Positions 1 through 64,000 of a DNA stretch of 64,000 nucleotides are shown here, in pieces. The stretch spans positions 31,577 through 95,576 of the forward strand of contig CANRAU010000007.1 of the NCBI GenBank assembly GCA_947628665.1, read 5' to 3'. A model generated the notes under the pieces. The model saw only the letters and a list, made by a program, of their open reading frames with translations, ran no database searches and was not told the DNA's origin. The stretch is from an uncultured Clostridia bacterium (GTDB taxonomy: Bacteria; Bacillota; Clostridia; Oscillospirales; Acutalibacteraceae). The number at the start of each line of letters is the position of its first letter. Positions within the stretch are counted from its first letter, which is position 1. The translations under genes were made by a program, and so were the position numbers.

Positions 1-74
1 AGTGGAACATGCCGATTCGGACAAGCGAACACGGTATATCCCCTTGCGGTGATATGATAAAGGAAGGTAAAGGC

Positions 75-1727
75 ATGAAAAAAGGACTTAGTGCGGCGTT
101 GGCTCTTTTCCTGTTGCTGTGCGCGTGCTGTATTCCGACTTCGGCGGCAGGCGCTTCGCTGACGCTGAAAGCTGACAAGAACACGCTTAACGTGGGCGAC
201 ACGGTCACGGTCACGGTCAATATGTCGGGGAATCCCGGTATTGCTTCGCTGGATTTCAGCTTGTATTACGAATCTGACAAGTTACAGGTGCTTTCGCCGG
301 AGAGCCTGTTAAACGGCACAAACGGCTTTTTCGGTATGGAGTCCGTTAATCCGAATACAGCGGGCGTCATCGTCTATAGAAGCATGTCTATGAACTCCAT
401 CACTAAGAATGGCACGGTTTTGACGGTCTCCTTTAAAGTCCTGAGGCCGAATGCAAAATTTTCTGTTGGCGATTTAGAAGCACATACTAGCGGCGATCCA
501 GAGAAAGATAACGGTAAAATCCCGGAAGTTCCTGTCACGGCCAACACGCTGACGCTTTCGTGCGCACATAAAAACGCGACTTCTACACAAACCAAAGCGC
601 CGACCTGCACGGCGGCGGGTACGAAAACCGTGACCTGCAAGGATTGCGGGTATTCCCATACCGAGAGCGTTCCCGCGCTTGGGCACAGCTTCGGCACATG
701 GAGCGTCACGACGAAAGCGACCTGCACAAATCAGGGCGTCGAGACGCGCACCTGCACACGCTGCGGTGTGAAAGAGACGCGTGCGACCGCAAAGGCCGCG
801 CACACGCCGGGGGCTTGGACTGTGACGCAGGACGCGACCTGCACCAAGACGGGCAAACGCGTACAGCACTGCACCGTCTGCCAAGCGCAGATCGGCGAGC
901 AGACCATTCCCGCGAAAGGTCATAAAATAAGCGGTAACGGCGAAATCGTCAAAAACCCGACCTGCACCGAGCCCGGTGAAAAACGCGGCAAATGCAGCGT
1001 GTGCGGCGAAACGGCCGCCGTGGAGGTCATCCCCGCACTTGGGCATACATACGGTCCTTGGGTCACAACGCAGGAGGCGACCTGTACAAAAACAGGCAAG
1101 CAGGTACGTTCCTGCACCGTCTGTCAAAAGCAGACGGATGAAAAGGTCATCCCCGCAAAGGGCCATTCTGTTGCCGAATCCGCCTGGAAGGTCACCAAAG
1201 AAGCGACCTGCACCGAAGCGGGATCACGTGAGGGCAAATGCGCCGTATGCGGCGAAACCGTCCGTGAGACCCTGCCCGCGCTCGGGCACAAAGTCATTAA
1301 GGGCACCGTCATCAAAGAACCGACCTGCACCGAAGCCGGCGAAAAGCAGGGCGTCTGCACGGTGTGCGGCGAAGTAGCCGCTATTGAAACCATTCCCGCG
1401 CTTGGGCATACATTCGGAGAATGGATCGTGACCCGCGAAGCGACCGAAAGCGAAGCGGGCGAAAGGGAGCGCGTTTGCAGCGTCTGCGGTGAAAAAGAGG
1501 TCGAAGCCGTGCCGTTCGGCGCTGATGAAACCGATGCCGTCCCTGTGGGCGGCGATTTGGATACACCGTCCACAAATGACGATACGGAAAAACCCGCTTC
1601 GACGACGAAACAAAAGGTGATTTTCGGCGTTATCGGCGTCGCCGCTGTTTTGGCCGTTTCCGGCATTGCGGCGGGTATTACCATGGCGATCCGCAAAAAA
1701 CGCGATAACACGCAATCTTATCTGTAA
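75..1727 (+). CDS. Cohesin-like, Cys-repeat surface protein anchored by a C-terminal TM helix
   Basis: The start is ATG 75, not 9: AGGAAGG precedes it and a signal peptide follows directly (MKKGLSAALALFLLLCACC), giving 550 aa. Residues about 28-165 look like a cohesin/beta-sandwich domain (NVGDTVTVTVNMSG, then a beta-rich stretch). About eight repeats of roughly 40 aa follow, each with a TCTxxG motif, a CxxC knuckle and usually an LGH. They could bind metal or form disulfides. Near the C-terminus a hydrophobic helix followed by RKKR would anchor the protein in the membrane with the repeats outside. The last repeat has lost its first Cys. Similar repeat proteins occur on clostridial surfaces; the ligand is unknown. 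Confidence 0.8.
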   Translation: MKKGLSAALALFLLLCACCIPTSAAGASLTLKADKNTLNVGDTVTVTVNMSGNPGIASLDFSLYYESDKLQVLSPESLLNGTNGFFGMESVNPNTAGVIVYRSMSMNSITKNGTVLTVSFKVLRPNAKFSVGDLEAHTSGDPEKDNGKIPEVPVTANTLTLSCAHKNATSTQTKAPTCTAAGTKTVTCKDCGYSHTESVPALGHSFGTWSVTTKATCTNQGVETRTCTRCGVKETRATAKAAHTPGAWTVTQDATCTKTGKRVQHCTVCQAQIGEQTIPAKGHKISGNGEIVKNPTCTEPGEKRGKCSVCGETAAVEVIPALGHTYGPWVTTQEATCTKTGKQVRSCTVCQKQTDEKVIPAKGHSVAESAWKVTKEATCTEAGSREGKCAVCGETVRETLPALGHKVIKGTVIKEPTCTEAGEKQGVCTVCGEVAAIETIPALGHTFGEWIVTREATESEAGERERVCSVCGEKEVEAVPFGADETDAVPVGGDLDTPSTNDDTEKPASTTKQKVIFGVIGVAAVLAVSGIAAGITMAIRKKRDNTQSYL

Positions 1728-1775
1728 AAAGCGTGCGGTTCGGATATTTTCGCAATACACAACGGATAAGCACCT

Positions 1776-1809
1776 ACCGACAGTCCGGCTACACAGACTG
1801 TCGGTTTTT
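1776..1809 (+). terminator. Intrinsic terminator after the surface protein
   Basis: A 10-bp perfect stem (ACCGACAGTC/GACTGTCGGT) with a 10-nt loop is followed by TTTTT. It separates the surface protein gene from the helicase gene. Confidence 0.85.
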
Positions 1810-1871
1810 GCTATCCAATGCAGTCGGCAAATACATCTTAGGAAAGTACGGACGAGAAAGTCGGTGAAACA

Positions 1872-4016
1872 ATGGAACAACCGTTAAACGAGGAACAACT
1901 TGCCGCCGTGACTTCGACAGAAGGCTGTGTGCGCGTCATTGCGGGCGCAGGCTCCGGCAAGACGCGGGCGCTGACGCACCGTTTTGCCTTTTTGGTGAAC
2001 GAAATGGGTATCCTGCCCGAAAATATTCTCTGCGTGACCTTCACCAACAAAGCGGCCAATGAAATGCGCCAACGCATCCACGACCTCATCGGCGACAACG
2101 ATACCGCCTATATCAATACGTTTCACGGATTTTGTGTTTCCGTGCTGCAGGAGGACAGCTACGCGGTACAGTACCCCAAGAGCTTTTTGGTTCTCGACAA
2201 CAGCGACATCGACGATATGCTGCGCATCATCTATGAAGAGCGGGGCTTAACGCTTCGGGATAAGACCTTTTCCGACGCGCGGGATATGATCGAAATACAA
2301 AAGCTCTTTAAAAAGCCGGAATATTATCTCGATATGATCGATCTGCCTTTGGACGCTCTGCATGAGAAATATCTGTGCGCGACTGCGACGGATGAAATCA
2401 TTTTCTACGGCTATTTATATCAGGAAAAGAAATGCTTTGGGCTTGACTACAACGACCTGATCAAATTCACGCTGTATATATTTTCTCAAAACGCGGAGAT
2501 CCGCCTGAAATGGCAGAAGCGTCTCGAATATATCATGATCGACGAATTTCAGGATATTGACCGTCTGCAATATGAGCTGATGGAGGCGCTGTGCGGGTAT
2601 CACAACAATCTGTTTATTGTCGGCGACCCCGACCAGACGATTTACACGTGGCGCGGCGCAAATGTGCAATATCTTTTGGATTTTGACAAGCATTTTCCGT
2701 CTGTCAAGACGGTTATGATGCTGAAAAATTACCGCTCCACACCGCAGATTTTGGCGGTCGCGAATTCGCTGATCGACAAAAATAAGCACCGCGTCAAAAA
2801 AGAGCTTGTCCCCGTTCTTTCGGACGGAGAAAAGGTCACGTTTCACTTTGCCGAAAACGCGGCGGCCGAGGCGGAATGGATCGTGTCACAAATCGGGGAG
2901 CTGCATGAAAAAGGTATCGCATACCGCGACATGGCGATCCTTTACCGCGCACATTATGTGACCCGTTCGGTGGAGGAGGCGCTTCTGAAAGCGAAACTCC
3001 CCTATCACATTTACAGCGGCATCCCCTTTTTCGGGCGGGCGGAGATCAAGGACGCGCTTTGCTATCTGCGCATGGTCGTCACACAGGACGATTTGTCCTT
3101 GCGGCGCATCGTCAACGTCCCGAAGCGGAATATGGGCAAGCGGCGTATGGCATTTTTGGAAAAATATGCCGAGGAAAACGCCTGCTCCTTATATAACGCT
3201 CTGAAACAAACTTTGGACGACGATATTTTCAAAGGGACAAAGGCGGCGCGTTTTGTACGTCTGATCGAGGATTTCTCCGCAAACTACACCGAACAGCCCG
3301 TATCCGATCTGCTCGCCAAGATTTTGAACGCGAGCGGCTATGAAACGATGCTGCGCACAGAGGGCAGTCAGGAGCGGCTCGACAATTTGGCGGAGCTCAA
3401 GCAGTGCGTACACGAATACGAAACGAGTTGCGGGGAAGAAGCGACGGCGGCGCATTTTCTAAGCCACGTCGCGCTGTTCACGAATGCCGACGCGGAAGCG
3501 CCCGCCGATAAGGTAAAGCTGATGACCGTCCATGCCGCGAAAGGACTGGAATTTCCCTTTGTATTTCTCTGCGGCATGAACGACGGCGTGTTTCCCTCCC
3601 GTAAGACCAGGGATCTCCTCGGCATGGAGGAGGAACGGCGGCTTGCGTTTGTCGCCATGACCCGCGCGGAAAAGCGGTTGTATTTGTCGGGCGCGGAGGG
3701 ACGTAATTTTGACGGTTCTCCCCGCTATCCGTCCCGTTTTGTGCTGGATATAGACAGCCGCCTTTTGACCTTTACAAAAAAGCCGAACGACGGCCTGATC
3801 GCGGACGCGCGGGCGTACATTGCGAACAGCGAAAAATATATGCCGGAAAACGAAAAGAGCACGCTGTTCCCCGTCGGCGCACGGGTTCGGCACGACTATC
3901 TCGGCGAGGGCAGTATTTTGGAGGCGGATACGGAAAAAGGCGCATACCACATAAAGTTTGATTCGATCCCGACCCCGCGTATCATCTCCTTTCGTGTAAA
4001 GCTCTCGCAGATATAA
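1872..4016 (+). CDS. UvrD/PcrA/Rep-like ATP-dependent DNA helicase (SF1A)
   Basis: At 714 aa this is the usual length for the family. Walker A is AGAGSGKTRALTHR (residues about 26-38). Motif II is the DEFQD form (IDEFQDIDRLQ), motif IV carries YRSTPQIL, motif V TVHAAKGLEF, and motif VI VAMTRAEKRLYL. The C-terminus (VGARVRHDYLGEGSI) resembles the Tudor-like PcrA tail. The protein would unwind DNA 3'-5' in repair or replication restart. Terminators on both sides suggest a single-gene transcript. The Shine-Dalgarno is weak (GGTGA). Whether it is PcrA itself or a paralogue cannot be told from sequence alone. Confidence 0.9.
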   Translation: MEQPLNEEQLAAVTSTEGCVRVIAGAGSGKTRALTHRFAFLVNEMGILPENILCVTFTNKAANEMRQRIHDLIGDNDTAYINTFHGFCVSVLQEDSYAVQYPKSFLVLDNSDIDDMLRIIYEERGLTLRDKTFSDARDMIEIQKLFKKPEYYLDMIDLPLDALHEKYLCATATDEIIFYGYLYQEKKCFGLDYNDLIKFTLYIFSQNAEIRLKWQKRLEYIMIDEFQDIDRLQYELMEALCGYHNNLFIVGDPDQTIYTWRGANVQYLLDFDKHFPSVKTVMMLKNYRSTPQILAVANSLIDKNKHRVKKELVPVLSDGEKVTFHFAENAAAEAEWIVSQIGELHEKGIAYRDMAILYRAHYVTRSVEEALLKAKLPYHIYSGIPFFGRAEIKDALCYLRMVVTQDDLSLRRIVNVPKRNMGKRRMAFLEKYAEENACSLYNALKQTLDDDIFKGTKAARFVRLIEDFSANYTEQPVSDLLAKILNASGYETMLRTEGSQERLDNLAELKQCVHEYETSCGEEATAAHFLSHVALFTNADAEAPADKVKLMTVHAAKGLEFPFVFLCGMNDGVFPSRKTRDLLGMEEERRLAFVAMTRAEKRLYLSGAEGRNFDGSPRYPSRFVLDIDSRLLTFTKKPNDGLIADARAYIANSEKYMPENEKSTLFPVGARVRHDYLGEGSILEADTEKGAYHIKFDSIPTPRIISFRVKLSQI

Positions 4017-4092
4017 ACAAAGGCCGTGTTGCCTGCAAAACGGACTTGCAATATGCATGGGTAAACCCGCAAGCAGTGAAAAGATAACAGGC

Positions 4093-4124
4093 CAAAAAAA
4101 GCCCGGCAAGAGCCGGGTTTTTTT
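4093..4124. terminator. Bidirectional intrinsic terminator between convergent genes
   Basis: The stem CCCGGC/GCCGGG with loop AAGA lies between an A7 run on the left and a T7 run on the right. It can therefore end transcription from the helicase gene (+) and from the MFS gene (-). Confidence 0.85.
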
Positions 4125-4180
4125 GCAGTTTCTTTGGAATCAAGCGTATATGCCGTATATCTTTTCGGTGGGAATGCAGT

Positions 4181-6358
4181 TTATCTGACGGCGACGCGGT
4201 CTTTCGCCTCTTGATACATGGCTTCGATCTCCGCCAAATGCGTATAGTTTTCCGCCTGCACGATCAGGTTGTGCGCGTTTTCATACGGGGCGACGATGCG
4301 TCTGTAGACCGATACGCCGTGCACATACGCTTTCAGCTCCCGACGGGCAAGGACATTCTCGCGCAGGGAGTGCGTTTCGCGGTTCTGCAAGGTCTCCTGC
4401 ACTTTCCTGTTGGGTTCTGTTAAATGATCGCGCCCGACCTTTTGAAGCAGCTTTGCCGCCGTTTTCTCGGTTCTCGCAAGCGCGATGGCGTCCGCACGAA
4501 TCTCGCGTTCCTCTTTCGTGCCGTGCGGGAGCGCTTTGGCTTTTGCCATGCGCGCTTTCCAGTCGGCATATTCCGCAACCTTCCCCTGCGCGACCGTCTC
4601 TTTGGCAGCCGCAAGCTGTGTCTGATAGCGGGTCGTGTCAAACTTTTGCAGTTCCTCCAGCACAATGGGCAGGCTTTCGATGATCTCGTTTTGCTGCCTT
4701 ACCTCGCGGATCGTCCGCTTGGCCTCGGCAATGGCCGCCTTGCGGCTCTCCTTCTGCGCCTCTGTTTCTTTGGGGAGCTTACGCGCGGCCTTCAAAGGCG
4801 CTTTGTCGATTTTCTGCTTTTGAGCGCCCGCATATTTTTGCGCGTCGCGGATGAGATCCACAGCTTCAATTAACTGCGCGTCATCCAAAACCCCGTCGCC
4901 GAAATCCTCAAACATCGAGCGAATTTTCAGCACGTTGACATAGCCGCGATGCTTGCTTTCCGTCAAATCATAGAACAGGTACGGGATCACGTTCAAAACC
5001 GCGCCGATCACGGCACACGTAATGAGCATCCCGAAAAGATTGTTGCGCAGCGTGTCGTCATACAGCACGTTGTAATCTTCGTGTAAACCCAATTTTTCCT
5101 GCAAGGACGGAATGATCAACCCCGTAAAGAAGCCGAGTACCGTGCTGATAAAGCCCATAGGCCCAAACAGGCCGTCTACGCGCACGCCCGTTTTCCACTG
5201 GTGATAGTCGCGCATATCCGCCTGCAGATTCGGCATGTACACATTGCCCAGACAGTTGACGAAATTGTTTAGATAAAAGACCACGCACACCATAAACAGA
5301 TTGTGGTATGTAAAGTAAAGGATCGTGAGCAGGACGATATTGGTCAGGTTGCTGAGGATCAGCAAATTTCGCTTACCAAGCAATTTAATCAAAAACGGCA
5401 CGGCGATCAGCGCCCACAGCGCACCGTTGCCGTTAATGGTGTTGACGACCCCTAACAGCGCCTGCTTTGCGCCACCGTAAGCATACACAAACGACCAGCT
5501 AAGCACCGCGCCGTAGGCGTTCTCTAAAAATCCCACCCACGAAGCGGAGGTGATGATCCAAAAGTACTTGTTTTTCGCCACCTCGCGCACGGAGTCGGCA
5601 ATGCTGACATATTCGAGTCCCTTTTTCGGGAGAATGATACGCTCTTTGAGCTTGGGGAAGAAGATCAGGATCACAACAAGCCCAACGACCGTAAATCCGG
5701 GGTAAATAATGCGGTAGGTTTGGATATTGTTCAAGCCGAACGTCCACCCCGCGACCGTGGGAATGACCAAATTGGTGATAGAGGGCGCAAGGGAGTAAAT
5801 GATCTGTGAAATGCTCATGACGTTGGCACGTTCCTGCGCATTCGGCGTGATGATCTGCTGGAAATACGCCCACCCCTCATTATAGAAGCACAGGAAAATT
5901 TGCAGCACCATATAGAAGAACCAGACGACCACGGCTTTGGTCACATAGCTCCAGTGTTCATACGGCAGCCAGACAAACACCGTGGATATGGCGATGAGCG
6001 GGAACGGCGTGCGGATCATAAACGGAATGAATTTGCCGCCCTTCATGTGGTGGTTGTCGAAATACCAGCCGCGGAAAAAGCCGAGCGGTATGCCGATGAC
6101 GTTTGCGACCATCAGCATGATCTGCAAATCCAGCGGCCGCAGACCGATGCTCGCGCCGACCAGAAAATTTCCCGCGTCCAGACCGATGGTGGACGCCAAA
6201 AGCGACGCCCAATGCACACCGAAACCGGCCGCACCGATCATTACGACCTCTTTGTACGGTACATAATTCCCTTCGGCAGGCGTATTCCAATAGCGTTTTC
6301 CGATATCTATGGCGCTGTGGATCTTGCTTTTGAGCGCAGCGCTTCGACCGGATTTCAT
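4181..6358 (-). CDS. MFS/GPH-like transporter with long cytosolic C-terminal extension
   Basis: This 725-aa protein has about 12 hydrophobic segments in the first 480 residues. Examples are VVWFFYMVLQIFLCFY and LLILSNLTNIVLLTILYF. The arrangement resembles MFS/GPH (glycoside-cation symporter) carriers. Residues about 480-725 form a charged, Lys/Glu/Arg/Ala-rich, probably coiled-coil tail (KQKIDKAPLKAARKLPKETE) that ordinary GPH permeases lack. The start is ATG 6358 behind AAGGGGAG. It is divergent from the alpha/beta hydrolase gene. Substrate is unknown; a sugar or glycoside is the family default. Confidence 0.75.
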   Translation of the reverse strand: MKSGRSAALKSKIHSAIDIGKRYWNTPAEGNYVPYKEVVMIGAAGFGVHWASLLASTIGLDAGNFLVGASIGLRPLDLQIMLMVANVIGIPLGFFRGWYFDNHHMKGGKFIPFMIRTPFPLIAISTVFVWLPYEHWSYVTKAVVVWFFYMVLQIFLCFYNEGWAYFQQIITPNAQERANVMSISQIIYSLAPSITNLVIPTVAGWTFGLNNIQTYRIIYPGFTVVGLVVILIFFPKLKERIILPKKGLEYVSIADSVREVAKNKYFWIITSASWVGFLENAYGAVLSWSFVYAYGGAKQALLGVVNTINGNGALWALIAVPFLIKLLGKRNLLILSNLTNIVLLTILYFTYHNLFMVCVVFYLNNFVNCLGNVYMPNLQADMRDYHQWKTGVRVDGLFGPMGFISTVLGFFTGLIIPSLQEKLGLHEDYNVLYDDTLRNNLFGMLITCAVIGAVLNVIPYLFYDLTESKHRGYVNVLKIRSMFEDFGDGVLDDAQLIEAVDLIRDAQKYAGAQKQKIDKAPLKAARKLPKETEAQKESRKAAIAEAKRTIREVRQQNEIIESLPIVLEELQKFDTTRYQTQLAAAKETVAQGKVAEYADWKARMAKAKALPHGTKEEREIRADAIALARTEKTAAKLLQKVGRDHLTEPNRKVQETLQNRETHSLRENVLARRELKAYVHGVSVYRRIVAPYENAHNLIVQAENYTHLAEIEAMYQEAKDRVAVR

Positions 6359-6414
6359 GCCGACATCTCCCCTTTTCCTTTCTGTTTTGGCTGTCGTTGC
6401 ACAGCTTTTGTAAC

Positions 6415-6443
6415 ATTATAACAAATTTTTACGCGCAAATAAA
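6415..6443 (-). promoter_or_regulatory. Probable sigma-A promoter for the MFS gene
   Basis: On the minus strand there is TTTATT, 17 bp, then TATAAT with an upstream TG (extended -10, TGTTATAAT). It lies about 60 bp before the transporter start, in an AT-rich stretch. Confidence 0.55.
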
Positions 6444-6611
6444 GTGAAAAATAAGAAAAAAGCAAAAAAATTATTGTGAAAAGATTCAAAAAATTCTCCT
6501 GAAACGCCGCGCTGCACAAATCATTATCGTTAAATTTGCACAAATTTTTGCTTGGGTTTTTAGGGCTTAATACGAAAATCGGCAAATCGCATATCATTTT
6601 TCTGCAAAATA

Positions 6612-6620
6612 TGCTATACT
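6612..6620 (+). promoter_or_regulatory. Extended -10 promoter for the hydrolase gene
   Basis: TGCTATACT is a good extended -10 element 33 bp before the start codon, with GGGAG as ribosome binding site. No convincing -35 is seen. The 294-bp divergent gap holds this and the MFS promoter and nothing else I recognise. Confidence 0.5.
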
Positions 6621-6652
6621 TTCTTTACTAGACCATTGGGAGATGCTACGAC

Positions 6653-7633
6653 ATGGAATTCCTGACCAATGAATTTACCTACCCCTCCGCTTCCGGACTT
6701 TGCGATATTTTCGCGCAAAGCGTCGCGCCCGCCGACTTCGGCGCGGTCAAAGGCGTGGTGCAGATCGCCCACGGTATGGCGGAATATTCCAATCGCTATG
6801 CCCGCTTTGCCAAAGCGCTTTGTGAAAACGGCTACGCGGTGTATATCAACGATCACCTGGGTCACGGCGCATCCGTCGCGCGTGAGGAGGAATTGGGCTT
6901 TTTCGGCGACGACGGTCCGAACAACCTTGTGGAGGATATGAAACAGCTGACCGACATTGCGCGGCAGGAGTACCCGCACGTTCCCCTGTTTTTATTCGGC
7001 CACAGCATGGGGTCTTTCCTCGCGCGCAAATATACGGCAAAATACGGTCATATGCTCGACGGCGCGGTCTACTGCGGCACAAGCGGTCCGAACCCGGCAG
7101 TGGGCATCGGGATCCTGCTCTCGAACGCCATCGCCAAAAGCGAAGGGAAGCTGTACCGCTCGAGCTTTATTGACAATATGGCCTTCGGCACATACAATAA
7201 GAAAACGCCGAAAAAGACCAAATTCGACTGGCTCTCCCGCGATGAGAAAGAGGTCAAGAAGTATATACAGGATAAAAGCTGCGGTTTTGTCTTTACCGTG
7301 GGCGGCTTTGCGACGCTGTTTTCTGTCCTCAAAGAAGTCTCTGCCAAGACCTGGTACAGCGCTGTACCCGCAGACCTGCCGATCCTGCTCATCGCGGGCG
7401 ACAACGACCCCGTCGGCGAGTATGGCAAGGGCGTGACCGAGGTGTACAAGACCCTGCGCAAAACGGGACATGCCGGTACGGTGATGAAGCTCTATCCGGA
7501 AGCGCGCCACGAGCTGCTCAACGAGCTCAACCGCGACGAGGTCACGGCGGATTTGATCGACTGGCTGAACGCGCACATACAGACCCCGAAGGAGGCGCAG
7601 GCGGCGTCCGCTTCCCCTGCAAAGACGGTTTAA
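6653..7633 (+). CDS. Alpha/beta hydrolase, monoacylglycerol-lipase/lysophospholipase type
   Basis: At 326 aa this matches the serine aminopeptidase S33 / 'hydrolase_4' group. The region around residues 39-74 (VVQIAHGMAEYSNRY, then NDHLGHG) is the oxyanion and strand-3 region typical of monoglyceride lipases. GHSMGS (about residue 120) carries the nucleophile Ser. IAGDNDPVG supplies the acid and EARHELLNE the His. No signal peptide is visible, so it should be cytosolic. It probably cleaves acyl esters of glycerol or lysophospholipid. The Ala/Pro-rich C-terminus is dispensable-looking. Confidence 0.85.
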   Translation: MEFLTNEFTYPSASGLCDIFAQSVAPADFGAVKGVVQIAHGMAEYSNRYARFAKALCENGYAVYINDHLGHGASVAREEELGFFGDDGPNNLVEDMKQLTDIARQEYPHVPLFLFGHSMGSFLARKYTAKYGHMLDGAVYCGTSGPNPAVGIGILLSNAIAKSEGKLYRSSFIDNMAFGTYNKKTPKKTKFDWLSRDEKEVKKYIQDKSCGFVFTVGGFATLFSVLKEVSAKTWYSAVPADLPILLIAGDNDPVGEYGKGVTEVYKTLRKTGHAGTVMKLYPEARHELLNELNRDEVTADLIDWLNAHIQTPKEAQAASASPAKTV

Positions 7634-7719
7634 GAACTCGGCAAAATCCACAAAGCAAAGTGGGAAAAGCGGGGGAAGTTGTTAAACCCTCCAATATTCA
7701 AAATTCATGCTTTTTTCTC

Positions 7720-7748
7720 TTGATTTTCTTTGTCAAAATCGGTAGAAT
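7720..7748 (+). promoter_or_regulatory. Sigma-A promoter of the pur operon
   Basis: TTGATT, exactly 17 bp, then TAGAAT. Transcription would begin near 7755 and give a leader of about 210 nt before purE. Confidence 0.75.
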
Positions 7749-7754
7749 GGTTGT

Positions 7755-7965
7755 GTAATTTTTACTAACGGAGGAAACGGCCTTGTTTTTTTCGGCGGCA
7801 CACGGTGGGGCAATCCAAATCGAAATTCTGCCTTTCTGCAAGTGCAAGCGTTTGGCCGCAGACACCTGTGTACAAACAGGCAAAAAGCAAATGCAAACGA
7901 TAACGGCGTAGTGCAACCTACGCCGTTTTTCTGTTTCCGAATCTGAAATCAGCGAGGTAAAAAAG
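7755..7965 (+). promoter_or_regulatory. pur operon leader with attenuator-type terminator
   Basis: The leader ends with a 10-bp perfect hairpin (AACGGCGTAG/CTACGCCGTT, loop TGCAAC, 7902-7927) whose 3' arm runs into TTTTT, about 35 nt before purE. A terminator inside the transcript suggests control by premature termination. I could not match the conserved cores of the purine, PRPP/ykkC or T-box families. A short CCTGT/ACAGG hairpin lies upstream of it and might take part in an alternative fold. The signal sensed is unknown. Confidence 0.55.
7902..7930 (+). terminator. Leader terminator before purE
   Basis: A 10-bp GC-rich stem with a 6-nt loop, then five T. It is downstream of the pur promoter and upstream of the first gene, so it is more likely an attenuator than an end-of-gene terminator. 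Confidence 0.75.
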
Positions 7966-8457
7966 ATGAAAAAAGTTGCCATTGTTATGGGTTCTGACAG
8001 CGACCTGCCCATTGCCGAAAAGGCGGCGCAGCAGCTAAAGGATCTGGGCATTCCTTTCGAGGTACACGTCATGTCCGCGCACCGCACGCCCGACGAAGCG
8101 TGCGCTTTCGCGAAGTCTGCAAAGGAAAACGGCTTCGGGGTACTCATATCCATTGCGGGTATGGCGGCGCATTTGGGCGGCGTTCTTGCCGCCAACACCA
8201 CGCTGCCGATCATCGGCGTGCCGGGAAAATCCTCGTTTGAGGGCTTAGATGCACTGCTGGCCACGGTGCAGATGCCCTCCGGCATCCCCGTCGCGACGGT
8301 CGCGGTGAACGGCTCGAAAAACGCGGCGATCCTCGCAGCGCAAATGCTTGCGCTGTCGGACGCGGCGCTCGACGAAAAGTTGGTTGCCATGCGCAAAACC
8401 ATGGCTGACGAGGTGCGCGCGAAAGACAGAAAGATCGCCGCACAGTTTTCCGAATAA
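7966..8457 (+). CDS. purE: N5-carboxyaminoimidazole ribonucleotide mutase / AIR carboxylase
   Basis: First gene of the operon, 163 aa, normal for PurE. It has the phosphate-binding MGSDSDLPIAEKAA start, SAHRTPDEA, and the glycine-rich IAGMAAHLGG loop. It carries out the carboxylation step to CAIR in the cytosol. The loop has Met where class I enzymes usually have Gly or Lys (AGxxAAHLPG). No purK is seen in the window, so the CO2-handling partner is either elsewhere or absent. Confidence 0.95.
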   Translation: MKKVAIVMGSDSDLPIAEKAAQQLKDLGIPFEVHVMSAHRTPDEACAFAKSAKENGFGVLISIAGMAAHLGGVLAANTTLPIIGVPGKSSFEGLDALLATVQMPSGIPVATVAVNGSKNAAILAAQMLALSDAALDEKLVAMRKTMADEVRAKDRKIAAQFSE

Positions 8458-8511
8458 CGGTTGCTTATCATTCTTACCGATTTATAATCTTACAAAGAAA
8501 AGGTGAAAATC

Positions 8512-9222
8512 ATGGAAAAACGTGAACAGTTGTATGAGGGAAAAGCAAAGAAGGTCTTTCGCACGGACGACCCGGAGCTGTTGATCGTCGATTACAAGGA
8601 CGACGCGACCGCCTTCAACGGCGAAAAGAAAGGCACGATTATGGGCAAGGGCGTGGTCAACAACCGCATGACGAACCATGTGTTTGCCAAATTGGAGGAA
8701 GCGGGCGTACCCACGCATTTGGTCAAGGAGCTTTCCGACCGCGAAACGCTCGTCAAAAAAGTCTCGATCGTTCCGCTGGAGGTCATTGTGCGCAACGTGG
8801 CGGCGGGCAGTTTTTCCAAGCGCATGGGCGTTGCGGAAGGCACGCAGCTGCTTTGCCCGATTTTGGAGTTCAGCTATAAAAACGACGACCTGGGCGACCC
8901 GTTTATCAACGACGATTACGCACTGGCGCTCGGCCTTGCCACACAGGAGGAGATCGATACGATCAAAGCCTATACCCGCAAGGTCAACGAATTCTTAAAG
9001 GCATATTTCCTGTCGGCGGGCATGAAGCTGATCGACTTCAAAATCGAATTCGGCAAGACCTCGGACGGGACGATCATTCTGGCGGACGAGATCTCGCCCG
9101 ATACCTGCCGCCTGTGGGACGTCAACACCAACGAAAAGCTCGACAAGGATCGTTTCAGACGGGATATGGGGAATGTCGAAGAAGCGTATAACGAGGTATT
9201 CGAGCGTCTGGGGTTGGCGTAA
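8512..9222 (+). CDS. purC: SAICAR synthetase
   Basis: The start is ATG 8512 behind AAAAGGTG; the track's 8503 is a GTG inside the Shine-Dalgarno. The 236-aa product has the family opening YEGKAKKVF, then [25 protein letters not shown], and [14 protein letters not shown] near the C-terminus. It joins aspartate to CAIR using ATP. It follows purE by 54 bp, in the same operon. Confidence 0.95.
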
Positions 9223-9267
9223 GCCATCCCCTGCGATTTATTTTCGGAAGAAAAAATGAGGTAAAGC

Positions 9268-10710
9268 ATGTTTAACAGCATCCATGAAGAATGCGGCGTA
9301 TTCGGCATTTACAGCCCCGCCACGGCGGACGTTGCCTCAAGCGCCTATTATGCGTTGTATGCGTTACAGCATCGCGGGCAGGAAAGCTGCGGGATCGCCG
9401 TAAATGACGACGGCGTTATTACCTGCTACAAAAACGAGGGGCTTGTCAACGAGGTTTTCAAAAAGGAAACGCTGGAAAAGCTCGGCAGCGGGCAAATGGC
9501 GGTCGGGCATGTGCGCTACGGCACGACGGGCAGCAACGGCATTCAAAATGCGCAGCCGATGGTCGTCAACCATATCAAGGGCAGCATGGCTTTGGCGCAC
9601 AACGGCAATCTCACGAACGCCGCGGAGCTGCGTGAAACGCTGGAGATGAACGGTTCGATCTTTCACTCCACGAGCGACACGGAGGTCATTTCTTACATCA
9701 TCACCAAGGAGCGTATTTCTGCGCCCTCCATTGAGGCTGCGGTTTTTGCGGCGATGTACCGCTTAAAGGGCGCGTATTCCCTGATCATTATGTCCCCTTC
9801 CAAGCTCATTGCCGCGCGCGATCCGCTGGGCTTCCGTCCGCTTTGCATCGGGCAAAAGGACGGGCAGATTTTATTCGCTTCGGAGACCTGCGCGCTGCAC
9901 GCCTTGGGCGCGGCCTATATGCGGGATGTACGCCCGGGTGAGATCGTTGTCGTGGACAAATACGGTATGCGTTCCATTGAGGGACATTGCACCGACCAAA
10001 AAAAGGCGCTTTGCGTATTTGAATACATCTATTTCGCCCGTCCGGATTCGGAAATCGAGGGCTGTTCGGTACACCTTGCCCGCCGCAAGGCAGGCGCGTT
10101 TTTGGCGCAGCAGCACCCCGTGGAGGCAGATGTGGTCGTCGGCGTGCCGGATTCCGGCATCGACGCGGCCATGGGCTACGCCGAGGAATCGGGTATCCCC
10201 TACGGCCTTGGATTCATCAAAAATAAATACATCGGGCGGTCGTTTATTCAGCCAACGCAGGAACAGCGCGAGAGTGACGTGCGCATCAAGCTCAATGCGG
10301 TGTCTTCCACCGTGCGGGGCAAGCGCGTGGTGATGATCGACGATTCCATTGTGCGCGGCACGACCTGCGCGCGCATTGTAAAGCAGCTGCGCGACGCGGG
10401 CGCGCGGGAAGTGCATGTACGCGTTTCCGCGCCGCCGTTTCGACATCCCTGCTATTTCGGCACGGACATTGATTCCGCCGAGCATTTGATCGCCAACAAC
10501 CACAGCATCCCCGACATCTGCAAGATCATCGGCGCGGATTCCTTAGGGTATTTAAGCGAAGAAAGCGTCCTGCATTTGGCGGACGGCTGTCCGCTGGACT
10601 TCTGCGCGGCGTGCTTTAACGGCGATTACCCCATAGAGCCGCCCAAAATCAACGCCAAATCGAAATTTGAAACCAAAATCAGTGAGAAAAAGACGGGAGG
10701 CAACGCATAA
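9268..10710 (+). CDS. purF: Amidophosphoribosyltransferase (glutamine PRPP amidotransferase)
   Basis: A 480-aa committing enzyme of purine synthesis. The N-terminal Ntn-glutaminase domain begins HEECGVFGIY; Cys9 would be exposed after removal of a short propeptide, as in the Bacillus-type enzyme. LQHRGQESCG is the next signature. The PRPP loop VMIDDSIVRGTT lies at about residues 352-363. Cys residues near the C-terminus (CPLDFCAACFNGDYP) fit the iron-sulfur cluster of Bacillus-type PurF. The stop overlaps the purM start by one base (TAATG), so translation is coupled. Confidence 0.95.
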   Translation: MFNSIHEECGVFGIYSPATADVASSAYYALYALQHRGQESCGIAVNDDGVITCYKNEGLVNEVFKKETLEKLGSGQMAVGHVRYGTTGSNGIQNAQPMVVNHIKGSMALAHNGNLTNAAELRETLEMNGSIFHSTSDTEVISYIITKERISAPSIEAAVFAAMYRLKGAYSLIIMSPSKLIAARDPLGFRPLCIGQKDGQILFASETCALHALGAAYMRDVRPGEIVVVDKYGMRSIEGHCTDQKKALCVFEYIYFARPDSEIEGCSVHLARRKAGAFLAQQHPVEADVVVGVPDSGIDAAMGYAEESGIPYGLGFIKNKYIGRSFIQPTQEQRESDVRIKLNAVSSTVRGKRVVMIDDSIVRGTTCARIVKQLRDAGAREVHVRVSAPPFRHPCYFGTDIDSAEHLIANNHSIPDICKIIGADSLGYLSEESVLHLADGCPLDFCAACFNGDYPIEPPKINAKSKFETKISEKKTGGNA

Positions 10711-11747
10711 TGGAGCGTAGTTTTTCGGAAAGCTATAAAAACGCGGGTGTGGACATCACGGCAGGGTATCAATCGGTCGAACTGATGAAAGCGCATATCG
10801 GGCGGACGCTTACGGACGGTGTTGTATCCGACATCGGCGGCTTCGGCGGGCTGTTCGCGCCGAAGCTCCAAGGCATGGAAAGCCCCGTACTCGTCAGCGG
10901 GACGGACGGCGTCGGCACAAAGCTGCGGATCGCCATGCTTTTGGATAAGCACGATACCATCGGCATCGACTGTGTGGCCATGTGCGTCAACGACGTGATC
11001 TGCTGCGGCGCGAAGCCGCTGTTTTTCCTCGATTACATCGCCTGCGGCAAAAACATACCCGAGAAGATCGCGTCGATCGTTTCGGGCGTGGCGGAGGGCT
11101 GCGTGCAGGCGGGCGCGGCGCTCATCGGCGGCGAAACGGCCGAGCATCCCGGCATGATGGCAGAGGATGACTACGATTTGGCGGGCTTTACCGTGGGGAT
11201 CGTGGATCGCGCCAAAATTTTTGACAACAGCAGCGTTTCTGCGGGCGACGCCGTGATCGCGCTCCCCTCTTCGGGTGTGCATTCCAACGGCTTTTCGCTG
11301 GTGCGCAAAATTTTGGACGTGGAAAACCGCGATCTTTCCTGTTTTTCCGACGAGCTTGGCGAGACGATCGGCGAGGCGCTTCTGACTCCCACCAAAATTT
11401 ATGTAAAGCCCCTGCTGGAGCTTGCAAAGCAGATCGAAGTCAAGGCCGTTTCGCACATCACGGGCGGCGGATTTTATGAGAACATTCCGAGAAGCCTGCC
11501 GAAAGGCTGTACGGCGAAAATTGACCGTCAAGCGCTTCGCATTCCGCCGATCTTCGCGCTTTTGCAAAGGACGGGCAACGTCCCCGAGCGCGATATGTTC
11601 AACACCTACAACATGGGCGTGGGCATGAGCGTCGTAGTCGCGGCGGACAAGGCCGACGAAGCACTCCGCATACTTCGCGCCTGCGGCGAGGACGCGTACT
11701 GCATCGGTGAGATCGTCGAGGGCGACGGCGGCGTGGAGATAAAGTAA
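10710..11747 (+). CDS. purM: Phosphoribosylformylglycinamidine cyclo-ligase (AIR synthetase)
   Basis: 345 aa, full length. The ATP-binding SGTDGVGTKLRIA motif and the GETAEHPGMM segment identify it, as does ALPSSGVHSNGFSLVRKI. It closes the imidazole ring of AIR from FGAM. It overlaps purF by one base and precedes purN by 9 bp. Confidence 0.95.
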   Translation: MERSFSESYKNAGVDITAGYQSVELMKAHIGRTLTDGVVSDIGGFGGLFAPKLQGMESPVLVSGTDGVGTKLRIAMLLDKHDTIGIDCVAMCVNDVICCGAKPLFFLDYIACGKNIPEKIASIVSGVAEGCVQAGAALIGGETAEHPGMMAEDDYDLAGFTVGIVDRAKIFDNSSVSAGDAVIALPSSGVHSNGFSLVRKILDVENRDLSCFSDELGETIGEALLTPTKIYVKPLLELAKQIEVKAVSHITGGGFYENIPRSLPKGCTAKIDRQALRIPPIFALLQRTGNVPERDMFNTYNMGVGMSVVVAADKADEALRILRACGEDAYCIGEIVEGDGGVEIK

Positions 11748-11756
11748 GGGAATCGT

Positions 11757-12383
11757 ATGAAAAACATCGTTGTATTGGTTTCGGGCGGCGGCACAAATTT
11801 ACAGGCGCTTTTGGATGCGGAGCATCGCGGCGAGATCCCGAACGGGAAAATCACCTGCGTCATCTCTTCCAAAGCGGACGCCTATGCCCTCACGCGCGCA
11901 CAAGAAAACGGCGTGAAAACGCGGGTGCTGGTGCGCAAGGACTATCCCGATATTGCCGCATACTCCGCCGCCATGGTCAAAGCGCTGCGGGAGGAGCAGG
12001 CCGATCTCATCATTTACGCGGGCTTTATGACGATTTTGGACGAGCAGGTCGTAAACGCCTTCCCCTACCAAATGATGAACGTGCATCCCGCGCTGATCCC
12101 CTCTTTCTGCGGCAAGGGCTATTACGGTCTGCGCGTGCATGAGGAAGTCCTGAAACGCGGTGTAAAGGTGACGGGAGCGACCGTGCATTTCGTCACGGCG
12201 GAATGCGACGGCGGCCCGATCATTCTGCAAAAAGCGGTCGAGGTACGCGAAGGCGACACGCCCGAAATTTTGCAAAGGCGCGTGATGGAAGAGGCGGAGT
12301 GGAAGCTGTTGCCGAAAGCCGCACAGTTGTTTTGCGACGGAAAAATCTCCGTTGTAAACGAGAGGACGATCCTGCATGAATGA
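11757..12383 (+). CDS. purN: GAR formyltransferase
   Basis: 208 aa. It starts with the phosphate-binding LVSGGGTNLQALLDA. The catalytic segment is NVHPALIPSFCGKGYYG, with Asn and His in place. The VTGATVHFV...GGPII segment follows. It transfers formyl from 10-formyl-THF to GAR. The last eight bases overlap the next gene (methyltransferase). Confidence 0.95.
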   Translation: MKNIVVLVSGGGTNLQALLDAEHRGEIPNGKITCVISSKADAYALTRAQENGVKTRVLVRKDYPDIAAYSAAMVKALREEQADLIIYAGFMTILDEQVVNAFPYQMMNVHPALIPSFCGKGYYGLRVHEEVLKRGVKVTGATVHFVTAECDGGPIILQKAVEVREGDTPEILQRRVMEEAEWKLLPKAAQLFCDGKISVVNERTILHE

Positions 12384-13119
12384 GGAGAAATTCACAGGCA
12401 AGGCGCAGTTGTATGCCGCCTATCGCCCCTCCTATCCGGCCGCGTTGCTCGATTGGCTGTATCAGGAGACAGGCGCGCGGTATGTTGCGGACATCGGCGC
12501 GGGTACGGGCATTTTTACGCAGTGCCTGCTTCGGCAATTTCCGTTCGTAACGGCGGTCGAGCCGAATGCCGATATGCGCGCGGTGCTGGCAGAAGCGCTT
12601 TCGGGGAAAGTGAAGATCGTGGACGCGCCGGCCGAAGCCACGACGCTTGCGAGTGCATCCGTGGAGCTGGTGACGGCGGCACAGGCGTTTCATTGGTTCG
12701 ACAAGCCCCGATTTAAAGCCGAGTGCCAACGGATTTTAAAGCCCGAAGGAAAGCTTGCCGTGATTTGGAATGAGCGCGTGCAAACGCCCTTCGCCGAAGC
12801 GCGCAACCGCGTGTGCATGGAATACTGCGGCAAATACCACAGCGGCCATGTGGACACGGGCTATGCCGATTTTGACGGCGACACCTTTTTGCGGCAGGAA
12901 TATTTCAGGCATACGGACTATTTTGCGGTCGAAAATCCCGTATCCATGACCAAAGAACATTTTATCGGCGATACGCTTTCGCGTTCGTATGCGCCAAAAG
13001 AACAGGAGGAAACGTATTCCCCGTTCGTTGCGCGTTTGGGGCAGGTTTTCGACGAATTCAGCCGCGACGGGCGCGTCACGCTCCTGTATCGGACGACCTG
13101 TTATCTCGGAAATTTTTAG
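12376..13119 (+). CDS. Class I SAM-dependent methyltransferase inside the pur operon
   Basis: 247 aa. SAM motif I is YVADIGAGTGIFTQ (about residues 36-48), followed by the acidic VEPN and the LVTAAQAFHWFDKPR segment typical of UbiE/YcgJ-like methyltransferases. It starts within the purN stop region (8-bp overlap), so it is translated with the purine genes. It is not a known purine enzyme. The substrate is unknown; a small molecule is more likely than DNA, as no target-recognition domain is seen. Confidence 0.85.
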   Translation: MNEEKFTGKAQLYAAYRPSYPAALLDWLYQETGARYVADIGAGTGIFTQCLLRQFPFVTAVEPNADMRAVLAEALSGKVKIVDAPAEATTLASASVELVTAAQAFHWFDKPRFKAECQRILKPEGKLAVIWNERVQTPFAEARNRVCMEYCGKYHSGHVDTGYADFDGDTFLRQEYFRHTDYFAVENPVSMTKEHFIGDTLSRSYAPKEQEETYSPFVARLGQVFDEFSRDGRVTLLYRTTCYLGNF

Positions 13120-13209
13120 GCGATCCGCACCGACGGCCGTGCAGATGCGCGGCAACGGCGGCTCATTTTGCGGTGTTGCCTTGAATATTTAGTGAAAGGA
13201 CGAATTTTT

Positions 13210-13926
13210 ATGCACACCCGTTCCATTGAAGAAGAGCTTTCCTCCATGCGCTACCCAGGCAGAGGCATCCTCATCGGGAAAAGCGCCGACGGCAAAAACG
13301 CTGTGATCGCCTATTTTATAATGGGCAGAAGCGTGAACTCCCGCAACCGCATTTTTGAAGCGACTGAGGACGGCATTCGCACTAGGGCGTTCGACGAGTC
13401 CAAAATGACCGATCCGCATTTGATCATTTATGCGCCGGTTCGGGTACTCGGCAACAAAACCATCGTGACCAACGGCGACCAGACCGACACGATCTATGAA
13501 CTGATGGACAAGCAAATGACGTTTGAGCAGGCGCTGCGCACCCGCGAATTCGAGGACGACGCGCCCAACTACACGCCGCGCATTTCGGGCATTGTGCATT
13601 TGGAAAACGGCGATATGAACTTTGCCATGTCGATTTTAAAATCCGCCGACGGCAATGCGGACTCCTGTGAACGCTTCACGTTTGCGTATTCTAACCCCCA
13701 AAAAGGCCAGGCAAAATTCATTCATACCTACCGCTGTGACGGCGATCCGTTGCCGAGTTTTGAGGGCGAACCCAAAACGCTCTCGCTGCCGGACACCGAT
13801 ATAGACGCCCTCGCTTCGCTTATTTGGAACGCCTTGGATGCGGACAACAAGGTTTCTTTGTTCGTGCGGTATCTCGATTTGGAAAGCGGTACATACGATG
13901 ACCGCATCATCAATAAAAATCAGTAA
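13210..13926 (+). CDS. purO: PurO-type IMP cyclohydrolase
   Basis: The start is ATG 13210 (MHTRSIEEEL) after GTGAAAGGA, giving 238 aa. The sequence (YPGRGILIGKSADGK, FEQALRTREFEDDAPNYTPRISG, FTFAYSNPQKGQ) matches the IMP cyclohydrolase-like family first seen in archaea. It would close FAICAR to IMP, the job of the N-terminal domain of ordinary bacterial PurH. The next gene has only the other PurH domain, which supports this role. Confidence 0.85.
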   Translation: MHTRSIEEELSSMRYPGRGILIGKSADGKNAVIAYFIMGRSVNSRNRIFEATEDGIRTRAFDESKMTDPHLIIYAPVRVLGNKTIVTNGDQTDTIYELMDKQMTFEQALRTREFEDDAPNYTPRISGIVHLENGDMNFAMSILKSADGNADSCERFTFAYSNPQKGQAKFIHTYRCDGDPLPSFEGEPKTLSLPDTDIDALASLIWNALDADNKVSLFVRYLDLESGTYDDRIINKNQ

Positions 13927-13939
13927 AAGAGGATTTGCT

Positions 13940-15115
13940 ATGAAAGAATTGGAACTCAAATACGGCTGCAACCCCAATCAAAAGCCCTCCAAAATTCTGA
14001 TGCAGGGCGACAAAGAACTCCCGATCACGGTATTGAACGGCAAACCCGGCTACATCAACTTTTTGGACGCGTTCAACAGCTGGCAATTGGTCAAGGAACT
14101 CAAAGACGCGCTGCATCTTCCCGCCGCGGCTTCGTTCAAGCACGTCAGCCCTGCGGGCGCGGCAGTCGGTCTGCCGCTTTCGGACACCCTTAAAAAAATC
14201 TATTGGGTGGACGATTTGGAGCTTTCCCCGCTCGCGTGCGCTTACGCCAGAGCGCGCGGCACGGACAGGATGTCCTCCTTCGGCGACTGGATCGCGCTTT
14301 CCGACGTCTGCGACGTCCCGACCGCAAGATTGATCGCGCGGGAGGTCTCCGACGGCATTATCGCCCCGGGATATACGCCCGAGGCCTTGGAAATTCTGAA
14401 AGGCAAGCGCAAGGGCGGCTACAACATCGTGCAGATCGACGCGTCTTACGTCCCCGCCCCCATCGAGCATAAGGACGTGTTCGGCGTGACTTTTGAGCAG
14501 GGGCGCAACGACCTGAAAATCGACGAAAGCTCGCTTGCAAACCTCGTGACCGAGAATCAAACGCTGCCCGCAAGCGCCAAGCGCGATCTGATCATTTCGC
14601 TCATCACCTTAAAATACACGCAGTCCAATTCCGTTTGCTATGCGAAGGACGGCCAGACCATCGGCGTCGGCGCGGGGCAGCAATCGAGAATCCATTGCAC
14701 GCGTCTCGCGGGCAACAAAGCGGACATTTGGCATTTGCGCCAGCATCCGAAGGTGCTTGGGCTTGATTTCATCGACAGCATTACGCGTCCCAACCGCGAC
14801 AACGCCATCGACGTGTATATTTCGGACGAATATGAGGACGTGATCGGCGACGACGTATGGCAAAACACCTTTAAGACCCGTCCCGAGCCGCTGACCCGCG
14901 CCGAAAAGCAGGCATGGCTCTCCCAGTTTCACGACGTATCGCTCGGTTCGGACGCATTCTTCCCGTTTGACGACAACATCGAACGTGCGCGCCGCAGCGG
15001 GGTTTCCTATATCGTACAGCCGGGCGGCTCGATCCGCGACGACATCGTGATCGCATGCTGCAACAAGCACAACATCGCCATGGCGTTTACGGGTATGCGC
15101 CTGTTCCATCATTGA
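13940..15115 (+). CDS. purH: AICAR transformylase, stand-alone PurH C-terminal domain
   Basis: The start is ATG 13940 behind AAAGAGG; the longer track ORF runs back into the previous gene. The 391-aa product begins LKYGCNPNQKPS and contains SFKHVSPAGAAVG with the catalytic Lys-His pair. It also has KYTQSNSVCYAKDGQTIGVGAGQQSR and ends AMAFTGMRLFHH. The MGS-like IMP cyclohydrolase domain of normal bifunctional PurH is missing; its job is taken by the preceding PurO-like protein. Confidence 0.9.
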   Translation: MKELELKYGCNPNQKPSKILMQGDKELPITVLNGKPGYINFLDAFNSWQLVKELKDALHLPAAASFKHVSPAGAAVGLPLSDTLKKIYWVDDLELSPLACAYARARGTDRMSSFGDWIALSDVCDVPTARLIAREVSDGIIAPGYTPEALEILKGKRKGGYNIVQIDASYVPAPIEHKDVFGVTFEQGRNDLKIDESSLANLVTENQTLPASAKRDLIISLITLKYTQSNSVCYAKDGQTIGVGAGQQSRIHCTRLAGNKADIWHLRQHPKVLGLDFIDSITRPNRDNAIDVYISDEYEDVIGDDVWQNTFKTRPEPLTRAEKQAWLSQFHDVSLGSDAFFPFDDNIERARRSGVSYIVQPGGSIRDDIVIACCNKHNIAMAFTGMRLFHH

Positions 15116-15141
15116 TCCATTGTAAAGTGAGGTAAGCGACT

Positions 15142-16425
15142 ATGAAGCTCCTGGTGGTCGGCGGCGGCGGCCGCGAGCACGCGATTATCAAAAAACTCCG
15201 CGAAAATCCCGAAGTGACCGAGATTTTCGCCTGTCCCGGCAACGGCGGTATCGCCATGGACGCGACGAACGTGGACATCGGCGCAAAGGACATCGACGGC
15301 ATTGTGGATTTTGCCGTGCGTGAACAGGTGGATTTCTGCGTCGTTGCGCCCGATGATCCGTTGGTTCTCGGCTGTGTGGACGCGCTCGAAGCGAAGGGCA
15401 TCCCCTGCTTTGGGCCGAATCAAAAGGCGGCGATTTTGGAGGGCAGCAAGGTCTTTTCAAAAGGACTTATGCAAAAATACGGCATTCCGACGGCAAAGTA
15501 CGCTGTTTTTGACGACCCCAAAGCGGCTGTTGCGTATATCCGCGAGCAAAACCAATTCCCGACCGTGATCAAAGCGGACGGTTTGGCGTTGGGCAAGGGC
15601 GTCATCATCGCCGCGACGCTCAGCGAGGCCGAGGCGGCGGTCGCTTCCATTATGGAGGACAAGCTCTTCGGCGACAGCGGCAACCACATTGTGGTGGAGG
15701 AATTCCTGCAAGGCCCTGAGGTTTCGGTGCTGAGCTTTACCGACGGCAAAACGATCGTGCCTATGGTCTCCTCCATGGATCACAAACGCGCGCTCGACGG
15801 CGATCGGGGCTTAAACACAGGCGGCATGGGTACGGTCGCGCCGAATCCGTATTACACGAAAGAGATCGCCCAAGTGTGCATGGACACCATTTTCCTGCCC
15901 ACCGTTCGTGCGATGTGCAAAGAGGGCAGACCTTTCAAGGGTTGCTTGTACTTCGGCTTGATGCTGACCGAAAACGGCCCGAAGGTCATTGAATACAACT
16001 GCCGCTTCGGCGATCCCGAAACGCAGGTGGTACTGCCGCTTCTCAAAACCGATCTGCTCACGATTATGCAAGCCGTACACGACGAACGGCTCGCCGACGT
16101 GAACGTCGAATTTGACCCAAAAAGCGCGGCGTGTGTGATCGTCGCTTCGGGCGGCTATCCGCAAGCCTACAAAAAGGGTTGTGTGATGTCCTTCGGGAAC
16201 GTCGACAACCTGCCCGATGTCACCGTTTACCACGCGGGAACGGCCGAGAAAGACGGTCGGCTCGTAACAGCGGGCGGACGCGTACTCGGCGTGACCGCTA
16301 CGGGCGAAGATTTGCCCGCCGCACTCCAAAAAGCCTATGCCGCCGCTCAGGAAATTCAATTTGAAGGCGCGTTTTACCGCAGGGACATCGGTGCGCGCGC
16401 ATTAAAAGCGCTCGAAAACGAATAG
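15142..16425 (+). CDS. purD: GAR synthetase (phosphoribosylamine-glycine ligase)
   Basis: 427 aa, full length. The Rossmann-like start is KLLVVGGGGREHAII. ATP-grasp features include KADGLALGKGVIIA, RGLNTGGMGTVAPNPY and EYNCRFGDPETQ. It joins glycine to phosphoribosylamine, the second step of the pathway. It lies 26 bp after purH and 9 bp before purL. Confidence 0.95.
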   Translation: MKLLVVGGGGREHAIIKKLRENPEVTEIFACPGNGGIAMDATNVDIGAKDIDGIVDFAVREQVDFCVVAPDDPLVLGCVDALEAKGIPCFGPNQKAAILEGSKVFSKGLMQKYGIPTAKYAVFDDPKAAVAYIREQNQFPTVIKADGLALGKGVIIAATLSEAEAAVASIMEDKLFGDSGNHIVVEEFLQGPEVSVLSFTDGKTIVPMVSSMDHKRALDGDRGLNTGGMGTVAPNPYYTKEIAQVCMDTIFLPTVRAMCKEGRPFKGCLYFGLMLTENGPKVIEYNCRFGDPETQVVLPLLKTDLLTIMQAVHDERLADVNVEFDPKSAACVIVASGGYPQAYKKGCVMSFGNVDNLPDVTVYHAGTAEKDGRLVTAGGRVLGVTATGEDLPAALQKAYAAAQEIQFEGAFYRRDIGARALKALENE

Positions 16426-16434
16426 GAGGCAACC

Positions 16435-19400
16435 ATGGTTTACCGAATTTATGTGGAAAAGAAACGGCAGTTTGCCGATGAAGCGGCAAGCCTGCTTTCC
16501 GATATTCGCACGCTTCTGCGCATAGATTCCGTCAGCGATCTGCGCCTGTTTAACCGCTATGATGTGGAAAACATCGACGAAGCGCTCTTTAAGGCGTGTG
16601 AACGCACCGTATTTTCCGAGCCCCAGCTCGACAACACCTATGCGCACCTGCCGCAGGCGGACTGCGCCGTATTCGCGACGGAGTATTTGCCCGGGCAGTT
16701 TGACCAGCGAGCGGATTCCTGCGCGCAGTGTATCCAAATCGTATCGCAGGGCGACAAGCCTACCGTGCGCACCGCGAAGGTCTATATGATTTTCGGGAAG
16801 GTCTCCCCCACCGAGCTGGACGCGATCAAAAAATATGTCATCAACCCCGTAGAAAGCCGCGAAGCCTCGCTCGACCGCGTTGACACTCTGCACATTCCCT
16901 ATGACGTGCCGACCGAAGTCGAGGTGCTGACGGGCTTTACGAAGCTCTCCAAGGCCGAGCTGTCGGAATTCGTCCGCAAATACGCACTCGCGATGGACGA
17001 CGCCGACATTACTTTCTGCCAAGCGTATTTTAAGAGCGAACACCGCGACCCGACCATTACCGAAATTCGCATGATCGACACCTACTGGTCGGATCACTGC
17101 CGCCACACCACCTTTTTGACCACGATCGACGGCGTGCAGATCGACGACCCCGCCGTGCAGGCCGCCTATGACCGTTATGTCGCCCTGCGCAAGACGCTGG
17201 GGCGCACCAAACCGCAAAATCTGATGGATCTTGCGACCATAGGCGCGCGGTATTTGAAGCACACGGGGCAGTTGAAGAATCTGGACGAATCCGAAGAGAT
17301 CAACGCCTGCACCGTCAAAATCAAGGTAGATGTAGACGGCAAGGATGAGGATTGGCTGTTCCTGTTTAAAAATGAGACACACAACCACCCGACGGAGATC
17401 GAACCTTTCGGCGGCGCGGCCACCTGCATCGGCGGCGCAATCCGTGATCCGCTTTCGGGGCGCGGCTATGTGTATCAGGCCATGCGCGTGACGGGGGCTG
17501 CCGATCCGTTAAAGCCCGTCAGCGAAACGATGACGGGCAAGCTCCCGCAGCGCAAATTGGTGACCACCGCCGCCGCAGGCTACAGCTCCTACGGCAACCA
17601 GATCGGTCTTGCCACGGGGCAGGTCGATGAAATTTACCATGCAGGGTATGTGGCGAAACGGTTGGAGATCGGCGCGGTCGTCGGCGCAGCGCCCGCCAAA
17701 AACGTTCGCCGTGAAAGACCCGACCCGGGCGATGTGATCGTGCTGCTCGGCGGCAGAACGGGACGCGACGGCTGCGGCGGCGCGACGGGTTCTTCCAAAT
17801 CGCACAAGCTCTCGTCTTTGGCGCAATGCGGCGCGGAAGTGCAAAAGGGTAATGCGCCCGAGGAACGCAAGCTGCAAAGGCTGTTCCGCAATCCCGACGC
17901 CACGGCGCTGATCAAACGCTGCAACGACTTCGGCGCGGGCGGCGTTTCGGTCGCCATCGGCGAGCTTGCGGACGGTTTGCATATCGATTTGAATAAAGTC
18001 CCCAAAAAATACGAGGGGTTGGACGGCACGGAGTTGGCCATTTCCGAGTCGCAGGAGCGTATGGCCGTTGTGCTTGCACCCGAAGACGCGGACGCTTTCT
18101 GTGCGCTTGCCGCAGAGGAAAATTTGGAAGCCACAGTCGTGGCGCACGTCGTGGCCGAGCCGCGCCTGACCATGGAATGGAACGGCAAAAAGATCGTTGA
18201 TATTTCGCGCGAGTTCTTAAACTCCAACGGTGCGGAAAAGCACACGCGCGTGACGATCACGGCGGCACAGCCCATCGAAAAGACCGTCGCGGGTTCGACC
18301 AATGCCGACAAATTCCGCACGCTTGCGGGCGACCTCAATATTTGCTCGAAACGCGGCCTTGCCGAACGCTTCGATTCGACCATCGGCGCAAACACGGTAC
18401 TGATGCCCTTCGGCGGCAAATATCAAATCACGCCCGCGCAGAGTATGGCGGCAAAGCTGCCCGTGCTCGACGGCGATACCAAAACCTGCTCGGTGATGGC
18501 GTGGGGCTACAACCCCTTTATCACGGAAAAGAACCCCTATCTCGGCGCGTATTTGGCGGTCGTGGAATCCGTTTCCAAGTTAGTGGCGAGCGGCGCGGAT
18601 TTGGATAACTGCTGGCTGACCTTCCAGGAATATTTTGAGCGCATGACCGAAGATCCCACCCGCTGGGGCAAGCCTGCGGCGGCATTGCTCGGCGCGCTGA
18701 CCGCGCAGTTGGAACTGGGGCTTGCTTCCATAGGCGGCAAAGACTCCATGAGCGGCACGTTTGAGGATATCGACGTTCCGCCCACTTTAGTCTCCTTTGC
18801 GGTCTCCGTCTGCAATTCGGACAACGTCATTTCCCCCGAATTCAAGCTCCCCTCCTCCAAGCTCTATTATATCGAGCCGCAAAAGAACGCGGACGGGACG
18901 TTCAACACCGAAAGTCTGTTGGCGGTTTATAAAAAAGTCGCGGCGCTTATCGCCGAGAAAAAGGTGCTTTCCGCTTTTACGCCCACCTACGGCGGCATTG
19001 CGGAGGGGCTGATGAAAGCCGCGTTCGGCAACCGCATCGGCTTTAAGCTTGCCCACACATTCCCGCAGGATAAGCTCTATACCTACAGCTACGGCGCATT
19101 CGTGCTGGAAGCGGTCGAAGAACTGGACGATCTCACCGTACTCGGCGAAACGACCTATGATTATTCGCTGAAAATCGGCATTGAGACCATTGATTTAAGC
19201 GAGCTGTGCGCCGTTTATGAGGATAAGCTCGAACCCGTATTCCCCTGCAACATCCAAACGAAGCAAACGCCTGTTGCCCCGCTCGAATACCGCGCCGAAC
19301 ACCGCGCCGCGCCGAAGATCGGTTTTGCGAAGCCTCGGGTACTCATCCCCGTATTCCCCGGCACAAACTGCGAATACGATACGGCGCGCGCCCTGCTTCG

Positions 19401-20130
19401 CGCAGGTGCATACCCCAAGATCATGGTGATCCGCAACCTGTCCGCCAAGGATATTTCCGAAAGTGCCCAGGCGTTCTCCAAAGCGCTGTCGGATGCGCAG
19501 ATCGTGTTCATCCCGGGTGGCTTCTCGGGCGGCGACGAACCCGACGGCAGCGGCAAGTTCATTACGGCGTTCTTCCGCAATCCCGCTGTGAAAGAGGAAG
19601 TCCACAAGCTGCTGCAAACACGCGACGGCTTGATGGCAGGTATCTGCAACGGCTTCCAGGCGCTCATCAAATTGGGGCTTGTCCCTTACGGCGAGATCAT
19701 CGACCCGCGCGCCGATACCCCCACCCTCACCTTCAACACCATCGGCCGCCACCAGTCGCGGCTGGTGCGCACGCGGGTGGCCTCCAACCTGTCCCCGTGG
19801 CTTTCGGGCGCAGAGGTCGGCGACGTGCATACCGTTGCCATTTCGCACGGCGAGGGCAGATTCGTTTGCCCGCAGGAACTGATCGGCACGCTCATTGAAA
19901 ACGGGCAGATCGCCACGCAGTATGTGGACGAACTCGGCAATCCCACCATGGATATTCGCTGGAATCCCAACGGCTCGCTCCTGGCCGTAGAGGGCATCAC
20001 CTCCCCCGACGGCAGGATATTCGGCAAAATGGGACACTCCGAGCGTTTCTCCGACAACGTCTACAAAAACGTGGACGGTATCAAGGACAACGGCATGTTC
20101 CAAAACGCCGTCGATTACTATAAAATCTGA
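16435..20130 (+). CDS. purL: FGAM synthetase, single-chain PurL with fused glutaminase
   Basis: 1231 aa, the large fused form rather than PurS/PurQ/PurL. An N-terminal PurS-like part is followed by the linker motif TYWSDHCRHTTF (about residue 218). Two AIRS-type halves carry ETHNHPTEIEPFGGAATCIGG and SIGGKDSMSG. The C-terminal glutamine amidotransferase contains MAGICNGFQALIKLG (nucleophile Cys), SHGEGRF and GHSERF. It converts FGAR to FGAM. It is the last gene of the operon and is closed by a terminator. Confidence 0.95.
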   Translation: MVYRIYVEKKRQFADEAASLLSDIRTLLRIDSVSDLRLFNRYDVENIDEALFKACERTVFSEPQLDNTYAHLPQADCAVFATEYLPGQFDQRADSCAQCIQIVSQGDKPTVRTAKVYMIFGKVSPTELDAIKKYVINPVESREASLDRVDTLHIPYDVPTEVEVLTGFTKLSKAELSEFVRKYALAMDDADITFCQAYFKSEHRDPTITEIRMIDTYWSDHCRHTTFLTTIDGVQIDDPAVQAAYDRYVALRKTLGRTKPQNLMDLATIGARYLKHTGQLKNLDESEEINACTVKIKVDVDGKDEDWLFLFKNETHNHPTEIEPFGGAATCIGGAIRDPLSGRGYVYQAMRVTGAADPLKPVSETMTGKLPQRKLVTTAAAGYSSYGNQIGLATGQVDEIYHAGYVAKRLEIGAVVGAAPAKNVRRERPDPGDVIVLLGGRTGRDGCGGATGSSKSHKLSSLAQCGAEVQKGNAPEERKLQRLFRNPDATALIKRCNDFGAGGVSVAIGELADGLHIDLNKVPKKYEGLDGTELAISESQERMAVVLAPEDADAFCALAAEENLEATVVAHVVAEPRLTMEWNGKKIVDISREFLNSNGAEKHTRVTITAAQPIEKTVAGSTNADKFRTLAGDLNICSKRGLAERFDSTIGANTVLMPFGGKYQITPAQSMAAKLPVLDGDTKTCSVMAWGYNPFITEKNPYLGAYLAVVESVSKLVASGADLDNCWLTFQEYFERMTEDPTRWGKPAAALLGALTAQLELGLASIGGKDSMSGTFEDIDVPPTLVSFAVSVCNSDNVISPEFKLPSSKLYYIEPQKNADGTFNTESLLAVYKKVAALIAEKKVLSAFTPTYGGIAEGLMKAAFGNRIGFKLAHTFPQDKLYTYSYGAFVLEAVEELDDLTVLGETTYDYSLKIGIETIDLSELCAVYEDKLEPVFPCNIQTKQTPVAPLEYRAEHRAAPKIGFAKPRVLIPVFPGTNCEYDTARALLRAGAYPKIMVIRNLSAKDISESAQAFSKALSDAQIVFIPGGFSGGDEPDGSGKFITAFFRNPAVKEEVHKLLQTRDGLMAGICNGFQALIKLGLVPYGEIIDPRADTPTLTFNTIGRHQSRLVRTRVASNLSPWLSGAEVGDVHTVAISHGEGRFVCPQELIGTLIENGQIATQYVDELGNPTMDIRWNPNGSLLAVEGITSPDGRIFGKMGHSERFSDNVYKNVDGIKDNGMFQNAVDYYKI

Positions 20131-20150
20131 TCCAAAGAATCCGATCCCGA

Positions 20151-20196
20151 AAACCGCCCTTTTCCCCTGTTTTGCAGGTGGGAAAGGGCGGTTTTT
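20151..20196 (+). terminator. Terminator of the pur operon
   Basis: Long stem AACCGCCCTTTTCCC against GGGAAAGGGCGGTT, with TTTTT after it. Confidence 0.85.
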
Positions 20197-20311
20197 CTGC
20201 GAGGCTTCCAACCCGCAGAACCGTCGTTTCGGATGCTTTATTTGACTTTTTTGACGCTATAAATTAGAATGGTATGTGGAATTGTTGAAATGATAAAGCG
20301 GAGGAATTGAT

Positions 20312-20932
20312 ATGACCAAAAGCAAAATATGCAAAGGCGTTTTAATCGCTGTTTCCTGTGTTGTTTCCGTTTTTGCCATCGTTCTTGTGTATTATTTTTC
20401 TACGACCATGTCTGTGCAAGGGTGTATCGATTATTGCCTGGAAAACACATCGCGAAATGCAACCGATTTTGACAGACTGGGCGACGGGCGCTATGTGGAA
20501 GACTATGCCTATTTCATCGCAACAGACGGCGATTCCTCCAAACCGCAAGAGGTTTTTGTTTTCAAGCGGAAATTTTTCGGTTCGATTTCTGCTTTTGACA
20601 GGTATGAATTTGTGATGAGCAGTACGCCAAGTGGCAAAGAAGGCGAAGACAAATTCGGTTCTATACAGTTTTTCACAGTAAACGATGACGGGGAAAAGGA
20701 ACCGGACTCCACACTGCTGTTCTTTGGCGCCACGAAGGATTCCGATATAACGGAATACGAATACACATTGACTACGAGAGAAGGGTCAAATGTGTACAGG
20801 GGAAACGTTGTAAAAGGCACTACTTTCTGGTTCGTGAAGTTTTTCGGCCTGCGTAATGATGAGAACTATAAAAAAGTCATTTCGGATGTAAAATTTTACG
20901 ACAGAAACGGTGATTTGGTCGGGATTTGGTAA
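20312..20932 (+). CDS. Small membrane-anchored protein of unknown function
   Basis: 206 aa. One N-terminal hydrophobic helix (GVLIAVSCVVSVFAIVLVYYF) and an extracellular, beta-rich, acidic remainder with no motif I recognise. GGAGG stands before the ATG. It is monocistronic: the pur terminator lies upstream, and a new promoter starts just downstream. Probably exported and held by its signal anchor. Confidence 0.7.
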   Translation: MTKSKICKGVLIAVSCVVSVFAIVLVYYFSTTMSVQGCIDYCLENTSRNATDFDRLGDGRYVEDYAYFIATDGDSSKPQEVFVFKRKFFGSISAFDRYEFVMSSTPSGKEGEDKFGSIQFFTVNDDGEKEPDSTLLFFGATKDSDITEYEYTLTTREGSNVYRGNVVKGTTFWFVKFFGLRNDENYKKVISDVKFYDRNGDLVGIW

Positions 20933-20950
20933 AAATATAGGTATGCCCCC

Positions 20951-20979
20951 TTGATTTTTCCCGGACGAGCCAGTATAAT
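20951..20979 (+). promoter_or_regulatory. Strong sigma-A promoter before the DUF1846 gene
   Basis: TTGATT, 17 bp, then a perfect TATAAT. The start point (about 20986) lies only a few bases before the large hairpin at 20991. Confidence 0.8.
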
Positions 20980-20990
20980 ATATTGTGTCA

Positions 20991-21034
20991 CACTTCGGTT
21001 CTGTGGTGTAGCCACGGAATCGAAGTGTTTTTTA
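20991..21034 (+). terminator. Promoter-proximal terminator hairpin, possible attenuator or short RNA
   Basis: A 16-bp stem (CACTTCGGTTCTGTGG/CCACGGAATCGAAGTG, two GU pairs) with loop TGTAG and a run of six T. It begins about 5 nt after the predicted transcription start. It may also end the upstream gene. CCACGG in the 3' arm can pair with CCGTGG further downstream (about 21047-21053), a possible alternative fold. Confidence 0.7.
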
Positions 21035-21106
21035 TTGTAAACAGCCCCGTGGGGTGTCCGAATCGCACAAAAATCGGATAAATTGCTTTATTTTGGGAGA
21101 ACAAAC

Positions 21107-22588
21107 GTGAAAATCGGATTTGACAACGACCAGTACCTCAAAACCCAATCCGCGCGTATCCGCGAGCGCATTGCCTCGTTCGGCGGCAAGCTGTATTTGG
21201 AATTCGGCGGCAAAATTTTTGACGATTACCATGCGTCACGCGTGCTGCCCGGCTTTTTGCCCGACAGCAAAATGAAAATGCTGCTCGAACTCAAAGACGA
21301 CGCCGAGATCATCATCGCCATCAATGCCAACGACATTGAAAAATGCAAAATACGCGGCGACATCGGCATCCCCTATGAGCAGGATATTTTGCGTCTCATC
21401 GATACATATCGTTCGTTCGAGTTACCCGTATGCGGCGTCGTGATGACGCAGTACGGCGCGCAACCCTCCGCTGTCGCCTTTGAGGAACGCCTGCAAAAGC
21501 TCGGCGTGCGGGTCTACCGCCATTACACCATCGAGGGCTACCCCGCCAATATCCCCGTGATCGTCAGCGACAACGGCTTCGGCAAAAACGACTTTATCGA
21601 AACCTCGCGTTCGCTGGTCGTGGTCACAGCGCCGGGGCCGGGCAGCGGCAAAATGGCGGTTTGCCTTTCGCAGCTTTACCATGAGCATAAACGCGGCGTG
21701 CAGGCGGGATACGCCAAATTTGAGACGTTCCCGATCTGGAATCTGCCGCTCAAGCACCCCGTCAATCTGGCGTATGAGGCCGCGACGACCGATCTCAACG
21801 ACGTCAATATGATCGACCCCTTCCATTTGGAAGCCTACGGCGAAACAACCGTCAACTACAATCGGGATATTGAGATTTTTCCCGTACTCAACACGATTTT
21901 TGAAAACATTTTCGGGCAGTCCCCGTACAAATCCCCGACCGATATGGGGGTCAATATGGCGGGCAATTGCATTATCGACGACGACGTGGTCTGCGAAGCC
22001 TCCCGTCAGGAGGTCATTCGCCGCTATTATAAGGCGCTCGTCGCCGCGCAAAACGGCGAAACGGTGCAAAATGAGATCCGCTCCTTAGAGCTGCTGATGA
22101 AGCAGTCGGGCGTGACCCCCAACGACCGCAAATGCGTACCCGCCGCGCTGCAGGTCAGCGAGCTGACCCATGCGCCCGCAGCGGCTATGGAATTGCCCGA
22201 CGGCAGCATCGTGGTCGGCAAGACCAGCGACCTTTTGGGCGCGTCCTCGGCGCTGCTTTTGAACGCGCTGAAGAAACTGGCGAATATCCACAGCGATATA
22301 GACCTCGTTTCGCCCGTGGTCATCGGGCCGATCCAGGATCTGAAAATCAATCATCTCGGCAACAAAAATCCGCGTCTGCACACCGACGAGGTGCTTTTGG
22401 CGCTCTCAATCTCGGCGGCGACCAATCCGACCGCCGAGCGCGCCATGGGTGCACTCCCGCTTTTGCGGGGCAGCAATCTGCACTCCACCGTCATCTTATC
22501 GGAGGTCGATCTGCATACCTTTGCAAAATTAGGCGTACTCGTCACCTGCGAGCCGAAACGGCAAACGCGCACATTGTATCACAAATAA
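21107..22588 (+). CDS. DUF1846 (UPF0371) family protein
   Basis: The start is GTG 21107 (product MKIGFDNDQYLK) behind GGGAGA, 493 aa, the usual length. The family is recognised by VKIGFDNDQY, GKIFDDYHASRVLPGF, VVTAPGPGSGKMAVCLSQLYHE (P-loop-like) and HPVNLAYEAATTDLNDVNMIDPFH. The biochemical role is not established; structures suggest nucleotide binding. It lies between an independent promoter and pyrG. Confidence 0.9.
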   Translation: MKIGFDNDQYLKTQSARIRERIASFGGKLYLEFGGKIFDDYHASRVLPGFLPDSKMKMLLELKDDAEIIIAINANDIEKCKIRGDIGIPYEQDILRLIDTYRSFELPVCGVVMTQYGAQPSAVAFEERLQKLGVRVYRHYTIEGYPANIPVIVSDNGFGKNDFIETSRSLVVVTAPGPGSGKMAVCLSQLYHEHKRGVQAGYAKFETFPIWNLPLKHPVNLAYEAATTDLNDVNMIDPFHLEAYGETTVNYNRDIEIFPVLNTIFENIFGQSPYKSPTDMGVNMAGNCIIDDDVVCEASRQEVIRRYYKALVAAQNGETVQNEIRSLELLMKQSGVTPNDRKCVPAALQVSELTHAPAAAMELPDGSIVVGKTSDLLGASSALLLNALKKLANIHSDIDLVSPVVIGPIQDLKINHLGNKNPRLHTDEVLLALSISAATNPTAERAMGALPLLRGSNLHSTVILSEVDLHTFAKLGVLVTCEPKRQTRTLYHK

Positions 22589-22654
22589 TGCAATCTGTTT
22601 TTTGAATTGGGGAATTCACCGCGAAGCTCTGCCTTCGCAAAAGGGGAAGTTTTT

Positions 22655-24259
22655 ATGGCAGCAAAATACATCTTTGTCACAGGCGGCGTTGTCTCGGGCT
22701 TAGGCAAGGGCATTACGGCGGCGTCGCTCGGGCGGCTTTTGAAGGATCGCGGGCTTTCGGTCACGGTCATTAAGCTCGACCCGTATTTGAACATCGATCC
22801 CGGTACGATGAATCCGATCCAGCACGGCGAGGTATTTGTCACCGACGACGGTGCGGAGACCGACCTCGATCTCGGGCATTACGAGCGTTTCATTGACGTA
22901 AGTCTCACCAAAAACAGCTCCTGCACCTCGGGCAGCGTGTACTACAACGTGCTTTCCAACGAGCGCAAGGGCGTTTATGGCGGGCAAACGATCCAGATCA
23001 TCCCGCACATCACCAACGAGATCAAGCGCCGCATCGCGCTCAACGAGACAGAGACGACCGACATCGTCTTAGTAGAGATCGGCGGCACGGTGGGCGACAT
23101 CGAGAGCCAGCCGTTTTTGGAGGCGATCCGTCAATTTGCGCAGGAGCGCGCGGGTGACTGTATGTTCGTACACGTCACGCTTGTGCCGTACCTCGGCGCG
23201 TCCATGGAACTGAAAACCAAGCCCACGCAGCACTCCGTCAAGGAGCTTTTGGGGATAGGCATTCGCCCCGACATCATCGTGCTGCGCACCGAGCATCCCA
23301 TCAGTCAGGACATTAAGGATAAAATCGCGCTGTTCTGCAACGTACCGTCCAGAAACGTGATCGAAAACCGCGATATGCCCACGCTGTACGAGATCCCCAT
23401 GGCGCTCGAACAAGAAGGCATTGCCGACATCGTGGTCGAGCGTCTCCGCTTATCGTGCGGCGAACCCGACCACAAGGATTGGCGCAACATGATGGAAAAG
23501 AACGCCAATTTGAAAAAGCGGGTCAACATTGCGCTCGTCGGGAAATATGTGGAGCTACACGACTCGTATTTGAGCGTGAATGAGGCGCTCAAGCACGGCG
23601 GGCTTGACCACGACGCGCAGGTCCATATCGATTGGGTGGACTCCGAAACGCTCACCGATGCAAACGTCGCCGAACGCCTCTCTGACGCAGACGGCATTTT
23701 AGTCCCCGGCGGCTTCGGCACGCGCGGCATCCCCGGGAAAATCTGTGCGGCCAAGTACGCGCGCGAGCATAAAGTACCGTATCTCGGCATCTGCCTGGGG
23801 CTTCAAATCGCGGTCATTGAATTTGCGCGCAACGTATTGGGGCTTGACGCCAATACGACCGAGATCGACCCCGACACGAAGCATCCCGTCATTTACCTGA
23901 TGCCCGATCAGCACGATGTGACCAATCTCGGCGGCACAATGCGTTTGGGGCAATACCCCTGTATGCTCGACCCCGAATCCAAAGCCTATGCGGCATACAG
24001 CCAACAGCTGATTTACGAGCGGCATCGTCATCGCTATGAGGTCAACAACGATTACCGTGATTTGCTGGAAGCCAACGGTATGCATATTTGCGGTGTTTCG
24101 CCCGACAAGCACATTGTGGAAATGGTCGAATTGAAAGACCATCCGTGGTTTGTCGCTTCGCAGGCGCATCCCGAATTCAAATCGCGTCCTACGCGGCCGC
24201 ATCCCCTGTTTTCGGGGCTGGTCGGCGCGGCGGTCGCCTACAGAGAGCAGAGAAAATAA
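22655..24259 (+). CDS. pyrG: CTP synthase
   Basis: The start is ATG 22655 behind AAGGGGAAG, 534 aa. The synthetase domain has [20 protein letters not shown] and [20 protein letters not shown]. The glutaminase domain has [10 protein letters not shown] and [15 protein letters not shown] with the nucleophile Cys, plus [11 protein letters not shown]. It makes CTP from UTP with glutamine. It closes a cluster rich in nucleotide genes and is followed by a strong terminator. Confidence 0.97.
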
Positions 24260-24264
24260 GCAAA

Positions 24265-24305
24265 AATCCGAACATATCACCCAAAAGGTGTATGTTCGGA
24301 TTATT
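24265..24305. terminator. Bidirectional terminator between pyrG and the tRNA pair
   Basis: AATCCGAACATA pairs with TATGTTCGGATT, with a further CACC/GGTG inner stem. There are A residues on the left and T residues on the right, so it serves pyrG (+) and the tRNA genes (-). Confidence 0.8.
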
Positions 24306-24311
24306 TGACTT

Positions 24312-24396
<85 letters not shown>

Positions 24397-24428
24397 CTAT
24401 TGACTTTTCCTGCGCTGAAGGCCCGAGG

Positions 24429-24504
24429 TGGAGCTGGTGGACGGACTCGAACCCCCGACCTGCTGATTACAAATCAGCTGCTCTACCAACTGAGCTACAC
24501 CAGC
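24429..24504 (-). tRNA. tRNA-Thr (TGT)
   Basis: Complete cloverleaf starting GCTGGTGTAGCTCAG with anticodon TGT (complement of 24469-24471) and T-loop GTTCGAGTCC; CCA encoded. It precedes tRNA-Tyr by 32 bp in the same transcript. Confidence 0.95.
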
Positions 24505-24520
24505 ATTTCAACGCTCGACT

Positions 24521-24549
24521 ATCATAGCATACAAAACTCGTTTCGTCAA
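24521..24549 (-). promoter_or_regulatory. Promoter of the tRNA-Thr/tRNA-Tyr transcript
   Basis: On the minus strand TTGACG, 17 bp, TATGAT, placed 17 bp before the tRNA-Thr gene. Confidence 0.8.
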
Positions 24550-25243
24550 GAGTATTTTTGCTTTTTGCGGACAAGTTTTGTGTATGATTACAATTGTTGT
24601 GTTACAATAATTGTAAACCACATCCATGTCCCAGCTTTTCGTTAAAAAACATTGCAATTTTTTTCGCATTATGTTAAAATTTTTTCACGCCCTACAAAGG
24701 CAATGAAAGGAGCGTGGTCTTAGTGACCAAACTTTTGAACTTGCCCTGCGCTTTGATGAGTGTCATTAATGTACCATTTGATGACGCAAGACGTGCTTGC
24801 TATAGGGCAAATTAATCAGCGAGTGCCTATCGCTTAAGAAGCACAGTTTTCATTGATGCGAAGTGTACTGCCTTTGTTCGCAATCCCGGTAACATATAGT
24901 CGCGAATATATGTAGAGCCAGAGCCTTGAGCCAGAGCCGGGACGTGAAAAACTTCATTGCTATAAAATAGGCCATAAAGGTGTTGGATTCGTAGTACGTC
25001 CAGCGCCTTTCTTGATCTTCACAGTCAGTAAAAATGACGAAAAAGCTACAGCATCGTAATACATCACGATATAAAGGCCTATTTATTGCTACCAAATCGA
25101 AAATATTTACTATACGTTCAGTCTCTCTTTGATCTATTATCCCTTTCTAAAAATAGGTAGTAATTAAGCTGGAAAATCATATCTATCAGAATGGAAGCGT
25201 GAAATTCAAAGAATAATTCTCTAAAACGGTCATTTTATGCTCC
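24550..25243. other. Long gap without a convincing gene
   Basis: AT-rich in its first part, then mixed. The only ORFs are an 81-aa minus-strand frame (24850-25095) without ribosome binding site or domain, and a 30-codon GTG frame at 24723 behind AAGGAG. Probably degraded accessory DNA. Confidence 0.5.
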
Positions 25244-25335
25244 GTATTTGACTTGCATTTTTGATTCTTTAAATATGAGGCTTGGCCAAACAGACTATTT
25301 TTTCAAAAATCAAAAAAGTAAAAAGCCCCCGAAAG
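25244..25335 (+). repeat. Relic copy of the prophage right-end sequence
   Basis: This stretch resembles 63626-63718 base for base over most of its length. It has the same TTTGACTTGCAT, ACTATTTTTTCA and AAAAAGCCCCCGAAAG blocks in the same order. At the right end it lies between the integrase gene and attR. Here there is no integrase, and an IS element starts three bases further on. Confidence 0.7.
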
Positions 25336-25398
25336 GTTTGAACTGCTCCAAATTGTACGGACAGTACAAAAGCCCCCTGTGGTAGGAGATATTAAGGA

Positions 25399-26253
25399 TT
25401 AAGCAACGAACTGACTTCGCAATTCAAGCGGGGTCAGTTTTGTTTTGAATTGAATACGCTGATGGTTGTAAAAGTGGATGTACTCAGCTATGAGGAGGCG
25501 AGCCTCCTCATAGGTTTTGAGTTTGACACGGTAAATGCACTCTGTTTTGAGAATAGAGAAGAAATTTTCAGCCAGAGCATTGTCATAGGGATTACCCCGT
25601 CTTGACATTGACGGCGTTATGCCGTATGATTGAGTTAGCTTAAAGTACGCTTGTGAGGTATACTGAAAGCCTTGGTCACTGTGGAGTTGCAGCTCTGCGG
25701 TGACCTTCTCTTTTCTCTTGGCCGCTCTGATCGTACTTAAAACAAGATTGATGTTCTGCTCCGTTCCGGTCTTGTAGGCCACAATACTGTTGTCATACAG
25801 ATCACGGATAACGGACAGATACAAAGTGCCTTGTCCGGTCTTGATGTATGAAATATCTGTCACCCACTTTTGGTTTGGTCTTTCTGCCTTAAAATCTCTG
25901 TTTAACAGATTGGGATAACGATGCAGATATTCTCCGTAATTGCGGTATTTCTTTCTTCTCACCACAGATAGCAGATTATATTTCTGCATAACTCGCAGGA
26001 TGGTTTTCGGATTATGATGAATCTTCTGTTTTTCAAGCCAGATATGTACTCTGCGGTATCCGTATGTTTTACCGCATTCCTCTTGACACTCCCGTATCTT
26101 TTCCGCCAGCGGCAGATCCTTTGCCGGCATATCCATCCTTGATACAAAGCCGTAGTAGCCACTTCTGGATACTTCAAAAAATCTGCACATTTCACTGATG
26201 CTGTATTTATCTTTGTACCGGTAGATCACCCTGTATTTTACGCTTGTTCTCAC
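25399..26253 (-). CDS. IS3-family transposase OrfB (DDE integrase core)
   Basis: 284 aa starting at GTG 26253. It has an HTH_21-like start, then the rve core: WVTDISYIKTGQGTLYLSVIRDLYD (first D), LHSDQGFQYTS (second D) and the E in DNALAENFFSILKTE. The tail HFYNHQRIQFKTKLTPLE is typical of IS3. The GTG overlaps the TGA of orfA (GTGA), so reinitiation or frameshifting may link them; no A6G slippery site is visible. Confidence 0.92.
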   Translation of the reverse strand: MRTSVKYRVIYRYKDKYSISEMCRFFEVSRSGYYGFVSRMDMPAKDLPLAEKIRECQEECGKTYGYRRVHIWLEKQKIHHNPKTILRVMQKYNLLSVVRRKKYRNYGEYLHRYPNLLNRDFKAERPNQKWVTDISYIKTGQGTLYLSVIRDLYDNSIVAYKTGTEQNINLVLSTIRAAKRKEKVTAELQLHSDQGFQYTSQAYFKLTQSYGITPSMSRRGNPYDNALAENFFSILKTECIYRVKLKTYEEARLLIAEYIHFYNHQRIQFKTKLTPLELRSQFVA

Positions 26254-26585
26254 TTCCTTTCGGTGAGCGAGAGAAAATCCCGCATCAGTTCATTTTCCAT
26301 TTCCAATGATTTGATCTTTGCTTCCTTACAAGCAAGGATGTATCTGAGTTCGGCAATCTTATCTTCCTCGCTGACTACATAATCCTTTGGCGGTCTGCCT
26401 CTCTTTTTCAGGGCGATTCCTGCTGCAAGTTTTCGCTGCTTTCTGTTATATCTTTTTGTGAACTCATGAATTTGCTCTGCTGTAAATCCTAGTCTTTCTC
26501 CTATTTCTTTTCGCGTTAGTCCTTTTTCTTTCAATTCTATTATCTCTTTTTCATACGTTTGGATATGTCGATATTTCTTTGCCAT
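26250..26585 (-). CDS. IS3-family OrfA, helix-turn-helix DNA-binding protein
   Basis: 111 aa. The N-terminal HTH (KEIGERLGFTAEQIHEFTKRY) would recognise the terminal repeats. A middle basic block (KKRGRPPKD) is followed by a leucine-zipper-like end (LACKEAKIKSLEMENELMRDFL). It is the first gene of the IS; its stop overlaps orfB. Confidence 0.85.
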   Translation of the reverse strand: MAKKYRHIQTYEKEIIELKEKGLTRKEIGERLGFTAEQIHEFTKRYNRKQRKLAAGIALKKRGRPPKDYVVSEEDKIAELRYILACKEAKIKSLEMENELMRDFLSLTERK

Positions 26586-26669
26586 AAAAATTCCCTCCTG
26601 CAGTTGTTTCTTTCATTCTACCACAGGAGGGGCCTTTTTTCTATTGTCCGTTTTTACTGGACTTGTTCA

Positions 26670-26849
26670 GGTTTGTCCATCAAGCGCGCTCGGGAGCTTA
26701 TTGGAACGCAGTAACCTACGCTTTGCTGTAAGATGAACACCCCTTGCAGCCGGTGATTGCTAGACACGCAAAATTAAATCCAACACTATGCTTCGCATAC
26801 AGCATTCACCACTAAATGGGAATTTATATTGATGATAATTATATATGAT
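26670..26849. other. Short non-coding stretch right of the IS
   Basis: About 180 bp between the IS and the GNAT gene. It starts with the second GGTT target copy. I see no gene, tRNA fragment or clear hairpin in it. Confidence 0.4.
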
Positions 26850-27431
26850 TTACGAAAGTTTATACTTAAAATAATCTTCCCGCAGAATGCCGCGCTCAAC
26901 AACGTCTACCCGTTCGCCGGTCATAAGAAGCCGGTATGCTTTTCTGCGCGTCCCTTCATATTTTAAGCCACATTTCTCCATGACGCGCGACGAGCCAATG
27001 TTCTCCGCCGCGTGGCTACCATTTATGCGATAGAATCCGACCTCCTCAAAGCAGTAGCGTAAAACCTCCATAAGTGCTTCGGTCATAATTCCTTTACCCC
27101 ACCATGCCTTGCTTATGCAGTAGCCAATCCCCCCTGTCTCCTGATAGGCGTCAACTGTTCCTGCCTCGATGTCACCGATGAGAATGTTCCTATCTTTCAA
27201 TACAATAGCCCAATGATAGCACTCTAGCCGTTTGCATTCCTCCTCCCATGCTTTCAAAAGAGCATGGGTAAGGGAAATATCGCCGTGCGGCATCCACGTC
27301 AAATATTTGGTCACGTCCGGGTCGTTCATCCAGTTGGCGAACGCTTCCTCGGCATCGCTTTCTTTCCACGGACGCAAGATAAGCCGCTCCGTTTGTAATT
27401 CCTTTGTACCTTTATGTTCCATTTTCATCAC
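26850..27431 (-). CDS. GNAT acetyltransferase, RimJ/RimL-like
   Basis: 193 aa from ATG 27431; ATG 27422 (MEHKGTK) is better spaced from AGGTG and may be the true start. The family is seen from TERLILRPWKESDAEEAFANW at the N-terminus, GGIGYCISKAWWGKGIMTEAL (acetyl-CoA loop, about 115-130) and ENIGSSRVMEKCGLKYEG. It would acetylate an amine on a protein or small molecule. It is accessory cargo left of the prophage. Confidence 0.85.
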   Translation of the reverse strand: MMKMEHKGTKELQTERLILRPWKESDAEEAFANWMNDPDVTKYLTWMPHGDISLTHALLKAWEEECKRLECYHWAIVLKDRNILIGDIEAGTVDAYQETGGIGYCISKAWWGKGIMTEALMEVLRYCFEEVGFYRINGSHAAENIGSSRVMEKCGLKYEGTRRKAYRLLMTGERVDVVERGILREDYFKYKLS

Positions 27432-27577
27432 CTGTGTCGTTATAAATTCAGTTTATTGTGCAATGATAGCACAAAAAGACGTGTAAATCAAATGGCACAG
27501 GCACTTATTTAGAGGTATCGTTAAAAGATGCGCGTCCCAAATCTATATTGTTCCGTTTACAGTAGGCCAAGCATATT

Positions 27578-27922
27578 TTACAACAGTTGAATTTGAATAC
27601 CAACCACTCCGTAGGTATCCTGCTGTTCCTTTGTATAGTACGCGTCCATATCTCTTGGAGAAGCGGCCTCAAGATTTTGTTCGGTATATCCGCATTCCGG
27701 CAGGGGAAGCGCACGATAAAGTGCATCAAAGGAATCATAGATGAAAAGGTTTACGACTTGAGTCCTTAACTTTTGGCTCGGATCATCACTGTTCACAAAG
27801 CAAATGTCGTCTCCGATTTGAATGCGCCTTCTTTTTTCATCATATAAACGCAGCTCGATTGTTTTCTCTCCGCTTCGAATCCGCTCAAACGGTGACGGGA
27901 AAAGTTTCATCGTGTGTTCCAT
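27578..27922 (-). CDS. ASCH-domain protein
   Basis: 114 aa with AGGAGAG before the ATG. FERIRSGEKTIELRLYDEKRRRIQIGDDICF is the ASCH signature (KTIELR strand, then an IGD turn). ASCH proteins are small PUA-like folds thought to bind RNA or modified nucleotides, and some are amidohydrolases of N4-acetylcytidine. The role here is unknown. It lies just outside attL. Confidence 0.85.
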   Translation of the reverse strand: MEHTMKLFPSPFERIRSGEKTIELRLYDEKRRRIQIGDDICFVNSDDPSQKLRTQVVNLFIYDSFDALYRALPLPECGYTEQNLEAASPRDMDAYYTKEQQDTYGVVGIQIQLL

Positions 27923-27960
27923 CTATTGCTCTCCTGTACAAATAATAAAAAGAAAAACAA

Positions 27961-28003
27961 AACACCAATCTTGATAAGCCTTTGTATCAAAATTGGTGTT
28001 TTT
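27961..28003. terminator. Host terminator of the original tRNA-fMet locus
   Basis: AACACCAAT..TTGATA pairs with TATCAA..ATTGGTGTT, with A/T-rich flanks on both sides. It lies directly beyond the displaced tRNA 3' end, where the terminator of the uninterrupted minus-strand tRNA gene would be. Confidence 0.7.
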
Positions 28004-28053
28004 ATTTGGTTGCGGGGGTGGGACTTGAACCACACGACCTCCGGGTTATGAGC
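28004..28053 (-). repeat. attL: 50-bp core with the displaced 3' part of tRNA-fMet
   Basis: Identical over 50 bp to 63749-63798. It holds the anticodon-to-CCA part of the initiator tRNA, and identity ends abruptly at 28054 (GCGCATATT here, CCCGACGAG in the complete gene). It marks the left junction of the prophage. Confidence 0.92.
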
Positions 28054-28100
28054 GCATATTGTCCATAGCAAAATCGTTGAAACATAAACATTTTTAAATA

Positions 28101-28124
28101 TTTGACTTGCAAATTGACTTGCAT
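28101..28124 (+). promoter_or_regulatory. Putative integrase arm-type sites, left end
   Basis: Two direct repeats, TTTGACTTGCAA and ATTGACTTGCAT, 12 bp apart and about 50 bp from attL. The same motif lies at the right end (63618-63640). Confidence 0.55.
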
Positions 28125-28296
28125 ACATTTCTATAATGAAAGTAACCCGTTCACTGACACCGTTTAGTCTTTAATATAATATCTAATATCAGACCGACAG
28201 TATATTCGCAAGACAGAATTCATTTATAAAGCAAAAAGCGAGACGGATATAAATCCTATCTTGCTTTTTTACTTCCCCACTTCCGGCAAGGGCTTT

Positions 28297-28330
28297 CCGC
28301 TTTTTTGGTTCTGCCTTGCGGCGCAGATCT
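28297..28330 (+). repeat. Dispersed copy of the 36-nt hairpin repeat
   Basis: CCGCTTTTTTGGTTCTGCCT.. closely matches the tandem units at 29171-29279. It contains the same imperfect palindrome (TCTGC..GCAGA). Confidence 0.6.
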
Positions 28331-28395
28331 AATGTGGGTAAAATTTGTTTTCTGTAATCCTAAAACCCTAACGTAAAAAATTTTTAAAAAGCCTA

Positions 28396-28424
28396 TTGAC
28401 AATACGCCAAAATTGGAGTAATAT
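28396..28424 (+). promoter_or_regulatory. Sigma-A promoter of the attL-proximal gene pair
   Basis: TTGACA, 17 bp, TAATAT, about 50 bp before the first start codon. It points away from attL and against the lytic operon, fitting expression in the lysogen. Confidence 0.75.
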
Positions 28425-28472
28425 GTAAATGTAATCAAGAGGGGCGATACCCGAACAGAAAGGACGATAAAA

Positions 28473-28781
28473 ATGACAAAATATGAAATCAAAAAAGCCA
28501 CAAGAGAAATTAGAGGTTACAAAAACCGTAACAAAATCTGCGAGGGCTGCACGCTTGAGGGCAATGGCGATATTTTTGACGAAATCGTTAAATCTTTTGA
28601 TAGTAAAGACGAGGCTCTTAATGCTCTCAAAACGTACAAGTCGAAAATAGAGATAGCCGGCGATCTGTATATGGTCACTGAATACTTCGTTCAGGAAAAC
28701 GAATATGACGAGGACGGCGAATGGATAGATGGCGGCGATATTTGGGAATTTTCTCCTTTGCCTGAAGAGGTGGAAGCGTGA
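28473..28781 (+). CDS. Small acidic protein of unknown function (first gene of cargo pair)
   Basis: 102 aa behind AGAAAGGA. It is Lys/Glu-rich with a strongly acidic C-terminal part (ENEYDEDGEWIDGGD). Two Cys lie in ICEGC. No domain is recognised with certainty; similar short proteins occur on clostridial mobile elements. Its stop overlaps the start of an XRE regulator, so the two are made together. That arrangement resembles toxin-antitoxin or anti-phage pairs, but I see no toxin motif. Confidence 0.7.
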   Translation: MTKYEIKKATREIRGYKNRNKICEGCTLEGNGDIFDEIVKSFDSKDEALNALKTYKSKIEIAGDLYMVTEYFVQENEYDEDGEWIDGGDIWEFSPLPEEVEA

Positions 28782-29059
28782 GACGGAGATACGGAGACTG
28801 CATCCGCAAGGACGGGAACTGCACACTTTGCGATCTTGTGAATTGTGGGTGCGACTGTCACAATCGTGAAATCAACAAATTTACGTGGGCGCGTATGGCG
28901 GCAGGATTAGATCAACCGACGCTCGCTAAAGCAGCAGGGGTAAACATCAGTCAAATTCAAAAACTTGAACGCGGAGAAATCAAGATCGAAAATCTAACCG
29001 CCAAAAATCTATTTGCCCTCGCCGATGCAATCGGATGCAATCCTAAAGATTTAATCTGA
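28778..29059 (+). CDS. Cys-rich N-terminus plus XRE/Cro helix-turn-helix regulator
   Basis: 93 aa from GTG 28778, overlapping the previous stop (GTGA). The first 30 residues hold six Cys and one His (CTLCDLVNCGCDCH), a likely small metal site. Residues about 34-90 are an XRE HTH (MAAGLDQPTLAKAAGVNISQIQKLERGE). It may sense metal or redox state or regulate its own promoter. It is followed by a strong terminator. Confidence 0.8.
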   Translation: MRRRYGDCIRKDGNCTLCDLVNCGCDCHNREINKFTWARMAAGLDQPTLAKAAGVNISQIQKLERGEIKIENLTAKNLFALADAIGCNPKDLI

Positions 29060-29115
29060 TCGATCAAACACGGTGCGGAGCGGACCGCATTTAAAAAGTT
29101 CTTCCATAAGGAAAT

Positions 29116-29159
29116 CCGTCCCAAAGGTTTAGAAATTCTAACCTTTGGGACGGTTTTTA
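29116..29159 (+). terminator. Terminator of the cargo pair
   Basis: A 14-bp perfect stem (CCGTCCCAAAGGTT/AACCTTTGGGACGG) then TTTTTAT. Confidence 0.9.
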
Positions 29160-29170
29160 TTTTCTTCTTA

Positions 29171-29279
29171 TTTTTTCGGGTTCTGCCTTACGGCGCAGAT
29201 TTACCGCTTTTTTGGGTTCTGCCTTACGGCGCAGATTTACCGCTTTTTTATGTTCCAGTTCACGGCTTGGACTGGCCGC
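29171..29279. repeat. Three tandem imperfect 36-37-nt repeats
   Basis: Units at 29171-29207, 29208-29243 and 29244-29279. The first two are almost identical (T6, GGGTTCTGCCTTACGGCGCA, GATTTACCGC); the third is diverged but keeps T6 and CCGC and has its own palindrome CCAGT..ACTGG. No gene is seen between 29060 and 29406. Confidence 0.75.
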
Positions 29280-29324
29280 TTTTTCCAATCCCTACTTATC
29301 GACAAGGAATGTACGTTTTTAAGT

Positions 29325-29359
29325 GGCAACGCTCTTAACGGTCTGCTAAGAGCGTTGCC
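29325..29359. repeat. 13-bp perfect inverted repeat downstream of the lysin
   Basis: GGCAACGCTCTTA and its exact complement separated by 9 nt. No T-run follows on either strand, so it is a stable hairpin but not a standard terminator. It lies at the 3' end of the late operon. Confidence 0.6.
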
Positions 29360-29406
29360 AAATGCCCATCCGCAGGACGCGAAAAGGCTGTTCTTCGCCG
29401 CACGTT

Positions 29407-30504
29407 TCACGCCGTTTTCACGATGCGAATCTGCACGCGGTCTATAGGCTTGCCCGTAATGCCCGCATAGCCGCTGGGATTTACCGTGTTGTAATTCCGA
29501 ACCCACGGGAGATACCCTCCGCCGACGGTAGACACGCGGTATTCCACGGCGTATCCGGGCAAATCCACGAGCGTCATTTGCAGCATATCCATTTCCTTGC
29601 CGAGCACGCCCGCATAGCCGTCCGTGTTCTTCGTGTTGTAGTCCGTGACCCAAGGATACCACTTGCCGCCTTTTGTATGTACGCGGTATTTGATCTTTCC
29701 CTTGGACAACCCTGCACGGATGGCGTTCACAGCTTTGCCGGTGATACCCGCGTAGCCGTCCGCATTCTTCTCATTGTAATTCTCTACCCAGCCGAGCCAT
29801 GACTTGCCCGTGTAGGTCTGATACTCCACGTCGATGTGGTCATTTGCGGGCCGTGCGCTCGCTGCGGGCTTCGGCGCTTCGACCTTGTATCCGTTATAGC
29901 CTCCCGCCTGAATGAGGGTAGGATAATCCTTGTACGCAATATCCATATCCACCCTGCCGCCGATGCCGTCGACCGCGCCGTCCGAGGTGTATTGCCATAT
30001 GCCGTATTTCCCCGTAAACGTGGGCTTGGATGTCCACTGCGCCAGCCAAATGTCGTATTTAGCCTTGCAATCCGCATCGATCTTGGTATCCAGCCAGCTT
30101 TTATTTGCGTACACCGAAACGTAGTACCCAGCCGCTTTTACCGTATCGCAAAACGCGCGGATGATGTTGGAAATGACGGCAGTGCTTAGACCTGATTGCT
30201 TAGCGTCCTCGATGTCGAATGCCACTGGATATGCAAATTGCTTGCCCTTAATCCAGCCAAGGAACGTCTGTGCTTCCTGCTTCGCCTGCTCGGCGTTCAT
30301 GGCGTAACTGTAATGGTACGCCCCTACGGGGATACCCGCCGCCGTCGCGCCCGCGTAGTATTCCTCGAAGCGTTCGTCCTTTTGCTGGTCATAACGCCCG
30401 TAGCCCGCCCGCAGCATGGCAAATTGCACGCCCGCCGCCTTGACCTTCGTCCAGTCGATTTTGCCTTGATGCTTGCTTACATCTATGCCTTTGATCTCCG
30501 CCAT
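29407..30504 (-). CDS. Endolysin: GH25 lysozyme with three C-terminal wall-binding repeats
   Basis: 365 aa behind AAGGAGG. Residues 1 to about 200 are a GH25 muramidase: IKGIDVSKHQGKIDW, then the catalytic VAFDIED. The rest has three repeats of about 45 aa (YRVHTKGGKWYPWVTDYN..GYAGVLGK) with conserved Trp and Gly. They resemble ChW-type cell-wall-binding repeats. It cuts peptidoglycan to release progeny. There is no signal peptide, so export depends on the adjacent holin. Last gene of the lytic operon. Confidence 0.93.
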   Translation of the reverse strand: MAEIKGIDVSKHQGKIDWTKVKAAGVQFAMLRAGYGRYDQQKDERFEEYYAGATAAGIPVGAYHYSYAMNAEQAKQEAQTFLGWIKGKQFAYPVAFDIEDAKQSGLSTAVISNIIRAFCDTVKAAGYYVSVYANKSWLDTKIDADCKAKYDIWLAQWTSKPTFTGKYGIWQYTSDGAVDGIGGRVDMDIAYKDYPTLIQAGGYNGYKVEAPKPAASARPANDHIDVEYQTYTGKSWLGWVENYNEKNADGYAGITGKAVNAIRAGLSKGKIKYRVHTKGGKWYPWVTDYNTKNTDGYAGVLGKEMDMLQMTLVDLPGYAVEYRVSTVGGGYLPWVRNYNTVNPSGYAGITGKPIDRVQIRIVKTA

Positions 30505-30507
30505 GGT

Positions 30508-30768
30508 TCAGTCCTCCTTAGGTGCTATGTAGGTAAGCGCCTGTTTGCTGTCCGACAATCCCGCTGTAGTGGGATCGGTGACGACGCCAAGGATCGTGAG
30601 TACGGAAAACAGCGCGTTGACCACGGCCAAGAGCTTGTTCCCGAGATCTCCGAGGTCGAGTTCAAACCCAAATACTGCGGCTGCGACCTGCACGAGCAGG
30701 AGCAGCGCCGGGATTATGGCCAGCCAAAAGGTTTTGCTTTTTAGGCGTACTGTCCAGTTGATTTTCAT
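30508..30768 (-). CDS. Holin, phi-LC3 family
   Basis: The start is ATG 30768 (MKINWTVRLKSKTFW) behind GAGGAAA; the track start lies upstream of it. 86 aa with a hydrophobic hairpin (LAIIPALLLLVQVAAAVFGF and a second helix) and the family ending GLSDSKQALTY. It would form membrane lesions that let the lysin reach the wall. It is immediately upstream of the lysin. Confidence 0.88.
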   Translation of the reverse strand: MKINWTVRLKSKTFWLAIIPALLLLVQVAAAVFGFELDLGDLGNKLLAVVNALFSVLTILGVVTDPTTAGLSDSKQALTYIAPKED

Positions 30769-30781
30769 GTTTTTTTCCTCC

Positions 30782-31036
30782 TTAATTTTGTTTTTGTTCC
30801 AAATCACTTATGCGGTGATTGATAACCTTGATTTGTTCTTCCACGACGGGGATGCGTTTTGCGAAATTGTTATGCTCGCGCACTTCTCTGGTCAGCTCGT
30901 CGATTTTTGTGTCCGTCACAGCTTGAGCGATCTCGATCTGCGACTGCGTTTTTCTTCCCGCCGCCATATTTGACAGGATCACGCCCGCCAAGGTCACTAC
31001 GCCGCTGATGATGGCTACTATGATTCCCTCTGTCAT
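30782..31036 (-). CDS. Small membrane/coiled-coil lysis-cassette protein (XhlA-like)
   Basis: 84 aa. An N-terminal TM helix (GIIVAIISGVVTLAGVILSNMAAG) is followed by a coiled coil (EIAQAVTDTKIDELTREVREH). This layout resembles XhlA/haemolysin-type helpers, although those have the TM at the C-terminus. Start overlaps the previous stop (ATGA). It may assist the holin. Confidence 0.65.
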   Translation of the reverse strand: MTEGIIVAIISGVVTLAGVILSNMAAGRKTQSQIEIAQAVTDTKIDELTREVREHNNFAKRIPVVEEQIKVINHRISDLEQKQN

Positions 31037-31404
31037 TCGCTTTCACCCTCCTCGGTGTCGGGCGGCGTCGGGAATTCGATGTTGAACGGAAAACCTTCCT
31101 GCTCGGGTAAGTCCCTCAAAAGCTGCCGATACTTTGCCCACCTTCCAGTAAAGATTTTTGCAAGCGAGGCGATAAACTTCGTCGCGGACGAAGTATCAAG
31201 CCCCAAGCGGTCAAGCGTCATTTCCTTATCGCTGCTATCGAGTAGCTTATTTCGGATTTTTCGGGCAAGCTCCGCCGCCTCTTCTGCATCCTCAGCCGCA
31301 CAGGCTCTTTCGTACGCAGCCTGCAAGGTTTCCATCAGTTCTGCCTTTTGCGCGTTCGCCATAGCCTCCACTTGGGCGAGCCTTTTGTATATACTTTCAT
31401 TCAT
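31033..31404 (-). CDS. Phage tail assembly chaperone-like protein
   Basis: 123 aa. Helical N-terminus, then WAKYRQLLRDLPEQEGFPFN and a PTPP ending. That C-terminal signature is common in phage tail-fibre assembly chaperones (Phage_tail_APC type). It lies just after the putative receptor-binding protein, which it might help fold. Stop overlaps the next gene. Confidence 0.6.
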   Translation of the reverse strand: MNESIYKRLAQVEAMANAQKAELMETLQAAYERACAAEDAEEAAELARKIRNKLLDSSDKEMTLDRLGLDTSSATKFIASLAKIFTGRWAKYRQLLRDLPEQEGFPFNIEFPTPPDTEEGESE

Positions 31405-31422
31405 AGTTTTGTACCTCCAATT

Positions 31423-32604
31423 TTAGGCGATTATGCAGGCAGGGGCGACGGCTATAGTTTGGTTCGCTGGGGTGTTATCTAATTTGCCGGTGGTACCCCC
31501 CAATATTCTCGTTCTGGCCGCGTCCGTAGGCATGGGAGAGCGTAGCCTACAATGACGCGCCGTACCTGCGGCGTCGCGTTTGATTTTTTCTGCGTTTGTG
31601 AATCCTTCATAATATGGGAGCAATTCGCCGTCTTCCCCGGAGCCGTAAATTTCCGGCTGCGATAGCAGGAAAAACTTGTCCTCAATGTTGTATGTTTGGT
31701 CAGCGGTAAACTCCGTACCGTCAAGGCTCTCTACTTCGTATATAGAGTTTGTGTGGCAAGGAATAATCGCTGGTTGCACCACCTCTAAAAATTCCGCCGG
31801 CAAGCCGTGCATAAAGCCGTTGTATTTTGTAGCCCAGGACGGGGCACGGTCAAATCGGTTCGTCGGCTTCCACACTGAGCCCGCCTCTGCATCGCTGTTA
31901 AGCCATTGTCTCACAGCACTTTGCGCGTAGTTGTTCGAGCCGTGTCTGATGCGGTGCGTGTGGTTCATATTCGCAGTCTTGCCGTCTGCCGTGCCAAGCA
32001 TTGTTCCGTCCGTGCCCTCAGTAACTGTAATGTCGCTTTCTATCGCCTGCGTCGAGTCGGCGCTCGGGTATGTTCTTATTTTAATATCGGTTGCCTGTTT
32101 CGCATATTCCCACGGAAACGTTATTTGGCCACCTGCGGGGAGGGGCTTTGTTAATGTGAACATCAGTGTTTTCCCGCCGCCGTATCCTGTATCATAGCCA
32201 CTTAGTAGCGTGAAATGATACGTTCCCGCAGCAAGTCCGCTTTCTGCGTAGTAAAGCGCTTCGGCTTCGTCGAATGCCATGCCTTTATATGCGCCCGCCG
32301 AGTTGCTATAGACATATTTCGTCTCAAGCGTCATAGTGTGCTTGTAATTTTTGTTCGCCGCCAAGTGCTGATCATGGCCGCGAACTACCCATACGATGGT
32401 TGTATCTTCGTTGGAGTCGTGCGTAGTGAACTCGTAACCGACGGGGAATGTGCTCGGTGCAAGTCCCATTTTCACGATTTGAGCTATTGATTTCCAGGAA
32501 GATACTTCCATACCGCCCTCTCTGTTGGCCGCTATAAGCGCAAGTAAAGCGTTCATCGTGTCAAATTGCTCTGCGCTTGGAAACAAGTGGTTAAAATCTG
32601 CCAT
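31423..32604 (-). CDS. Putative receptor-binding / tail tip protein (DUF6273-like C-terminus)
   Basis: 393 aa behind AGGAGG. Residues about 200-393 (RQWLNSDAEAGSVWKPTNRFD, then a C-terminus rich in Arg/Ala and ending APACIIA) resemble DUF6273, a lectin-like fold common in gut Firmicutes and their phages. The N-terminal part is unlike anything I know. Its position after the tail endopeptidase suggests host attachment. No reverse transcriptase or template repeat is nearby. Confidence 0.6.
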   Translation of the reverse strand: MADFNHLFPSAEQFDTMNALLALIAANREGGMEVSSWKSIAQIVKMGLAPSTFPVGYEFTTHDSNEDTTIVWVVRGHDQHLAANKNYKHTMTLETKYVYSNSAGAYKGMAFDEAEALYYAESGLAAGTYHFTLLSGYDTGYGGGKTLMFTLTKPLPAGGQITFPWEYAKQATDIKIRTYPSADSTQAIESDITVTEGTDGTMLGTADGKTANMNHTHRIRHGSNNYAQSAVRQWLNSDAEAGSVWKPTNRFDRAPSWATKYNGFMHGLPAEFLEVVQPAIIPCHTNSIYEVESLDGTEFTADQTYNIEDKFFLLSQPEIYGSGEDGELLPYYEGFTNAEKIKRDAAGTARHCRLRSPMPTDAARTRILGGTTGKLDNTPANQTIAVAPACIIA

Positions 32605-32608
32605 TTTT

Positions 32609-33205
32609 TCAGCCTCCTATTTTTGTAATTTCTAAAGCGGGGTGTCCGCTTGAAATTCTGAATTTGCCGAGATACTTTGTATTGCCGTCGCTGTCCGTAA
32701 TCACAATGCCGTCTACCCCGTTTTTCGTAGCCTCTTCGATTGCTTCTGCCACGCTTTCGGCCGTTTGAATCTCAACGCCTTCACCTACGGGCTTCCCCTT
32801 TGCAGTCAATTGCAAATGCGTGCCGTCCACTTGCAGATCGGTCGGTACGGGCGTTCTTTGCGGAACAGTCCCCGACGGCTCTGCGTCGTCATCGTATCCC
32901 GTTTTTTCTACGTTGACGAACGATTCCGTCGCGGTACGGAGATTGCCGCCGAAAACGCTGACGTAGAAGCGCGGCGCTTCGATGACCTCCCACGGTACGG
33001 TGCATGCCCCGTTTTCGTCCAAATCTGCGGTAAACGACTTACCGTCTGAAAACCTGCGAAATACGGCGGTTTTTTCCGACACGCCATTCCAGTTCTCCGA
33101 AAACTGAAACACCGCGCGATACTGATTGCGGCTCTTTGCGACAACCAACGGCTCGCTTATACTTTCCAAAAGCTGCCCGTTTACATTGAATTTAATGTCC
33201 GTCAT
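32609..33205 (-). CDS. Baseplate/tail-tip protein, BppU-like N-terminus
   Basis: 198 aa. The beta-rich N-terminal domain (DIKFNVNGQLLESISEPLVVAKSRNQY, VYVSVFGGN-like strand) resembles upper baseplate proteins of lactococcal-type phages. A Pro-rich linker leads to a short C-terminal domain. It probably links the tail tip to the attachment protein encoded next. Confidence 0.5.
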   Translation of the reverse strand: MTDIKFNVNGQLLESISEPLVVAKSRNQYRAVFQFSENWNGVSEKTAVFRRFSDGKSFTADLDENGACTVPWEVIEAPRFYVSVFGGNLRTATESFVNVEKTGYDDDAEPSGTVPQRTPVPTDLQVDGTHLQLTAKGKPVGEGVEIQTAESVAEAIEEATKNGVDGIVITDSDGNTKYLGKFRISSGHPALEITKIGG

Positions 33206-33227
33206 ATATAAAGCGCCCCTTTCGCTT

Positions 33228-34364
33228 TCAGCGGTACAGCGTATACAGATTTTCTTCTATCCGTCGAATCTGTTTCTGTATCGTGTTCCCTACAAACATA
33301 TCTTCTCTGCCCGACGTGATGCTGGTATATTCCTTCGTGATGGCATCGAAGTCAAATGCAAGCATATCCGTTTCCACAGAATTTCCGTTTCCAAGATAGA
33401 TTCGGAAATGCGTATACGGCACGATGATCTCCGGGTTGCTCATATTTTCGTATTCAAGGGTCTTTGAAAGATCCACAACGGAAAATGTGCCGTTTGCGGC
33501 CGGAAGATCCGCCCCCGCCGCAAATTCTGCGGCCGCCTTTTTTCGTAGAGCCTCCTGCGCCAGCTCCTCAGTCGCATACTTGCCTTCCTCTTCCCCGACA
33601 CACACGTCGCTGTAATGTATGCGTCGCACTTTCGGATAGGCGTACTCGTTGATTCTCGGACTGTCTACATATTTTTCCGGGAGCTTTAATAAGGTTTGCC
33701 CGTCCGCTTTCAGTCCTGTCGGCATGATCCGTGTCGTGACTTCTGAAAAGTCCAAGTGTAAGCCTGCTTCCGCAAGGTTTTTTCCGTAATTAACGGTAAA
33801 ATATGTCGTCTCATCTCTATTTATTGTGAATGTTCGGTTGTCCCGATCCAGCACACCGCCCCAGCGGTTGATGAAGCTGTTGTCCTGATCGCCTATCAAA
33901 GCCTCGACCGGGTTCATCATTTCCCAATAAGCGGTATTTTTTGTTGGAACGTCAGAACTTCCTTGGAAATTCCAAAGCGACCATTTGTATTGATATTGCA
34001 GTCCCGCAAACAGGCTTTCCATGGCTTGCGCTCCCGTGCAGTTTGTAGGACGGGTATCCTCTATGAAGTTATCCATCAGATCATAAAAGACATGCCGCGC
34101 CAAAATGGTTTTGGTACTTAAATCTGTCTCAATTTCGTAAATCCGAAACCACTGCTTTTCATGCTTCGGCGTCGGGACTTCCAAGATCCGCCCAATCGTG
34201 CAGTATTCGTCATCCGTGCCGATTTCCATTCGCACCGAAAGATCCCCATTCTTTTCTCCATGCACAACACAGGAAAGCGGGGTCAGCAGGGCGATCATGG
34301 TGATTTCGACACTTGGTACGACTCCCTGTTCGCTGTCCGGCTTGTCCGTCCAAATGGAAATCAT
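33228..34364 (-). CDS. Tail-associated endopeptidase-type protein (Tal / gp18-like)
   Basis: The start is ATG 34364, overlapping the stop of the previous gene (ATGA); the longer track frame starts at a GTG inside that gene. 378 aa in the prophage endopeptidase-tail family (WFRIYEIETDLSTKTILARHVFYDLMDN, YPKVRRIHYSDV). It forms the tail tip and continues the tail tube. The short length suggests no added peptidoglycan hydrolase domain. Confidence 0.75.
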   Translation of the reverse strand: MISIWTDKPDSEQGVVPSVEITMIALLTPLSCVVHGEKNGDLSVRMEIGTDDEYCTIGRILEVPTPKHEKQWFRIYEIETDLSTKTILARHVFYDLMDNFIEDTRPTNCTGAQAMESLFAGLQYQYKWSLWNFQGSSDVPTKNTAYWEMMNPVEALIGDQDNSFINRWGGVLDRDNRTFTINRDETTYFTVNYGKNLAEAGLHLDFSEVTTRIMPTGLKADGQTLLKLPEKYVDSPRINEYAYPKVRRIHYSDVCVGEEEGKYATEELAQEALRKKAAAEFAAGADLPAANGTFSVVDLSKTLEYENMSNPEIIVPYTHFRIYLGNGNSVETDMLAFDFDAITKEYTSITSGREDMFVGNTIQKQIRRIEENLYTLYR

Positions 34365-35134
34365 AAAAACCACCCCCGATGCGTGACCTTCAAGTTCGGA
34401 AAGGTCTCTTCTTGTGATTTTAACGTACTCACTTCAAGAATATTTTCGCCTTCGTGAAGCTGTAGCGGGAAATCTGTCGTCAAGTACCCCTGTTGTAGCA
34501 GATTTTCCCCTTTTTCCGTGTAGAACAGACCTCTTTCATTGTCGAGGTATATTTTACCCGCAGACGACGATATAGACGTTATTACACTTTTTCCATTCAG
34601 GGCGAGGTTGAAAATACCATCTGTTTTCTTTGTGATTTCTGCAAAAAATGGACAGGGTACGTCCGTGACTACGCGCACCTTCACGCGGTTGTAAGTACGA
34701 AACAGATCTGTGCTTTGAACCCCTCTGCTGATTTTCTCCTCCGAAGATTCTTTAAACGGAAATGTTTCCATAGCCAGCGTCGCGCGCCGCCACTGCCGGA
34801 AAAAGCGGTTAAAGCTCCAACCCTCCGTGATGGAGACGGTATATCGGTATTGCGGTTCATTGGAAAAGATGATTTTCCCGCTGCCGCGCAGCAGCTTGTG
34901 GATCGCGGGGATCTTCCCCTCGTCCAACGCGACTATATCAAACGCCTTGGTGTAGGAATCATAGATGTTTTCGCCCTGCTTTTTTGTCAATGTGCCGCTT
35001 CGTCCTAGTATGACGATAGTTTCCACGCGTTCCGTCGGGCGTTGGATGTCGGGCATATGCTCGATGTGTATGGAGAGTTCCCGGCTGTCAATCATTCCAC
35101 CCGAATCCGGGAAGAAAAGAAAATAATTGCGCAT
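34361..35134 (-). CDS. Distal tail protein (Dit-like)
   Basis: 257 aa. The N-terminal half has the Dit pattern around residues 30-115 (RPTERVETIVILGRSGTLT, then YRYTVSITEGWSFNRFFRQW). It is directly after the tape measure and directly before Tal, the standard order. It would form the hub at the end of the tail. Confidence 0.8.
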   Translation of the reverse strand: MRNYFLFFPDSGGMIDSRELSIHIEHMPDIQRPTERVETIVILGRSGTLTKKQGENIYDSYTKAFDIVALDEGKIPAIHKLLRGSGKIIFSNEPQYRYTVSITEGWSFNRFFRQWRRATLAMETFPFKESSEEKISRGVQSTDLFRTYNRVKVRVVTDVPCPFFAEITKKTDGIFNLALNGKSVITSISSSAGKIYLDNERGLFYTEKGENLLQQGYLTTDFPLQLHEGENILEVSTLKSQEETFPNLKVTHRGWFL

Positions 35135-38100
35135 TTACCTTTGTCCTTTCCCCGTCAGCATATTTCTGGTCAGCCGTTCGATTTGATTGGACAGCTTGCG
35201 AATGTCCGTATCGTTCCGAACCGTCAGATTTTCGACTTTTAACAATGCTTCAAAATGTGAAGAGTTATCCGTATTCGTTGTTGTGCTGCCGCCGAACGCT
35301 GCAGCCCTCTGCGCCGAAAATCTTTGCTTCATTGCGCTGCTTATCGCGCCGGCGTCCAGGAACTGCGCGCGCACTTTCTGCACGTATCCCTCGGACAGGC
35401 GCATATTGTCTCGTATTTTTCGCGGCGTCTCGGAAAAGGTTTCTATGAAGTCTTCCGATATCCTGTCCGCTTCGTCCAGGAGCGACTGTTTGTTTTCTTT
35501 AAGCCCGATGGTGCCGCCGCCTATAACATCGCGACCGAAGAGACGGTTCATCACGCGCGACGGAGAATGAATATCGAATTTTTCCTTTATTTTAGAAATA
35601 AATCCATCTGCGATTTCCGTTGCTTTCCGATATAGTTCCCCGCTTTTTTCCTTGATCCCATCAATCATGCCCTGCATGGTTTCCCGGAACTTCTTTTTTG
35701 CCTTGTTCGGCAGATTGTCGTAGATGCCTAAAAACTGATCAAATGTTTTTTTGCTTTCGTTGGTGATTTTTCCCCCATAGGTTTCCGTATTGGCGCTCAT
35801 TTCGACCCAAGTGGCAAGCTCGTCGGAATTAAGTTGCTGCATTTCAGCGGACATTTGCTTTTGTATGTCCTTTTTATTCCCGTGATACCTCCACCAAGCG
35901 GCTTGTTGCTGCTGCGTTTTTTGCTCGGTCGACAGAGTTGTATTGCTCTCAATTTTTGCCAGTTCGTCGCTGTACTGCTGTTCAGCGGTCGTTAATTGTT
36001 CATTCAGCGAAATAATATTTTGCAAATGCTCGTCGCCTTTGATATTTTGCTCATAGTAGCCCTGAGTGACAATTTCATTGACCCGTGTAAATTTATCCTC
36101 TGCGGCCTTTACGGCTTGGTCGTAGTCCTTCTGCGCCTGCTGCTTGCGCCTTTTATACTCCTCGGCAGACATACTGCCCTCGACCTCATATGCCTGCTGC
36201 AAAAGCAACACGGTGTTGTTGTGCTGCTCTTTGGCTAAATCTAAAGTTTTATTTTTAGCCTCTTCCGCAGATTGTATCAAGTCTGCCGCATTGTCTTTGG
36301 AAAAATCGGTAGTGGTCTGCGCAATGGTGATGGCGGCGTCCTGATATGCTTGCTGTAATTCAAGCTCCTTTTGAGACGTCTCCGCGAGCTTTTTAAAGAG
36401 GTCGTTCAACCTTTGGATTTCGCCGTCCGTCAGCGCTCTGCGTTCCTCTGCGGCGTTCCTGGCTATGGTTGTGATGTCGCTCTGCAGCTGATCTACTTCC
36501 GCGCTGATCGATGCGCTCTTTTCGGAACTGACTATGATCTCGCTGTTTAATCCCGCCAGCAGATCGGTAGCGTTTGCAACGGTCTCATTCCACTTTCCGA
36601 AGCCGGAGAGCATCTTTTCCACGCCTTCGGTCACGGCGCGGTCTCCCTCGGTCAGCTTTCGGTAAGCCGCATACAATCCGGCTGCCGCCCCCGCTGCGGC
36701 GACAAGGCCGATGATCAGCGGCGCACCCGCACTGAATAGCCCCGCAAGGGACGTTGTGGACGCCGCTACGCCTTCCGTCGCGCCTTTTGTTTTGGTCAAA
36801 GCCGAAATGATCTTGTTGAGCGGGCCTGTATATGTACCCGCCTTGATTTCCTTGGTGACTTTGATAAGACTGCTTGCCGATTTGGTGACCTTTCCGACGC
36901 CCGTCGTGAGGCTGCCAAGCGTCCGAAGCGTAGGTCCGCCTGCGGCGACGACGAGCGCAAACGTAGCGATGGCCTTTTGCGTCCCGCTATCCAGCTTGCC
37001 GAATTTTTCCGCAAGCTCCCCGATGCTTCCCGCGACATTGGCTATAGTAGGAAGAAAATTATCTCCCATCGTGATCGCAGTATCCGTCAGCTGCTGTTTC
37101 GCCTGCGCCATTTTTCGCCCGGTCGTATCCATTCTTTTGTTGACTTCGTTTTGCAAAGCATCGTTTTTGTTCCACGCTTTGTTGGCCATATCTACGCTCT
37201 TGTTCAAAATTCCCTCGGACGAAGAAAGCGCAAGTACGGCATTGGATAGTCGTACCTCCGTTAAGCCCATATCCTGCAGGATTTCGACGCTGTTTTTTCC
37301 TGTTTTGCTCGTATCGCGAAGACCGTCTATAAACATACCCAAGGCTGCAACGGAATCTTTTCCGTACGCTTGTATAAACTCGTCTGCCGTCACGCCCGCA
37401 ACCTTAGAAAACTGCTCCAGCGATTTTGCGTTGGACATTAACGTCTTCAGCTCTTTCGTGGTCATATTAAGGTCTACGGCTAAATCTTTGAAGTCACTCG
37501 AACTCCAGCTCGCAAGATGCTCCAATTCTTCCAAGGACATACCTGTCTTTTTAATCGTTTTAGATGCATTTTCGTATGTATTTACCGACAAATCCATCTT
37601 TTTCATGAGCTTTGAAATCGCCGAGCCGCCCGCCTCCGCCTCAATGCCGACAGAGGAAAGTGCAGTTGCGATTGCGAGCATCTGCGGCTCTGTTTTCCCC
37701 GTGATTTCACCCGTGGCGGCAAGCCTCGTTGTCATTTCGATAATGGCGGATTCGCTTGTAGCAAAGTTGTTCCCCAAATCGACAATTACAGAGGCTAATT
37801 TTTCGTAATCATCAGCGGACATTTTTGTAATGTTCGAGAATTTTGCAAGCGCGACGGCGGCTTTCTCTGCGCTTACATTGGTGGACATACCAAGCCCGAC
37901 CATTACTCTTGTAAATTCCGCTATGTCATCCGTTTTTATGCCGAGCTGTCCGGCCGCTTCGGCGACGCCCGCTATTTCCGTGGCATTTTCTCCGTATTTG
38001 ACGGATAGATCCCGTATATCTCCGCTCAGCTTTTCTAACTGTTCAGACGTACCGTCAACGGTTTTTACCACCCCGGCGAACGCGTCCTCATATTGGATTG

Positions 38101-38812
38101 CCGCCTTTGCCGCCGCGCCGCCTGCCGCTAAAATAGGCACGGTGAGGTACTTCGTCATCTTCGAGCCCGCTTTTTCGAGCTTGCCGCCGACTTCTTCGGC
38201 TTTATTCCCGAACTTTTCCAGGCTTTCACGCGCCTTTGCCGCTTTTCCTTCATGCTCGGACAAGGTTTTATTCGCCTTTTCAAGAGAGGCGCGCATATTG
38301 TTCAAAGAAGCACTGGCGTTCTCATGCTTGGTCTTTAAGTCAACAGCGGTATCGGCGCAGGCGCGTTCTCGGTTTTGGGCGGTTTCGTATGCATCTTTTA
38401 AGGCATTGACATTTGCCCGTTGTTCGGCAAAACGATCCGCAAGCTCTGCTTCGGTCGCGCCTGCCTTTTTGGCGGTCTCCTCCATTTTTTGGAGAGCCGC
38501 ATTCGCTTCTTCATATTTTTGCTTGGCGTCGTCCGTCCCTTCTGCAAATGCCTTCTGCTGCTCGATAGACCGCTCATAGGCGGCTTTCAGCGTTTTGACT
38601 TTTTCCTCCTGCGCCGCGATTTGCTTCGTGAGACCTTGCGCTTTCACCTGCGCCTTTTCATACGCCGTGCCGCCGTCCTTCAAGGCAGATGCGGCGTTTT
38701 TGGTCTCGGCCTTGATCAGCTTTTGTTCTTCGGCCAACTTTTTCATGGTCGCCGAAAATTCGCGTTGCCCGTCAACGCCTAACACAACGCGTAGATCTGT
38801 TTTTGTTGCCAT
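35135..38812 (-). CDS. Tail tape measure protein
   Basis: 1225 aa, the longest phage gene. Residues 1 to about 190 are coiled coil. The TP901-type core follows, with an Ala/Gly-rich stretch at about 230 and VGLGMSTNVSAEKAAVAL. A hydrophobic segment (APLIIGLVAAAGAAAGLYAAY) is at about 690, then more coiled coil, and SPSRVMNRLFGRDVIGGG near the end. It sets tail length and is injected with DNA. Its length predicts a long flexible tail. Confidence 0.93.
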   Translation of the reverse strand: MATKTDLRVVLGVDGQREFSATMKKLAEEQKLIKAETKNAASALKDGGTAYEKAQVKAQGLTKQIAAQEEKVKTLKAAYERSIEQQKAFAEGTDDAKQKYEEANAALQKMEETAKKAGATEAELADRFAEQRANVNALKDAYETAQNRERACADTAVDLKTKHENASASLNNMRASLEKANKTLSEHEGKAAKARESLEKFGNKAEEVGGKLEKAGSKMTKYLTVPILAAGGAAAKAAIQYEDAFAGVVKTVDGTSEQLEKLSGDIRDLSVKYGENATEIAGVAEAAGQLGIKTDDIAEFTRVMVGLGMSTNVSAEKAAVALAKFSNITKMSADDYEKLASVIVDLGNNFATSESAIIEMTTRLAATGEITGKTEPQMLAIATALSSVGIEAEAGGSAISKLMKKMDLSVNTYENASKTIKKTGMSLEELEHLASWSSSDFKDLAVDLNMTTKELKTLMSNAKSLEQFSKVAGVTADEFIQAYGKDSVAALGMFIDGLRDTSKTGKNSVEILQDMGLTEVRLSNAVLALSSSEGILNKSVDMANKAWNKNDALQNEVNKRMDTTGRKMAQAKQQLTDTAITMGDNFLPTIANVAGSIGELAEKFGKLDSGTQKAIATFALVVAAGGPTLRTLGSLTTGVGKVTKSASSLIKVTKEIKAGTYTGPLNKIISALTKTKGATEGVAASTTSLAGLFSAGAPLIIGLVAAAGAAAGLYAAYRKLTEGDRAVTEGVEKMLSGFGKWNETVANATDLLAGLNSEIIVSSEKSASISAEVDQLQSDITTIARNAAEERRALTDGEIQRLNDLFKKLAETSQKELELQQAYQDAAITIAQTTTDFSKDNAADLIQSAEEAKNKTLDLAKEQHNNTVLLLQQAYEVEGSMSAEEYKRRKQQAQKDYDQAVKAAEDKFTRVNEIVTQGYYEQNIKGDEHLQNIISLNEQLTTAEQQYSDELAKIESNTTLSTEQKTQQQQAAWWRYHGNKKDIQKQMSAEMQQLNSDELATWVEMSANTETYGGKITNESKKTFDQFLGIYDNLPNKAKKKFRETMQGMIDGIKEKSGELYRKATEIADGFISKIKEKFDIHSPSRVMNRLFGRDVIGGGTIGLKENKQSLLDEADRISEDFIETFSETPRKIRDNMRLSEGYVQKVRAQFLDAGAISSAMKQRFSAQRAAAFGGSTTTNTDNSSHFEALLKVENLTVRNDTDIRKLSNQIERLTRNMLTGKGQR

Positions 38813-38876
38813 TTAGCCCGCATCCTTTTCTCTGCAACAAGGCGTTTGACGCCGTCATACAATGTTTTATTCGTTA

Positions 38877-39413
38877 TTACAGCCAGGAGATGTCGTCTCC
38901 GAAGTATTCCTCTTTCAGGTTTTCTTCGGCCATGAAAGCGGAAAGCATCGCGCTTATACTTCGCGGCGACGCGTTCAAAACGTCCTCCCGACCCATGTGC
39001 AGAGCCTGCACGGCAAGCTCTGCGAAATCGTTCAAAAAGGACGCGCCCGCCGTTTCTCCGCCGTCTGCTTCCCGCTGCGCCGTTGTTTCTTCATCCGGCA
39101 GATAGTGAGCAAGTCCCGCCGTCGTTTGGATAAAATAGGCGTTCAGCAGCGTCGGTCGGAACTCCCGCTCAAACAGCGCCTGCGTATAGCTTCGGTTGTT
39201 CGCTTTCAAAGCCCCGTACACAAGAGCTTTTACGCAAAAGCTGTCGCCCGTCAGCGCGCCCTCGATCAGCTGTTCCGCTTCGACGTCCTGCCCGTGTGCG
39301 CCCGCGTAAAACGCGGCGCAGACGACGGCGCGATTGTTCCATCGCGCCTGTCTGCGGACGCCCTTTAATTGAATTTCATTGGTGAAAATTGCAAAATCCG
39401 TCAGTCTTCTCAT
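38877..39413 (-). CDS. Tail assembly chaperone (gpG-like)
   Basis: 178 aa, acidic, mostly helical, between major tail protein and tape measure, the usual place. It would hold the tape measure before tube assembly. It ends YFGDDISWL; the -1 frame stays open for about 30 more codons (through LYDGVKRLVAEKR) and overlaps the tape measure start, as a gpGT extension would. No clear slippery heptamer is seen. Confidence 0.65.
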   Translation of the reverse strand: MRRLTDFAIFTNEIQLKGVRRQARWNNRAVVCAAFYAGAHGQDVEAEQLIEGALTGDSFCVKALVYGALKANNRSYTQALFEREFRPTLLNAYFIQTTAGLAHYLPDEETTAQREADGGETAGASFLNDFAELAVQALHMGREDVLNASPRSISAMLSAFMAEENLKEEYFGDDISWL

Positions 39414-39427
39414 ACTGCTTTACACGG

Positions 39428-40084
39428 TCATTTTGCTGGAACTTCGGCAATCTTTTGATCTTTAGATGCTCGGACTGCTTCGGTAATATTCGGTTCTTGC
39501 ACGGCGGTGAACCACTTTTCGATTTTGGAAGTGCTTGCGTTCTCCGAATCGGAACGCAGGGAGTATTTGCACGCGCCGTCCGATGTGCGGCAATAGAAAT
39601 TGCCCTCAATAGCGCCTTCCACGCTGTAGGTGATAGACTCTTTCTTCTTGGTCTCGTAGCTTTCCTCGTTCGGCTTAAACGAACCCTTGTACAGCGTTAC
39701 ATACTTGAAGTTCTTTTTATCGGACAAAGGCGTGCGGAACATGAATGCAAGCTCCGGCGGCTTGTCCGTGTTGGATACGATGATCCCGCCGTCTTCGTCG
39801 ATTTTATGACCGAATATCAACGCGCGCATATGGTCGTCCAGCTGCGAAGCCTCAAAGCTCAGCGTGTAGCCGATGATCTCGCTCTCGTCGTATTCGACTT
39901 CGTCTTCGCTTTCCAATGTCCCCGTCGCCAAAATAGGTGTGATGGTCGCTTTGATCGCCCGTGCGAAGTATTCGGGCGTTTCGTAGGTCGTCCCCTCTGC
40001 ATCGTCTTTTGTCAGCAGCGCGACATATGCGCTTTCAAGCCCTATGGGCAGCGGGACTTTTGCTTTTACTCTGTTTTTTGCCAT
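39428..40084 (-). CDS. Major tail protein (phi13-type)
   Basis: 218 aa behind AGGAGG. The start (GLESAYVALLTKDDAEGTTYETPEYFARAIKA, seen in part) and the ending with a charged helix match phi13-family tube proteins. It forms the tail tube. Position before the chaperone and tape measure supports the call. Confidence 0.85.
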   Translation of the reverse strand: MAKNRVKAKVPLPIGLESAYVALLTKDDAEGTTYETPEYFARAIKATITPILATGTLESEDEVEYDESEIIGYTLSFEASQLDDHMRALIFGHKIDEDGGIIVSNTDKPPELAFMFRTPLSDKKNFKYVTLYKGSFKPNEESYETKKKESITYSVEGAIEGNFYCRTSDGACKYSLRSDSENASTSKIEKWFTAVQEPNITEAVRASKDQKIAEVPAK

Positions 40085-40098
40085 GATAAGACCTCCTG

Positions 40099-40449
40099 TT
40101 AAATGATGTAACGGATCACGGAAAGCTCTCCGTGATAGTATCGCGTGTCCTTTTCGTAGTCCTCAAAATCCAGCATTTGCACGCAGGCACCTAAATTTTC
40201 GGCCGCGTTTTGGATCTGCGCGCAAACGCTTTCCAAATCCTCGCTTTTGGTGAAGACCGACACCGTATACCCGAATGCGTCTGCGTGCGGCTCGTCATCG
40301 GTTTGCAAGACGTGTTCCGCAGAAGAGAGTCGCCACACAAAGTATGCATCCGGCTTTTCCCCGCGCAGAGCCGGATCCCAAAAGCCTCGGCTGCAGGGAA
40401 TGCGGCATGCTTCGCTGATTTTCAGAAAAAAATCCCGAACAGACAGCAT
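40099..40449 (-). CDS. Tail completion/terminator-type protein
   Basis: The start is ATG 40449, overlapping the previous stop (TAATG). 116 aa: LSVRDFFLKISEACRIPC, then AYFVWRLSSAEHVLQTDDEPHADAF. Size, fold pattern and position between the gp10-like protein and the major tail protein fit a tail terminator. No strong motif. Confidence 0.6.
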   Translation of the reverse strand: MLSVRDFFLKISEACRIPCSRGFWDPALRGEKPDAYFVWRLSSAEHVLQTDDEPHADAFGYTVSVFTKSEDLESVCAQIQNAAENLGACVQMLDFEDYEKDTRYYHGELSVIRYII

Positions 40450-40898
40450 TATTTCATACCTTCTTTCAGTTCCTGCACGCCCGCTTGCAGGGCTTTCTGC
40501 GCGTTGGCGGAAACGGTTGGGATCCAAAACGGCTTTGCAGGTAAATTGCTTCTGCCGTATTCGGCGACGACGAGCTTGTATATCTGCTTGTCGGCGTTCC
40601 AGTTTTTAACCGCCTTGCCGCCCTTCTTTGCCTTCGGAATCCCGCGCTGCTTTAGCCATATGACCACCTGCGCGGAATCCTTTTGCCTTTTCGGCTTCGT
40701 CTTCGCGATAACCTCTTTCAAGTGCCTGTATGCGGTGTTTTTCGCGTCGTATGGCGCGGCGGCAATCAGCGCGGGGCGGATGACGTCCGCCATTTTATTG
40801 CAGGCGGTGTCCGTCCTGCCCGTGACCTTTGCCCCCAGCTCGTCCAACTCGCGGATCAGATCGTCGTTGTTAACAAGCATTGAAATCTCCATGATCAC
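40449..40898 (-). CDS. HK97 gp10-like head-tail protein
   Basis: 149 aa from GTG 40898 (GTGA overlap with the previous stop) or 147 aa from ATG 40892. It is basic, with PALIAAAPYDAKNTAYRHLKE and VVAEYGRSNLPAKPFWIPT, the typical HK97-gp10 pattern of 'G..PAKPF..P'. It acts at the head-tail joint. Confidence 0.8.
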   Translation of the reverse strand: MIMEISMLVNNDDLIRELDELGAKVTGRTDTACNKMADVIRPALIAAAPYDAKNTAYRHLKEVIAKTKPKRQKDSAQVVIWLKQRGIPKAKKGGKAVKNWNADKQIYKLVVAEYGRSNLPAKPFWIPTVSANAQKALQAGVQELKEGMK

Positions 40899-41197
40899 AT
40901 CTCCGCAAGTGCTAAAACGGTTGTTCGGGGGAGCGTGTCATTTTTGTGCTGCGCTTCCTTGATGATGAATCTGTCGCCGACGATCTCCGCCAAAAAATTC
41001 GCTTCGACGTCCCGCCGCTGCGGGATGTGGATCACGCGCACAATGTGCACGTCCGCATTGAGTGCTTGATAATAGCGGGTCACGCCGACGCGCTCTTCTC
41101 CGAAGTCCAGCGTGACGAACGCTTCTCCTTCTCCTGGGCGACATATGCGTACCCTGCCGTCCGCAAAGCTCTCAAATTCAGCTCGTTGTTTCTGCAT
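40895..41197 (-). CDS. Head-tail adaptor / head closure protein
   Basis: 100 aa, beta-rich (FVTLDFGEERVGVTRYYQALNADVHI, seen in part; VRVIHIPQ; DRFIIKEAQHKND). This pattern is typical of SPP1 gp16-like closure proteins. It overlaps the connector gene by 20 bp. Confidence 0.72.
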   Translation of the reverse strand: MQKQRAEFESFADGRVRICRPGEGEAFVTLDFGEERVGVTRYYQALNADVHIVRVIHIPQRRDVEANFLAEIVGDRFIIKEAQHKNDTLPRTTVLALAEM

Positions 41198-41471
41198 TTC
41201 CGCCGTCCTCCTTTGCTTCCAAATGGAGGCTCAGCAGCTCCTCCGCGTAGTCCGTCTTAAACTGCGCGAAAGCGTCGCTGAAAATGTAGCGGCAACAATC
41301 GAAGAGCAGCTGGCGCGCAAAAGCGTCTTCGGCGAAATCGACAGACCGCCCTGCCGCTCTCTGTATGATGTTTTCGGCGCGTTTCCAAATCGCCTGTACG
41401 CTTTCGTCTGTGTGCACATCGCTCCACGTGATGTTTAACTCACGCTTTACGTCTTCAAGTGTTACCGCCAT
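41178..41471 (-). CDS. Head-tail connector protein (gp6-like)
   Basis: 97 aa, helical, beginning VTLEDVKRELNITWSDV and with LFDCCRYIFSDAFAQFKTDY, the classic connector pattern. Placed right after the capsid gene. Confidence 0.8.
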   Translation of the reverse strand: MAVTLEDVKRELNITWSDVHTDESVQAIWKRAENIIQRAAGRSVDFAEDAFARQLLFDCCRYIFSDAFAQFKTDYAEELLSLHLEAKEDGGNAETTS

Positions 41472-41482
41472 ATTTTTACTCC

Positions 41483-42676
41483 TTATTCAGCGGGAAGGGC
41501 TTCCGTTTGGACTGGAAATTTCAGTTCTTTCAATCCGGAAATATCCAAGTATTGGAAAATGTTGTTGTCCTTTGCGCGGCCGTTCCCGTACATTTTGATC
41601 ACAAACGTGGTCAGATCGTCTAAGAGCTTAAACGACTTGTCCGCCGTGATCTTGCCGCCGCTTGTTCCCGCGCCGAGGCCGAAGAAATACTTTTTCTCTA
41701 CGCCGAGAATGGCTTTCCCGGAGGCGACCGCTGCGGATTGCACGATCTTCGTCTCTACAGGGAACACGTTCCGTTCATAACCTGTCTGCCGCAAAAGGGT
41801 GGTCGCGGGCATGACTTTTTGGTAGTTGTCTGCCGGGTTTACGATGAGGATGAGAGCGGACAGAACACGCGCTTTTCCCTTTTCGTCCACGGCCATTTTG
41901 GAAAGCAGATTGCCGTATGTCTTCGGGGAAAAGTCCGTGATTTTAATCGGGGATTTCTCCGGATAGCCCGTTTCGCTGTTCACGTCAACCCCAGCACCGA
42001 TTTGGCGGATCATGCCGATAGGCTGACCCTTCACGCCCGTGCCGTTGATGATCCCATCTTCACAGCCGAGCGACAACGCCTCCGCAAGCAGTGTGCGGAC
42101 GTACTTTTCTACCCATACAGGGCCTAAGTCGAGCATATCGTTGGACATGAACATATAGGCCGTCAGCTTGTTTAACGTCAGCGTCACGACGTCTACGCTT
42201 CCCTCGATCTCCTTGGTGATGGCGCTGTTCAACTCGCCCCACGCCGCCTTTTGCGCCTCGGACGTTTCCATAATGAACTTCGTGAGCGCCGCAGTATCGA
42301 CAAAATTCACCACATCCAAAAGCGGATGTGCTTTCTTCATGTCTTCAAAGATCGCGACAAATTCGCTTTCGGGCAGGACTTTGGAAAAATCCGTCATAGC
42401 CTTTTCCACGTCGCCGGATTTACCCGCTTCGATGAAGCCCTTAAAATAGCTCTCCTCGTCGCTTGTGAGAACACGCAATCCGCGCTGCGCAAACAACGCC
42501 TTGTCGGCCTGTGTTGCATCAAATTCCGTCGCCTGCGAAAGGATGTCGCTTTCGATGTGCTTAAAGAAGTCCGTGAATGCCTTTGCAACGTCGTCCTCGT
42601 TGTTATCGCGCATCGCTCTTGCAAGGTTGTCTGCGAATTCTTTTCTTGTGGCTTCCATAACCATTTGTGCTTTCAT
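41483..42676 (-). CDS. Major capsid protein, HK97 fold
   Basis: 397 aa behind AGGAGG. The N-terminal helical region (about 1-100) would act as scaffold; the shell part contains LTAYMFMSNDMLDLG and CEDGIINGTGVKGQPIGM. It is followed by connectors and preceded by the putative protease, the HK97 order. Confidence 0.9.
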   Translation of the reverse strand: MKAQMVMEATRKEFADNLARAMRDNNEDDVAKAFTDFFKHIESDILSQATEFDATQADKALFAQRGLRVLTSDEESYFKGFIEAGKSGDVEKAMTDFSKVLPESEFVAIFEDMKKAHPLLDVVNFVDTAALTKFIMETSEAQKAAWGELNSAITKEIEGSVDVVTLTLNKLTAYMFMSNDMLDLGPVWVEKYVRTLLAEALSLGCEDGIINGTGVKGQPIGMIRQIGAGVDVNSETGYPEKSPIKITDFSPKTYGNLLSKMAVDEKGKARVLSALILIVNPADNYQKVMPATTLLRQTGYERNVFPVETKIVQSAAVASGKAILGVEKKYFFGLGAGTSGGKITADKSFKLLDDLTTFVIKMYGNGRAKDNNIFQYLDISGLKELKFPVQTEALPAE

Positions 42677-42690
42677 GGGATACCTCCTGT

Positions 42691-43398
42691 TTACTGTTGT
42701 AAAAATTTTAAAAACCCGACCAAAATCGGTTGTGGGCTCGTTTTCGGCGTTTCTGCGCCGCTTGTCTCGGTAGACACTTTTTCTGCTGCTTTTGTAGTCC
42801 CCGCGTCCTTTTGTGCGGGAACGGCGACAAAAGAAACTTCATAAGCGTCTGTAATTTTTGCCAGTCGGACTGCGCAAAGTTTTCCGTCATAGTCCTTTCC
42901 CGCGCTGTGGCCGCAGCTGAGTGATGTCCATCCAGTAACCTCTTGCCCGCAAACGGAGCAAATCCGCTTCTGACATCTGCATCCTACAGATACTTCTTTT
43001 TTGATGCCCGCTTCGATCTCTGCGATCAAGTCCGCATTCTTGGAAAGCCGTGGGATGAAGATATGCAAAACAAGCGCCGTGTACGGCTCTCCGAGCTTTG
43101 TCGTGCGCGTATCGTCCGCAACGACTTCCGAATCATACACACGTGCGACCTGGTTTTGCGCGGCCGGAATATGATCCGAAATGACTGGCTTGCCACGGTA
43201 TAGATTACACAATTCTTGCAATGCATCGACGGTAAAACTTTCGCCGTCTCGGTCTACTTCATTCGAGCAGGCGCGCACTTTGAAAACAAACACTTCTTCT
43301 GCCGTAAGCTCTTTTAGGGTGAATTGGTTGATTTTTTCAAGCTCTCCCGCATCCGCTTCGAGCGATTTTACAACCGCTACTTTAGATGTCCTATCCAT
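42691..43398 (-). CDS. Probable prohead maturation protease with embedded zinc knuckle
   Basis: 235 aa between portal and capsid. NEVDRDGESFTVDALQELCNLYRGKPVISDH resembles the opening of phage prohead proteases / DUF2213 proteins. KKEVSVGCRCQKRICSVCGQE plus SCGH forms a Cys4/His insert likely to bind zinc. A Thr/Ser/Pro-rich tail ends the protein. Catalytic residues cannot be fixed from sequence; the call rests on position and the N-terminal pattern. Confidence 0.6.
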   Translation of the reverse strand: MDRTSKVAVVKSLEADAGELEKINQFTLKELTAEEVFVFKVRACSNEVDRDGESFTVDALQELCNLYRGKPVISDHIPAAQNQVARVYDSEVVADDTRTTKLGEPYTALVLHIFIPRLSKNADLIAEIEAGIKKEVSVGCRCQKRICSVCGQEVTGWTSLSCGHSAGKDYDGKLCAVRLAKITDAYEVSFVAVPAQKDAGTTKAAEKVSTETSGAETPKTSPQPILVGFLKFLQQ

Positions 43399-44554
43399 TC
43401 TGTTGTCCCTCCTTTCCCGCGGCCTCGATCGGCTGATAATTCCGCGTTATATAATGCATGCGGCTCCATTCCGTATTGAGCGGCGCGTCGCCGAGACGGA
43501 CGCGCAGCTCGTCTATGCAATAGCCGCCGCTTGCAATCAGCTTATCTATCGCCTCCGACACGGAGAACGGATCGATCCGTTTACAGGCCGAATCGTCGAC
43601 CTCAAATTGAATCCCCTTTTGCAGGTTTTCAAGCGATAACTCTTTTCGGGAAATCTCTGTTTGCATTTGCTCAAGGATCGGCCGCACGGCAAAATTTAAA
43701 AACTGATCGATGTTGTCTTTTGTTGCCGTAGATTCACCCGTGCACAGCAATAGCGCCGACGGAATGTGAAAAGCCTCTGCCGTTCGGTTAAAGATTTCCT
43801 TCGTTAAGAGAGGGATATCCTCCGCGCTTTGCTGCTGGTGATACTTGCCGAGTTCTTCATACTCGAAGCCTTTGCGCAGCGTCAATGCAGAGCTTTTTTC
43901 AGAGCCTAAAAACTCCGCTATCCGTTTCCCGAGCTTTTCATCTTCTTTCTGCTGGCTGTCCTTTTCCGCGCCTCCGACGATCGTCCCGAGCTTCAAGATC
44001 CCTTTTGCCGTGTTGTTTTTTCGGTATTTTACTGCGGCGGATTCCAGCAGTGTCGCGTATTGTGTCGCTGCTTCGAGCAAATAGGCTTTTGTTCGCTTAT
44101 CCTGGTATGTAAAATACAGCACTCTGCCGGACTTAAAACAGCCTTTGAGCGTGTCCCCGCTTTTGGAAATGTCATAGAAAACATCCTGCGAAAAACCGTA
44201 CTCGTCTCTTGAAAAGCTATCCGCCACAAACATGCCCCGCTTGCAGTTGATTGCAAGCGCCTCTCCTTTTGTGAGCATTTCCCGTACCAGCTCGTAAAAG
44301 AATTGCTGCTTGTTCTGATTCGGATTCGGTTCAACATTCCACCTGTACCAGTCCTGCGCGAAAACAGGTTCTCCATTTTGCTTAAAATTGAATTGCGCGA
44401 GCGAAACCGTCTTTGCGATCAGACCGATCGCGCAGTCGATGGAAAACCTTGTGATTGCCAGCGTTTCCCGCAGCTTGTCCGCTTCCTCTTCGCTGATCAC
44501 GCAGCCATTTTTTGCGCCCCAAACTATGCTTCTTAATGTTTCAAAAAAGCCCAT
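43391..44554 (-). CDS. Portal protein, HK97 family
   Basis: 387 aa behind AAGGGGA. IDCAIGLIAKTVSLAQFNFKQ, WYRWNVEPNPNQNKQQFF and FHIPSALLLCTGESTATKDN are standard portal segments. It forms the DNA entry ring. Its end overlaps the next gene by eight bases. Confidence 0.9.
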   Translation of the reverse strand: MGFFETLRSIVWGAKNGCVISEEEADKLRETLAITRFSIDCAIGLIAKTVSLAQFNFKQNGEPVFAQDWYRWNVEPNPNQNKQQFFYELVREMLTKGEALAINCKRGMFVADSFSRDEYGFSQDVFYDISKSGDTLKGCFKSGRVLYFTYQDKRTKAYLLEAATQYATLLESAAVKYRKNNTAKGILKLGTIVGGAEKDSQQKEDEKLGKRIAEFLGSEKSSALTLRKGFEYEELGKYHQQQSAEDIPLLTKEIFNRTAEAFHIPSALLLCTGESTATKDNIDQFLNFAVRPILEQMQTEISRKELSLENLQKGIQFEVDDSACKRIDPFSVSEAIDKLIASGGYCIDELRVRLGDAPLNTEWSRMHYITRNYQPIEAAGKEGQQNG

Positions 44555-44566
44555 ATTTTTTCCCCT

Positions 44567-46207
44567 TTAGGCATAATAAATACTGATCGCGTCGCCGTAG
44601 TCTTTATAGTCGGGCAGCTTATCCGCCTGCGTCATGGCGGCGGCAAACGCCATAAACCCGTCTGTTTTTCGGCTTTTTGCCTCGATCTTTTCAAAAACAA
44701 GATTGCCTTTTTTGTCTTGCGCGATGCCGACGTTGTTCGCACACCAACGAAAGAACGGATCATCCCCGCACGCAAGCCTCTGATTGTCAAGACAACTCAT
44801 GATTTCGGGCGCGATCATCATCAGATCGGACGGCCGCACCAATTTCAGATTGCCGTCTCTGCCACTCTCAAATCCCATTGTGTCAAGGCTCTTTTTTACG
44901 ATTCCGTATCGGAAATAGTCCACCGCCGCCGCGACGTATGTAAGCCCCTGTTCTTCCTGTTCCGCAATCAGCCAGTTAATGAGCAGCTCCGGCGAAATCT
45001 CCACGCCCTCCACGAACGTCAGCAGGCCCTTTTGCGCCCATTCGTGCAGCGGCGCGCGAATTCTTTCAAGGTCGGGATTGCTTTTTAAGATAAAGCCATG
45101 CTCCCGCCATTGCAACAGGTCGCCTTGCCTGGTTAAATGCCCAACTACAGCGAAATCCCGCCTTGACGCGAAGTCCATCGCCGCCACGGCTTCCTGTCCC
45201 GCGTAATAGGTCGTTTCCTGTTTACTTGCAAGCAGATTTTTGTAATCGGTGACCCTCTGTTCTCTGCTCTCAATGGGGAAATTCAACCGTTTTGTGGGAA
45301 ATTCCAGGTTGCCGCTTGACTGCCGTTTGTAATCCGCATACTGCCTTTGCATTTCGGCCATGAGATTTGGCATATACCGCAGGGATGGGTTCGCTTTTTC
45401 CCACATTTCCGGCATATCAATTTCCTCTTGGCTTTCGATACAGCATAGAAACGGAAGCATACCGTTGTCGTCATACAGTCGGTTCAGAATATCCTTGCCC
45501 TGCTGCTTATAATCATCGAGCGGGCCTTCCCGCACCCAGCCGTCTGAACTCGTAATGGTACGTCTTGGATGCGGCTTTTTTCCCATGCCCGAATTGCCGA
45601 CGTTGATTAGGTCGTAATTTTGGTACTGATGCACTTCGTCATAATCAATTTTCCCCTGCCGCCCCGAATCCTTTGTTTTTGCGTTCCCTGTTCTGTACCG
45701 ATACCTGGATTTCGTTTGCAGGTTGATGATTTCTTCCTTGTTCCAGTAAAAGAAGTGTTTCAGCTTCGGCGTGCTTTCCAAAATGTCATGCAGCTCTTCA
45801 AACGTCGTTTTTGCCTGATCCTCCGATGTGGCGAATGTGTCGATGTGATACTGCATAATGCCGTTTGCCGGCGTCAAAAGGCAGAAGTCCTCAAAACTTA
45901 AATAGCCGTTTTTCCCCGTCCCGCGTCCGAGATATAGCAGCAGCGTCGGCCATCGCGGCGTGCCGTCCGCACGGTATGTGCAGCAGTGCAATCCGAACAC
46001 GAAGCGTTCCCATGGAAACAACCGATAGGGAAAGTATTTTTCATACGTCATATACGTCTCAAACTGTTTTACGTTGAAAAACAGGTCCTCTTTTTCAAAG
46101 CAGTCGGATACAAGCTCCATAAGTTTTTGCTGCCAAACGCACGTATGGATCTCCCCGTCGAGAACCATTCGCGGGTATTCCCCGATTTCTTTCGGGATAT
46201 GCGCCAT
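44567..46207 (-). CDS. Terminase large subunit
   Basis: The start is ATG 46207 rather than TTG 46213, giving 546 aa. The ATPase has Walker A LGRGTGKNGYLSF and Walker B IDYDEVH. The RNase H-like nuclease has AAMDFASRRDFAVV and a later KTDGFMAFAAAMTQAD. It packages DNA into the prohead. It directly follows terS. Confidence 0.93.
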   Translation of the reverse strand: MAHIPKEIGEYPRMVLDGEIHTCVWQQKLMELVSDCFEKEDLFFNVKQFETYMTYEKYFPYRLFPWERFVFGLHCCTYRADGTPRWPTLLLYLGRGTGKNGYLSFEDFCLLTPANGIMQYHIDTFATSEDQAKTTFEELHDILESTPKLKHFFYWNKEEIINLQTKSRYRYRTGNAKTKDSGRQGKIDYDEVHQYQNYDLINVGNSGMGKKPHPRRTITSSDGWVREGPLDDYKQQGKDILNRLYDDNGMLPFLCCIESQEEIDMPEMWEKANPSLRYMPNLMAEMQRQYADYKRQSSGNLEFPTKRLNFPIESREQRVTDYKNLLASKQETTYYAGQEAVAAMDFASRRDFAVVGHLTRQGDLLQWREHGFILKSNPDLERIRAPLHEWAQKGLLTFVEGVEISPELLINWLIAEQEEQGLTYVAAAVDYFRYGIVKKSLDTMGFESGRDGNLKLVRPSDLMMIAPEIMSCLDNQRLACGDDPFFRWCANNVGIAQDKKGNLVFEKIEAKSRKTDGFMAFAAAMTQADKLPDYKDYGDAISIYYA

Positions 46208-46209
46208 GC

Positions 46210-46536
46210 TCAAAGTGTATCGCCGTCCGCCGAAATAAACTGGTCGGTTGTGATGCCCAATTTTTCCAAAATGGCCTGCTTTTGCTTGGAAACGGCTACC
46301 TTGTCCTTGATGCTTGGATTATTAACGATTTTAGAAACCCCCGTGGACATCTTCTCTTCATAATTGATGCCCCGCTTTTTGATGTCCGCCGCCAGTTTCT
46401 TCTCCAGTCTCCAAAAATTCATATACTCCTCGACCAAATCCGCGAAGTGCGGCGCGTCCGCCTCTTTGGCTTGCAGCTGTTGATACAGAGACGCGCGGAT
46501 CTGCGATTCTGTCGGCTTCTTCCGCTTTTCGGTCAT
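46210..46536 (-). CDS. Terminase small subunit (P27-like)
   Basis: The start is ATG 46536, sharing a base with the HNH stop (TGATG). 108 aa: HFADLVEEYMNFWRLEKKLAADIKKRG, then the conserved NPSIKDKVAVSKQKQAILEKLGI. It recognises the packaging site. Confidence 0.88.
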   Translation of the reverse strand: MTEKRKKPTESQIRASLYQQLQAKEADAPHFADLVEEYMNFWRLEKKLAADIKKRGINYEEKMSTGVSKIVNNPSIKDKVAVSKQKQAILEKLGITTDQFISADGDTL

Positions 46537-46865
46537 CAGTCCCACCTCTCCTTTTGGCGCGTTTCTTTCGCATAAATTTCCGGGTGTCGCAATTTATGGC
46601 AATCCTCGCAAACAGCCTCCATATTGCTCTCGGTCAAAGCGAGTTCGGGATGGTCTTTCAAGTGCTTTTTGTGGTGGAGCGTGGTCGCGCGCCTGTATTT
46701 GCGCACTTGCTTACCGTCTATACCGCCGTTCCAGCAGACCTCGCAGCGATTTTTCTTTTTCTGCATTACGCGTGCGCGAAAAGATACCCACGCATAGGTT
46801 TTGTAAAAGTTTTTTCCGCTTTTCCAAAGACGCCGCACCCATTCTGCGGTTTCCGATTCTGTCAT
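46536..46865 (-). CDS. HNH endonuclease
   Basis: 109 aa. FYKTYAWVSFRARVMQ, NRCEVCWNGG, ATTLHHKKHLKDHPEL and EAVCEDCHKLRH give a complete HNH with two CxxC knuckles. HNH proteins next to terminase are common in cos phages and help cut DNA during packaging. Confidence 0.92.
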   Translation of the reverse strand: MTESETAEWVRRLWKSGKNFYKTYAWVSFRARVMQKKKNRCEVCWNGGIDGKQVRKYRRATTLHHKKHLKDHPELALTESNMEAVCEDCHKLRHPEIYAKETRQKERWD

Positions 46866-46954
46866 AAAGTTCCGCTTCTTTCTTCGTCGTCGGGACCGTT
46901 TGGCAAATGTCCCGCCCCGACTTTTCGGGGAGAAGAGAAAAGGAAAGCCTCGTA

Positions 46955-47026
46955 AGGTTTTTACCCTACGAGACTATTGTATCCTTGCAGTATGTCCCCT
47001 TGGGGTGGCTTTTAAGGGACGTACTG
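46955..47026. repeat. Two hairpins upstream of HNH/terminase
   Basis: CTCGTA..TACGAG at about 46957-46974 and a larger CAGTATGTCCC..GGGACGTACTG at 46988-47026. They fall in the 165-bp gap between late regulator and HNH, where a cos site, late promoter or terminator could lie. Neither has a clean T-run. Confidence 0.5.
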
Positions 47027-47029
47027 CGC

Positions 47030-47386
47030 CTATATGCAGCGGTTGAGATTTGAGAAAAATGCCTTGCGGAATGCATAAAAAGTTTTTCGATCCATAGGAA
47101 CGGACAAATGCTTATAGTTTGTGTCGTGGACTATATTCTCAAAAAGCGCCTTTTGCACATTATGTTCGCCCTCTGTCGTGATCTGAATGGCTCGATCGAT
47201 CGTCTCTTTTTTGTGCAGACACGCTTCTTTTGTCTTTCGATCCGCTTCGGTGGGGTCTTCCATACCGTCAATTTCCCGAATTTTCCGCACGTATTCGTCG
47301 TATTGTCGGCACAGCGCTTTTAATTCATCATACCGCGCGTCCGAGATCCCGTATTGCTGCAAATGCAGCCGCCTTTGATTCGCCAT
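47030..47386 (-). CDS. Late transcription regulator, RinA/ArpU-like
   Basis: The start is ATG 47386 (MANQRRLHLQQYG) behind AAAAGGAGG, 118 aa; the longer track frame is not needed. YGISDARYDELKALCRQYDE at the N-terminus and PMDRKTFYAFRKAFFSNL at the C-terminus follow the pattern of phage ArpU/RinA-like activators. Its place directly before the packaging genes fits control of late genes. Confidence 0.65.
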   Translation of the reverse strand: MANQRRLHLQQYGISDARYDELKALCRQYDEYVRKIREIDGMEDPTEADRKTKEACLHKKETIDRAIQITTEGEHNVQKALFENIVHDTNYKHLSVPMDRKTFYAFRKAFFSNLNRCI

Positions 47387-47430
47387 TGGTTTCCTCCTTT
47401 TATACTTCCCTTGTGCAACAAAGCCAAGAT

Positions 47431-47727
47431 TTACCGCTCCATATTGATCGGCGTGCCGACCGTTCCGGCGCTCTCGGAGCTGTCTGTCGTTTTGAAATAC
47501 TCGCCCGGCATCGGATACATAAAGCGAAACATTGCATAGTTCGCTACGTCGCACAGATATTCTGTATTCCCTGTTTTCTTGAATTTTTCAAGGCACAATT
47601 CCAATGAGCCAATCGCATCTACACGTCCCGATCCGAAGTTTTCCCGAGCCGGGCCGTATTTGTGGTAACTCATTTCGCATCGGTTTTGGCGCAGTTTATC
47701 GAATTCAAAACTATAGTCTTTTGGCAT
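47431..47727 (-). CDS. Conserved phage protein of unknown function
   Basis: The start is ATG 47727 (MPKDYSFEFDKL), 98 aa. YHKYGPARENFGSGRVDAIG and NTEYLCDVANYAMFRFMYP recur in many Firmicutes phages. The pattern suggests a helical NTP-pyrophosphatase-like or nucleotide-related protein, but the function is unknown. Confidence 0.7.
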   Translation of the reverse strand: MPKDYSFEFDKLRQNRCEMSYHKYGPARENFGSGRVDAIGSLELCLEKFKKTGNTEYLCDVANYAMFRFMYPMPGEYFKTTDSSESAGTVGTPINMER

Positions 47728-47731
47728 AAAA

Positions 47732-47917
47732 TCAGCCCCCTTTTTCCTTTGGCTTGGAATTAGATTCATTCGGATTGCTCTTATGTACGCTTCTCACCAT
47801 TGCCCGCAGGCATCCGTATGGACATTTGATCTTCGCACAGTAAGCAGTCTTTTCGGACGTCTGCACGCGCCAAATACATCGTTCCGCCGTGCAGAAGTAC
47901 CGTAGCTTTTTATCCAT
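47732..47917 (-). CDS. Small Cys-rich protein
   Basis: The start is ATG 47917 (MDKKLRYF) behind GGAGGCAAAG, 61 aa. Four Cys (CTAERC, YCAKIKCPYGC) could hold one zinc. Function unknown. Confidence 0.6.
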   Translation of the reverse strand: MDKKLRYFCTAERCIWRVQTSEKTAYCAKIKCPYGCLRAMVRSVHKSNPNESNSKPKEKGG

Positions 47918-48018
47918 CTTTGCCTCCATTCTGTTTATTAAATAAAATTGTGATTTTTTTAATAAAGCGGTCATTTTCGGTCTTTTATTAAAGCGAATTT
48001 AACTTGTGACAAGGGTCA

Positions 48019-48237
48019 TTATTTCCGTCCATAGCGATTTTTATTTCCTCTTATTCTCTTTCCAACAAATAGACCAAATTCAAATAATTTGTCTATTGCC
48101 CAAAAGAATATGAGCAACGGCACACCAATAGGCCACAGAAACAGCATTACTACGGTCGGTCTGCCCGCTGTATCAGGTATTGCACCCATGAAGAAACAGC
48201 CGATTACAAGATACAGTACTACGAATATACAAATCAC
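48019..48237 (-). CDS. Small two-helix membrane protein
   Basis: 72 aa: two hydrophobic segments (ICIFVVLYLVIGCFFMG and TVVMLFLWPIGVPLLIFFWAI) and a basic C-terminus. Phage early/middle region. It could act in superinfection exclusion or simply be a membrane helper; no direct evidence. Confidence 0.6.
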   Translation of the reverse strand: MICIFVVLYLVIGCFFMGAIPDTAGRPTVVMLFLWPIGVPLLIFFWAIDKLFEFGLFVGKRIRGNKNRYGRK

Positions 48238-48252
48238 CGCTTATTCCTCCTT

Positions 48253-48552
48253 TTACACCAAATCCATTTTTGCGCCGCAATTCGGGCAGTAGTTACAAAC
48301 TGCGTCTTGTGGCATAAGGCATTGATCGCAGTATACAACTGTATCATCAGACCCGTTTTTAACCCATTTTCCATGTCGCACCGGTTCGGCGTCAATAGTA
48401 GGAATATTATCGATCACGCCTAAAATTTCATCCCATGCGTCAAGTCGTATTCGGTCATCTCCATAAACATATTGCCGCCCATCAACCGGGCATAAGGCTT
48501 TTTGTTTTTCTTCGATTATTGCGATGACATTCTCTGTCGTAATCAGTCTCAT
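48253..48552 (-). CDS. Zinc-ribbon phage protein
   Basis: 99 aa behind GGAGG. A helical N-terminal part is followed by PVRHGKWV and a zinc ribbon (YCDQC and YCPNCGAKM). This architecture is frequent in clostridial phages and mobile elements; the function is unknown. Confidence 0.8.
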   Translation of the reverse strand: MRLITTENVIAIIEEKQKALCPVDGRQYVYGDDRIRLDAWDEILGVIDNIPTIDAEPVRHGKWVKNGSDDTVVYCDQCLMPQDAVCNYCPNCGAKMDLV

Positions 48553-48568
48553 TAAAAATTCCTCCTAC

Positions 48569-48676
48569 TTATTTCGGTAAGGTATCCTCACGCGAAATGG
48601 CATTATTGTCCTCGCTGTCAAAATCACAATCGATAAGCTCGTCTAAATCGCTAAAAAGCCATTCAAAATTTATCAT
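48569..48676 (-). CDS. Short ORF, 35 aa, not in the ORF track
   Basis: ATG 48676 stands 10 nt after AGGAAGG and overlaps the end of the preceding gene by 14 bp. The product MINFEWLFSDLDELIDCDFD.. is very acidic. Spacing and ribosome site make translation plausible, and acidic micro-proteins are common in phages. Confidence 0.4.
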   Translation of the reverse strand: MINFEWLFSDLDELIDCDFDSEDNNAISREDTLPK

Positions 48677-49049
48677 GGCACACCAACCTTCCTATCTCTT
48701 TCGGCAAATCGATATAGACAATGATCGCCTTTTTCCACGGAAGATTATTGTAACGCGATCGGCACGATTCTACCGTCAGCGCGTTGAATTCGTCGTCGCT
48801 GAGATATCGAGCTAAAACCTCAAGCACATTTGAATTTCCTTTGATAAACATCTCGCCACGTTCATTTCCTAAGGCGATAATGTATTCATCGACGCGTGCT
48901 ACACCCCACGTCCCAAGCCAATATTCGCAGATTTCTCCAGCTATTTCCCCATCAACTATCGGAAACACAGGCAAATCGGGATTTTCCTGCATGAGCCTAA
49001 AAAGCTCCGCACGATTGTTCTTTTCTTTTGCGCTAAGCGTTGTGTTCAT
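48663..49049 (-). CDS. Conserved phage protein of unknown function
   Basis: The start is ATG 49049 (MNTTLSAKEKNNRAE), behind GAGAGGA, 128 aa. PDLPVFPIVDGEIAG, EYWLGTWGVARVDEY and DLPKEIG are seen. Similar proteins occur in other clostridial phages. It overlaps the MazG-like gene by 17 bp. Confidence 0.7.
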   Translation of the reverse strand: MNTTLSAKEKNNRAELFRLMQENPDLPVFPIVDGEIAGEICEYWLGTWGVARVDEYIIALGNERGEMFIKGNSNVLEVLARYLSDDEFNALTVESCRSRYNNLPWKKAIIVYIDLPKEIGRLVCHDKF

Positions 49050-49302
49050 CTCTTTTCCTCTCCATGCATTCAAGCATAGCCATACAAGACGCCATAGTAT
49101 GTATTGCTTCTTGATATATTTCCTGTTCTTTCTTATAATCTGCGCAAAGCCCCAATTCATTCACAGCTTTGCACATTTCACCGTATTCCTCACCAATAAT
49201 CGACAGCCATACAACTGATAGGTGATTTTGCTTTCCCCACTTCTTGTCTTGTCGTATTCTTTCTTTCAATACATCTGATATAATTTTCTCTTTTATTTCC
49301 AT
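49033..49302 (-). CDS. MazG-like NTP pyrophosphohydrolase-type protein
   Basis: 89 aa. DVLKERIRQDKKWGKQNH, IIGEEYGEMCKAVNEL and YQEAIHTMASCMAMLECM show the EExxE-type helices of the MazG-like family of phages. It may lower dNTP or alarmone pools; one of the usual metal-binding acids may be changed. Confidence 0.75.
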   Translation of the reverse strand: MEIKEKIISDVLKERIRQDKKWGKQNHLSVVWLSIIGEEYGEMCKAVNELGLCADYKKEQEIYQEAIHTMASCMAMLECMERKRDEHNA

Positions 49303-49374
49303 TGCGGTTACCTCTCTTTCCCCTTTATTTTATCGCACAACAGTAAGAATGTTGTATACACCTTTTCGTCTTTA

Positions 49375-50190
49375 TCACCAATTAACGACCATGTTTACAG
49401 CTTCTTTTTGCTGTTCCTGCGTGAGACGCGTATATATAGCTGTCGTCGATACGCTCGAATGTCCCATTACATCCGCAAGCAGTGAAAGGTTCGGATTTTT
49501 CTTTAGAAACTCTATTGCAAATAAATGTCTAAATGAATGCGGGTGCATTACCTTTTGATTGATTTTATATCTTTTAGAAAGTTGCAAAAGCATTTGCGAA
49601 AATCCTCTTGTAGATATTTGATTTCCATATCTGTTTACGCAAAGATAGTCATTCGGCTTCAAATCTTTATAATATTCTTTTGCGTCTTTCTGAAAAGAAT
49701 ATGGAATATATATCCGGCGTATTTTCCCTTTAGTCCACATTTCTGCATAACCACGGTCAAAATCAGATTTCTTTAACCTTATATATTCGCTGATCCGTGC
49801 CCCTGTCACTGCAAGAAGTTTAATATTAAAATACCATTTATAATTTTTGTCATTTAAAAGGCATCGTAATAATTTATTGTACTCTTCTTCAGAAATAACA
49901 TTGCTAATCGCCGTAGCTTGATGAACCTTTAATGTTTTAATCCTATTTTCTCTGTGATTAACCATGTCGCAATAAGCGTTATAGGCGTTAATTTTAATAT
50001 TTATGCTTTTAGGCTTTAATCCGCTTTCTTCCAAAACCTTTTTCCATTCAAGGGCATTTTTCTTGTTATCTTCATCATAGAGTTGAAAAAATTGTTTTAT
50101 TGCGGTAATATATGCCCTTATAGTGTTTACGGACAATTCTTTTTCTTGTAAATAAGACCAAAATTTTTCTATTTCATTCTTTTTATCCAC
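49375..50190 (-). CDS. Second tyrosine recombinase (XerC/D-like) inside the early region
   Basis: 271 aa from GTG 50190 behind AGAGGAAAC. A SAM-like core-binding domain (ELSVNTIRAYITAIKQFF) precedes the catalytic domain. All residues are present: Arg in TGARISEY, Lys near KGKIRRIYIP, HPHSFRH, GHSSVSTT and Tyr in AIYTR. The DNA here is visibly AT-richer than the flanking phage genes. It is far from both att sites and is not the element's own integrase. It might resolve dimers, act as an invertase-like switch, or be a captured host gene. Confidence 0.9.
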   Translation of the reverse strand: MDKKNEIEKFWSYLQEKELSVNTIRAYITAIKQFFQLYDEDNKKNALEWKKVLEESGLKPKSINIKINAYNAYCDMVNHRENRIKTLKVHQATAISNVISEEEYNKLLRCLLNDKNYKWYFNIKLLAVTGARISEYIRLKKSDFDRGYAEMWTKGKIRRIYIPYSFQKDAKEYYKDLKPNDYLCVNRYGNQISTRGFSQMLLQLSKRYKINQKVMHPHSFRHLFAIEFLKKNPNLSLLADVMGHSSVSTTAIYTRLTQEQQKEAVNMVVNW

Positions 50191-50228
50191 GACGCGTTTC
50201 CTCTTTCTTTAGATTTGTACAAGCCAAT

Positions 50229-50714
50229 TTATACCGTTCTTTTTTCATTTTCTCTCCACGGAGATTTTAAACTTGCAACCTTTTGACTTTTCAACAAATC
50301 TTCATAACAATTTTTGCAGTAAAGTTTATCGCTAAGCACTGGCTGTCCGCAGCGCAAACATAGTCCTTCCCGCTTACGAATATCCGGAATAAGTCCACGC
50401 TCGTGCCTTTCTCTTTTTCGCCTTTCAGCAGTCTCCATATTATGCGACTTCGCCTTTATAAAATGTTCATAGCAATATAATCCGTGTGTTGCCGGTTTTG
50501 AACATCTAATGCAAATCCCATTTTCTTTATGTTCTTGATAAAGTTCTCTGCGCCGTTCTTGATATTCGTGTGCTTTAACAGGATCATACGTTTTTGCATT
50601 TATTTCCCTTATTTTATCAAGGCAATCAAAACAAAACTTCCTATGTGGCGCAGCCTTTTGTTTTCCGCATTTATGGCAAAATCCGTGTTCTGTCAACCAT
50701 TCATAATCTGTCAT
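50229..50714 (-). CDS. Protein with three CxxC zinc modules
   Basis: The start is ATG 50714 (MTDYEWLTEHG), 161 aa. Three similar units (FCHKCGKQKAAPHRKFCFDC, ICIRCSKPATHGLYC, LCLRCGQPVLSDKLYCKNC) each offer four Cys. Linkers are basic. It probably binds DNA or RNA; function unknown. It precedes the internal recombinase. Confidence 0.75.
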   Translation of the reverse strand: MTDYEWLTEHGFCHKCGKQKAAPHRKFCFDCLDKIREINAKTYDPVKAHEYQERRRELYQEHKENGICIRCSKPATHGLYCYEHFIKAKSHNMETAERRKRERHERGLIPDIRKREGLCLRCGQPVLSDKLYCKNCYEDLLKSQKVASLKSPWRENEKRTV

Positions 50715-50871
50715 TAAGGATTCCCCCTGATTGCATTTTAAGCTTATTAGCATATTCTGCGTTGACTATCTGGTCAACCGTCGCTAAAAAATTGAGCGTC
50801 GCTTTAACTTGATTTACCGTGTTAATAACGAGCAATTCATTCAACTCGTTTAAATCTCTTTGATCTGTCAA
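50701..50871 (-). CDS. Short ORF, 56 aa, TTG start, not in the ORF track
   Basis: TTG 50871 follows GGCGGAATGAA just after the stop of the preceding gene. The product is a helical, Leu/Asn-rich peptide (QRDLNELNELLVINTVNQVK). Its stop overlaps the start of the next gene by 14 bp. It fills an otherwise empty gap in a tight operon. Confidence 0.5.
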   Translation of the reverse strand: MTDQRDLNELNELLVINTVNQVKATLNFLATVDQIVNAEYANKLKMQSGGILNDRL

Positions 50872-50872
50872 T

Positions 50873-51352
50873 TCATTCCGCCGGTAAGAGCAGGCAGTCG
50901 GTAAGAGCAGGCAGTATGTGCGGCGGTGTTCCGATTCTGTACGCTTCTGAAATTTGTGGTTTCATGAATTCGCCGACAGTCGTACCGCCCGGAAGAACGA
51001 TATTTGACATGAACTCATCTTCAAACACGGAGATCCCGCATTCTACCGCCTCCAGCTTCGCTTGAATCACGAGCTTTAGAGCGCGCCAGCGTTGCCGACA
51101 AGCCTGTTCCCACGCATCATATTGGCTGTTTTCTGACCGTTCACTCCCTGTCGGCGTCAATGCAAACTCTTCCATTCTTGGAAGGGGAAGCATAAATTTG
51201 ACCTGGCGATCAAACATGGTGAATCCGATCAAAGCCTTGCCCTTCTCCGTTGCATACGCGAAGTTTTCCGCTCCGTACCGTACAAGGATTTTTTCAATTT
51301 CCAGTCTCGACAGTTCGGACGAAACGTTTGTGCTTTTAGCGTATTGTGCCAT
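50873..51352 (-). CDS. Conserved phage protein of unknown function
   Basis: 159 aa. AQYAKSTNVSSELSRLEIEKILVRYGAENF and FMLPLPRMEEF are characteristic of a widespread phage family found near DNA methylases. It may have two domains (N-terminal alpha/beta, C-terminal helix bundle). Function not established. Confidence 0.75.
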   Translation of the reverse strand: MAQYAKSTNVSSELSRLEIEKILVRYGAENFAYATEKGKALIGFTMFDRQVKFMLPLPRMEEFALTPTGSERSENSQYDAWEQACRQRWRALKLVIQAKLEAVECGISVFEDEFMSNIVLPGGTTVGEFMKPQISEAYRIGTPPHILPALTDCLLLPAE

Positions 51353-51390
51353 TATTTTTTTCGCTCCTTTTCATGGTTATATCTCCGCTC

Positions 51391-52776
51391 TTATTTTCTG
51401 ATATATTCCCCTATGTACCCGATTACGCGGAGCGCACACGGGATAGCCAGTGAGTTTCCGAGCTGCCGATAGCGCGTTCCGTCGGAGTCCAGTTTGTTGT
51501 ACCAACGCACAAACTGTTCTCTCGTTGGTAGTTTCTTTACGGCCTGACCGCGAATTTGCTTATCGAGCAAATACACTTTTATGAAAAAATCGTATTCGCT
51601 CTCGCTCATATCTTCGATTTTTGGCAGTACCGTCCAGTAATCGGGGTAGCCTTGCAAGCGCTCGCATTCGAGTGGTGTTAAGCGGCGCACGACCCAAGCG
51701 AAAGTGTTGCAGCGTGGATCACCGCCGTTACGATCGATCGTCCGAGCTATTTGTGTCTCGTATATACCGCTGTGTGGGTTATCGGACTGCATTGCATTGC
51801 TTGCCATAGATGATATGTTATACATCACTATTTTCTGATCGTGCATACAGTCAAGCGCATCCGTTTTGTGAGACAATCGTGTGTTGTCAACCTGACCGTT
51901 GCCTATAGCATAGCAAACCGCTGACGGATCTCTAATAGCGATTGTAGGCTCGCATACGACAGTCGAGAAATCCGGCACACGGCTGTTGTGGCCTGCCGTT
52001 ATTGTCGGCGAGGTCATTCCATCGCCGTTTCCCCGGCAGTCGAAGATTCTGCAATCGCTTTCAGCGCGTTTTCCAGCATCTGCGGTAGTTGCTTTCCTCT
52101 CCGCTTCGCGCGGCGTAAGATACCTTTGCACGCCGTCCTGCTTAAATAGTATTTTTTCGGCACAGTCGCTTCCAAAACTTCCGATAAGGTAGATTCGACG
52201 CCGACGTTGGGGGACGCCCCAATATTGAGCGTCGAACAGTCGCCAGGCAACGCATATTCCGCGCCCTCGAACCACTCCGGCGCTTGCCCATCTCCCACTT
52301 GCAGGCATTGGAATATCGGCTTTTGTGATTTCTTCCAGCACGGCTTGAAAGTCGCGCCCATTACGGCTGGAGAATGCTCCGGCAACGTTTTCCCAAACAA
52401 GGAAAGTTGGATACCGTCCATTTGTAGCTCGCCTCATTTCATAGATGATTCTGATCGCTTCAACAAAAAGCCCGCTTCGCGTGGTTTCGTCGTCGCCCTT
52501 TTCTTCGTGTTTAATTCCCTTGCGCTTTCCAGCGACGGATAGGTCCTGACAAGGCGAACCGAACGTGATTATATCCACGGGCGGGATCTTTGCGCCGTTG
52601 ATCTTTGATACATCGCCGTAGTGCTGCATTTCGGGGAAATGATATTTTGTGACCGCGACGCATGCGGGGTCGATCTCTGCCGCCCATACCGGGATTATGC
52701 CGGAAATCTCCGCACAGAGCGGAAATCCACCGATCCCGTCAAATAGGCTGCCGAGCGTTATGCGATTGTTTTCCAT
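51391..52776 (-). CDS. DNA (cytosine-5) methyltransferase
   Basis: The start is ATG 52776 (MENNRITLGSLFDG), 461 aa; the longer track frame overlaps the upstream gene. Motif I is LGSLFDGIGGFPLCAE, motif IV TFGSPCQDLSVAG with catalytic Cys, and motif VIII PQRRRRIYLIG. RRLTPLECERLQGYPDYW and YRQLGNSLAIP are the C-terminal motifs IX and X. No restriction enzyme is nearby, so it most likely protects phage DNA. Confidence 0.95.
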   Translation of the reverse strand: MENNRITLGSLFDGIGGFPLCAEISGIIPVWAAEIDPACVAVTKYHFPEMQHYGDVSKINGAKIPPVDIITFGSPCQDLSVAGKRKGIKHEEKGDDETTRSGLFVEAIRIIYEMRRATNGRYPTFLVWENVAGAFSSRNGRDFQAVLEEITKADIPMPASGRWASAGVVRGRGICVAWRLFDAQYWGVPQRRRRIYLIGSFGSDCAEKILFKQDGVQRYLTPREAERKATTADAGKRAESDCRIFDCRGNGDGMTSPTITAGHNSRVPDFSTVVCEPTIAIRDPSAVCYAIGNGQVDNTRLSHKTDALDCMHDQKIVMYNISSMASNAMQSDNPHSGIYETQIARTIDRNGGDPRCNTFAWVVRRLTPLECERLQGYPDYWTVLPKIEDMSESEYDFFIKVYLLDKQIRGQAVKKLPTREQFVRWYNKLDSDGTRYRQLGNSLAIPCALRVIGYIGEYIRK

Positions 52777-52777
52777 G

Positions 52778-55285
52778 TTATGCCTGCCCCACGTTCCCAA
52801 GCAAATCGAACAAAGTAGGCACGTCCTTTTCTTCATCCGCTTCGCGCAGATACCCGACACCGTCTCGAAAATATCCGTTGTTCAACTCAATTCCGATGCC
52901 GTATCTGCCGTTATCGACAGCGACCTTTGGAACGGTCATGATGCCGCCGAACGGATCTAAAACAACGTCGCCTGGATTGGAGTATCGGTTAATGATTCTT
53001 TCCACAATGTCGATCTGCAGTGGACAAACGTGCATTTCCTGCCGCCGTCTGCTTTGTGTTGAATTAAGCGTGCGCATACGCAAAATATCATCCCATACTT
53101 CATCTGACCAGCTTCCCGGAGCGACTACCATAAAGCTCGCGGGAAGTTTGTTTTCGGCGTCCAGTTCCTTTGCCAGCTGAACGTGTTCGGCATAATCATA
53201 AACATGATCTCGGCTATACTGCCGATAAACCTTTTGCAGATTTGTGACAGGTGCTGATACAAGTTCCTCTTTCGTGACCAGCCGATCTCCGCTTGAACGC
53301 CAGTAGCCGTGTGCGTCGATTTGCCACTGTGCGCGAGTGTATTCCTCTTTCGTTTTGACTACAGGAACATCTGCATAGGCTCTCGACGTGTCGCTCGGCA
53401 ATTTCCGAAAAAGCAATATGTATTCCGGACAACCGACGCCCATCTTCGTGCCGTCCTTGCATTGCTCCGTCCATCCGAGGCGATAGGTTTGATTGTTTTC
53501 TCGGACAACATCGGTCACGACCGTAATCATACCGAAGTATTGAAATCCATGCTGCATATAGTGCCTGATGCACATGGCGTGGAATGGTTCCATGGTCGGA
53601 AATCCTGTCCCCGTCGCATTGCCGAATAAAACCCTGTCCTTAACATGAACCGCCATAACGCGCCCCGGTTGTAAAATACGAAGCAACTGCGGAGATAGGA
53701 AATCCATCTGTTCAAAGAAACGCTTTGTGTTCTCGTTATGCCCGAAATCGTTGTAGCTCGGTGTGTATTCGTAATGGTTGGAAAACGGGATACTTGTAAG
53801 GATCAAATCTATGCTGTTTTCATCCATTTCCGTTGTTTCCAAAACACAGTCATTGTTGACGGCTGTGAAATGCTTCCCTTGTATTTGCACTCTCTCAACT
53901 CCTATCGTTCGCGCGAGCTTGTCAATCTGCGATACACCCGCAAGCCCGTATTTTTTCACGATCTCCTGCATTTTTTGGGAAAGGTAGTCATGATTTTTCC
54001 ACTTTTCCATCAGCGTATCTAAAATCGGTTGCTCCGCTTCGGTATAAATGATATCGATGATGACCTGCTCCGTTTGCAAAAATCTGTAAATGCGGTGAAT
54101 GGCTTGTATGAAATCATTGAATTCATAATCAATTCCCACAAATATGGCGCGGTGACAATGTTTTTGAAAATTGCAGCCCGACCCCGAGATGCTCTTTTTG
54201 GTCGCAAACAGTCGTGTTTTTCCGTTTGAAAAGTCTAAAACACGACGCTCCCGTTCGTCATAGTCCATAGCGCCGTAAATATCGACCACGCCCGGAATTT
54301 GTCTTTTGATTTCATGCCGCTCCGCTTCGAGATCATGCCACAGAATAAAATGCGCCTCGGGGTCACTGTCTATGATCTCCTTCGCTTTTGCAATACGCTT
54401 GCATATGGATACCTTTTTTTCATTCGCCGCATCCGATAGACTGACGGCCGCATCGCGCAAAAACTTGATCTGTCCGTCTTTTTCCTGCCCCTCAAAGTAT
54501 GCGTCCGCTATCTTGTGCGTGCGCACGTCTAAAGGCGGCAACGCATAGCCTGTGTCGTCATAGCCTAAATCTGACGGCAAGTGAATGAATAAAGCCCATG
54601 TCGACATCCAAATCCAAAACTCTTCTTCTTTGTGCGGATACAATGTCAGATTGTTCGCTTTTGTGCTGTCACGCTTGAAAAAACGCGTTAGCGCCTGCCC
54701 TGTATCCATAACCTCTAAATATCCTGCATAGTGGATAAGCTCTTTGTACTTATTGGGAGATGGCGTCGCTGTGGATACGAGCTTATACTCTACCCCTTTG
54801 AATTTATCTAAAAAGGTCTGATATGTCTTACTGCCGAAGCTGCGCAAAACGGATGCCTCATCAAGACTTGTCGCGGTAAATCGCTTGGGATCTATATCGC
54901 CGTCCCGCACGCGTTCATAGTTTGTCAGCACTATATCCGTATCGGCCGCTTCCGCCTCTGCCATCGTCTTAACGTATTTGGGGGGCTTTTCCCAACCTAA
55001 AATATTTACTGCGTCCATTTGGAACTCTTGTTTAACGCCTAACGGTACGACGATTATCGCTTTGCCGCCTTTGTGCGCCGTTATGATTCTGCAAAATTCC
55101 AGCTGCTGAACCGTTTTTCCAAGTCCGAAGCTCTCAAAAAGCGCGCGTCTGCCGCCGCGTACCGCCCACTGCACCGCATCCCGCTGATGCGGTTTCAGTT
55201 TCGGGCTGATTTCGCTTTGGCTGATTTCAAATCCCGATATGGGCGCAACTTCGATCTTGGATTTTAAGAATTGGATATAATTCAT
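52778..55285 (-). CDS. Fusion of SNF2-like DEAD helicase and DNA methyltransferase
   Basis: 835 aa. Residues 1 to about 460 are an SF2 helicase: KLKPHQRDAVQWAVRGG, Walker A-like ESFGLGKTVQQL, SLDEASVLRSF in place of DEAH, STATPSPNKY, and AIHRIYRFLQ as motif VI. Residues about 490-820 are an N4/N6 methyltransferase. Motif IV is LTSIPFSNHYEY, where most enzymes have S/DPPY. Motif I comes last (VLDPFGGIMTVPKVAVDNGRYGIGIEL). Similar fusions are known in clostridial phages. Start overlaps the previous stop (ATGA). Confidence 0.9.
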   Translation of the reverse strand: MNYIQFLKSKIEVAPISGFEISQSEISPKLKPHQRDAVQWAVRGGRRALFESFGLGKTVQQLEFCRIITAHKGGKAIIVVPLGVKQEFQMDAVNILGWEKPPKYVKTMAEAEAADTDIVLTNYERVRDGDIDPKRFTATSLDEASVLRSFGSKTYQTFLDKFKGVEYKLVSTATPSPNKYKELIHYAGYLEVMDTGQALTRFFKRDSTKANNLTLYPHKEEEFWIWMSTWALFIHLPSDLGYDDTGYALPPLDVRTHKIADAYFEGQEKDGQIKFLRDAAVSLSDAANEKKVSICKRIAKAKEIIDSDPEAHFILWHDLEAERHEIKRQIPGVVDIYGAMDYDERERRVLDFSNGKTRLFATKKSISGSGCNFQKHCHRAIFVGIDYEFNDFIQAIHRIYRFLQTEQVIIDIIYTEAEQPILDTLMEKWKNHDYLSQKMQEIVKKYGLAGVSQIDKLARTIGVERVQIQGKHFTAVNNDCVLETTEMDENSIDLILTSIPFSNHYEYTPSYNDFGHNENTKRFFEQMDFLSPQLLRILQPGRVMAVHVKDRVLFGNATGTGFPTMEPFHAMCIRHYMQHGFQYFGMITVVTDVVRENNQTYRLGWTEQCKDGTKMGVGCPEYILLFRKLPSDTSRAYADVPVVKTKEEYTRAQWQIDAHGYWRSSGDRLVTKEELVSAPVTNLQKVYRQYSRDHVYDYAEHVQLAKELDAENKLPASFMVVAPGSWSDEVWDDILRMRTLNSTQSRRRQEMHVCPLQIDIVERIINRYSNPGDVVLDPFGGIMTVPKVAVDNGRYGIGIELNNGYFRDGVGYLREADEEKDVPTLFDLLGNVGQA

Positions 55286-55680
55286 ATGTCCTTTCTCCCT
55301 GTTATCGTTGCCCCATCACTTTTTTTACTACAGATCGTTGCTTTTTTGAGCGCTTCGTCCAAATCAAAGCTGCTTGTTTTACTCGGTCTGTTGTCGTAAT
55401 TTCCCTCCATGATTTTTGAAAAGTTTTCGGGCTTTAGGATCCAGTCGATCCCGCATTTGCCCCACCGCCCGTTGCGGCCGCTTAAGAAATCGCTTTTTTC
55501 AACCCGGGCAAAGACTTCACCGAGCTTATTGCAACCGTATCGGCGGATCGCTCGTTTTGCGCGGTCGGTCCTGCCCGGCGACCACGTGTCCACATCCATC
55601 GGCTTCGGCAGGCTCGGACATTTTTGTATAAACAGATCACGCAGATATTTAAGGTCTTCCTTGGTGACTTTTATTTCCAT
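55282..55680 (-). CDS. Phage replication-associated protein (DnaD-tail-like)
   Basis: The start is ATG 55680 (MEIKVTKEDLKYLR) behind GGAGAG, 132 aa. SDFLSGRNGRWGKCGIDWILKPENFSKIMEGNYDN (in part) is the pattern seen at the end of many phage replication initiators and after DnaD-type domains. It lies between the Rep gene and the helicase fusion. Confidence 0.65.
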   Translation of the reverse strand: MEIKVTKEDLKYLRDLFIQKCPSLPKPMDVDTWSPGRTDRAKRAIRRYGCNKLGEVFARVEKSDFLSGRNGRWGKCGIDWILKPENFSKIMEGNYDNRPSKTSSFDLDEALKKATICSKKSDGATITGRKDI

Positions 55681-55929
55681 TTTGGCTCTCCTTTTTTTGC
55701 TGTTCAAATGCAGAAAAACATAATTTCGAGCCTTTTTTCAGGCTCTTTTTGTCGGCCTTTCCGCTTCGGGTTTTCGCATATATAGTTTTTTATTGAATGA
55801 TAAGAAATCCCGTGTTTTCCGCTTCGGGGACGCCTCAAAAAACACTCGCGCGCGTATTTCCCGCTTTTGTCATAAGGGGCTGCGGTCTACACACCCTTTT
55901 TATTTGCGGCGTTTTTTGACCCCGGGGGA
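55681..55929. other. Short gap with a small hairpin
   Basis: No convincing gene in 249 bp. It holds GAGCC..GGCTC (55728-55745) followed by TTTTT on the plus strand. It could be a weak plus-strand terminator or part of the 3' UTR of rep. Confidence 0.4.
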
Positions 55930-56856
55930 CTATGGAATGTAGTCCGTCGTGATCCATTCGTCCTCCTCCCACCGAGGCGGCGCGCCATCGGTTCGATACA
56001 GAACCGCCGACAAATACCAATGCCCATTGTATGTGTTGAATCTTGCGTAGCCACGCAGGAAGCGATACCCTTTGTATATCCTTTCCCAAAACGCCCGATC
56101 ATCGACCCGCTCGGTCGCCATGCGTGCGACCGTCGAGCGTGCGATCATCCCGTCCTTTATCTTTTCTTTTGGGCGTTGAAGGTTTCGCGAGCAGCTGAAT
56201 CGCTTTGCACCCTGCGGGTCTTTGCTCATGTATTTGGCGGCCGCTTCGGGTCCGAACTTGTCCGGCTGATAGTTATTGCAATTTGTTCGCAGTCCGTTCG
56301 TCCACATTGCCTCCAATGTCTTGCTGTCAATGCCGCCTGTCAGGAACAAATGAAAATGCCAGTTCACGCGCCCTGCATAGATTCCTCTTTTGTAAGTCTG
56401 CTTTTCGATTACGTAAATGTATTTGAACGGCGCTTCCAGCTTTTGGATCGCCGCCCGCAGCTTCTCCACGGCGGACGATAAGTACGGATTTTCCGGCATC
56501 TTCGCCGCTGCGCTTTCTGCCGCTGCCAAGTCTTTACGCAACCGCTTCGCTTCCGATTTCCTCTTTGTTTTCACGCGGCGAAGATAGTTTACTATATCCC
56601 GCCGCGCTTCCGCTTCCGACTGTGGGGCTTTTGCAGGTTCGTATGTCGGGTGCATGAGATAGTCCGTTGTATTAAAGTTCGCATTCGCGTATCGGATCAG
56701 CTTTTTTGTAGCCTGCACCTGATTGTATCTTTTCTGCTCCGCCGTGGATGGCTTTGTCTTCGGCGCGCGGGTTGGCAGGCGGCGACCGTCTGCGAAAACC
56801 GGGTAGAAGTCCGCTTCCAAGAGCGGCCCTGAGTATGTTCGCTTTTCTCGTTGCAC
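55930..56856 (-). CDS. HUH-type rolling-circle replication initiator
   Basis: 308 aa from GTG 56856 after GGGCGGGATAAA. Residues about 145-175 have YIYVIEKQTYKRG and the HUH motif VNWHFHLFLTGG. The active Tyr candidate is in EAAAKYMSKD, followed by FSCSRNLQRPK, as in Rep proteins of small replicons and single-strand phages. A long helical N-terminus precedes it. It would nick an origin to start replication. Its partner gene is the DUF6017 protein upstream. Confidence 0.75.
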   Translation of the reverse strand: MQREKRTYSGPLLEADFYPVFADGRRLPTRAPKTKPSTAEQKRYNQVQATKKLIRYANANFNTTDYLMHPTYEPAKAPQSEAEARRDIVNYLRRVKTKRKSEAKRLRKDLAAAESAAAKMPENPYLSSAVEKLRAAIQKLEAPFKYIYVIEKQTYKRGIYAGRVNWHFHLFLTGGIDSKTLEAMWTNGLRTNCNNYQPDKFGPEAAAKYMSKDPQGAKRFSCSRNLQRPKEKIKDGMIARSTVARMATERVDDRAFWERIYKGYRFLRGYARFNTYNGHWYLSAVLYRTDGAPPRWEEDEWITTDYIP

Positions 56857-56868
56857 TTTATCCCGCCC

Positions 56869-57321
56869 TCACTTTCTCGCGAGCTGCGGCATATCCGCAA
56901 AGACGTGATTGTTGACCCGTCCTGTTAATTCAAACACGGCGTTGTATAGGGCGGTGCGGAGATATGTTTTTGTATGCTTGATTTCATATGTCGCTTTCTC
57001 GTAGTTTTCGATCACGTGCAGGACGTGTTCGTGGCAGAGGCGATTGTAGATTTCTGCCACCCATTCGGCAGTCAGAGCATTTCCGGCGATCCGCACGGTG
57101 GCGGTATCCGGCAGTTTCAAGACCTCCGCAATGATCATCGCAATTTCTTCCGCTTGCTGTACATCTTTTTGATCGAAGCAATCAAAATCGATTTGCGCCT
57201 TTACGGTTTCGAGAAGTGCCGAGAACGACATCGCCCTTTTCACCTCTGCGGGGAAATGCCGGACTTGACTTGACGCTGACTTTGACTTTTCGCATAACGC
57301 TTGATGATTTCTTTGTTCCAT
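56869..57321 (-). CDS. Stand-alone DUF6017-like replication protein
   Basis: The start is ATG 57321 (MEQRNHQALCE) behind GAGAGGTCG, 150 aa. VKAQIDFDCFDQ, TVRIAGNALTAEWVAEIYNRL and IKHTKTYLRTALYNAV match the domain usually found at the C-terminus of RepA_N-type plasmid initiators (DUF6017). Here it is a separate protein directly upstream of rep, so the two may form one replication module. Confidence 0.75.
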   Translation of the reverse strand: MEQRNHQALCEKSKSASSQVRHFPAEVKRAMSFSALLETVKAQIDFDCFDQKDVQQAEEIAMIIAEVLKLPDTATVRIAGNALTAEWVAEIYNRLCHEHVLHVIENYEKATYEIKHTKTYLRTALYNAVFELTGRVNNHVFADMPQLARK

Positions 57322-57420
57322 TTTGGCGACCTCTCTGTTTTCGTTCAAATTTGCGCGGCCTTGGTTGATGAAATACTATACAATACAAGGCCGCTCGCGG
57401 GCATAAAACCCGCTATCCTA

Positions 57421-57449
57421 TTGACTTTTCGCCGCCGCTGTGCTATCAT
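57421..57449 (+). promoter_or_regulatory. Plus-strand promoter in the rep leader
   Basis: TTGACT, 17 bp, TATCAT on the strand opposite to all nearby genes. The start would be near 57456. Confidence 0.6.
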
Positions 57450-57455
57450 AAATAT

Positions 57456-57530
57456 GTAGTTAGGACAGGGCGGCGTAAAGTCGTTTTGCCGGGGCTTTCC
57501 GAGTGGGATCGGAAAGCCTTTATTTTTTTG
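57456..57530 (+). ncRNA. Candidate short antisense/counter-transcribed RNA
   Basis: About 75 nt from the plus-strand promoter to a perfect 10-bp terminator stem (GGCTTTCCGA/TCGGAAAGCC, loop GTGGGA, then TTTATTTTTTT). A first small stem CGGC/GCCG lies before it. No ORF fits. It is antisense to the leader of the DUF6017-rep transcript, the place where plasmids encode copy-control RNAs. Confidence 0.55.
57493..57530 (+). terminator. Intrinsic terminator of the short RNA
   Basis: A 10-bp perfect stem with a 6-nt loop and a long T-run on the plus strand only. Confidence 0.85.
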
Positions 57531-57545
57531 TGTCCGGCGGTGTGC

Positions 57546-57767
57546 TCATGTCCGCTTCGCGGCGTGAATCGGGCGACCGTTTCGGATGTTTTGGATCATG
57601 TCGAACACTTCCTGCACGGATGCTTCGCCATACATATGTTGCAACCGTTCCATGGCGGAGCTTGTCCCGTCGGTTTCGGTGTTTTTAAACTTGGATTTTC
57701 TGCAATCGCAATGTTCGCCTGGGTCTAAATTTGCCCCGCAGTAGGGGCAGGTACGATAAAACGCCAT
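57546..57767 (-). CDS. Small zinc-ribbon protein
   Basis: 73 aa. CPYCGANLDPGEHCDC gives a zinc ribbon; the rest is helical (SVQEVFDMIQNIRNG). GGAGGTCAC precedes the start. It is probably a DNA- or protein-binding accessory of the early region. Confidence 0.75.
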   Translation of the reverse strand: MAFYRTCPYCGANLDPGEHCDCRKSKFKNTETDGTSSAMERLQHMYGEASVQEVFDMIQNIRNGRPIHAAKRT

Positions 57768-57823
57768 GCTGTGACCTCCTTTTTAATAATTGTTACAAAT
57801 TACTCCTCCTGAGAATTTACTCC

Positions 57824-58912
57824 TTAATATCCAACGCCGATATAGTCGAGTACCCGCGACCAGCCGTATTTTTCGCCCGTGTTCGGGTCGGTACAACAGT
57901 TGAACATCCAATATTCCCATTCTTTTGGATTTCTCTCTTTCAACTGGTCAAATCTGTGCGGGCGTTTTTCGAGATGAATTCCAAATCCGCACATGGAACA
58001 CCCTGTACGTTGCGCCTTCGTGGTGTATAGCGTTCCATCGTCGCGTCGTTCGATTGTTCCGTAAATTTCCGGAACAGGCACGTTAAGGTCAAGTGCAAGC
58101 TGAAGAAGATCCTGCCGATTGAATATTGCAAACGGTGCTGATCTAATGGTCGATTTTCCAAAATAGTTGCATCCATTTATCCGCAAAGATTTAGCACGTC
58201 TTCCACCCTCCGAAGCCATAAGCCCTAAGAAGGGAACGCTGTTATGTTCTTTTGCCCAGTCGTCGCAGGGTTTTTCCTTTAAGTAATAGCAGCATTTAGA
58301 TGACACCTTAAAATTTGGTATTTGATAGTTTGTTCCCTCAACGTCATTTGCATATCCGCCGAATTTTTCAAGCCATTTCTGTGACATTTTCATTCTGCTA
58401 TTTTTTTGAAACCCACCGTATGCACCTGTTTCCCCGGTGATGATCGCATGCCTAACGGTCTGATTCTTTTCTGTAGGATGAGCAAGCGTTTCAATTTTTG
58501 CCGCGATCTCTTTTGATAAAACTGGGAAGCCGAATTCCTGTAATATTTCCGGCTTTGTCCAGTAGTGAGGGTGCCCTGCGTCATCGATGTACTTTACCGT
58601 GGATTTCAACCGTTCAATTCCAAGCTGTTTATGTACTTCCTGTATGCTTTTATCTTCCAAGTGCGAAACACTGATTCCAGGTGCATCGATGTGAATTGAA
58701 TTTAGAAAAAGAAAAAGCGTGATACTATCTAAACCACCGACCGAAACGTGATAGTTTAACCCTCGGGCATCGCATTCATTAACAAACTCCCGCGCTCTGA
58801 TCTCCGCATGGCGCACCTTGAGTTCGTAAGGTAGTTGTTCCTTGACCATGAAAGCGGAGATACGCTCCTGCCCGCCAATCCTCTCCATGCGTTCTAATAC
58901 ATTCTCAGTCAT
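57824..58912 (-). CDS. PAPS-reductase-like (PP-loop) phage protein
   Basis: 362 aa starting immediately after the previous stop (TAAATG). The PP-loop is SVGGLDSITLFLFL where the family has SGGKDS, so the Lys is replaced. ISVSHLEDKSIQEVHK, GLMASEGGRRA and a C-terminal CSMCGFG follow the phage adenosine-phosphosulfate-reductase-like pattern, with extra Cys (SKCCYY, CC near the end). Sulfate reduction is unlikely. DNA or tRNA sulfur chemistry, or a role against host defence, are possibilities without proof. Confidence 0.75.
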   Translation of the reverse strand: MTENVLERMERIGGQERISAFMVKEQLPYELKVRHAEIRAREFVNECDARGLNYHVSVGGLDSITLFLFLNSIHIDAPGISVSHLEDKSIQEVHKQLGIERLKSTVKYIDDAGHPHYWTKPEILQEFGFPVLSKEIAAKIETLAHPTEKNQTVRHAIITGETGAYGGFQKNSRMKMSQKWLEKFGGYANDVEGTNYQIPNFKVSSKCCYYLKEKPCDDWAKEHNSVPFLGLMASEGGRRAKSLRINGCNYFGKSTIRSAPFAIFNRQDLLQLALDLNVPVPEIYGTIERRDDGTLYTTKAQRTGCSMCGFGIHLEKRPHRFDQLKERNPKEWEYWMFNCCTDPNTGEKYGWSRVLDYIGVGY

Positions 58913-59194
58913 TTATACAGCTTCCTTTTCTTTTTGTTTTTCGATTTCATTTGTCGGCTTATATTTGCAGAGCATGGCCGCGAAGCGGAAAAACGTAATG
59001 TGCTGTCGCCTACACGCGCGGTAGATCGCGGATGCATCCTTGGATACGGAGATCAAATACCTCCGCAGTCTTTTTTTGCATTCGATTGCAAAAGACGCAA
59101 CACGATGCTCAAATGCAATCAGCTTGTCCTCGGCGAAAAATCCTGCGATCAGCAATATCACTGCAAACGCTTCAAATATGGTTCGTATGTACAT
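58913..59194 (-). CDS. Small protein with N-terminal TM helix
   Basis: 93 aa behind AGGAGG. TIFEAFAVILLIAGFFA is a membrane helix; the rest is basic and helical (ECKKRLRRYLISVSK). Translation is coupled to the next gene. Function unknown. Confidence 0.6.
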   Translation of the reverse strand: MYIRTIFEAFAVILLIAGFFAEDKLIAFEHRVASFAIECKKRLRRYLISVSKDASAIYRACRRQHITFFRFAAMLCKYKPTNEIEKQKEKEAV

Positions 59195-59234
59195 GTGGTT
59201 ATGGCCTCCTTTCGCTTATAGTGTTTTTCAACGA

Positions 59235-59453
59235 TTAACTGAGCCACTGTTTTTGGAAATACTCTCGGACGCTATCTCGGTCAACCAACCACTTGTTGCC
59301 GAACTTATTTCCTTTGATTTTTCCCTGCCGTATGTACTTTATAGCTGTTACATCCGAGCAGCGCAAAAGGCAGCAAACATCGGTCAGTTCCATGAGAACA
59401 GGAATTCGTTCCCAATCTGTATATGTTCTTGTGAATCTCATCGGCATTGCCAT
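59235..59453 (-). CDS. Excisionase-like helix-turn-helix protein
   Basis: 72 aa behind AAGGAGGTGAGGG. LMELTDVCCLLRCSDVTAIKYIRQGKIKGNKFGNKW is the MerR/excisionase-type winged HTH. It may direct the integrase towards excision. It is the second gene of the lytic operon. Confidence 0.8.
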   Translation of the reverse strand: MAMPMRFTRTYTDWERIPVLMELTDVCCLLRCSDVTAIKYIRQGKIKGNKFGNKWLVDRDSVREYFQKQWLS

Positions 59454-59531
59454 TCCCTCACCTCCTTATACGGTCATGTCCTATGCCCCGCAGAAAGGCA
59501 TTTGCGGTTAAACCCTTTTGCCTTTAAGCTT

Positions 59532-59547
59532 CTCGCATTTTTGCGAG
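59532..59547. promoter_or_regulatory. Operator-like palindrome O4
   Basis: CTCGCATTTTTGCGAG, the same half-sites as the main switch operators, directly after the Cro-like stop codon and before the Xis-like gene. Confidence 0.6.
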
Positions 59548-59754
59548 TTAGCTGGCAAAAAAAATACGCGTAGTTTCTGAATCCGAAAGATTGAGCAATT
59601 TACAAATCTTTTCAGCCTGCCCTATGGAAAATGACTGCGAATTCTTTTTTTTCCTATACCAAGTGGCTTTATCGATATTGAGATGTTTGACCATATCGGA
59701 AACCGTAATATTTTGTTCGCGCATTTTTTCTTCTAACAACTGAATATTTGCCAT
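59548..59754 (-). CDS. Cro-like small HTH regulator
   Basis: The start is ATG 59754 (MANIQLLEEKMRE) behind GGGAGGTG, 68 aa. NITVSDMVKHLNIDKATWYRKKKN is the HTH. It is the first gene of the lytic operon, divergent from the CI-like repressor, so a Cro role is likely. Confidence 0.8.
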   Translation of the reverse strand: MANIQLLEEKMREQNITVSDMVKHLNIDKATWYRKKKNSQSFSIGQAEKICKLLNLSDSETTRIFFAS

Positions 59755-59775
59755 GATTTCACCTCCCTTGCCCAT

Positions 59776-59804
59776 ATATTACTCGCATAAATGCGAGTTG
59801 TCAA
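59776..59804 (-). promoter_or_regulatory. Lytic promoter PR-like with operator in the spacer
   Basis: On the minus strand TTGACA, 17 bp, TAATAT. The operator O1 (CTCGCATAAATGCGAG, 59782-59797) fills the spacer almost exactly, so bound repressor would block RNA polymerase. Confidence 0.85.
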
Positions 59805-59811
59805 CCCTAAA

Positions 59812-59827
59812 TTTGCAAAAATGCGAA
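59812..59827. promoter_or_regulatory. Operator O2
   Basis: TTTGCAAAAATGCGAA, a degenerate copy of the operator, centred 30 bp from O1. Confidence 0.7.
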
Positions 59828-59843
59828 AAAATAAAATATAAGT

Positions 59844-59873
59844 GTTGCATTTTTGCAAATTTGGTGATAAACT
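59844..59873 (+). promoter_or_regulatory. Repressor promoter PRM-like with operator O3 over the -35
   Basis: TTGCAT, 17 bp, TAAACT on the plus strand. O3 (GTTGCATTTTTGCAAA, 59844-59859) covers the -35 box and lies 32 bp from O2. This suggests autoregulation. Confidence 0.7.
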
Positions 59874-59895
59874 AAAACTCACGAGGTGAATTGTA

Positions 59896-60375
59896 GTGGA
59901 AATTTATGAGAGAATTAAGGCCAGACGCAAGGAAATTGGAATGTCTGCTGAAACAGTTGCAGAAAAACTTGGCGTTTCTCCCGCGACAATCTATAGATAT
60001 GAAAACAATGATATAAAAAAATTTCCAACAGATATATTAGCTCCTTTGGCAGAGGTTCTTCGCACTACCCCCGCATATTTGCTTGGCGTTGAAAACAAGT
60101 CATCGGAATCCGCCGAACCCCCGTTCGCTCTATCCGAAAAGGAAAAGACCGTTGTGCTTGCCTACCGTGCGCATCCTGATATGCAAAATGCTGTAGACCG
60201 TCTGCTTGGTTGCACTGATGATTCGGAAGCCGGCGATCCTGATGACACGGTACAAGTTTATATGGCGGCACGCTCCAAAAACGGAGCGTATGAACCCGCT
60301 GGCTATCGCAGTATCAGCAAAGAACTGCTTGAAAAACTGCAAAATGCGCCCGAAGTCAAGGACGGCGAGATATAA
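59896..60375 (+). CDS. CI-like XRE repressor without peptidase domain
   Basis: 159 aa from GTG 59896 behind GAGGTG. Residues 5-60 are an XRE HTH (RKEIGMSAETVAEKLGVSPATIYRYEN). The C-terminal half has no S24 Ser/Lys autoprotease, so RecA-driven self-cleavage is unlikely. The ImmA-like protease encoded next is the probable inactivator, as in ICEBs1. Confidence 0.85.
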   Translation: MEIYERIKARRKEIGMSAETVAEKLGVSPATIYRYENNDIKKFPTDILAPLAEVLRTTPAYLLGVENKSSESAEPPFALSEKEKTVVLAYRAHPDMQNAVDRLLGCTDDSEAGDPDDTVQVYMAARSKNGAYEPAGYRSISKELLEKLQNAPEVKDGEI

Positions 60376-60392
60376 CCTTTAAATAAAAAATT

Positions 60393-60417
60393 CCCGTCAG
60401 TATATACTACTGACGGG
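60393..60417 (+). promoter_or_regulatory. Hairpin covering the ribosome binding site of the ImmA-like gene
   Basis: CCCGTCAGTA/TACTGACGGG, a perfect 10-bp stem with 5-nt loop. Its 3' arm contains the GGG of the GGGTGA ribosome site and no T-run follows, so it would hinder translation rather than stop transcription. Confidence 0.6.
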
Positions 60418-61022
60418 TGATTGGATTGAATATTTACGGTGCATATAAAAATGTACGCAATTCCGTATGGAAATTTTTGATTGACTTTAAAATCTCGGCT
60501 CTGCCTGTAGATTTAAAACAAATCGCAAAGCAGGCAGATATTCAGATTTTGCAAAACGCGGATGTGCATATATTGATGCCGTCGCAGTCCGGCTGTTCCT
60601 TGTTCGGCGGAGGCAAATGGTTTATAGTGTATGACGACTCAGACAGTATCCAGCGTCGCCGTTTTACAATCGCGCATGAATTTGGTCATATATTTTTAGG
60701 TCATGAACTGAAAGATGGCTACCGTCACACGCGCACCTTTGCAGAGGACAAGCCGCAATATGAGACCGAAGCGGATATTTTTGCAAGCCGACTGCTCATG
60801 CCTGCGTGTGTGCTTTGGGGACTGAATTTGCACACCGCACAGGAAATTGCAGCGGTCTGCAACGTGAGCCTTACCGCAGCACAGATACGAGCCAAACGCA
60901 TGAAAGAACTCTACGCGCGAAATATGTTTGGCACGCATCCGCTTGAACGGCGCGTGATGGAACAGTTTAAACCATATATAATCAGTAAAAATCCCGAAGC
61001 GATCCGCTTCGGGGAAGAATAG
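60417..61022 (+). CDS. ImmA/IrrE-type metallopeptidase
   Basis: 201 aa from GTG 60417, or 198 aa from TTG 60426, which is better spaced from GGGTGA. RFTIAHEFGHIFLGHE carries the HExxH zinc site, and ETEADIFASRLLMPA the third ligand region. It should cleave the CI-like repressor after DNA damage or another signal. It is in the plus-strand lysogeny operon. Confidence 0.9.
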   Translation: MIGLNIYGAYKNVRNSVWKFLIDFKISALPVDLKQIAKQADIQILQNADVHILMPSQSGCSLFGGGKWFIVYDDSDSIQRRRFTIAHEFGHIFLGHELKDGYRHTRTFAEDKPQYETEADIFASRLLMPACVLWGLNLHTAQEIAAVCNVSLTAAQIRAKRMKELYARNMFGTHPLERRVMEQFKPYIISKNPEAIRFGEE

Positions 61023-61072
61023 AGGAGGATTTTATGTATTGTCAAAAATGTGGAAAAGAAGTGAGCGGAAAC
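60992..61072 (+). repeat. 81-bp direct repeat, copy 1
   Basis: Matches 61741-61821 with one mismatch. It holds the last codons of the ImmA-like gene with a CCGAAGCG/CGCTTCGG hairpin, the AGAGGAGG ribosome site and the first 13 codons of the next gene. Confidence 0.9.
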
Positions 61073-61714
61073 TACTGCTCAAATTGCGGAGCGGCTGTCG
61101 TCACCTTGCCTAACGACGCCATAGAGCAGACGGCGACGGAACCTATTACAACTTCTGCCCCCGATTTCCCTGTTAAAAAAGTCAGGTCCTCTAAGCCTCT
61201 ACATATAATCGGGATTATTCTTTCTATTCTCAATTTTTTTGCCACAGCTTATTTAATCTTTACTTCTGCATTATCATTTGATGTCGATTATGTCGACGTT
61301 ACGATATGGATAGCAGCTTGTTGCGCGCCATTTTCCCTCTCGGTACTCCTCGGTTCTGCTTTCCGAGGAAAAAGTAAAATTGTGTCATCTATTTTTTATA
61401 TGCTCTCCATCTTCCCCTCAATCTTTTTGTGCTGCATAAATGTTGCTTACACGGGGGACTTTCTTATATCTGCACTTCTCACGATTCCATTTGTTGTATG
61501 TGCTTGGATTTTTGGAAATCGCTGTGTACCCCAAAAAACTGCAAAGGTACAGATTTTAGCCTATGCTTTATTTGTCGCTTTGATTGGCGGTTTGGTTCTT
61601 TATCTATATAGCGGGGAAATTGCCCTCAATCATGCTGCAAGTGAATTGTTTGAAGGAATGGCCGAATACAGTTTTATGGATGAAGTCGAAACAGCAAAAA
61701 ATTTGTTTGAGTAA
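61034..61714 (+). CDS. Zinc-ribbon multi-helix membrane protein
   Basis: 226 aa behind AGAGGAGG. The N-terminal zinc ribbon (YCQKCGKEVSGNYCSNCG) and a linker lead to about five TM helices (IIGIILSILNFFATAYLIF, among others). A short cytosolic or external tail follows. It lies in the lysogeny module between protease and integrase, so it is probably made by the lysogen. Superinfection exclusion or a stress role is possible; no proof. Confidence 0.75.
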   Translation: MYCQKCGKEVSGNYCSNCGAAVVTLPNDAIEQTATEPITTSAPDFPVKKVRSSKPLHIIGIILSILNFFATAYLIFTSALSFDVDYVDVTIWIAACCAPFSLSVLLGSAFRGKSKIVSSIFYMLSIFPSIFLCCINVAYTGDFLISALLTIPFVVCAWIFGNRCVPQKTAKVQILAYALFVALIGGLVLYLYSGEIALNHAASELFEGMAEYSFMDEVETAKNLFE

Positions 61715-61740
61715 ACGGATTGGAAATATAAAATGATATT

Positions 61741-61821
61741 TCCCGAAGTGATCCGCTTCGGGGAAGAATAGAGGAGGATTTTATGTATTGTCAAAAATGT
61801 GGAAAAGAAGTGAGCGGAAAC
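61741..61821 (+). repeat. 81-bp direct repeat, copy 2
   Basis: Second copy, 749 bp from the first, with the hairpin, the ribosome site and the same opening MYCQKCGKEVSGN. Here the hairpin is not inside a gene. Confidence 0.9.
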
Positions 61822-62355
61822 GACACGCCCAAATCTGACCCCGCCCCCGCTGCGGCGGCAAGCAACGGTTCTGCGGAAAATGTTCCACCCGTCGAAAGCA
61901 CCGCTTCGACGGCGGACATCACCTCTACAGTCGGCGTTGATCCGACAAGCGACTCCGCCTCTACCAAAAGCTCCGATTTTAAAATTAAGATATTTTCCTA
62001 TATTATCGTTTTAATTCTCGTCTTTGGTATTTCTTTTGGCGTCGTTCATTTTCTGTTTGGCGGTAAGGAGGAAGAGGAACAACACCCGACTTTTATTGAT
62101 AATAAAGTTGCCGCTGAAATCGCCTTAGAGGATTATGTCAAGTATCCCGACACATTAGAACTCTCCTTCTACGAGGAAGATTGGCAGTTTGTAACAAATG
62201 ACAACAAGCGTGTAAAAATGGAAAGCACCTTTACTTGCCAAAATGCATTTGGCGTACCTGAACGGCATAGTTTCGTCTTAATCCTCACTTATTCTGATGA
62301 TTACGAAAATTTCACAATAAATGATTTGACTATCGACAAAGAGGAATACATATAA
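61783..62355 (+). CDS. Membrane protein with half zinc ribbon and extracellular domain
   Basis: 190 aa. It shares the first 13 residues and the ribosome site with the previous gene but loses the second CxxC, so the ribbon is incomplete. A Ser/Thr/Ala/Pro linker, one TM helix (IIVLILVFGISFGVVHFLF) and a soluble beta-rich domain follow. The domain resembles small exported lipoprotein-like proteins. It precedes the integrase. Confidence 0.75.
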   Translation: MYCQKCGKEVSGNDTPKSDPAPAAAASNGSAENVPPVESTASTADITSTVGVDPTSDSASTKSSDFKIKIFSYIIVLILVFGISFGVVHFLFGGKEEEEQHPTFIDNKVAAEIALEDYVKYPDTLELSFYEEDWQFVTNDNKRVKMESTFTCQNAFGVPERHSFVLILTYSDDYENFTINDLTIDKEEYI

Positions 62356-62426
62356 TATATCTTTCAACGGAATTAGATGTGATGTACCTTTTTAATGAAA
62401 TGATTTTCTCAAAATAGGGTGATTTT

Positions 62427-63563
62427 ATGCCAAAAAAATCCAACACGCGCCGTGCCGACGGAAGAATCGCTGTACAGGTATATCTTGGACGGGTAAACGG
62501 AAAACGGCAATATAAAACCGTCTATGGGAAAACACAGAAAGAAGCCGATCAAAAGGCTACTGCTCTGAAAGCAAAATTGAATAAGGGACTGGATATATCC
62601 GGTGGAAATGATACTTTCGGCGCATGGTCTACGTTTTGGTTACAGTCTAAAAAAGTAAACGTTGTGCCTGAGCATTATCATCTTCTTGAAAGTCGGCTGG
62701 CTTTTTTTACCCAAAGAATATCACAACAAAAAATAACAAGCATTCGTCCTGTAGATTTGCAGCCCATGTTTGATGAATTGTCCATTTGTAACCCGCACAC
62801 AGGAAAGCCTTCCGCAAAGAAAACACTGCGTTCCTATCACCAAATTCTTGTTTCTGTATTTGATTATGCAATTGATAATCGGATAATAGACTTCAACCCA
62901 GCTGAGAGAATTCACTTGTTGAAAACTGCTCCGCAAAAAACGCGTCGTGCATTAACCAAAGAAGAACGAAGGCGTGTTGACGAATTCGAGCATAGAGGAA
63001 AAACAGCAATCATGCTTTTGATGTACTCCGGTCTGCGCCGTGGCGAGGCAACCGCGCTTCGTTGGTCTGATATTGATTTGGTCAACGGCACTATCACTGT
63101 TTCGAGATCATATAACTATAAAGCAAAGGCTTTTAAATCTCCAAAAAACGGAAAATCCCGATGCGTTTTTATACCTAATAAATTAGTTCAATATTTGAAA
63201 CAAATACCTCATAAAAGCGAAAATGATTTTGTTATCGTTTCCGCAAAAGGAACTATGATGTCTATTGACGCATGGGATCGCCTTTTGGAAAGCTATCTTT
63301 TTCAAATGAACTATAAGTATGGCGGATTTACTTGCGGCTTACACACAAATGAAAAAATACCAATGGTGATCGAACCGTTTGGTCTACATGACCTTCGCCA
63401 TACATTCTGCACGATGATGTATGAAGCTGGAATTGACGTGCTTGTTGCGCAGGAGCAAATGGGACATGCCGACCCGAAAACTACTTTAAATATTTATACA
63501 CATCTGCAAATGGAACATAAAGCAACAAATATTTCAAAATTGAACGATTATTTGTCTGAGTAA
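62427..63563 (+). CDS. int: Prophage integrase, tyrosine recombinase
   Basis: 378 aa. An arm-binding AP2-like N-terminus (RIAVQVYLGRVNGKRQYKTVYGKT) is followed by a core-binding SAM-like domain. The catalytic domain has SGLRRGEATAL (Arg), GLHDLRHTF (His-Arg), GHADPKTT (His) and NIYTH (Tyr). It lies 185 bp from attR, the usual place. It recombines the tRNA-fMet core. Confidence 0.95.
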   Translation: MPKKSNTRRADGRIAVQVYLGRVNGKRQYKTVYGKTQKEADQKATALKAKLNKGLDISGGNDTFGAWSTFWLQSKKVNVVPEHYHLLESRLAFFTQRISQQKITSIRPVDLQPMFDELSICNPHTGKPSAKKTLRSYHQILVSVFDYAIDNRIIDFNPAERIHLLKTAPQKTRRALTKEERRRVDEFEHRGKTAIMLLMYSGLRRGEATALRWSDIDLVNGTITVSRSYNYKAKAFKSPKNGKSRCVFIPNKLVQYLKQIPHKSENDFVIVSAKGTMMSIDAWDRLLESYLFQMNYKYGGFTCGLHTNEKIPMVIEPFGLHDLRHTFCTMMYEAGIDVLVAQEQMGHADPKTTLNIYTHLQMEHKATNISKLNDYLSE

Positions 63564-63617
63564 ATGATAAAACGGAGCAAAAATCAGCTAACCAAAGCTG
63601 TTATTTTTTCCTCCATT

Positions 63618-63648
63618 TTTGACTTGTATTTGACTTGCATCTTTGACT
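63618..63648 (+). promoter_or_regulatory. Putative integrase arm-type sites, right end
   Basis: TTTGACTTGT, TTTGACTTGCAT and a partial TTTGACT in 11-13-bp steps, the same motif as at 28101-28124. Confidence 0.6.
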
Positions 63649-63701
63649 CTTTAAGTATAAAATTGGGCGAAATAGACTATTTTTTCAGATTTCCAAAAAG
63701 C

Positions 63702-63744
63702 AAAAAAGCCCCCGAAAGCCTTGTAAAACAAGCACTTTCGGGGG
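63702..63744 (-). terminator. Phage-supplied terminator for tRNA-fMet
   Basis: A 10-bp perfect stem CCCCCGAAAG/CTTTCGGGGG; on the minus strand it is followed by CTTTTTTG. It lies just inside attR and replaces the host terminator that was moved to 27961-28003. Confidence 0.8.
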
Positions 63745-63748
63745 TTTG

Positions 63749-63828
<80 letters not shown>

Positions 63829-63860
63829 ATATGGTGCGCACACTTGCTGTGTGCCTAAGT

Positions 63861-63889
63861 ATAATACTATACTCTTTTGCGTTTGTCAA
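63861..63889 (-). promoter_or_regulatory. Host promoter of tRNA-fMet
   Basis: On the minus strand TTGACA, 17 bp, TATTAT, about 30 bp before the tRNA gene and outside the prophage. Confidence 0.8.
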
Positions 63890-63974
63890 GCAAAATTTTA
63901 ATTTTTTCGTTTTATAAATTTTGAAGGTTGATTGTAAAATGAAATAGGACATATAGAAAAAGTCATAGCAGACG

Positions 63975-63983
63975 TGGTATAAT
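63975..63983 (+). promoter_or_regulatory. Extended -10 promoter near the window end
   Basis: TGGTATAAT on the plus strand, presumably serving a host gene beyond the window. No -35 is clear. Nothing else is seen between the tRNA promoter and the end. Confidence 0.45.
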
Positions 63984-64000
63984 TGAAGTTACCACACAAA

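Follow-up and report, generated by a model that had tools for sequence, protein, structure and literature searches.

A tailed prophage of a gut bacterium within the 64,000-nt stretch of DNA analysed here (the window) carries in its early region what is probably a module for lytic rolling-circle replication, in which an HUH-type initiator (Rep) would nick a conserved element, a separate DUF6017 protein would recruit the host replisome and a small counter-oriented RNA would exert regulation. Domains and motifs were identified, and operon, element, hairpin, promoter and terminator were found conserved in related loci; nicking, rolling-circle replication, recruitment and RNA function are inferred. 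As far as we found, the unit has not previously been described, and no mention of DUF6017 was found in the literature searched; the parts of the unit recur in dozens of related viruses.

Rep and its setting in a tailed prophage

The following features define the prophage and the genes of the module:

28004-28053 and 63749-63798: att repeats, 50 bp, at tRNA-Met
62427-63563: integrase
56869-57321, minus strand: free-standing DUF6017 protein, 150 aa, assigned by Pfam; proposed host-replisome recruiter
55930-56856, minus strand: HUH-type replication initiator Rep (REP_ORF2-G2P), 308 aa, assigned by Pfam, PHROG and motifs
55282-55680, minus strand: C-terminal domain known from wHTH phage initiators/helicase loaders, here free-standing, assigned by profile matches

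The prophage is complete and spans 35.7 kb between the att direct repeats. Its structural genes, encoding terminase, portal, capsid, major tail and tape measure (1225 aa) proteins, identify it as a tailed phage, and the Rep and DUF6017 genes are located in its early region.

Several neighbouring genes were recorded in passing. Directly downstream of the module, 52778-55285 (minus strand) encodes an 835-aa fusion of an SNF2-type helicase and an N6/N4 DNA methyltransferase, which the related prophages L025 and L026 carry as well. Besides the integrase the prophage encodes a second tyrosine recombinase (49375-50190, minus strand), and beside the integrase two adjacent plus-strand genes (61034-61714 and 61783-62355) share an identical starting sequence (MYCQKCGKEVSGN...), a repeated zinc-ribbon start. 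Just outside attL, a gene pair at 25399-26585 (minus strand) resembles an IS3-type transposase as judged by eye.

An earlier note proposed an HUH-type Rep, and profile searches and motif conservation bear this out for 55930-56856. The protein matched Pfam family PF23343 (REP_ORF2-G2P) over the cut-off (E 7.5e-7), phrog_3584 'replication initiation protein' (E 1e-61) and phrog_3419 'rolling circle DNA replication initiation' (E 4e-7). Its HUH motif WHFHLF provides H167 and H169, and the candidate catalytic Tyr209 is situated in AAAKYMSKD; these three residues are invariant across 58 relatives, as are N60, F61 and W185. Y209 is the only invariant tyrosine and there is no tyrosine at -4. P2 gpA uses two catalytic tyrosines four residues apart, and classification of Rep as a two-tyrosine enzyme of this type was rejected, as only one tyrosine is conserved. 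An AlphaFold2 model of Rep reached a pLDDT of 91, and about 9 of its 20 top Foldseek matches in the PDB were HUH replication proteins or domains, none of them at E<0.001, including SIRV1 ORF119 (probability 0.89), pMV158 RepB, Vientovirus and PCV2. In hhalign, Rep and P2 gpA aligned weakly at the HUH and AKYxSK motifs (E 0.0037, probability 9%).

Judged by these profile matches, Rep belongs to the known REP_ORF2-G2P/phrog_3584 phage family, which also occurs in temperate phages that have been cultured. The family occurs in 19 records of the phage collection, but among 72,556 plasmid records a single one contained it, NZ_CP124276.1 (L216/L217), a 34-kb phage-plasmid of Paraclostridium sordellii that carries capsid, tail and ParM genes. 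This replicon has the same Rep together with the origin-like element described below, plus a separate HTH_36 protein near ParM, and lytic rolling-circle and plasmid theta replication may possibly be divided between the two systems. The view in the earlier note that a plasmid-type replicon is built into a siphovirus holds in one respect and fails in another: Rep itself is of phage type, whereas the cis layout is plasmid-like, because a nick-site-like element lies upstream of the initiator operon and is accompanied by a counter-oriented small-RNA gene.

DnaB and DnaC homologues had been described as missing from the phage. PF03796 (DnaB) was indeed absent from the prophage contig, with host genome copies on other contigs only, and a search of nine related viral records, fragments among them, did not find it either. 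When the early-region ORFs were scanned with Pfam, no DnaC/IstB was detected. A phage DnaB is thus lacking as claimed, but the statement is not quite true as a whole, since the protein encoded at 55282-55680 is a helicase-loader-like domain that matched phrog_19658 (E 2e-17) and phrog_10469 'DnaD-like helicase loader' (E 4e-14). The tail of this protein (55321-55374, minus strand; SSFDLDEALKKATI) is that of the host DnaD-like (DnaB_2) protein, and the match includes 36 contiguous identical bases at the host locus L204 (G000:C5, ~102130). The host has a single DnaB_2/DnaD-type primosomal protein, the one with the matching tail, and the shared sequence is apparently a recent capture of the host primosome tail by the phage. 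The gene was found in this phage only among the relatives searched and is therefore probably accessory. It nonetheless hints, like DUF6017, that free-standing C-terminal modules recruit the host primosome.

Pairing of free-standing DUF6017 with Rep

That a free-standing DUF6017 gene directly precedes Rep, as the earlier note had stated, was confirmed. The two genes are on the same strand with 12 nt between them, and the 150-aa product matched PF19481 (DUF6017) with E 1.4e-10 and 42 bits, compared to a cut-off of 27. Pfam detected no second domain in this protein and no N-terminal RepA_N winged helix. In a structure model the protein is small and mostly helical (pLDDT 88 overall, ~97 in the core). 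Foldseek found no resembling PDB structure for it, DnaD and RepA included, and no PDB profile matched the protein. With neither profile nor fold in common, a structural relationship to the C-terminal domains of DnaD or RepA was dismissed, which leaves analogy only. In the viral library, significant matches were restricted to other DUF6017 proteins, one of them a 'Replication initiator A'.

The co-occurrence of the two domains, for which an HMM search had been proposed, was found in every free-standing case. In 26 of 26 viral-contig loci fetched by a DUF6017 alignment alone, Rep was located immediately downstream on the same strand; these loci include several near-duplicates, and the query alignment was built from Rep-linked members. 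A scan of the viral contigs with a single DUF6017 protein gave no matches. Independently of this alignment, application of the Pfam model to 200 host-family genomes yielded five intact free-standing DUF6017 genes, all of which lie next to Rep and precede it (one frameshifted fused gene and contig-edge fragments were not counted), and the fused DUF6017 proteins inspected in these genomes (~265-370 aa) were never beside Rep. Ten fused proteins were scanned and showed HTH_36 over the cut-off in five and RepA_N in two, in each case at the N-terminus, so that the fusion to RepA_N that had been taken as the normal context of DUF6017 does occur, but fusion to HTH_36 is commoner. In one fused relative, the N-terminus resembles RepA_N N-terminal domains of known structure (E 1e-26). 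On the evidence of gene neighbourhood, DUF6017 and Rep form a real unit, adjacent far more consistently than chance would allow, and the strict pairing of the free-standing form with an HUH Rep offers a lead to the role of the C-terminal halves of plasmid and phage initiators.

DUF6017 is present in 33 of the 77 Rep loci. Its presence changes 11 times on the Rep tree (n=75), at least seven times on well-supported branches, and Rep and DUF6017 distances correlate over the 33 pairs (Mantel r 0.30, p<=5e-4). A local HMM detected no DUF6017 in four close Rep relatives (L039, L042, L049 and L063), and it is lacking in most distant Reps. PF19481 was likewise found nowhere in the genomes or record of these four relatives; it is weak on the free-standing form, having also missed L038, and the local HMM is the better evidence for absence. 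This distribution indicates that DUF6017 is ancient or recurrent, but optional. Since it is absent from four close and most distant Reps and changes repeatedly on the tree, it can be dispensed with or replaced. A helical insert at residues ~100-143 of Rep was considered as a partner of DUF6017 and rejected, as it is absent in many DUF6017-bearing Reps and present in some DUF6017-less ones.

An origin-like element, a hairpin and a predicted counter-oriented transcript

Upstream of DUF6017 the following elements were identified:

57359-57393, minus strand: conserved 35-nt origin-like element CGGCCTTGTATTGTATAGTATTTCATCAACCAAGG, predicted nick CTTG/TA
57397-57413, minus strand: hairpin GCGGG-TTTTATG-CCCGC, directly 5' of the element
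57421-57449, plus strand: sigma-70-type promoter TTGACT-17-TATCAT, oriented opposite to the operon
57456-57529, plus strand: predicted ~70-nt small RNA, antisense to the leader (57546 to 57321)
57491-57520, plus strand: intrinsic terminator of the predicted small RNA, plus T-run
57421-57482: long imperfect inverted repeat of promoter/spacer with small-RNA body; 57423-57445 pairs with 57460-57482

Read on the Rep-sense strand, 57359-57413 consists of the hairpin followed by CGGCCTTGTATTGTATAGTATTTCATCAACC. With a matrix built iteratively from upstream regions, the element was the best-scoring site in 54 of 77 Rep loci at a score >20, whereas shuffled loci scored no higher than 11.6; as related sequences, the loci do not count as independent events. 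The element is situated on the Rep strand, just before DUF6017 where this gene is present and otherwise before Rep, and in two loci inside the annotated Rep 5' end. Its invariant positions include C-T-N-G-T. The element pattern has a single match in the window and in the 2-Mb host genome, at the same site. In 2.9 million viral contigs, two scans for exact patterns returned 21 stretches. Three of these are copies of a single unrelated sequence, and all others that are readable far enough run into DUF6017 and/or Rep. In some distant Rep clades (Toutatis, Arawn) no copy of the element was found. The hairpin varies in sequence while its pairing is kept, with 45 distinct stems in the 54 loci and a stem score of 14.1 vs 8.7 in shuffles.

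The phiX174 origin (annotated nick 4306, CTTG/A) contains CTTG and GACCA blocks at a spacing similar to that in the element; the position matrix of the element does not score phiX174. Origins of the pC194 type are nicked at CTTGATA (PMC10378824). Because the element resembles these nick sites, hairpin and CTTGTA element together constitute a candidate double-strand origin. Being common to so many loci, the element permits prediction of replication starts in dozens of gut phages annotated only with a 'replication initiation protein', and it makes nicking testable with short oligonucleotides. Interpretation of the element as a forward promoter was discarded, as the layout does not fit. An origin within rep, of the kind that P2 and pT181 have, was not retained either; the element upstream was the first to stand out.

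Two further regions were scored. A weaker match to the element at 28162-28196 (minus strand), near attL and with no Rep nearby, reached 19.5, while the best of 60 mononucleotide shuffles reached 16.7; it could be a chance match, an arm site of the integrase or another nick site. The region downstream of Rep (55681-55929), considered as a place for the origin and set aside, is weakly structured (z -2.5).

The counter-oriented promoter is surrounded in the window by genes that are all on the opposite strand. Promoters with at least 9 of 12 matches were present in 40 of the 54 loci, and the distance to the element is 26-32 nt in most of them. A terminator was found in 66% of 38 loci tested vs 6% in shuffles, and the predicted RNA length in these loci was mostly 62-73 nt. 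Rfam gave no match in 55500-58000. The inverted repeat obtained a pairing score of 16.9 vs 11.6 in shuffles, and folding of the region as single-stranded DNA gave a z of -7.4 in the window and a mean z of -3.6 over 50 loci, compared with -0.45 in control regions, suggesting that the repeat could fold in single-stranded DNA. These features would suit an antisense regulator as well as a folded single-strand origin, or the two combined; rolling-circle plasmids have both devices (review PMC5703833). If true, a conserved small RNA beside the origin would add a new handle on how phage replication is regulated.

Proposed mechanism, alternatives and known systems

We propose that the module serves lytic replication in a temperate tailed phage family of Clostridia with relatives in lactobacilli. 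The single-tyrosine HUH Rep would nick its own strand at CTTG/TA after the hairpin, within 57359-57413, and extension of the free 3' end by host polymerase would lead to rolling-circle replication and provide concatemers for packaging. DUF6017, as a separate subunit, would most likely recruit the host primosome, meaning a DnaB-type helicase, a primase or both, to the origin once nicked or to the displaced strand, a role that we liken to that of P2 gpB beside P2 gpA. This assignment is drawn from the fused relatives, because the protein matches neither DnaD nor RepA structures. In this phage the protein encoded at 55282-55680 may also recruit host helicase or primase. The ~70-nt RNA, as an antisense RNA, would most likely restrain DUF6017-Rep expression and may also prime complementary-strand synthesis. 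In a broader and decidedly speculative generalisation, a widespread class of tailed phages might carry a complete plasmid-style rolling-circle control locus, comprising a double-strand origin, a counter-transcribed ~70-nt RNA with the dual role of limiting the initiator and, folded in the displaced strand, priming its copying, and a split initiator in which DUF6017, as the replisome-recruiting half of theta-type initiators, would act in trans with the HUH nickase.

Rep might nick the element while DUF6017 acts not as a recruiter but as a regulator or an origin-binding accessory, such as an opener or copy-number modulator. Its optional presence on the Rep tree, its small and mostly helical nature and its place between element and Rep, where regulators are frequently found, are consistent with such a role. 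However, in the fused relatives DUF6017 is C-terminal to a DNA-binding winged helix, which implies that DNA binding is normally provided by another domain. Moreover, the N-terminus of a fused relative matches RepA_N, and the C-terminal domain of pSK41 RepA, to which DUF6017 has no detectable similarity, binds the DnaG primase (PMC5703833); we consider a regulatory or accessory function rather unlikely and favour recruitment. Use of the whole module for plasmid-like maintenance or mobilisation instead of lytic replication appears very improbable. It is suggested by the presence of Rep in the 34-kb phage-plasmid, but that replicon also has ParM and the separate HTH_36 protein, the phage in the window encodes an integrase and is bounded by att sites, and in induced temperate Latilactobacillus phages Rep is found in the early region with no other initiator annotated there.

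The cis-acting sequences were weighed in the same way. Hairpin and CTTGTA block could represent the operon promoter or an operator of its regulator instead of an origin, as the block is AT-rich and located in the operon leader, and an autoregulatory Rep-binding site would likewise be Rep-specific. Yet the block has no -35/-10 layout, the promoter that is present points the opposite way, the block is tied to Rep and not to DUF6017, and variation of the hairpin sequence with retained pairing, together with a CTTG as in the phiX174 and pC194 nick sites, argues against this; we regard a promoter or operator as improbable. For the counter-oriented transcript, function as a single-strand origin, that is a folded promoter priming the complementary strand, and not as an antisense regulator is a possibility that we entertain with some reserve. 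The promoter is contained in one arm of the conserved inverted repeat and the partner arm in the RNA body, so that this pairing is impossible within the RNA; furthermore, the displaced strand is predicted to fold strongly, and the template of the RNA would be the displaced strand, which is a requirement of a single-strand origin. Against this, a terminator at a near-fixed distance in two thirds of the loci is easier to reconcile with a discrete small RNA than with a primer. The two roles may also be combined.

The closest known systems are other phrog_3584/PF23343 phages, namely Terrisporobacter TPDSL_ph2, Latilactobacillus TMW phages, Faecalibacterium Toutatis and Butyrivibrio Arawn, which have the same Rep family as their main replication gene, annotated as replication (initiation) protein. 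The upstream element is also present in TPDSL_ph2 and in two Latilactobacillus phages checked. They differ in that DUF6017 was found in none of the five checked, and origin and small RNA are unannotated. With P2 (Peduoviridae gpA/gpB) the module shares an HUH nickase and a small separate protein, proposed here for a comparable lagging-strand role, in a tailed temperate phage; in the P2 annotation, gpB is 'required for lagging strand synthesis' and its gene is upstream of that of the nicking gpA. The nick sequence differs, however, and the P2 origin is inside gene A, whereas here it would be upstream of the operon, before DUF6017. DUF6017 was not retained as a gpB homologue, as the two are not related. 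In the theta-type initiators that clostridial plasmids, integrated elements and phages encode, RepA_N or HTH_36 is combined with the common DUF6017 domain, but there DUF6017 is fused to the winged-helix DNA-binding domain and here it is a separate polypeptide accompanying an HUH nickase. Rolling-circle plasmids (pC194, pMV158, pT181) have, in most families, a nick-type element that precedes rep, as the candidate origin does here, and a folded single-strand origin with an RNA-polymerase promoter, to which the predicted layout is similar, and the 87-nt counter-transcribed RNA of pT181 is similar in size to the predicted ~70-nt RNA. In contrast to these plasmids, the replicon described here is a 35-kb tailed phage with a Rep of another family and an extra DUF6017 subunit.
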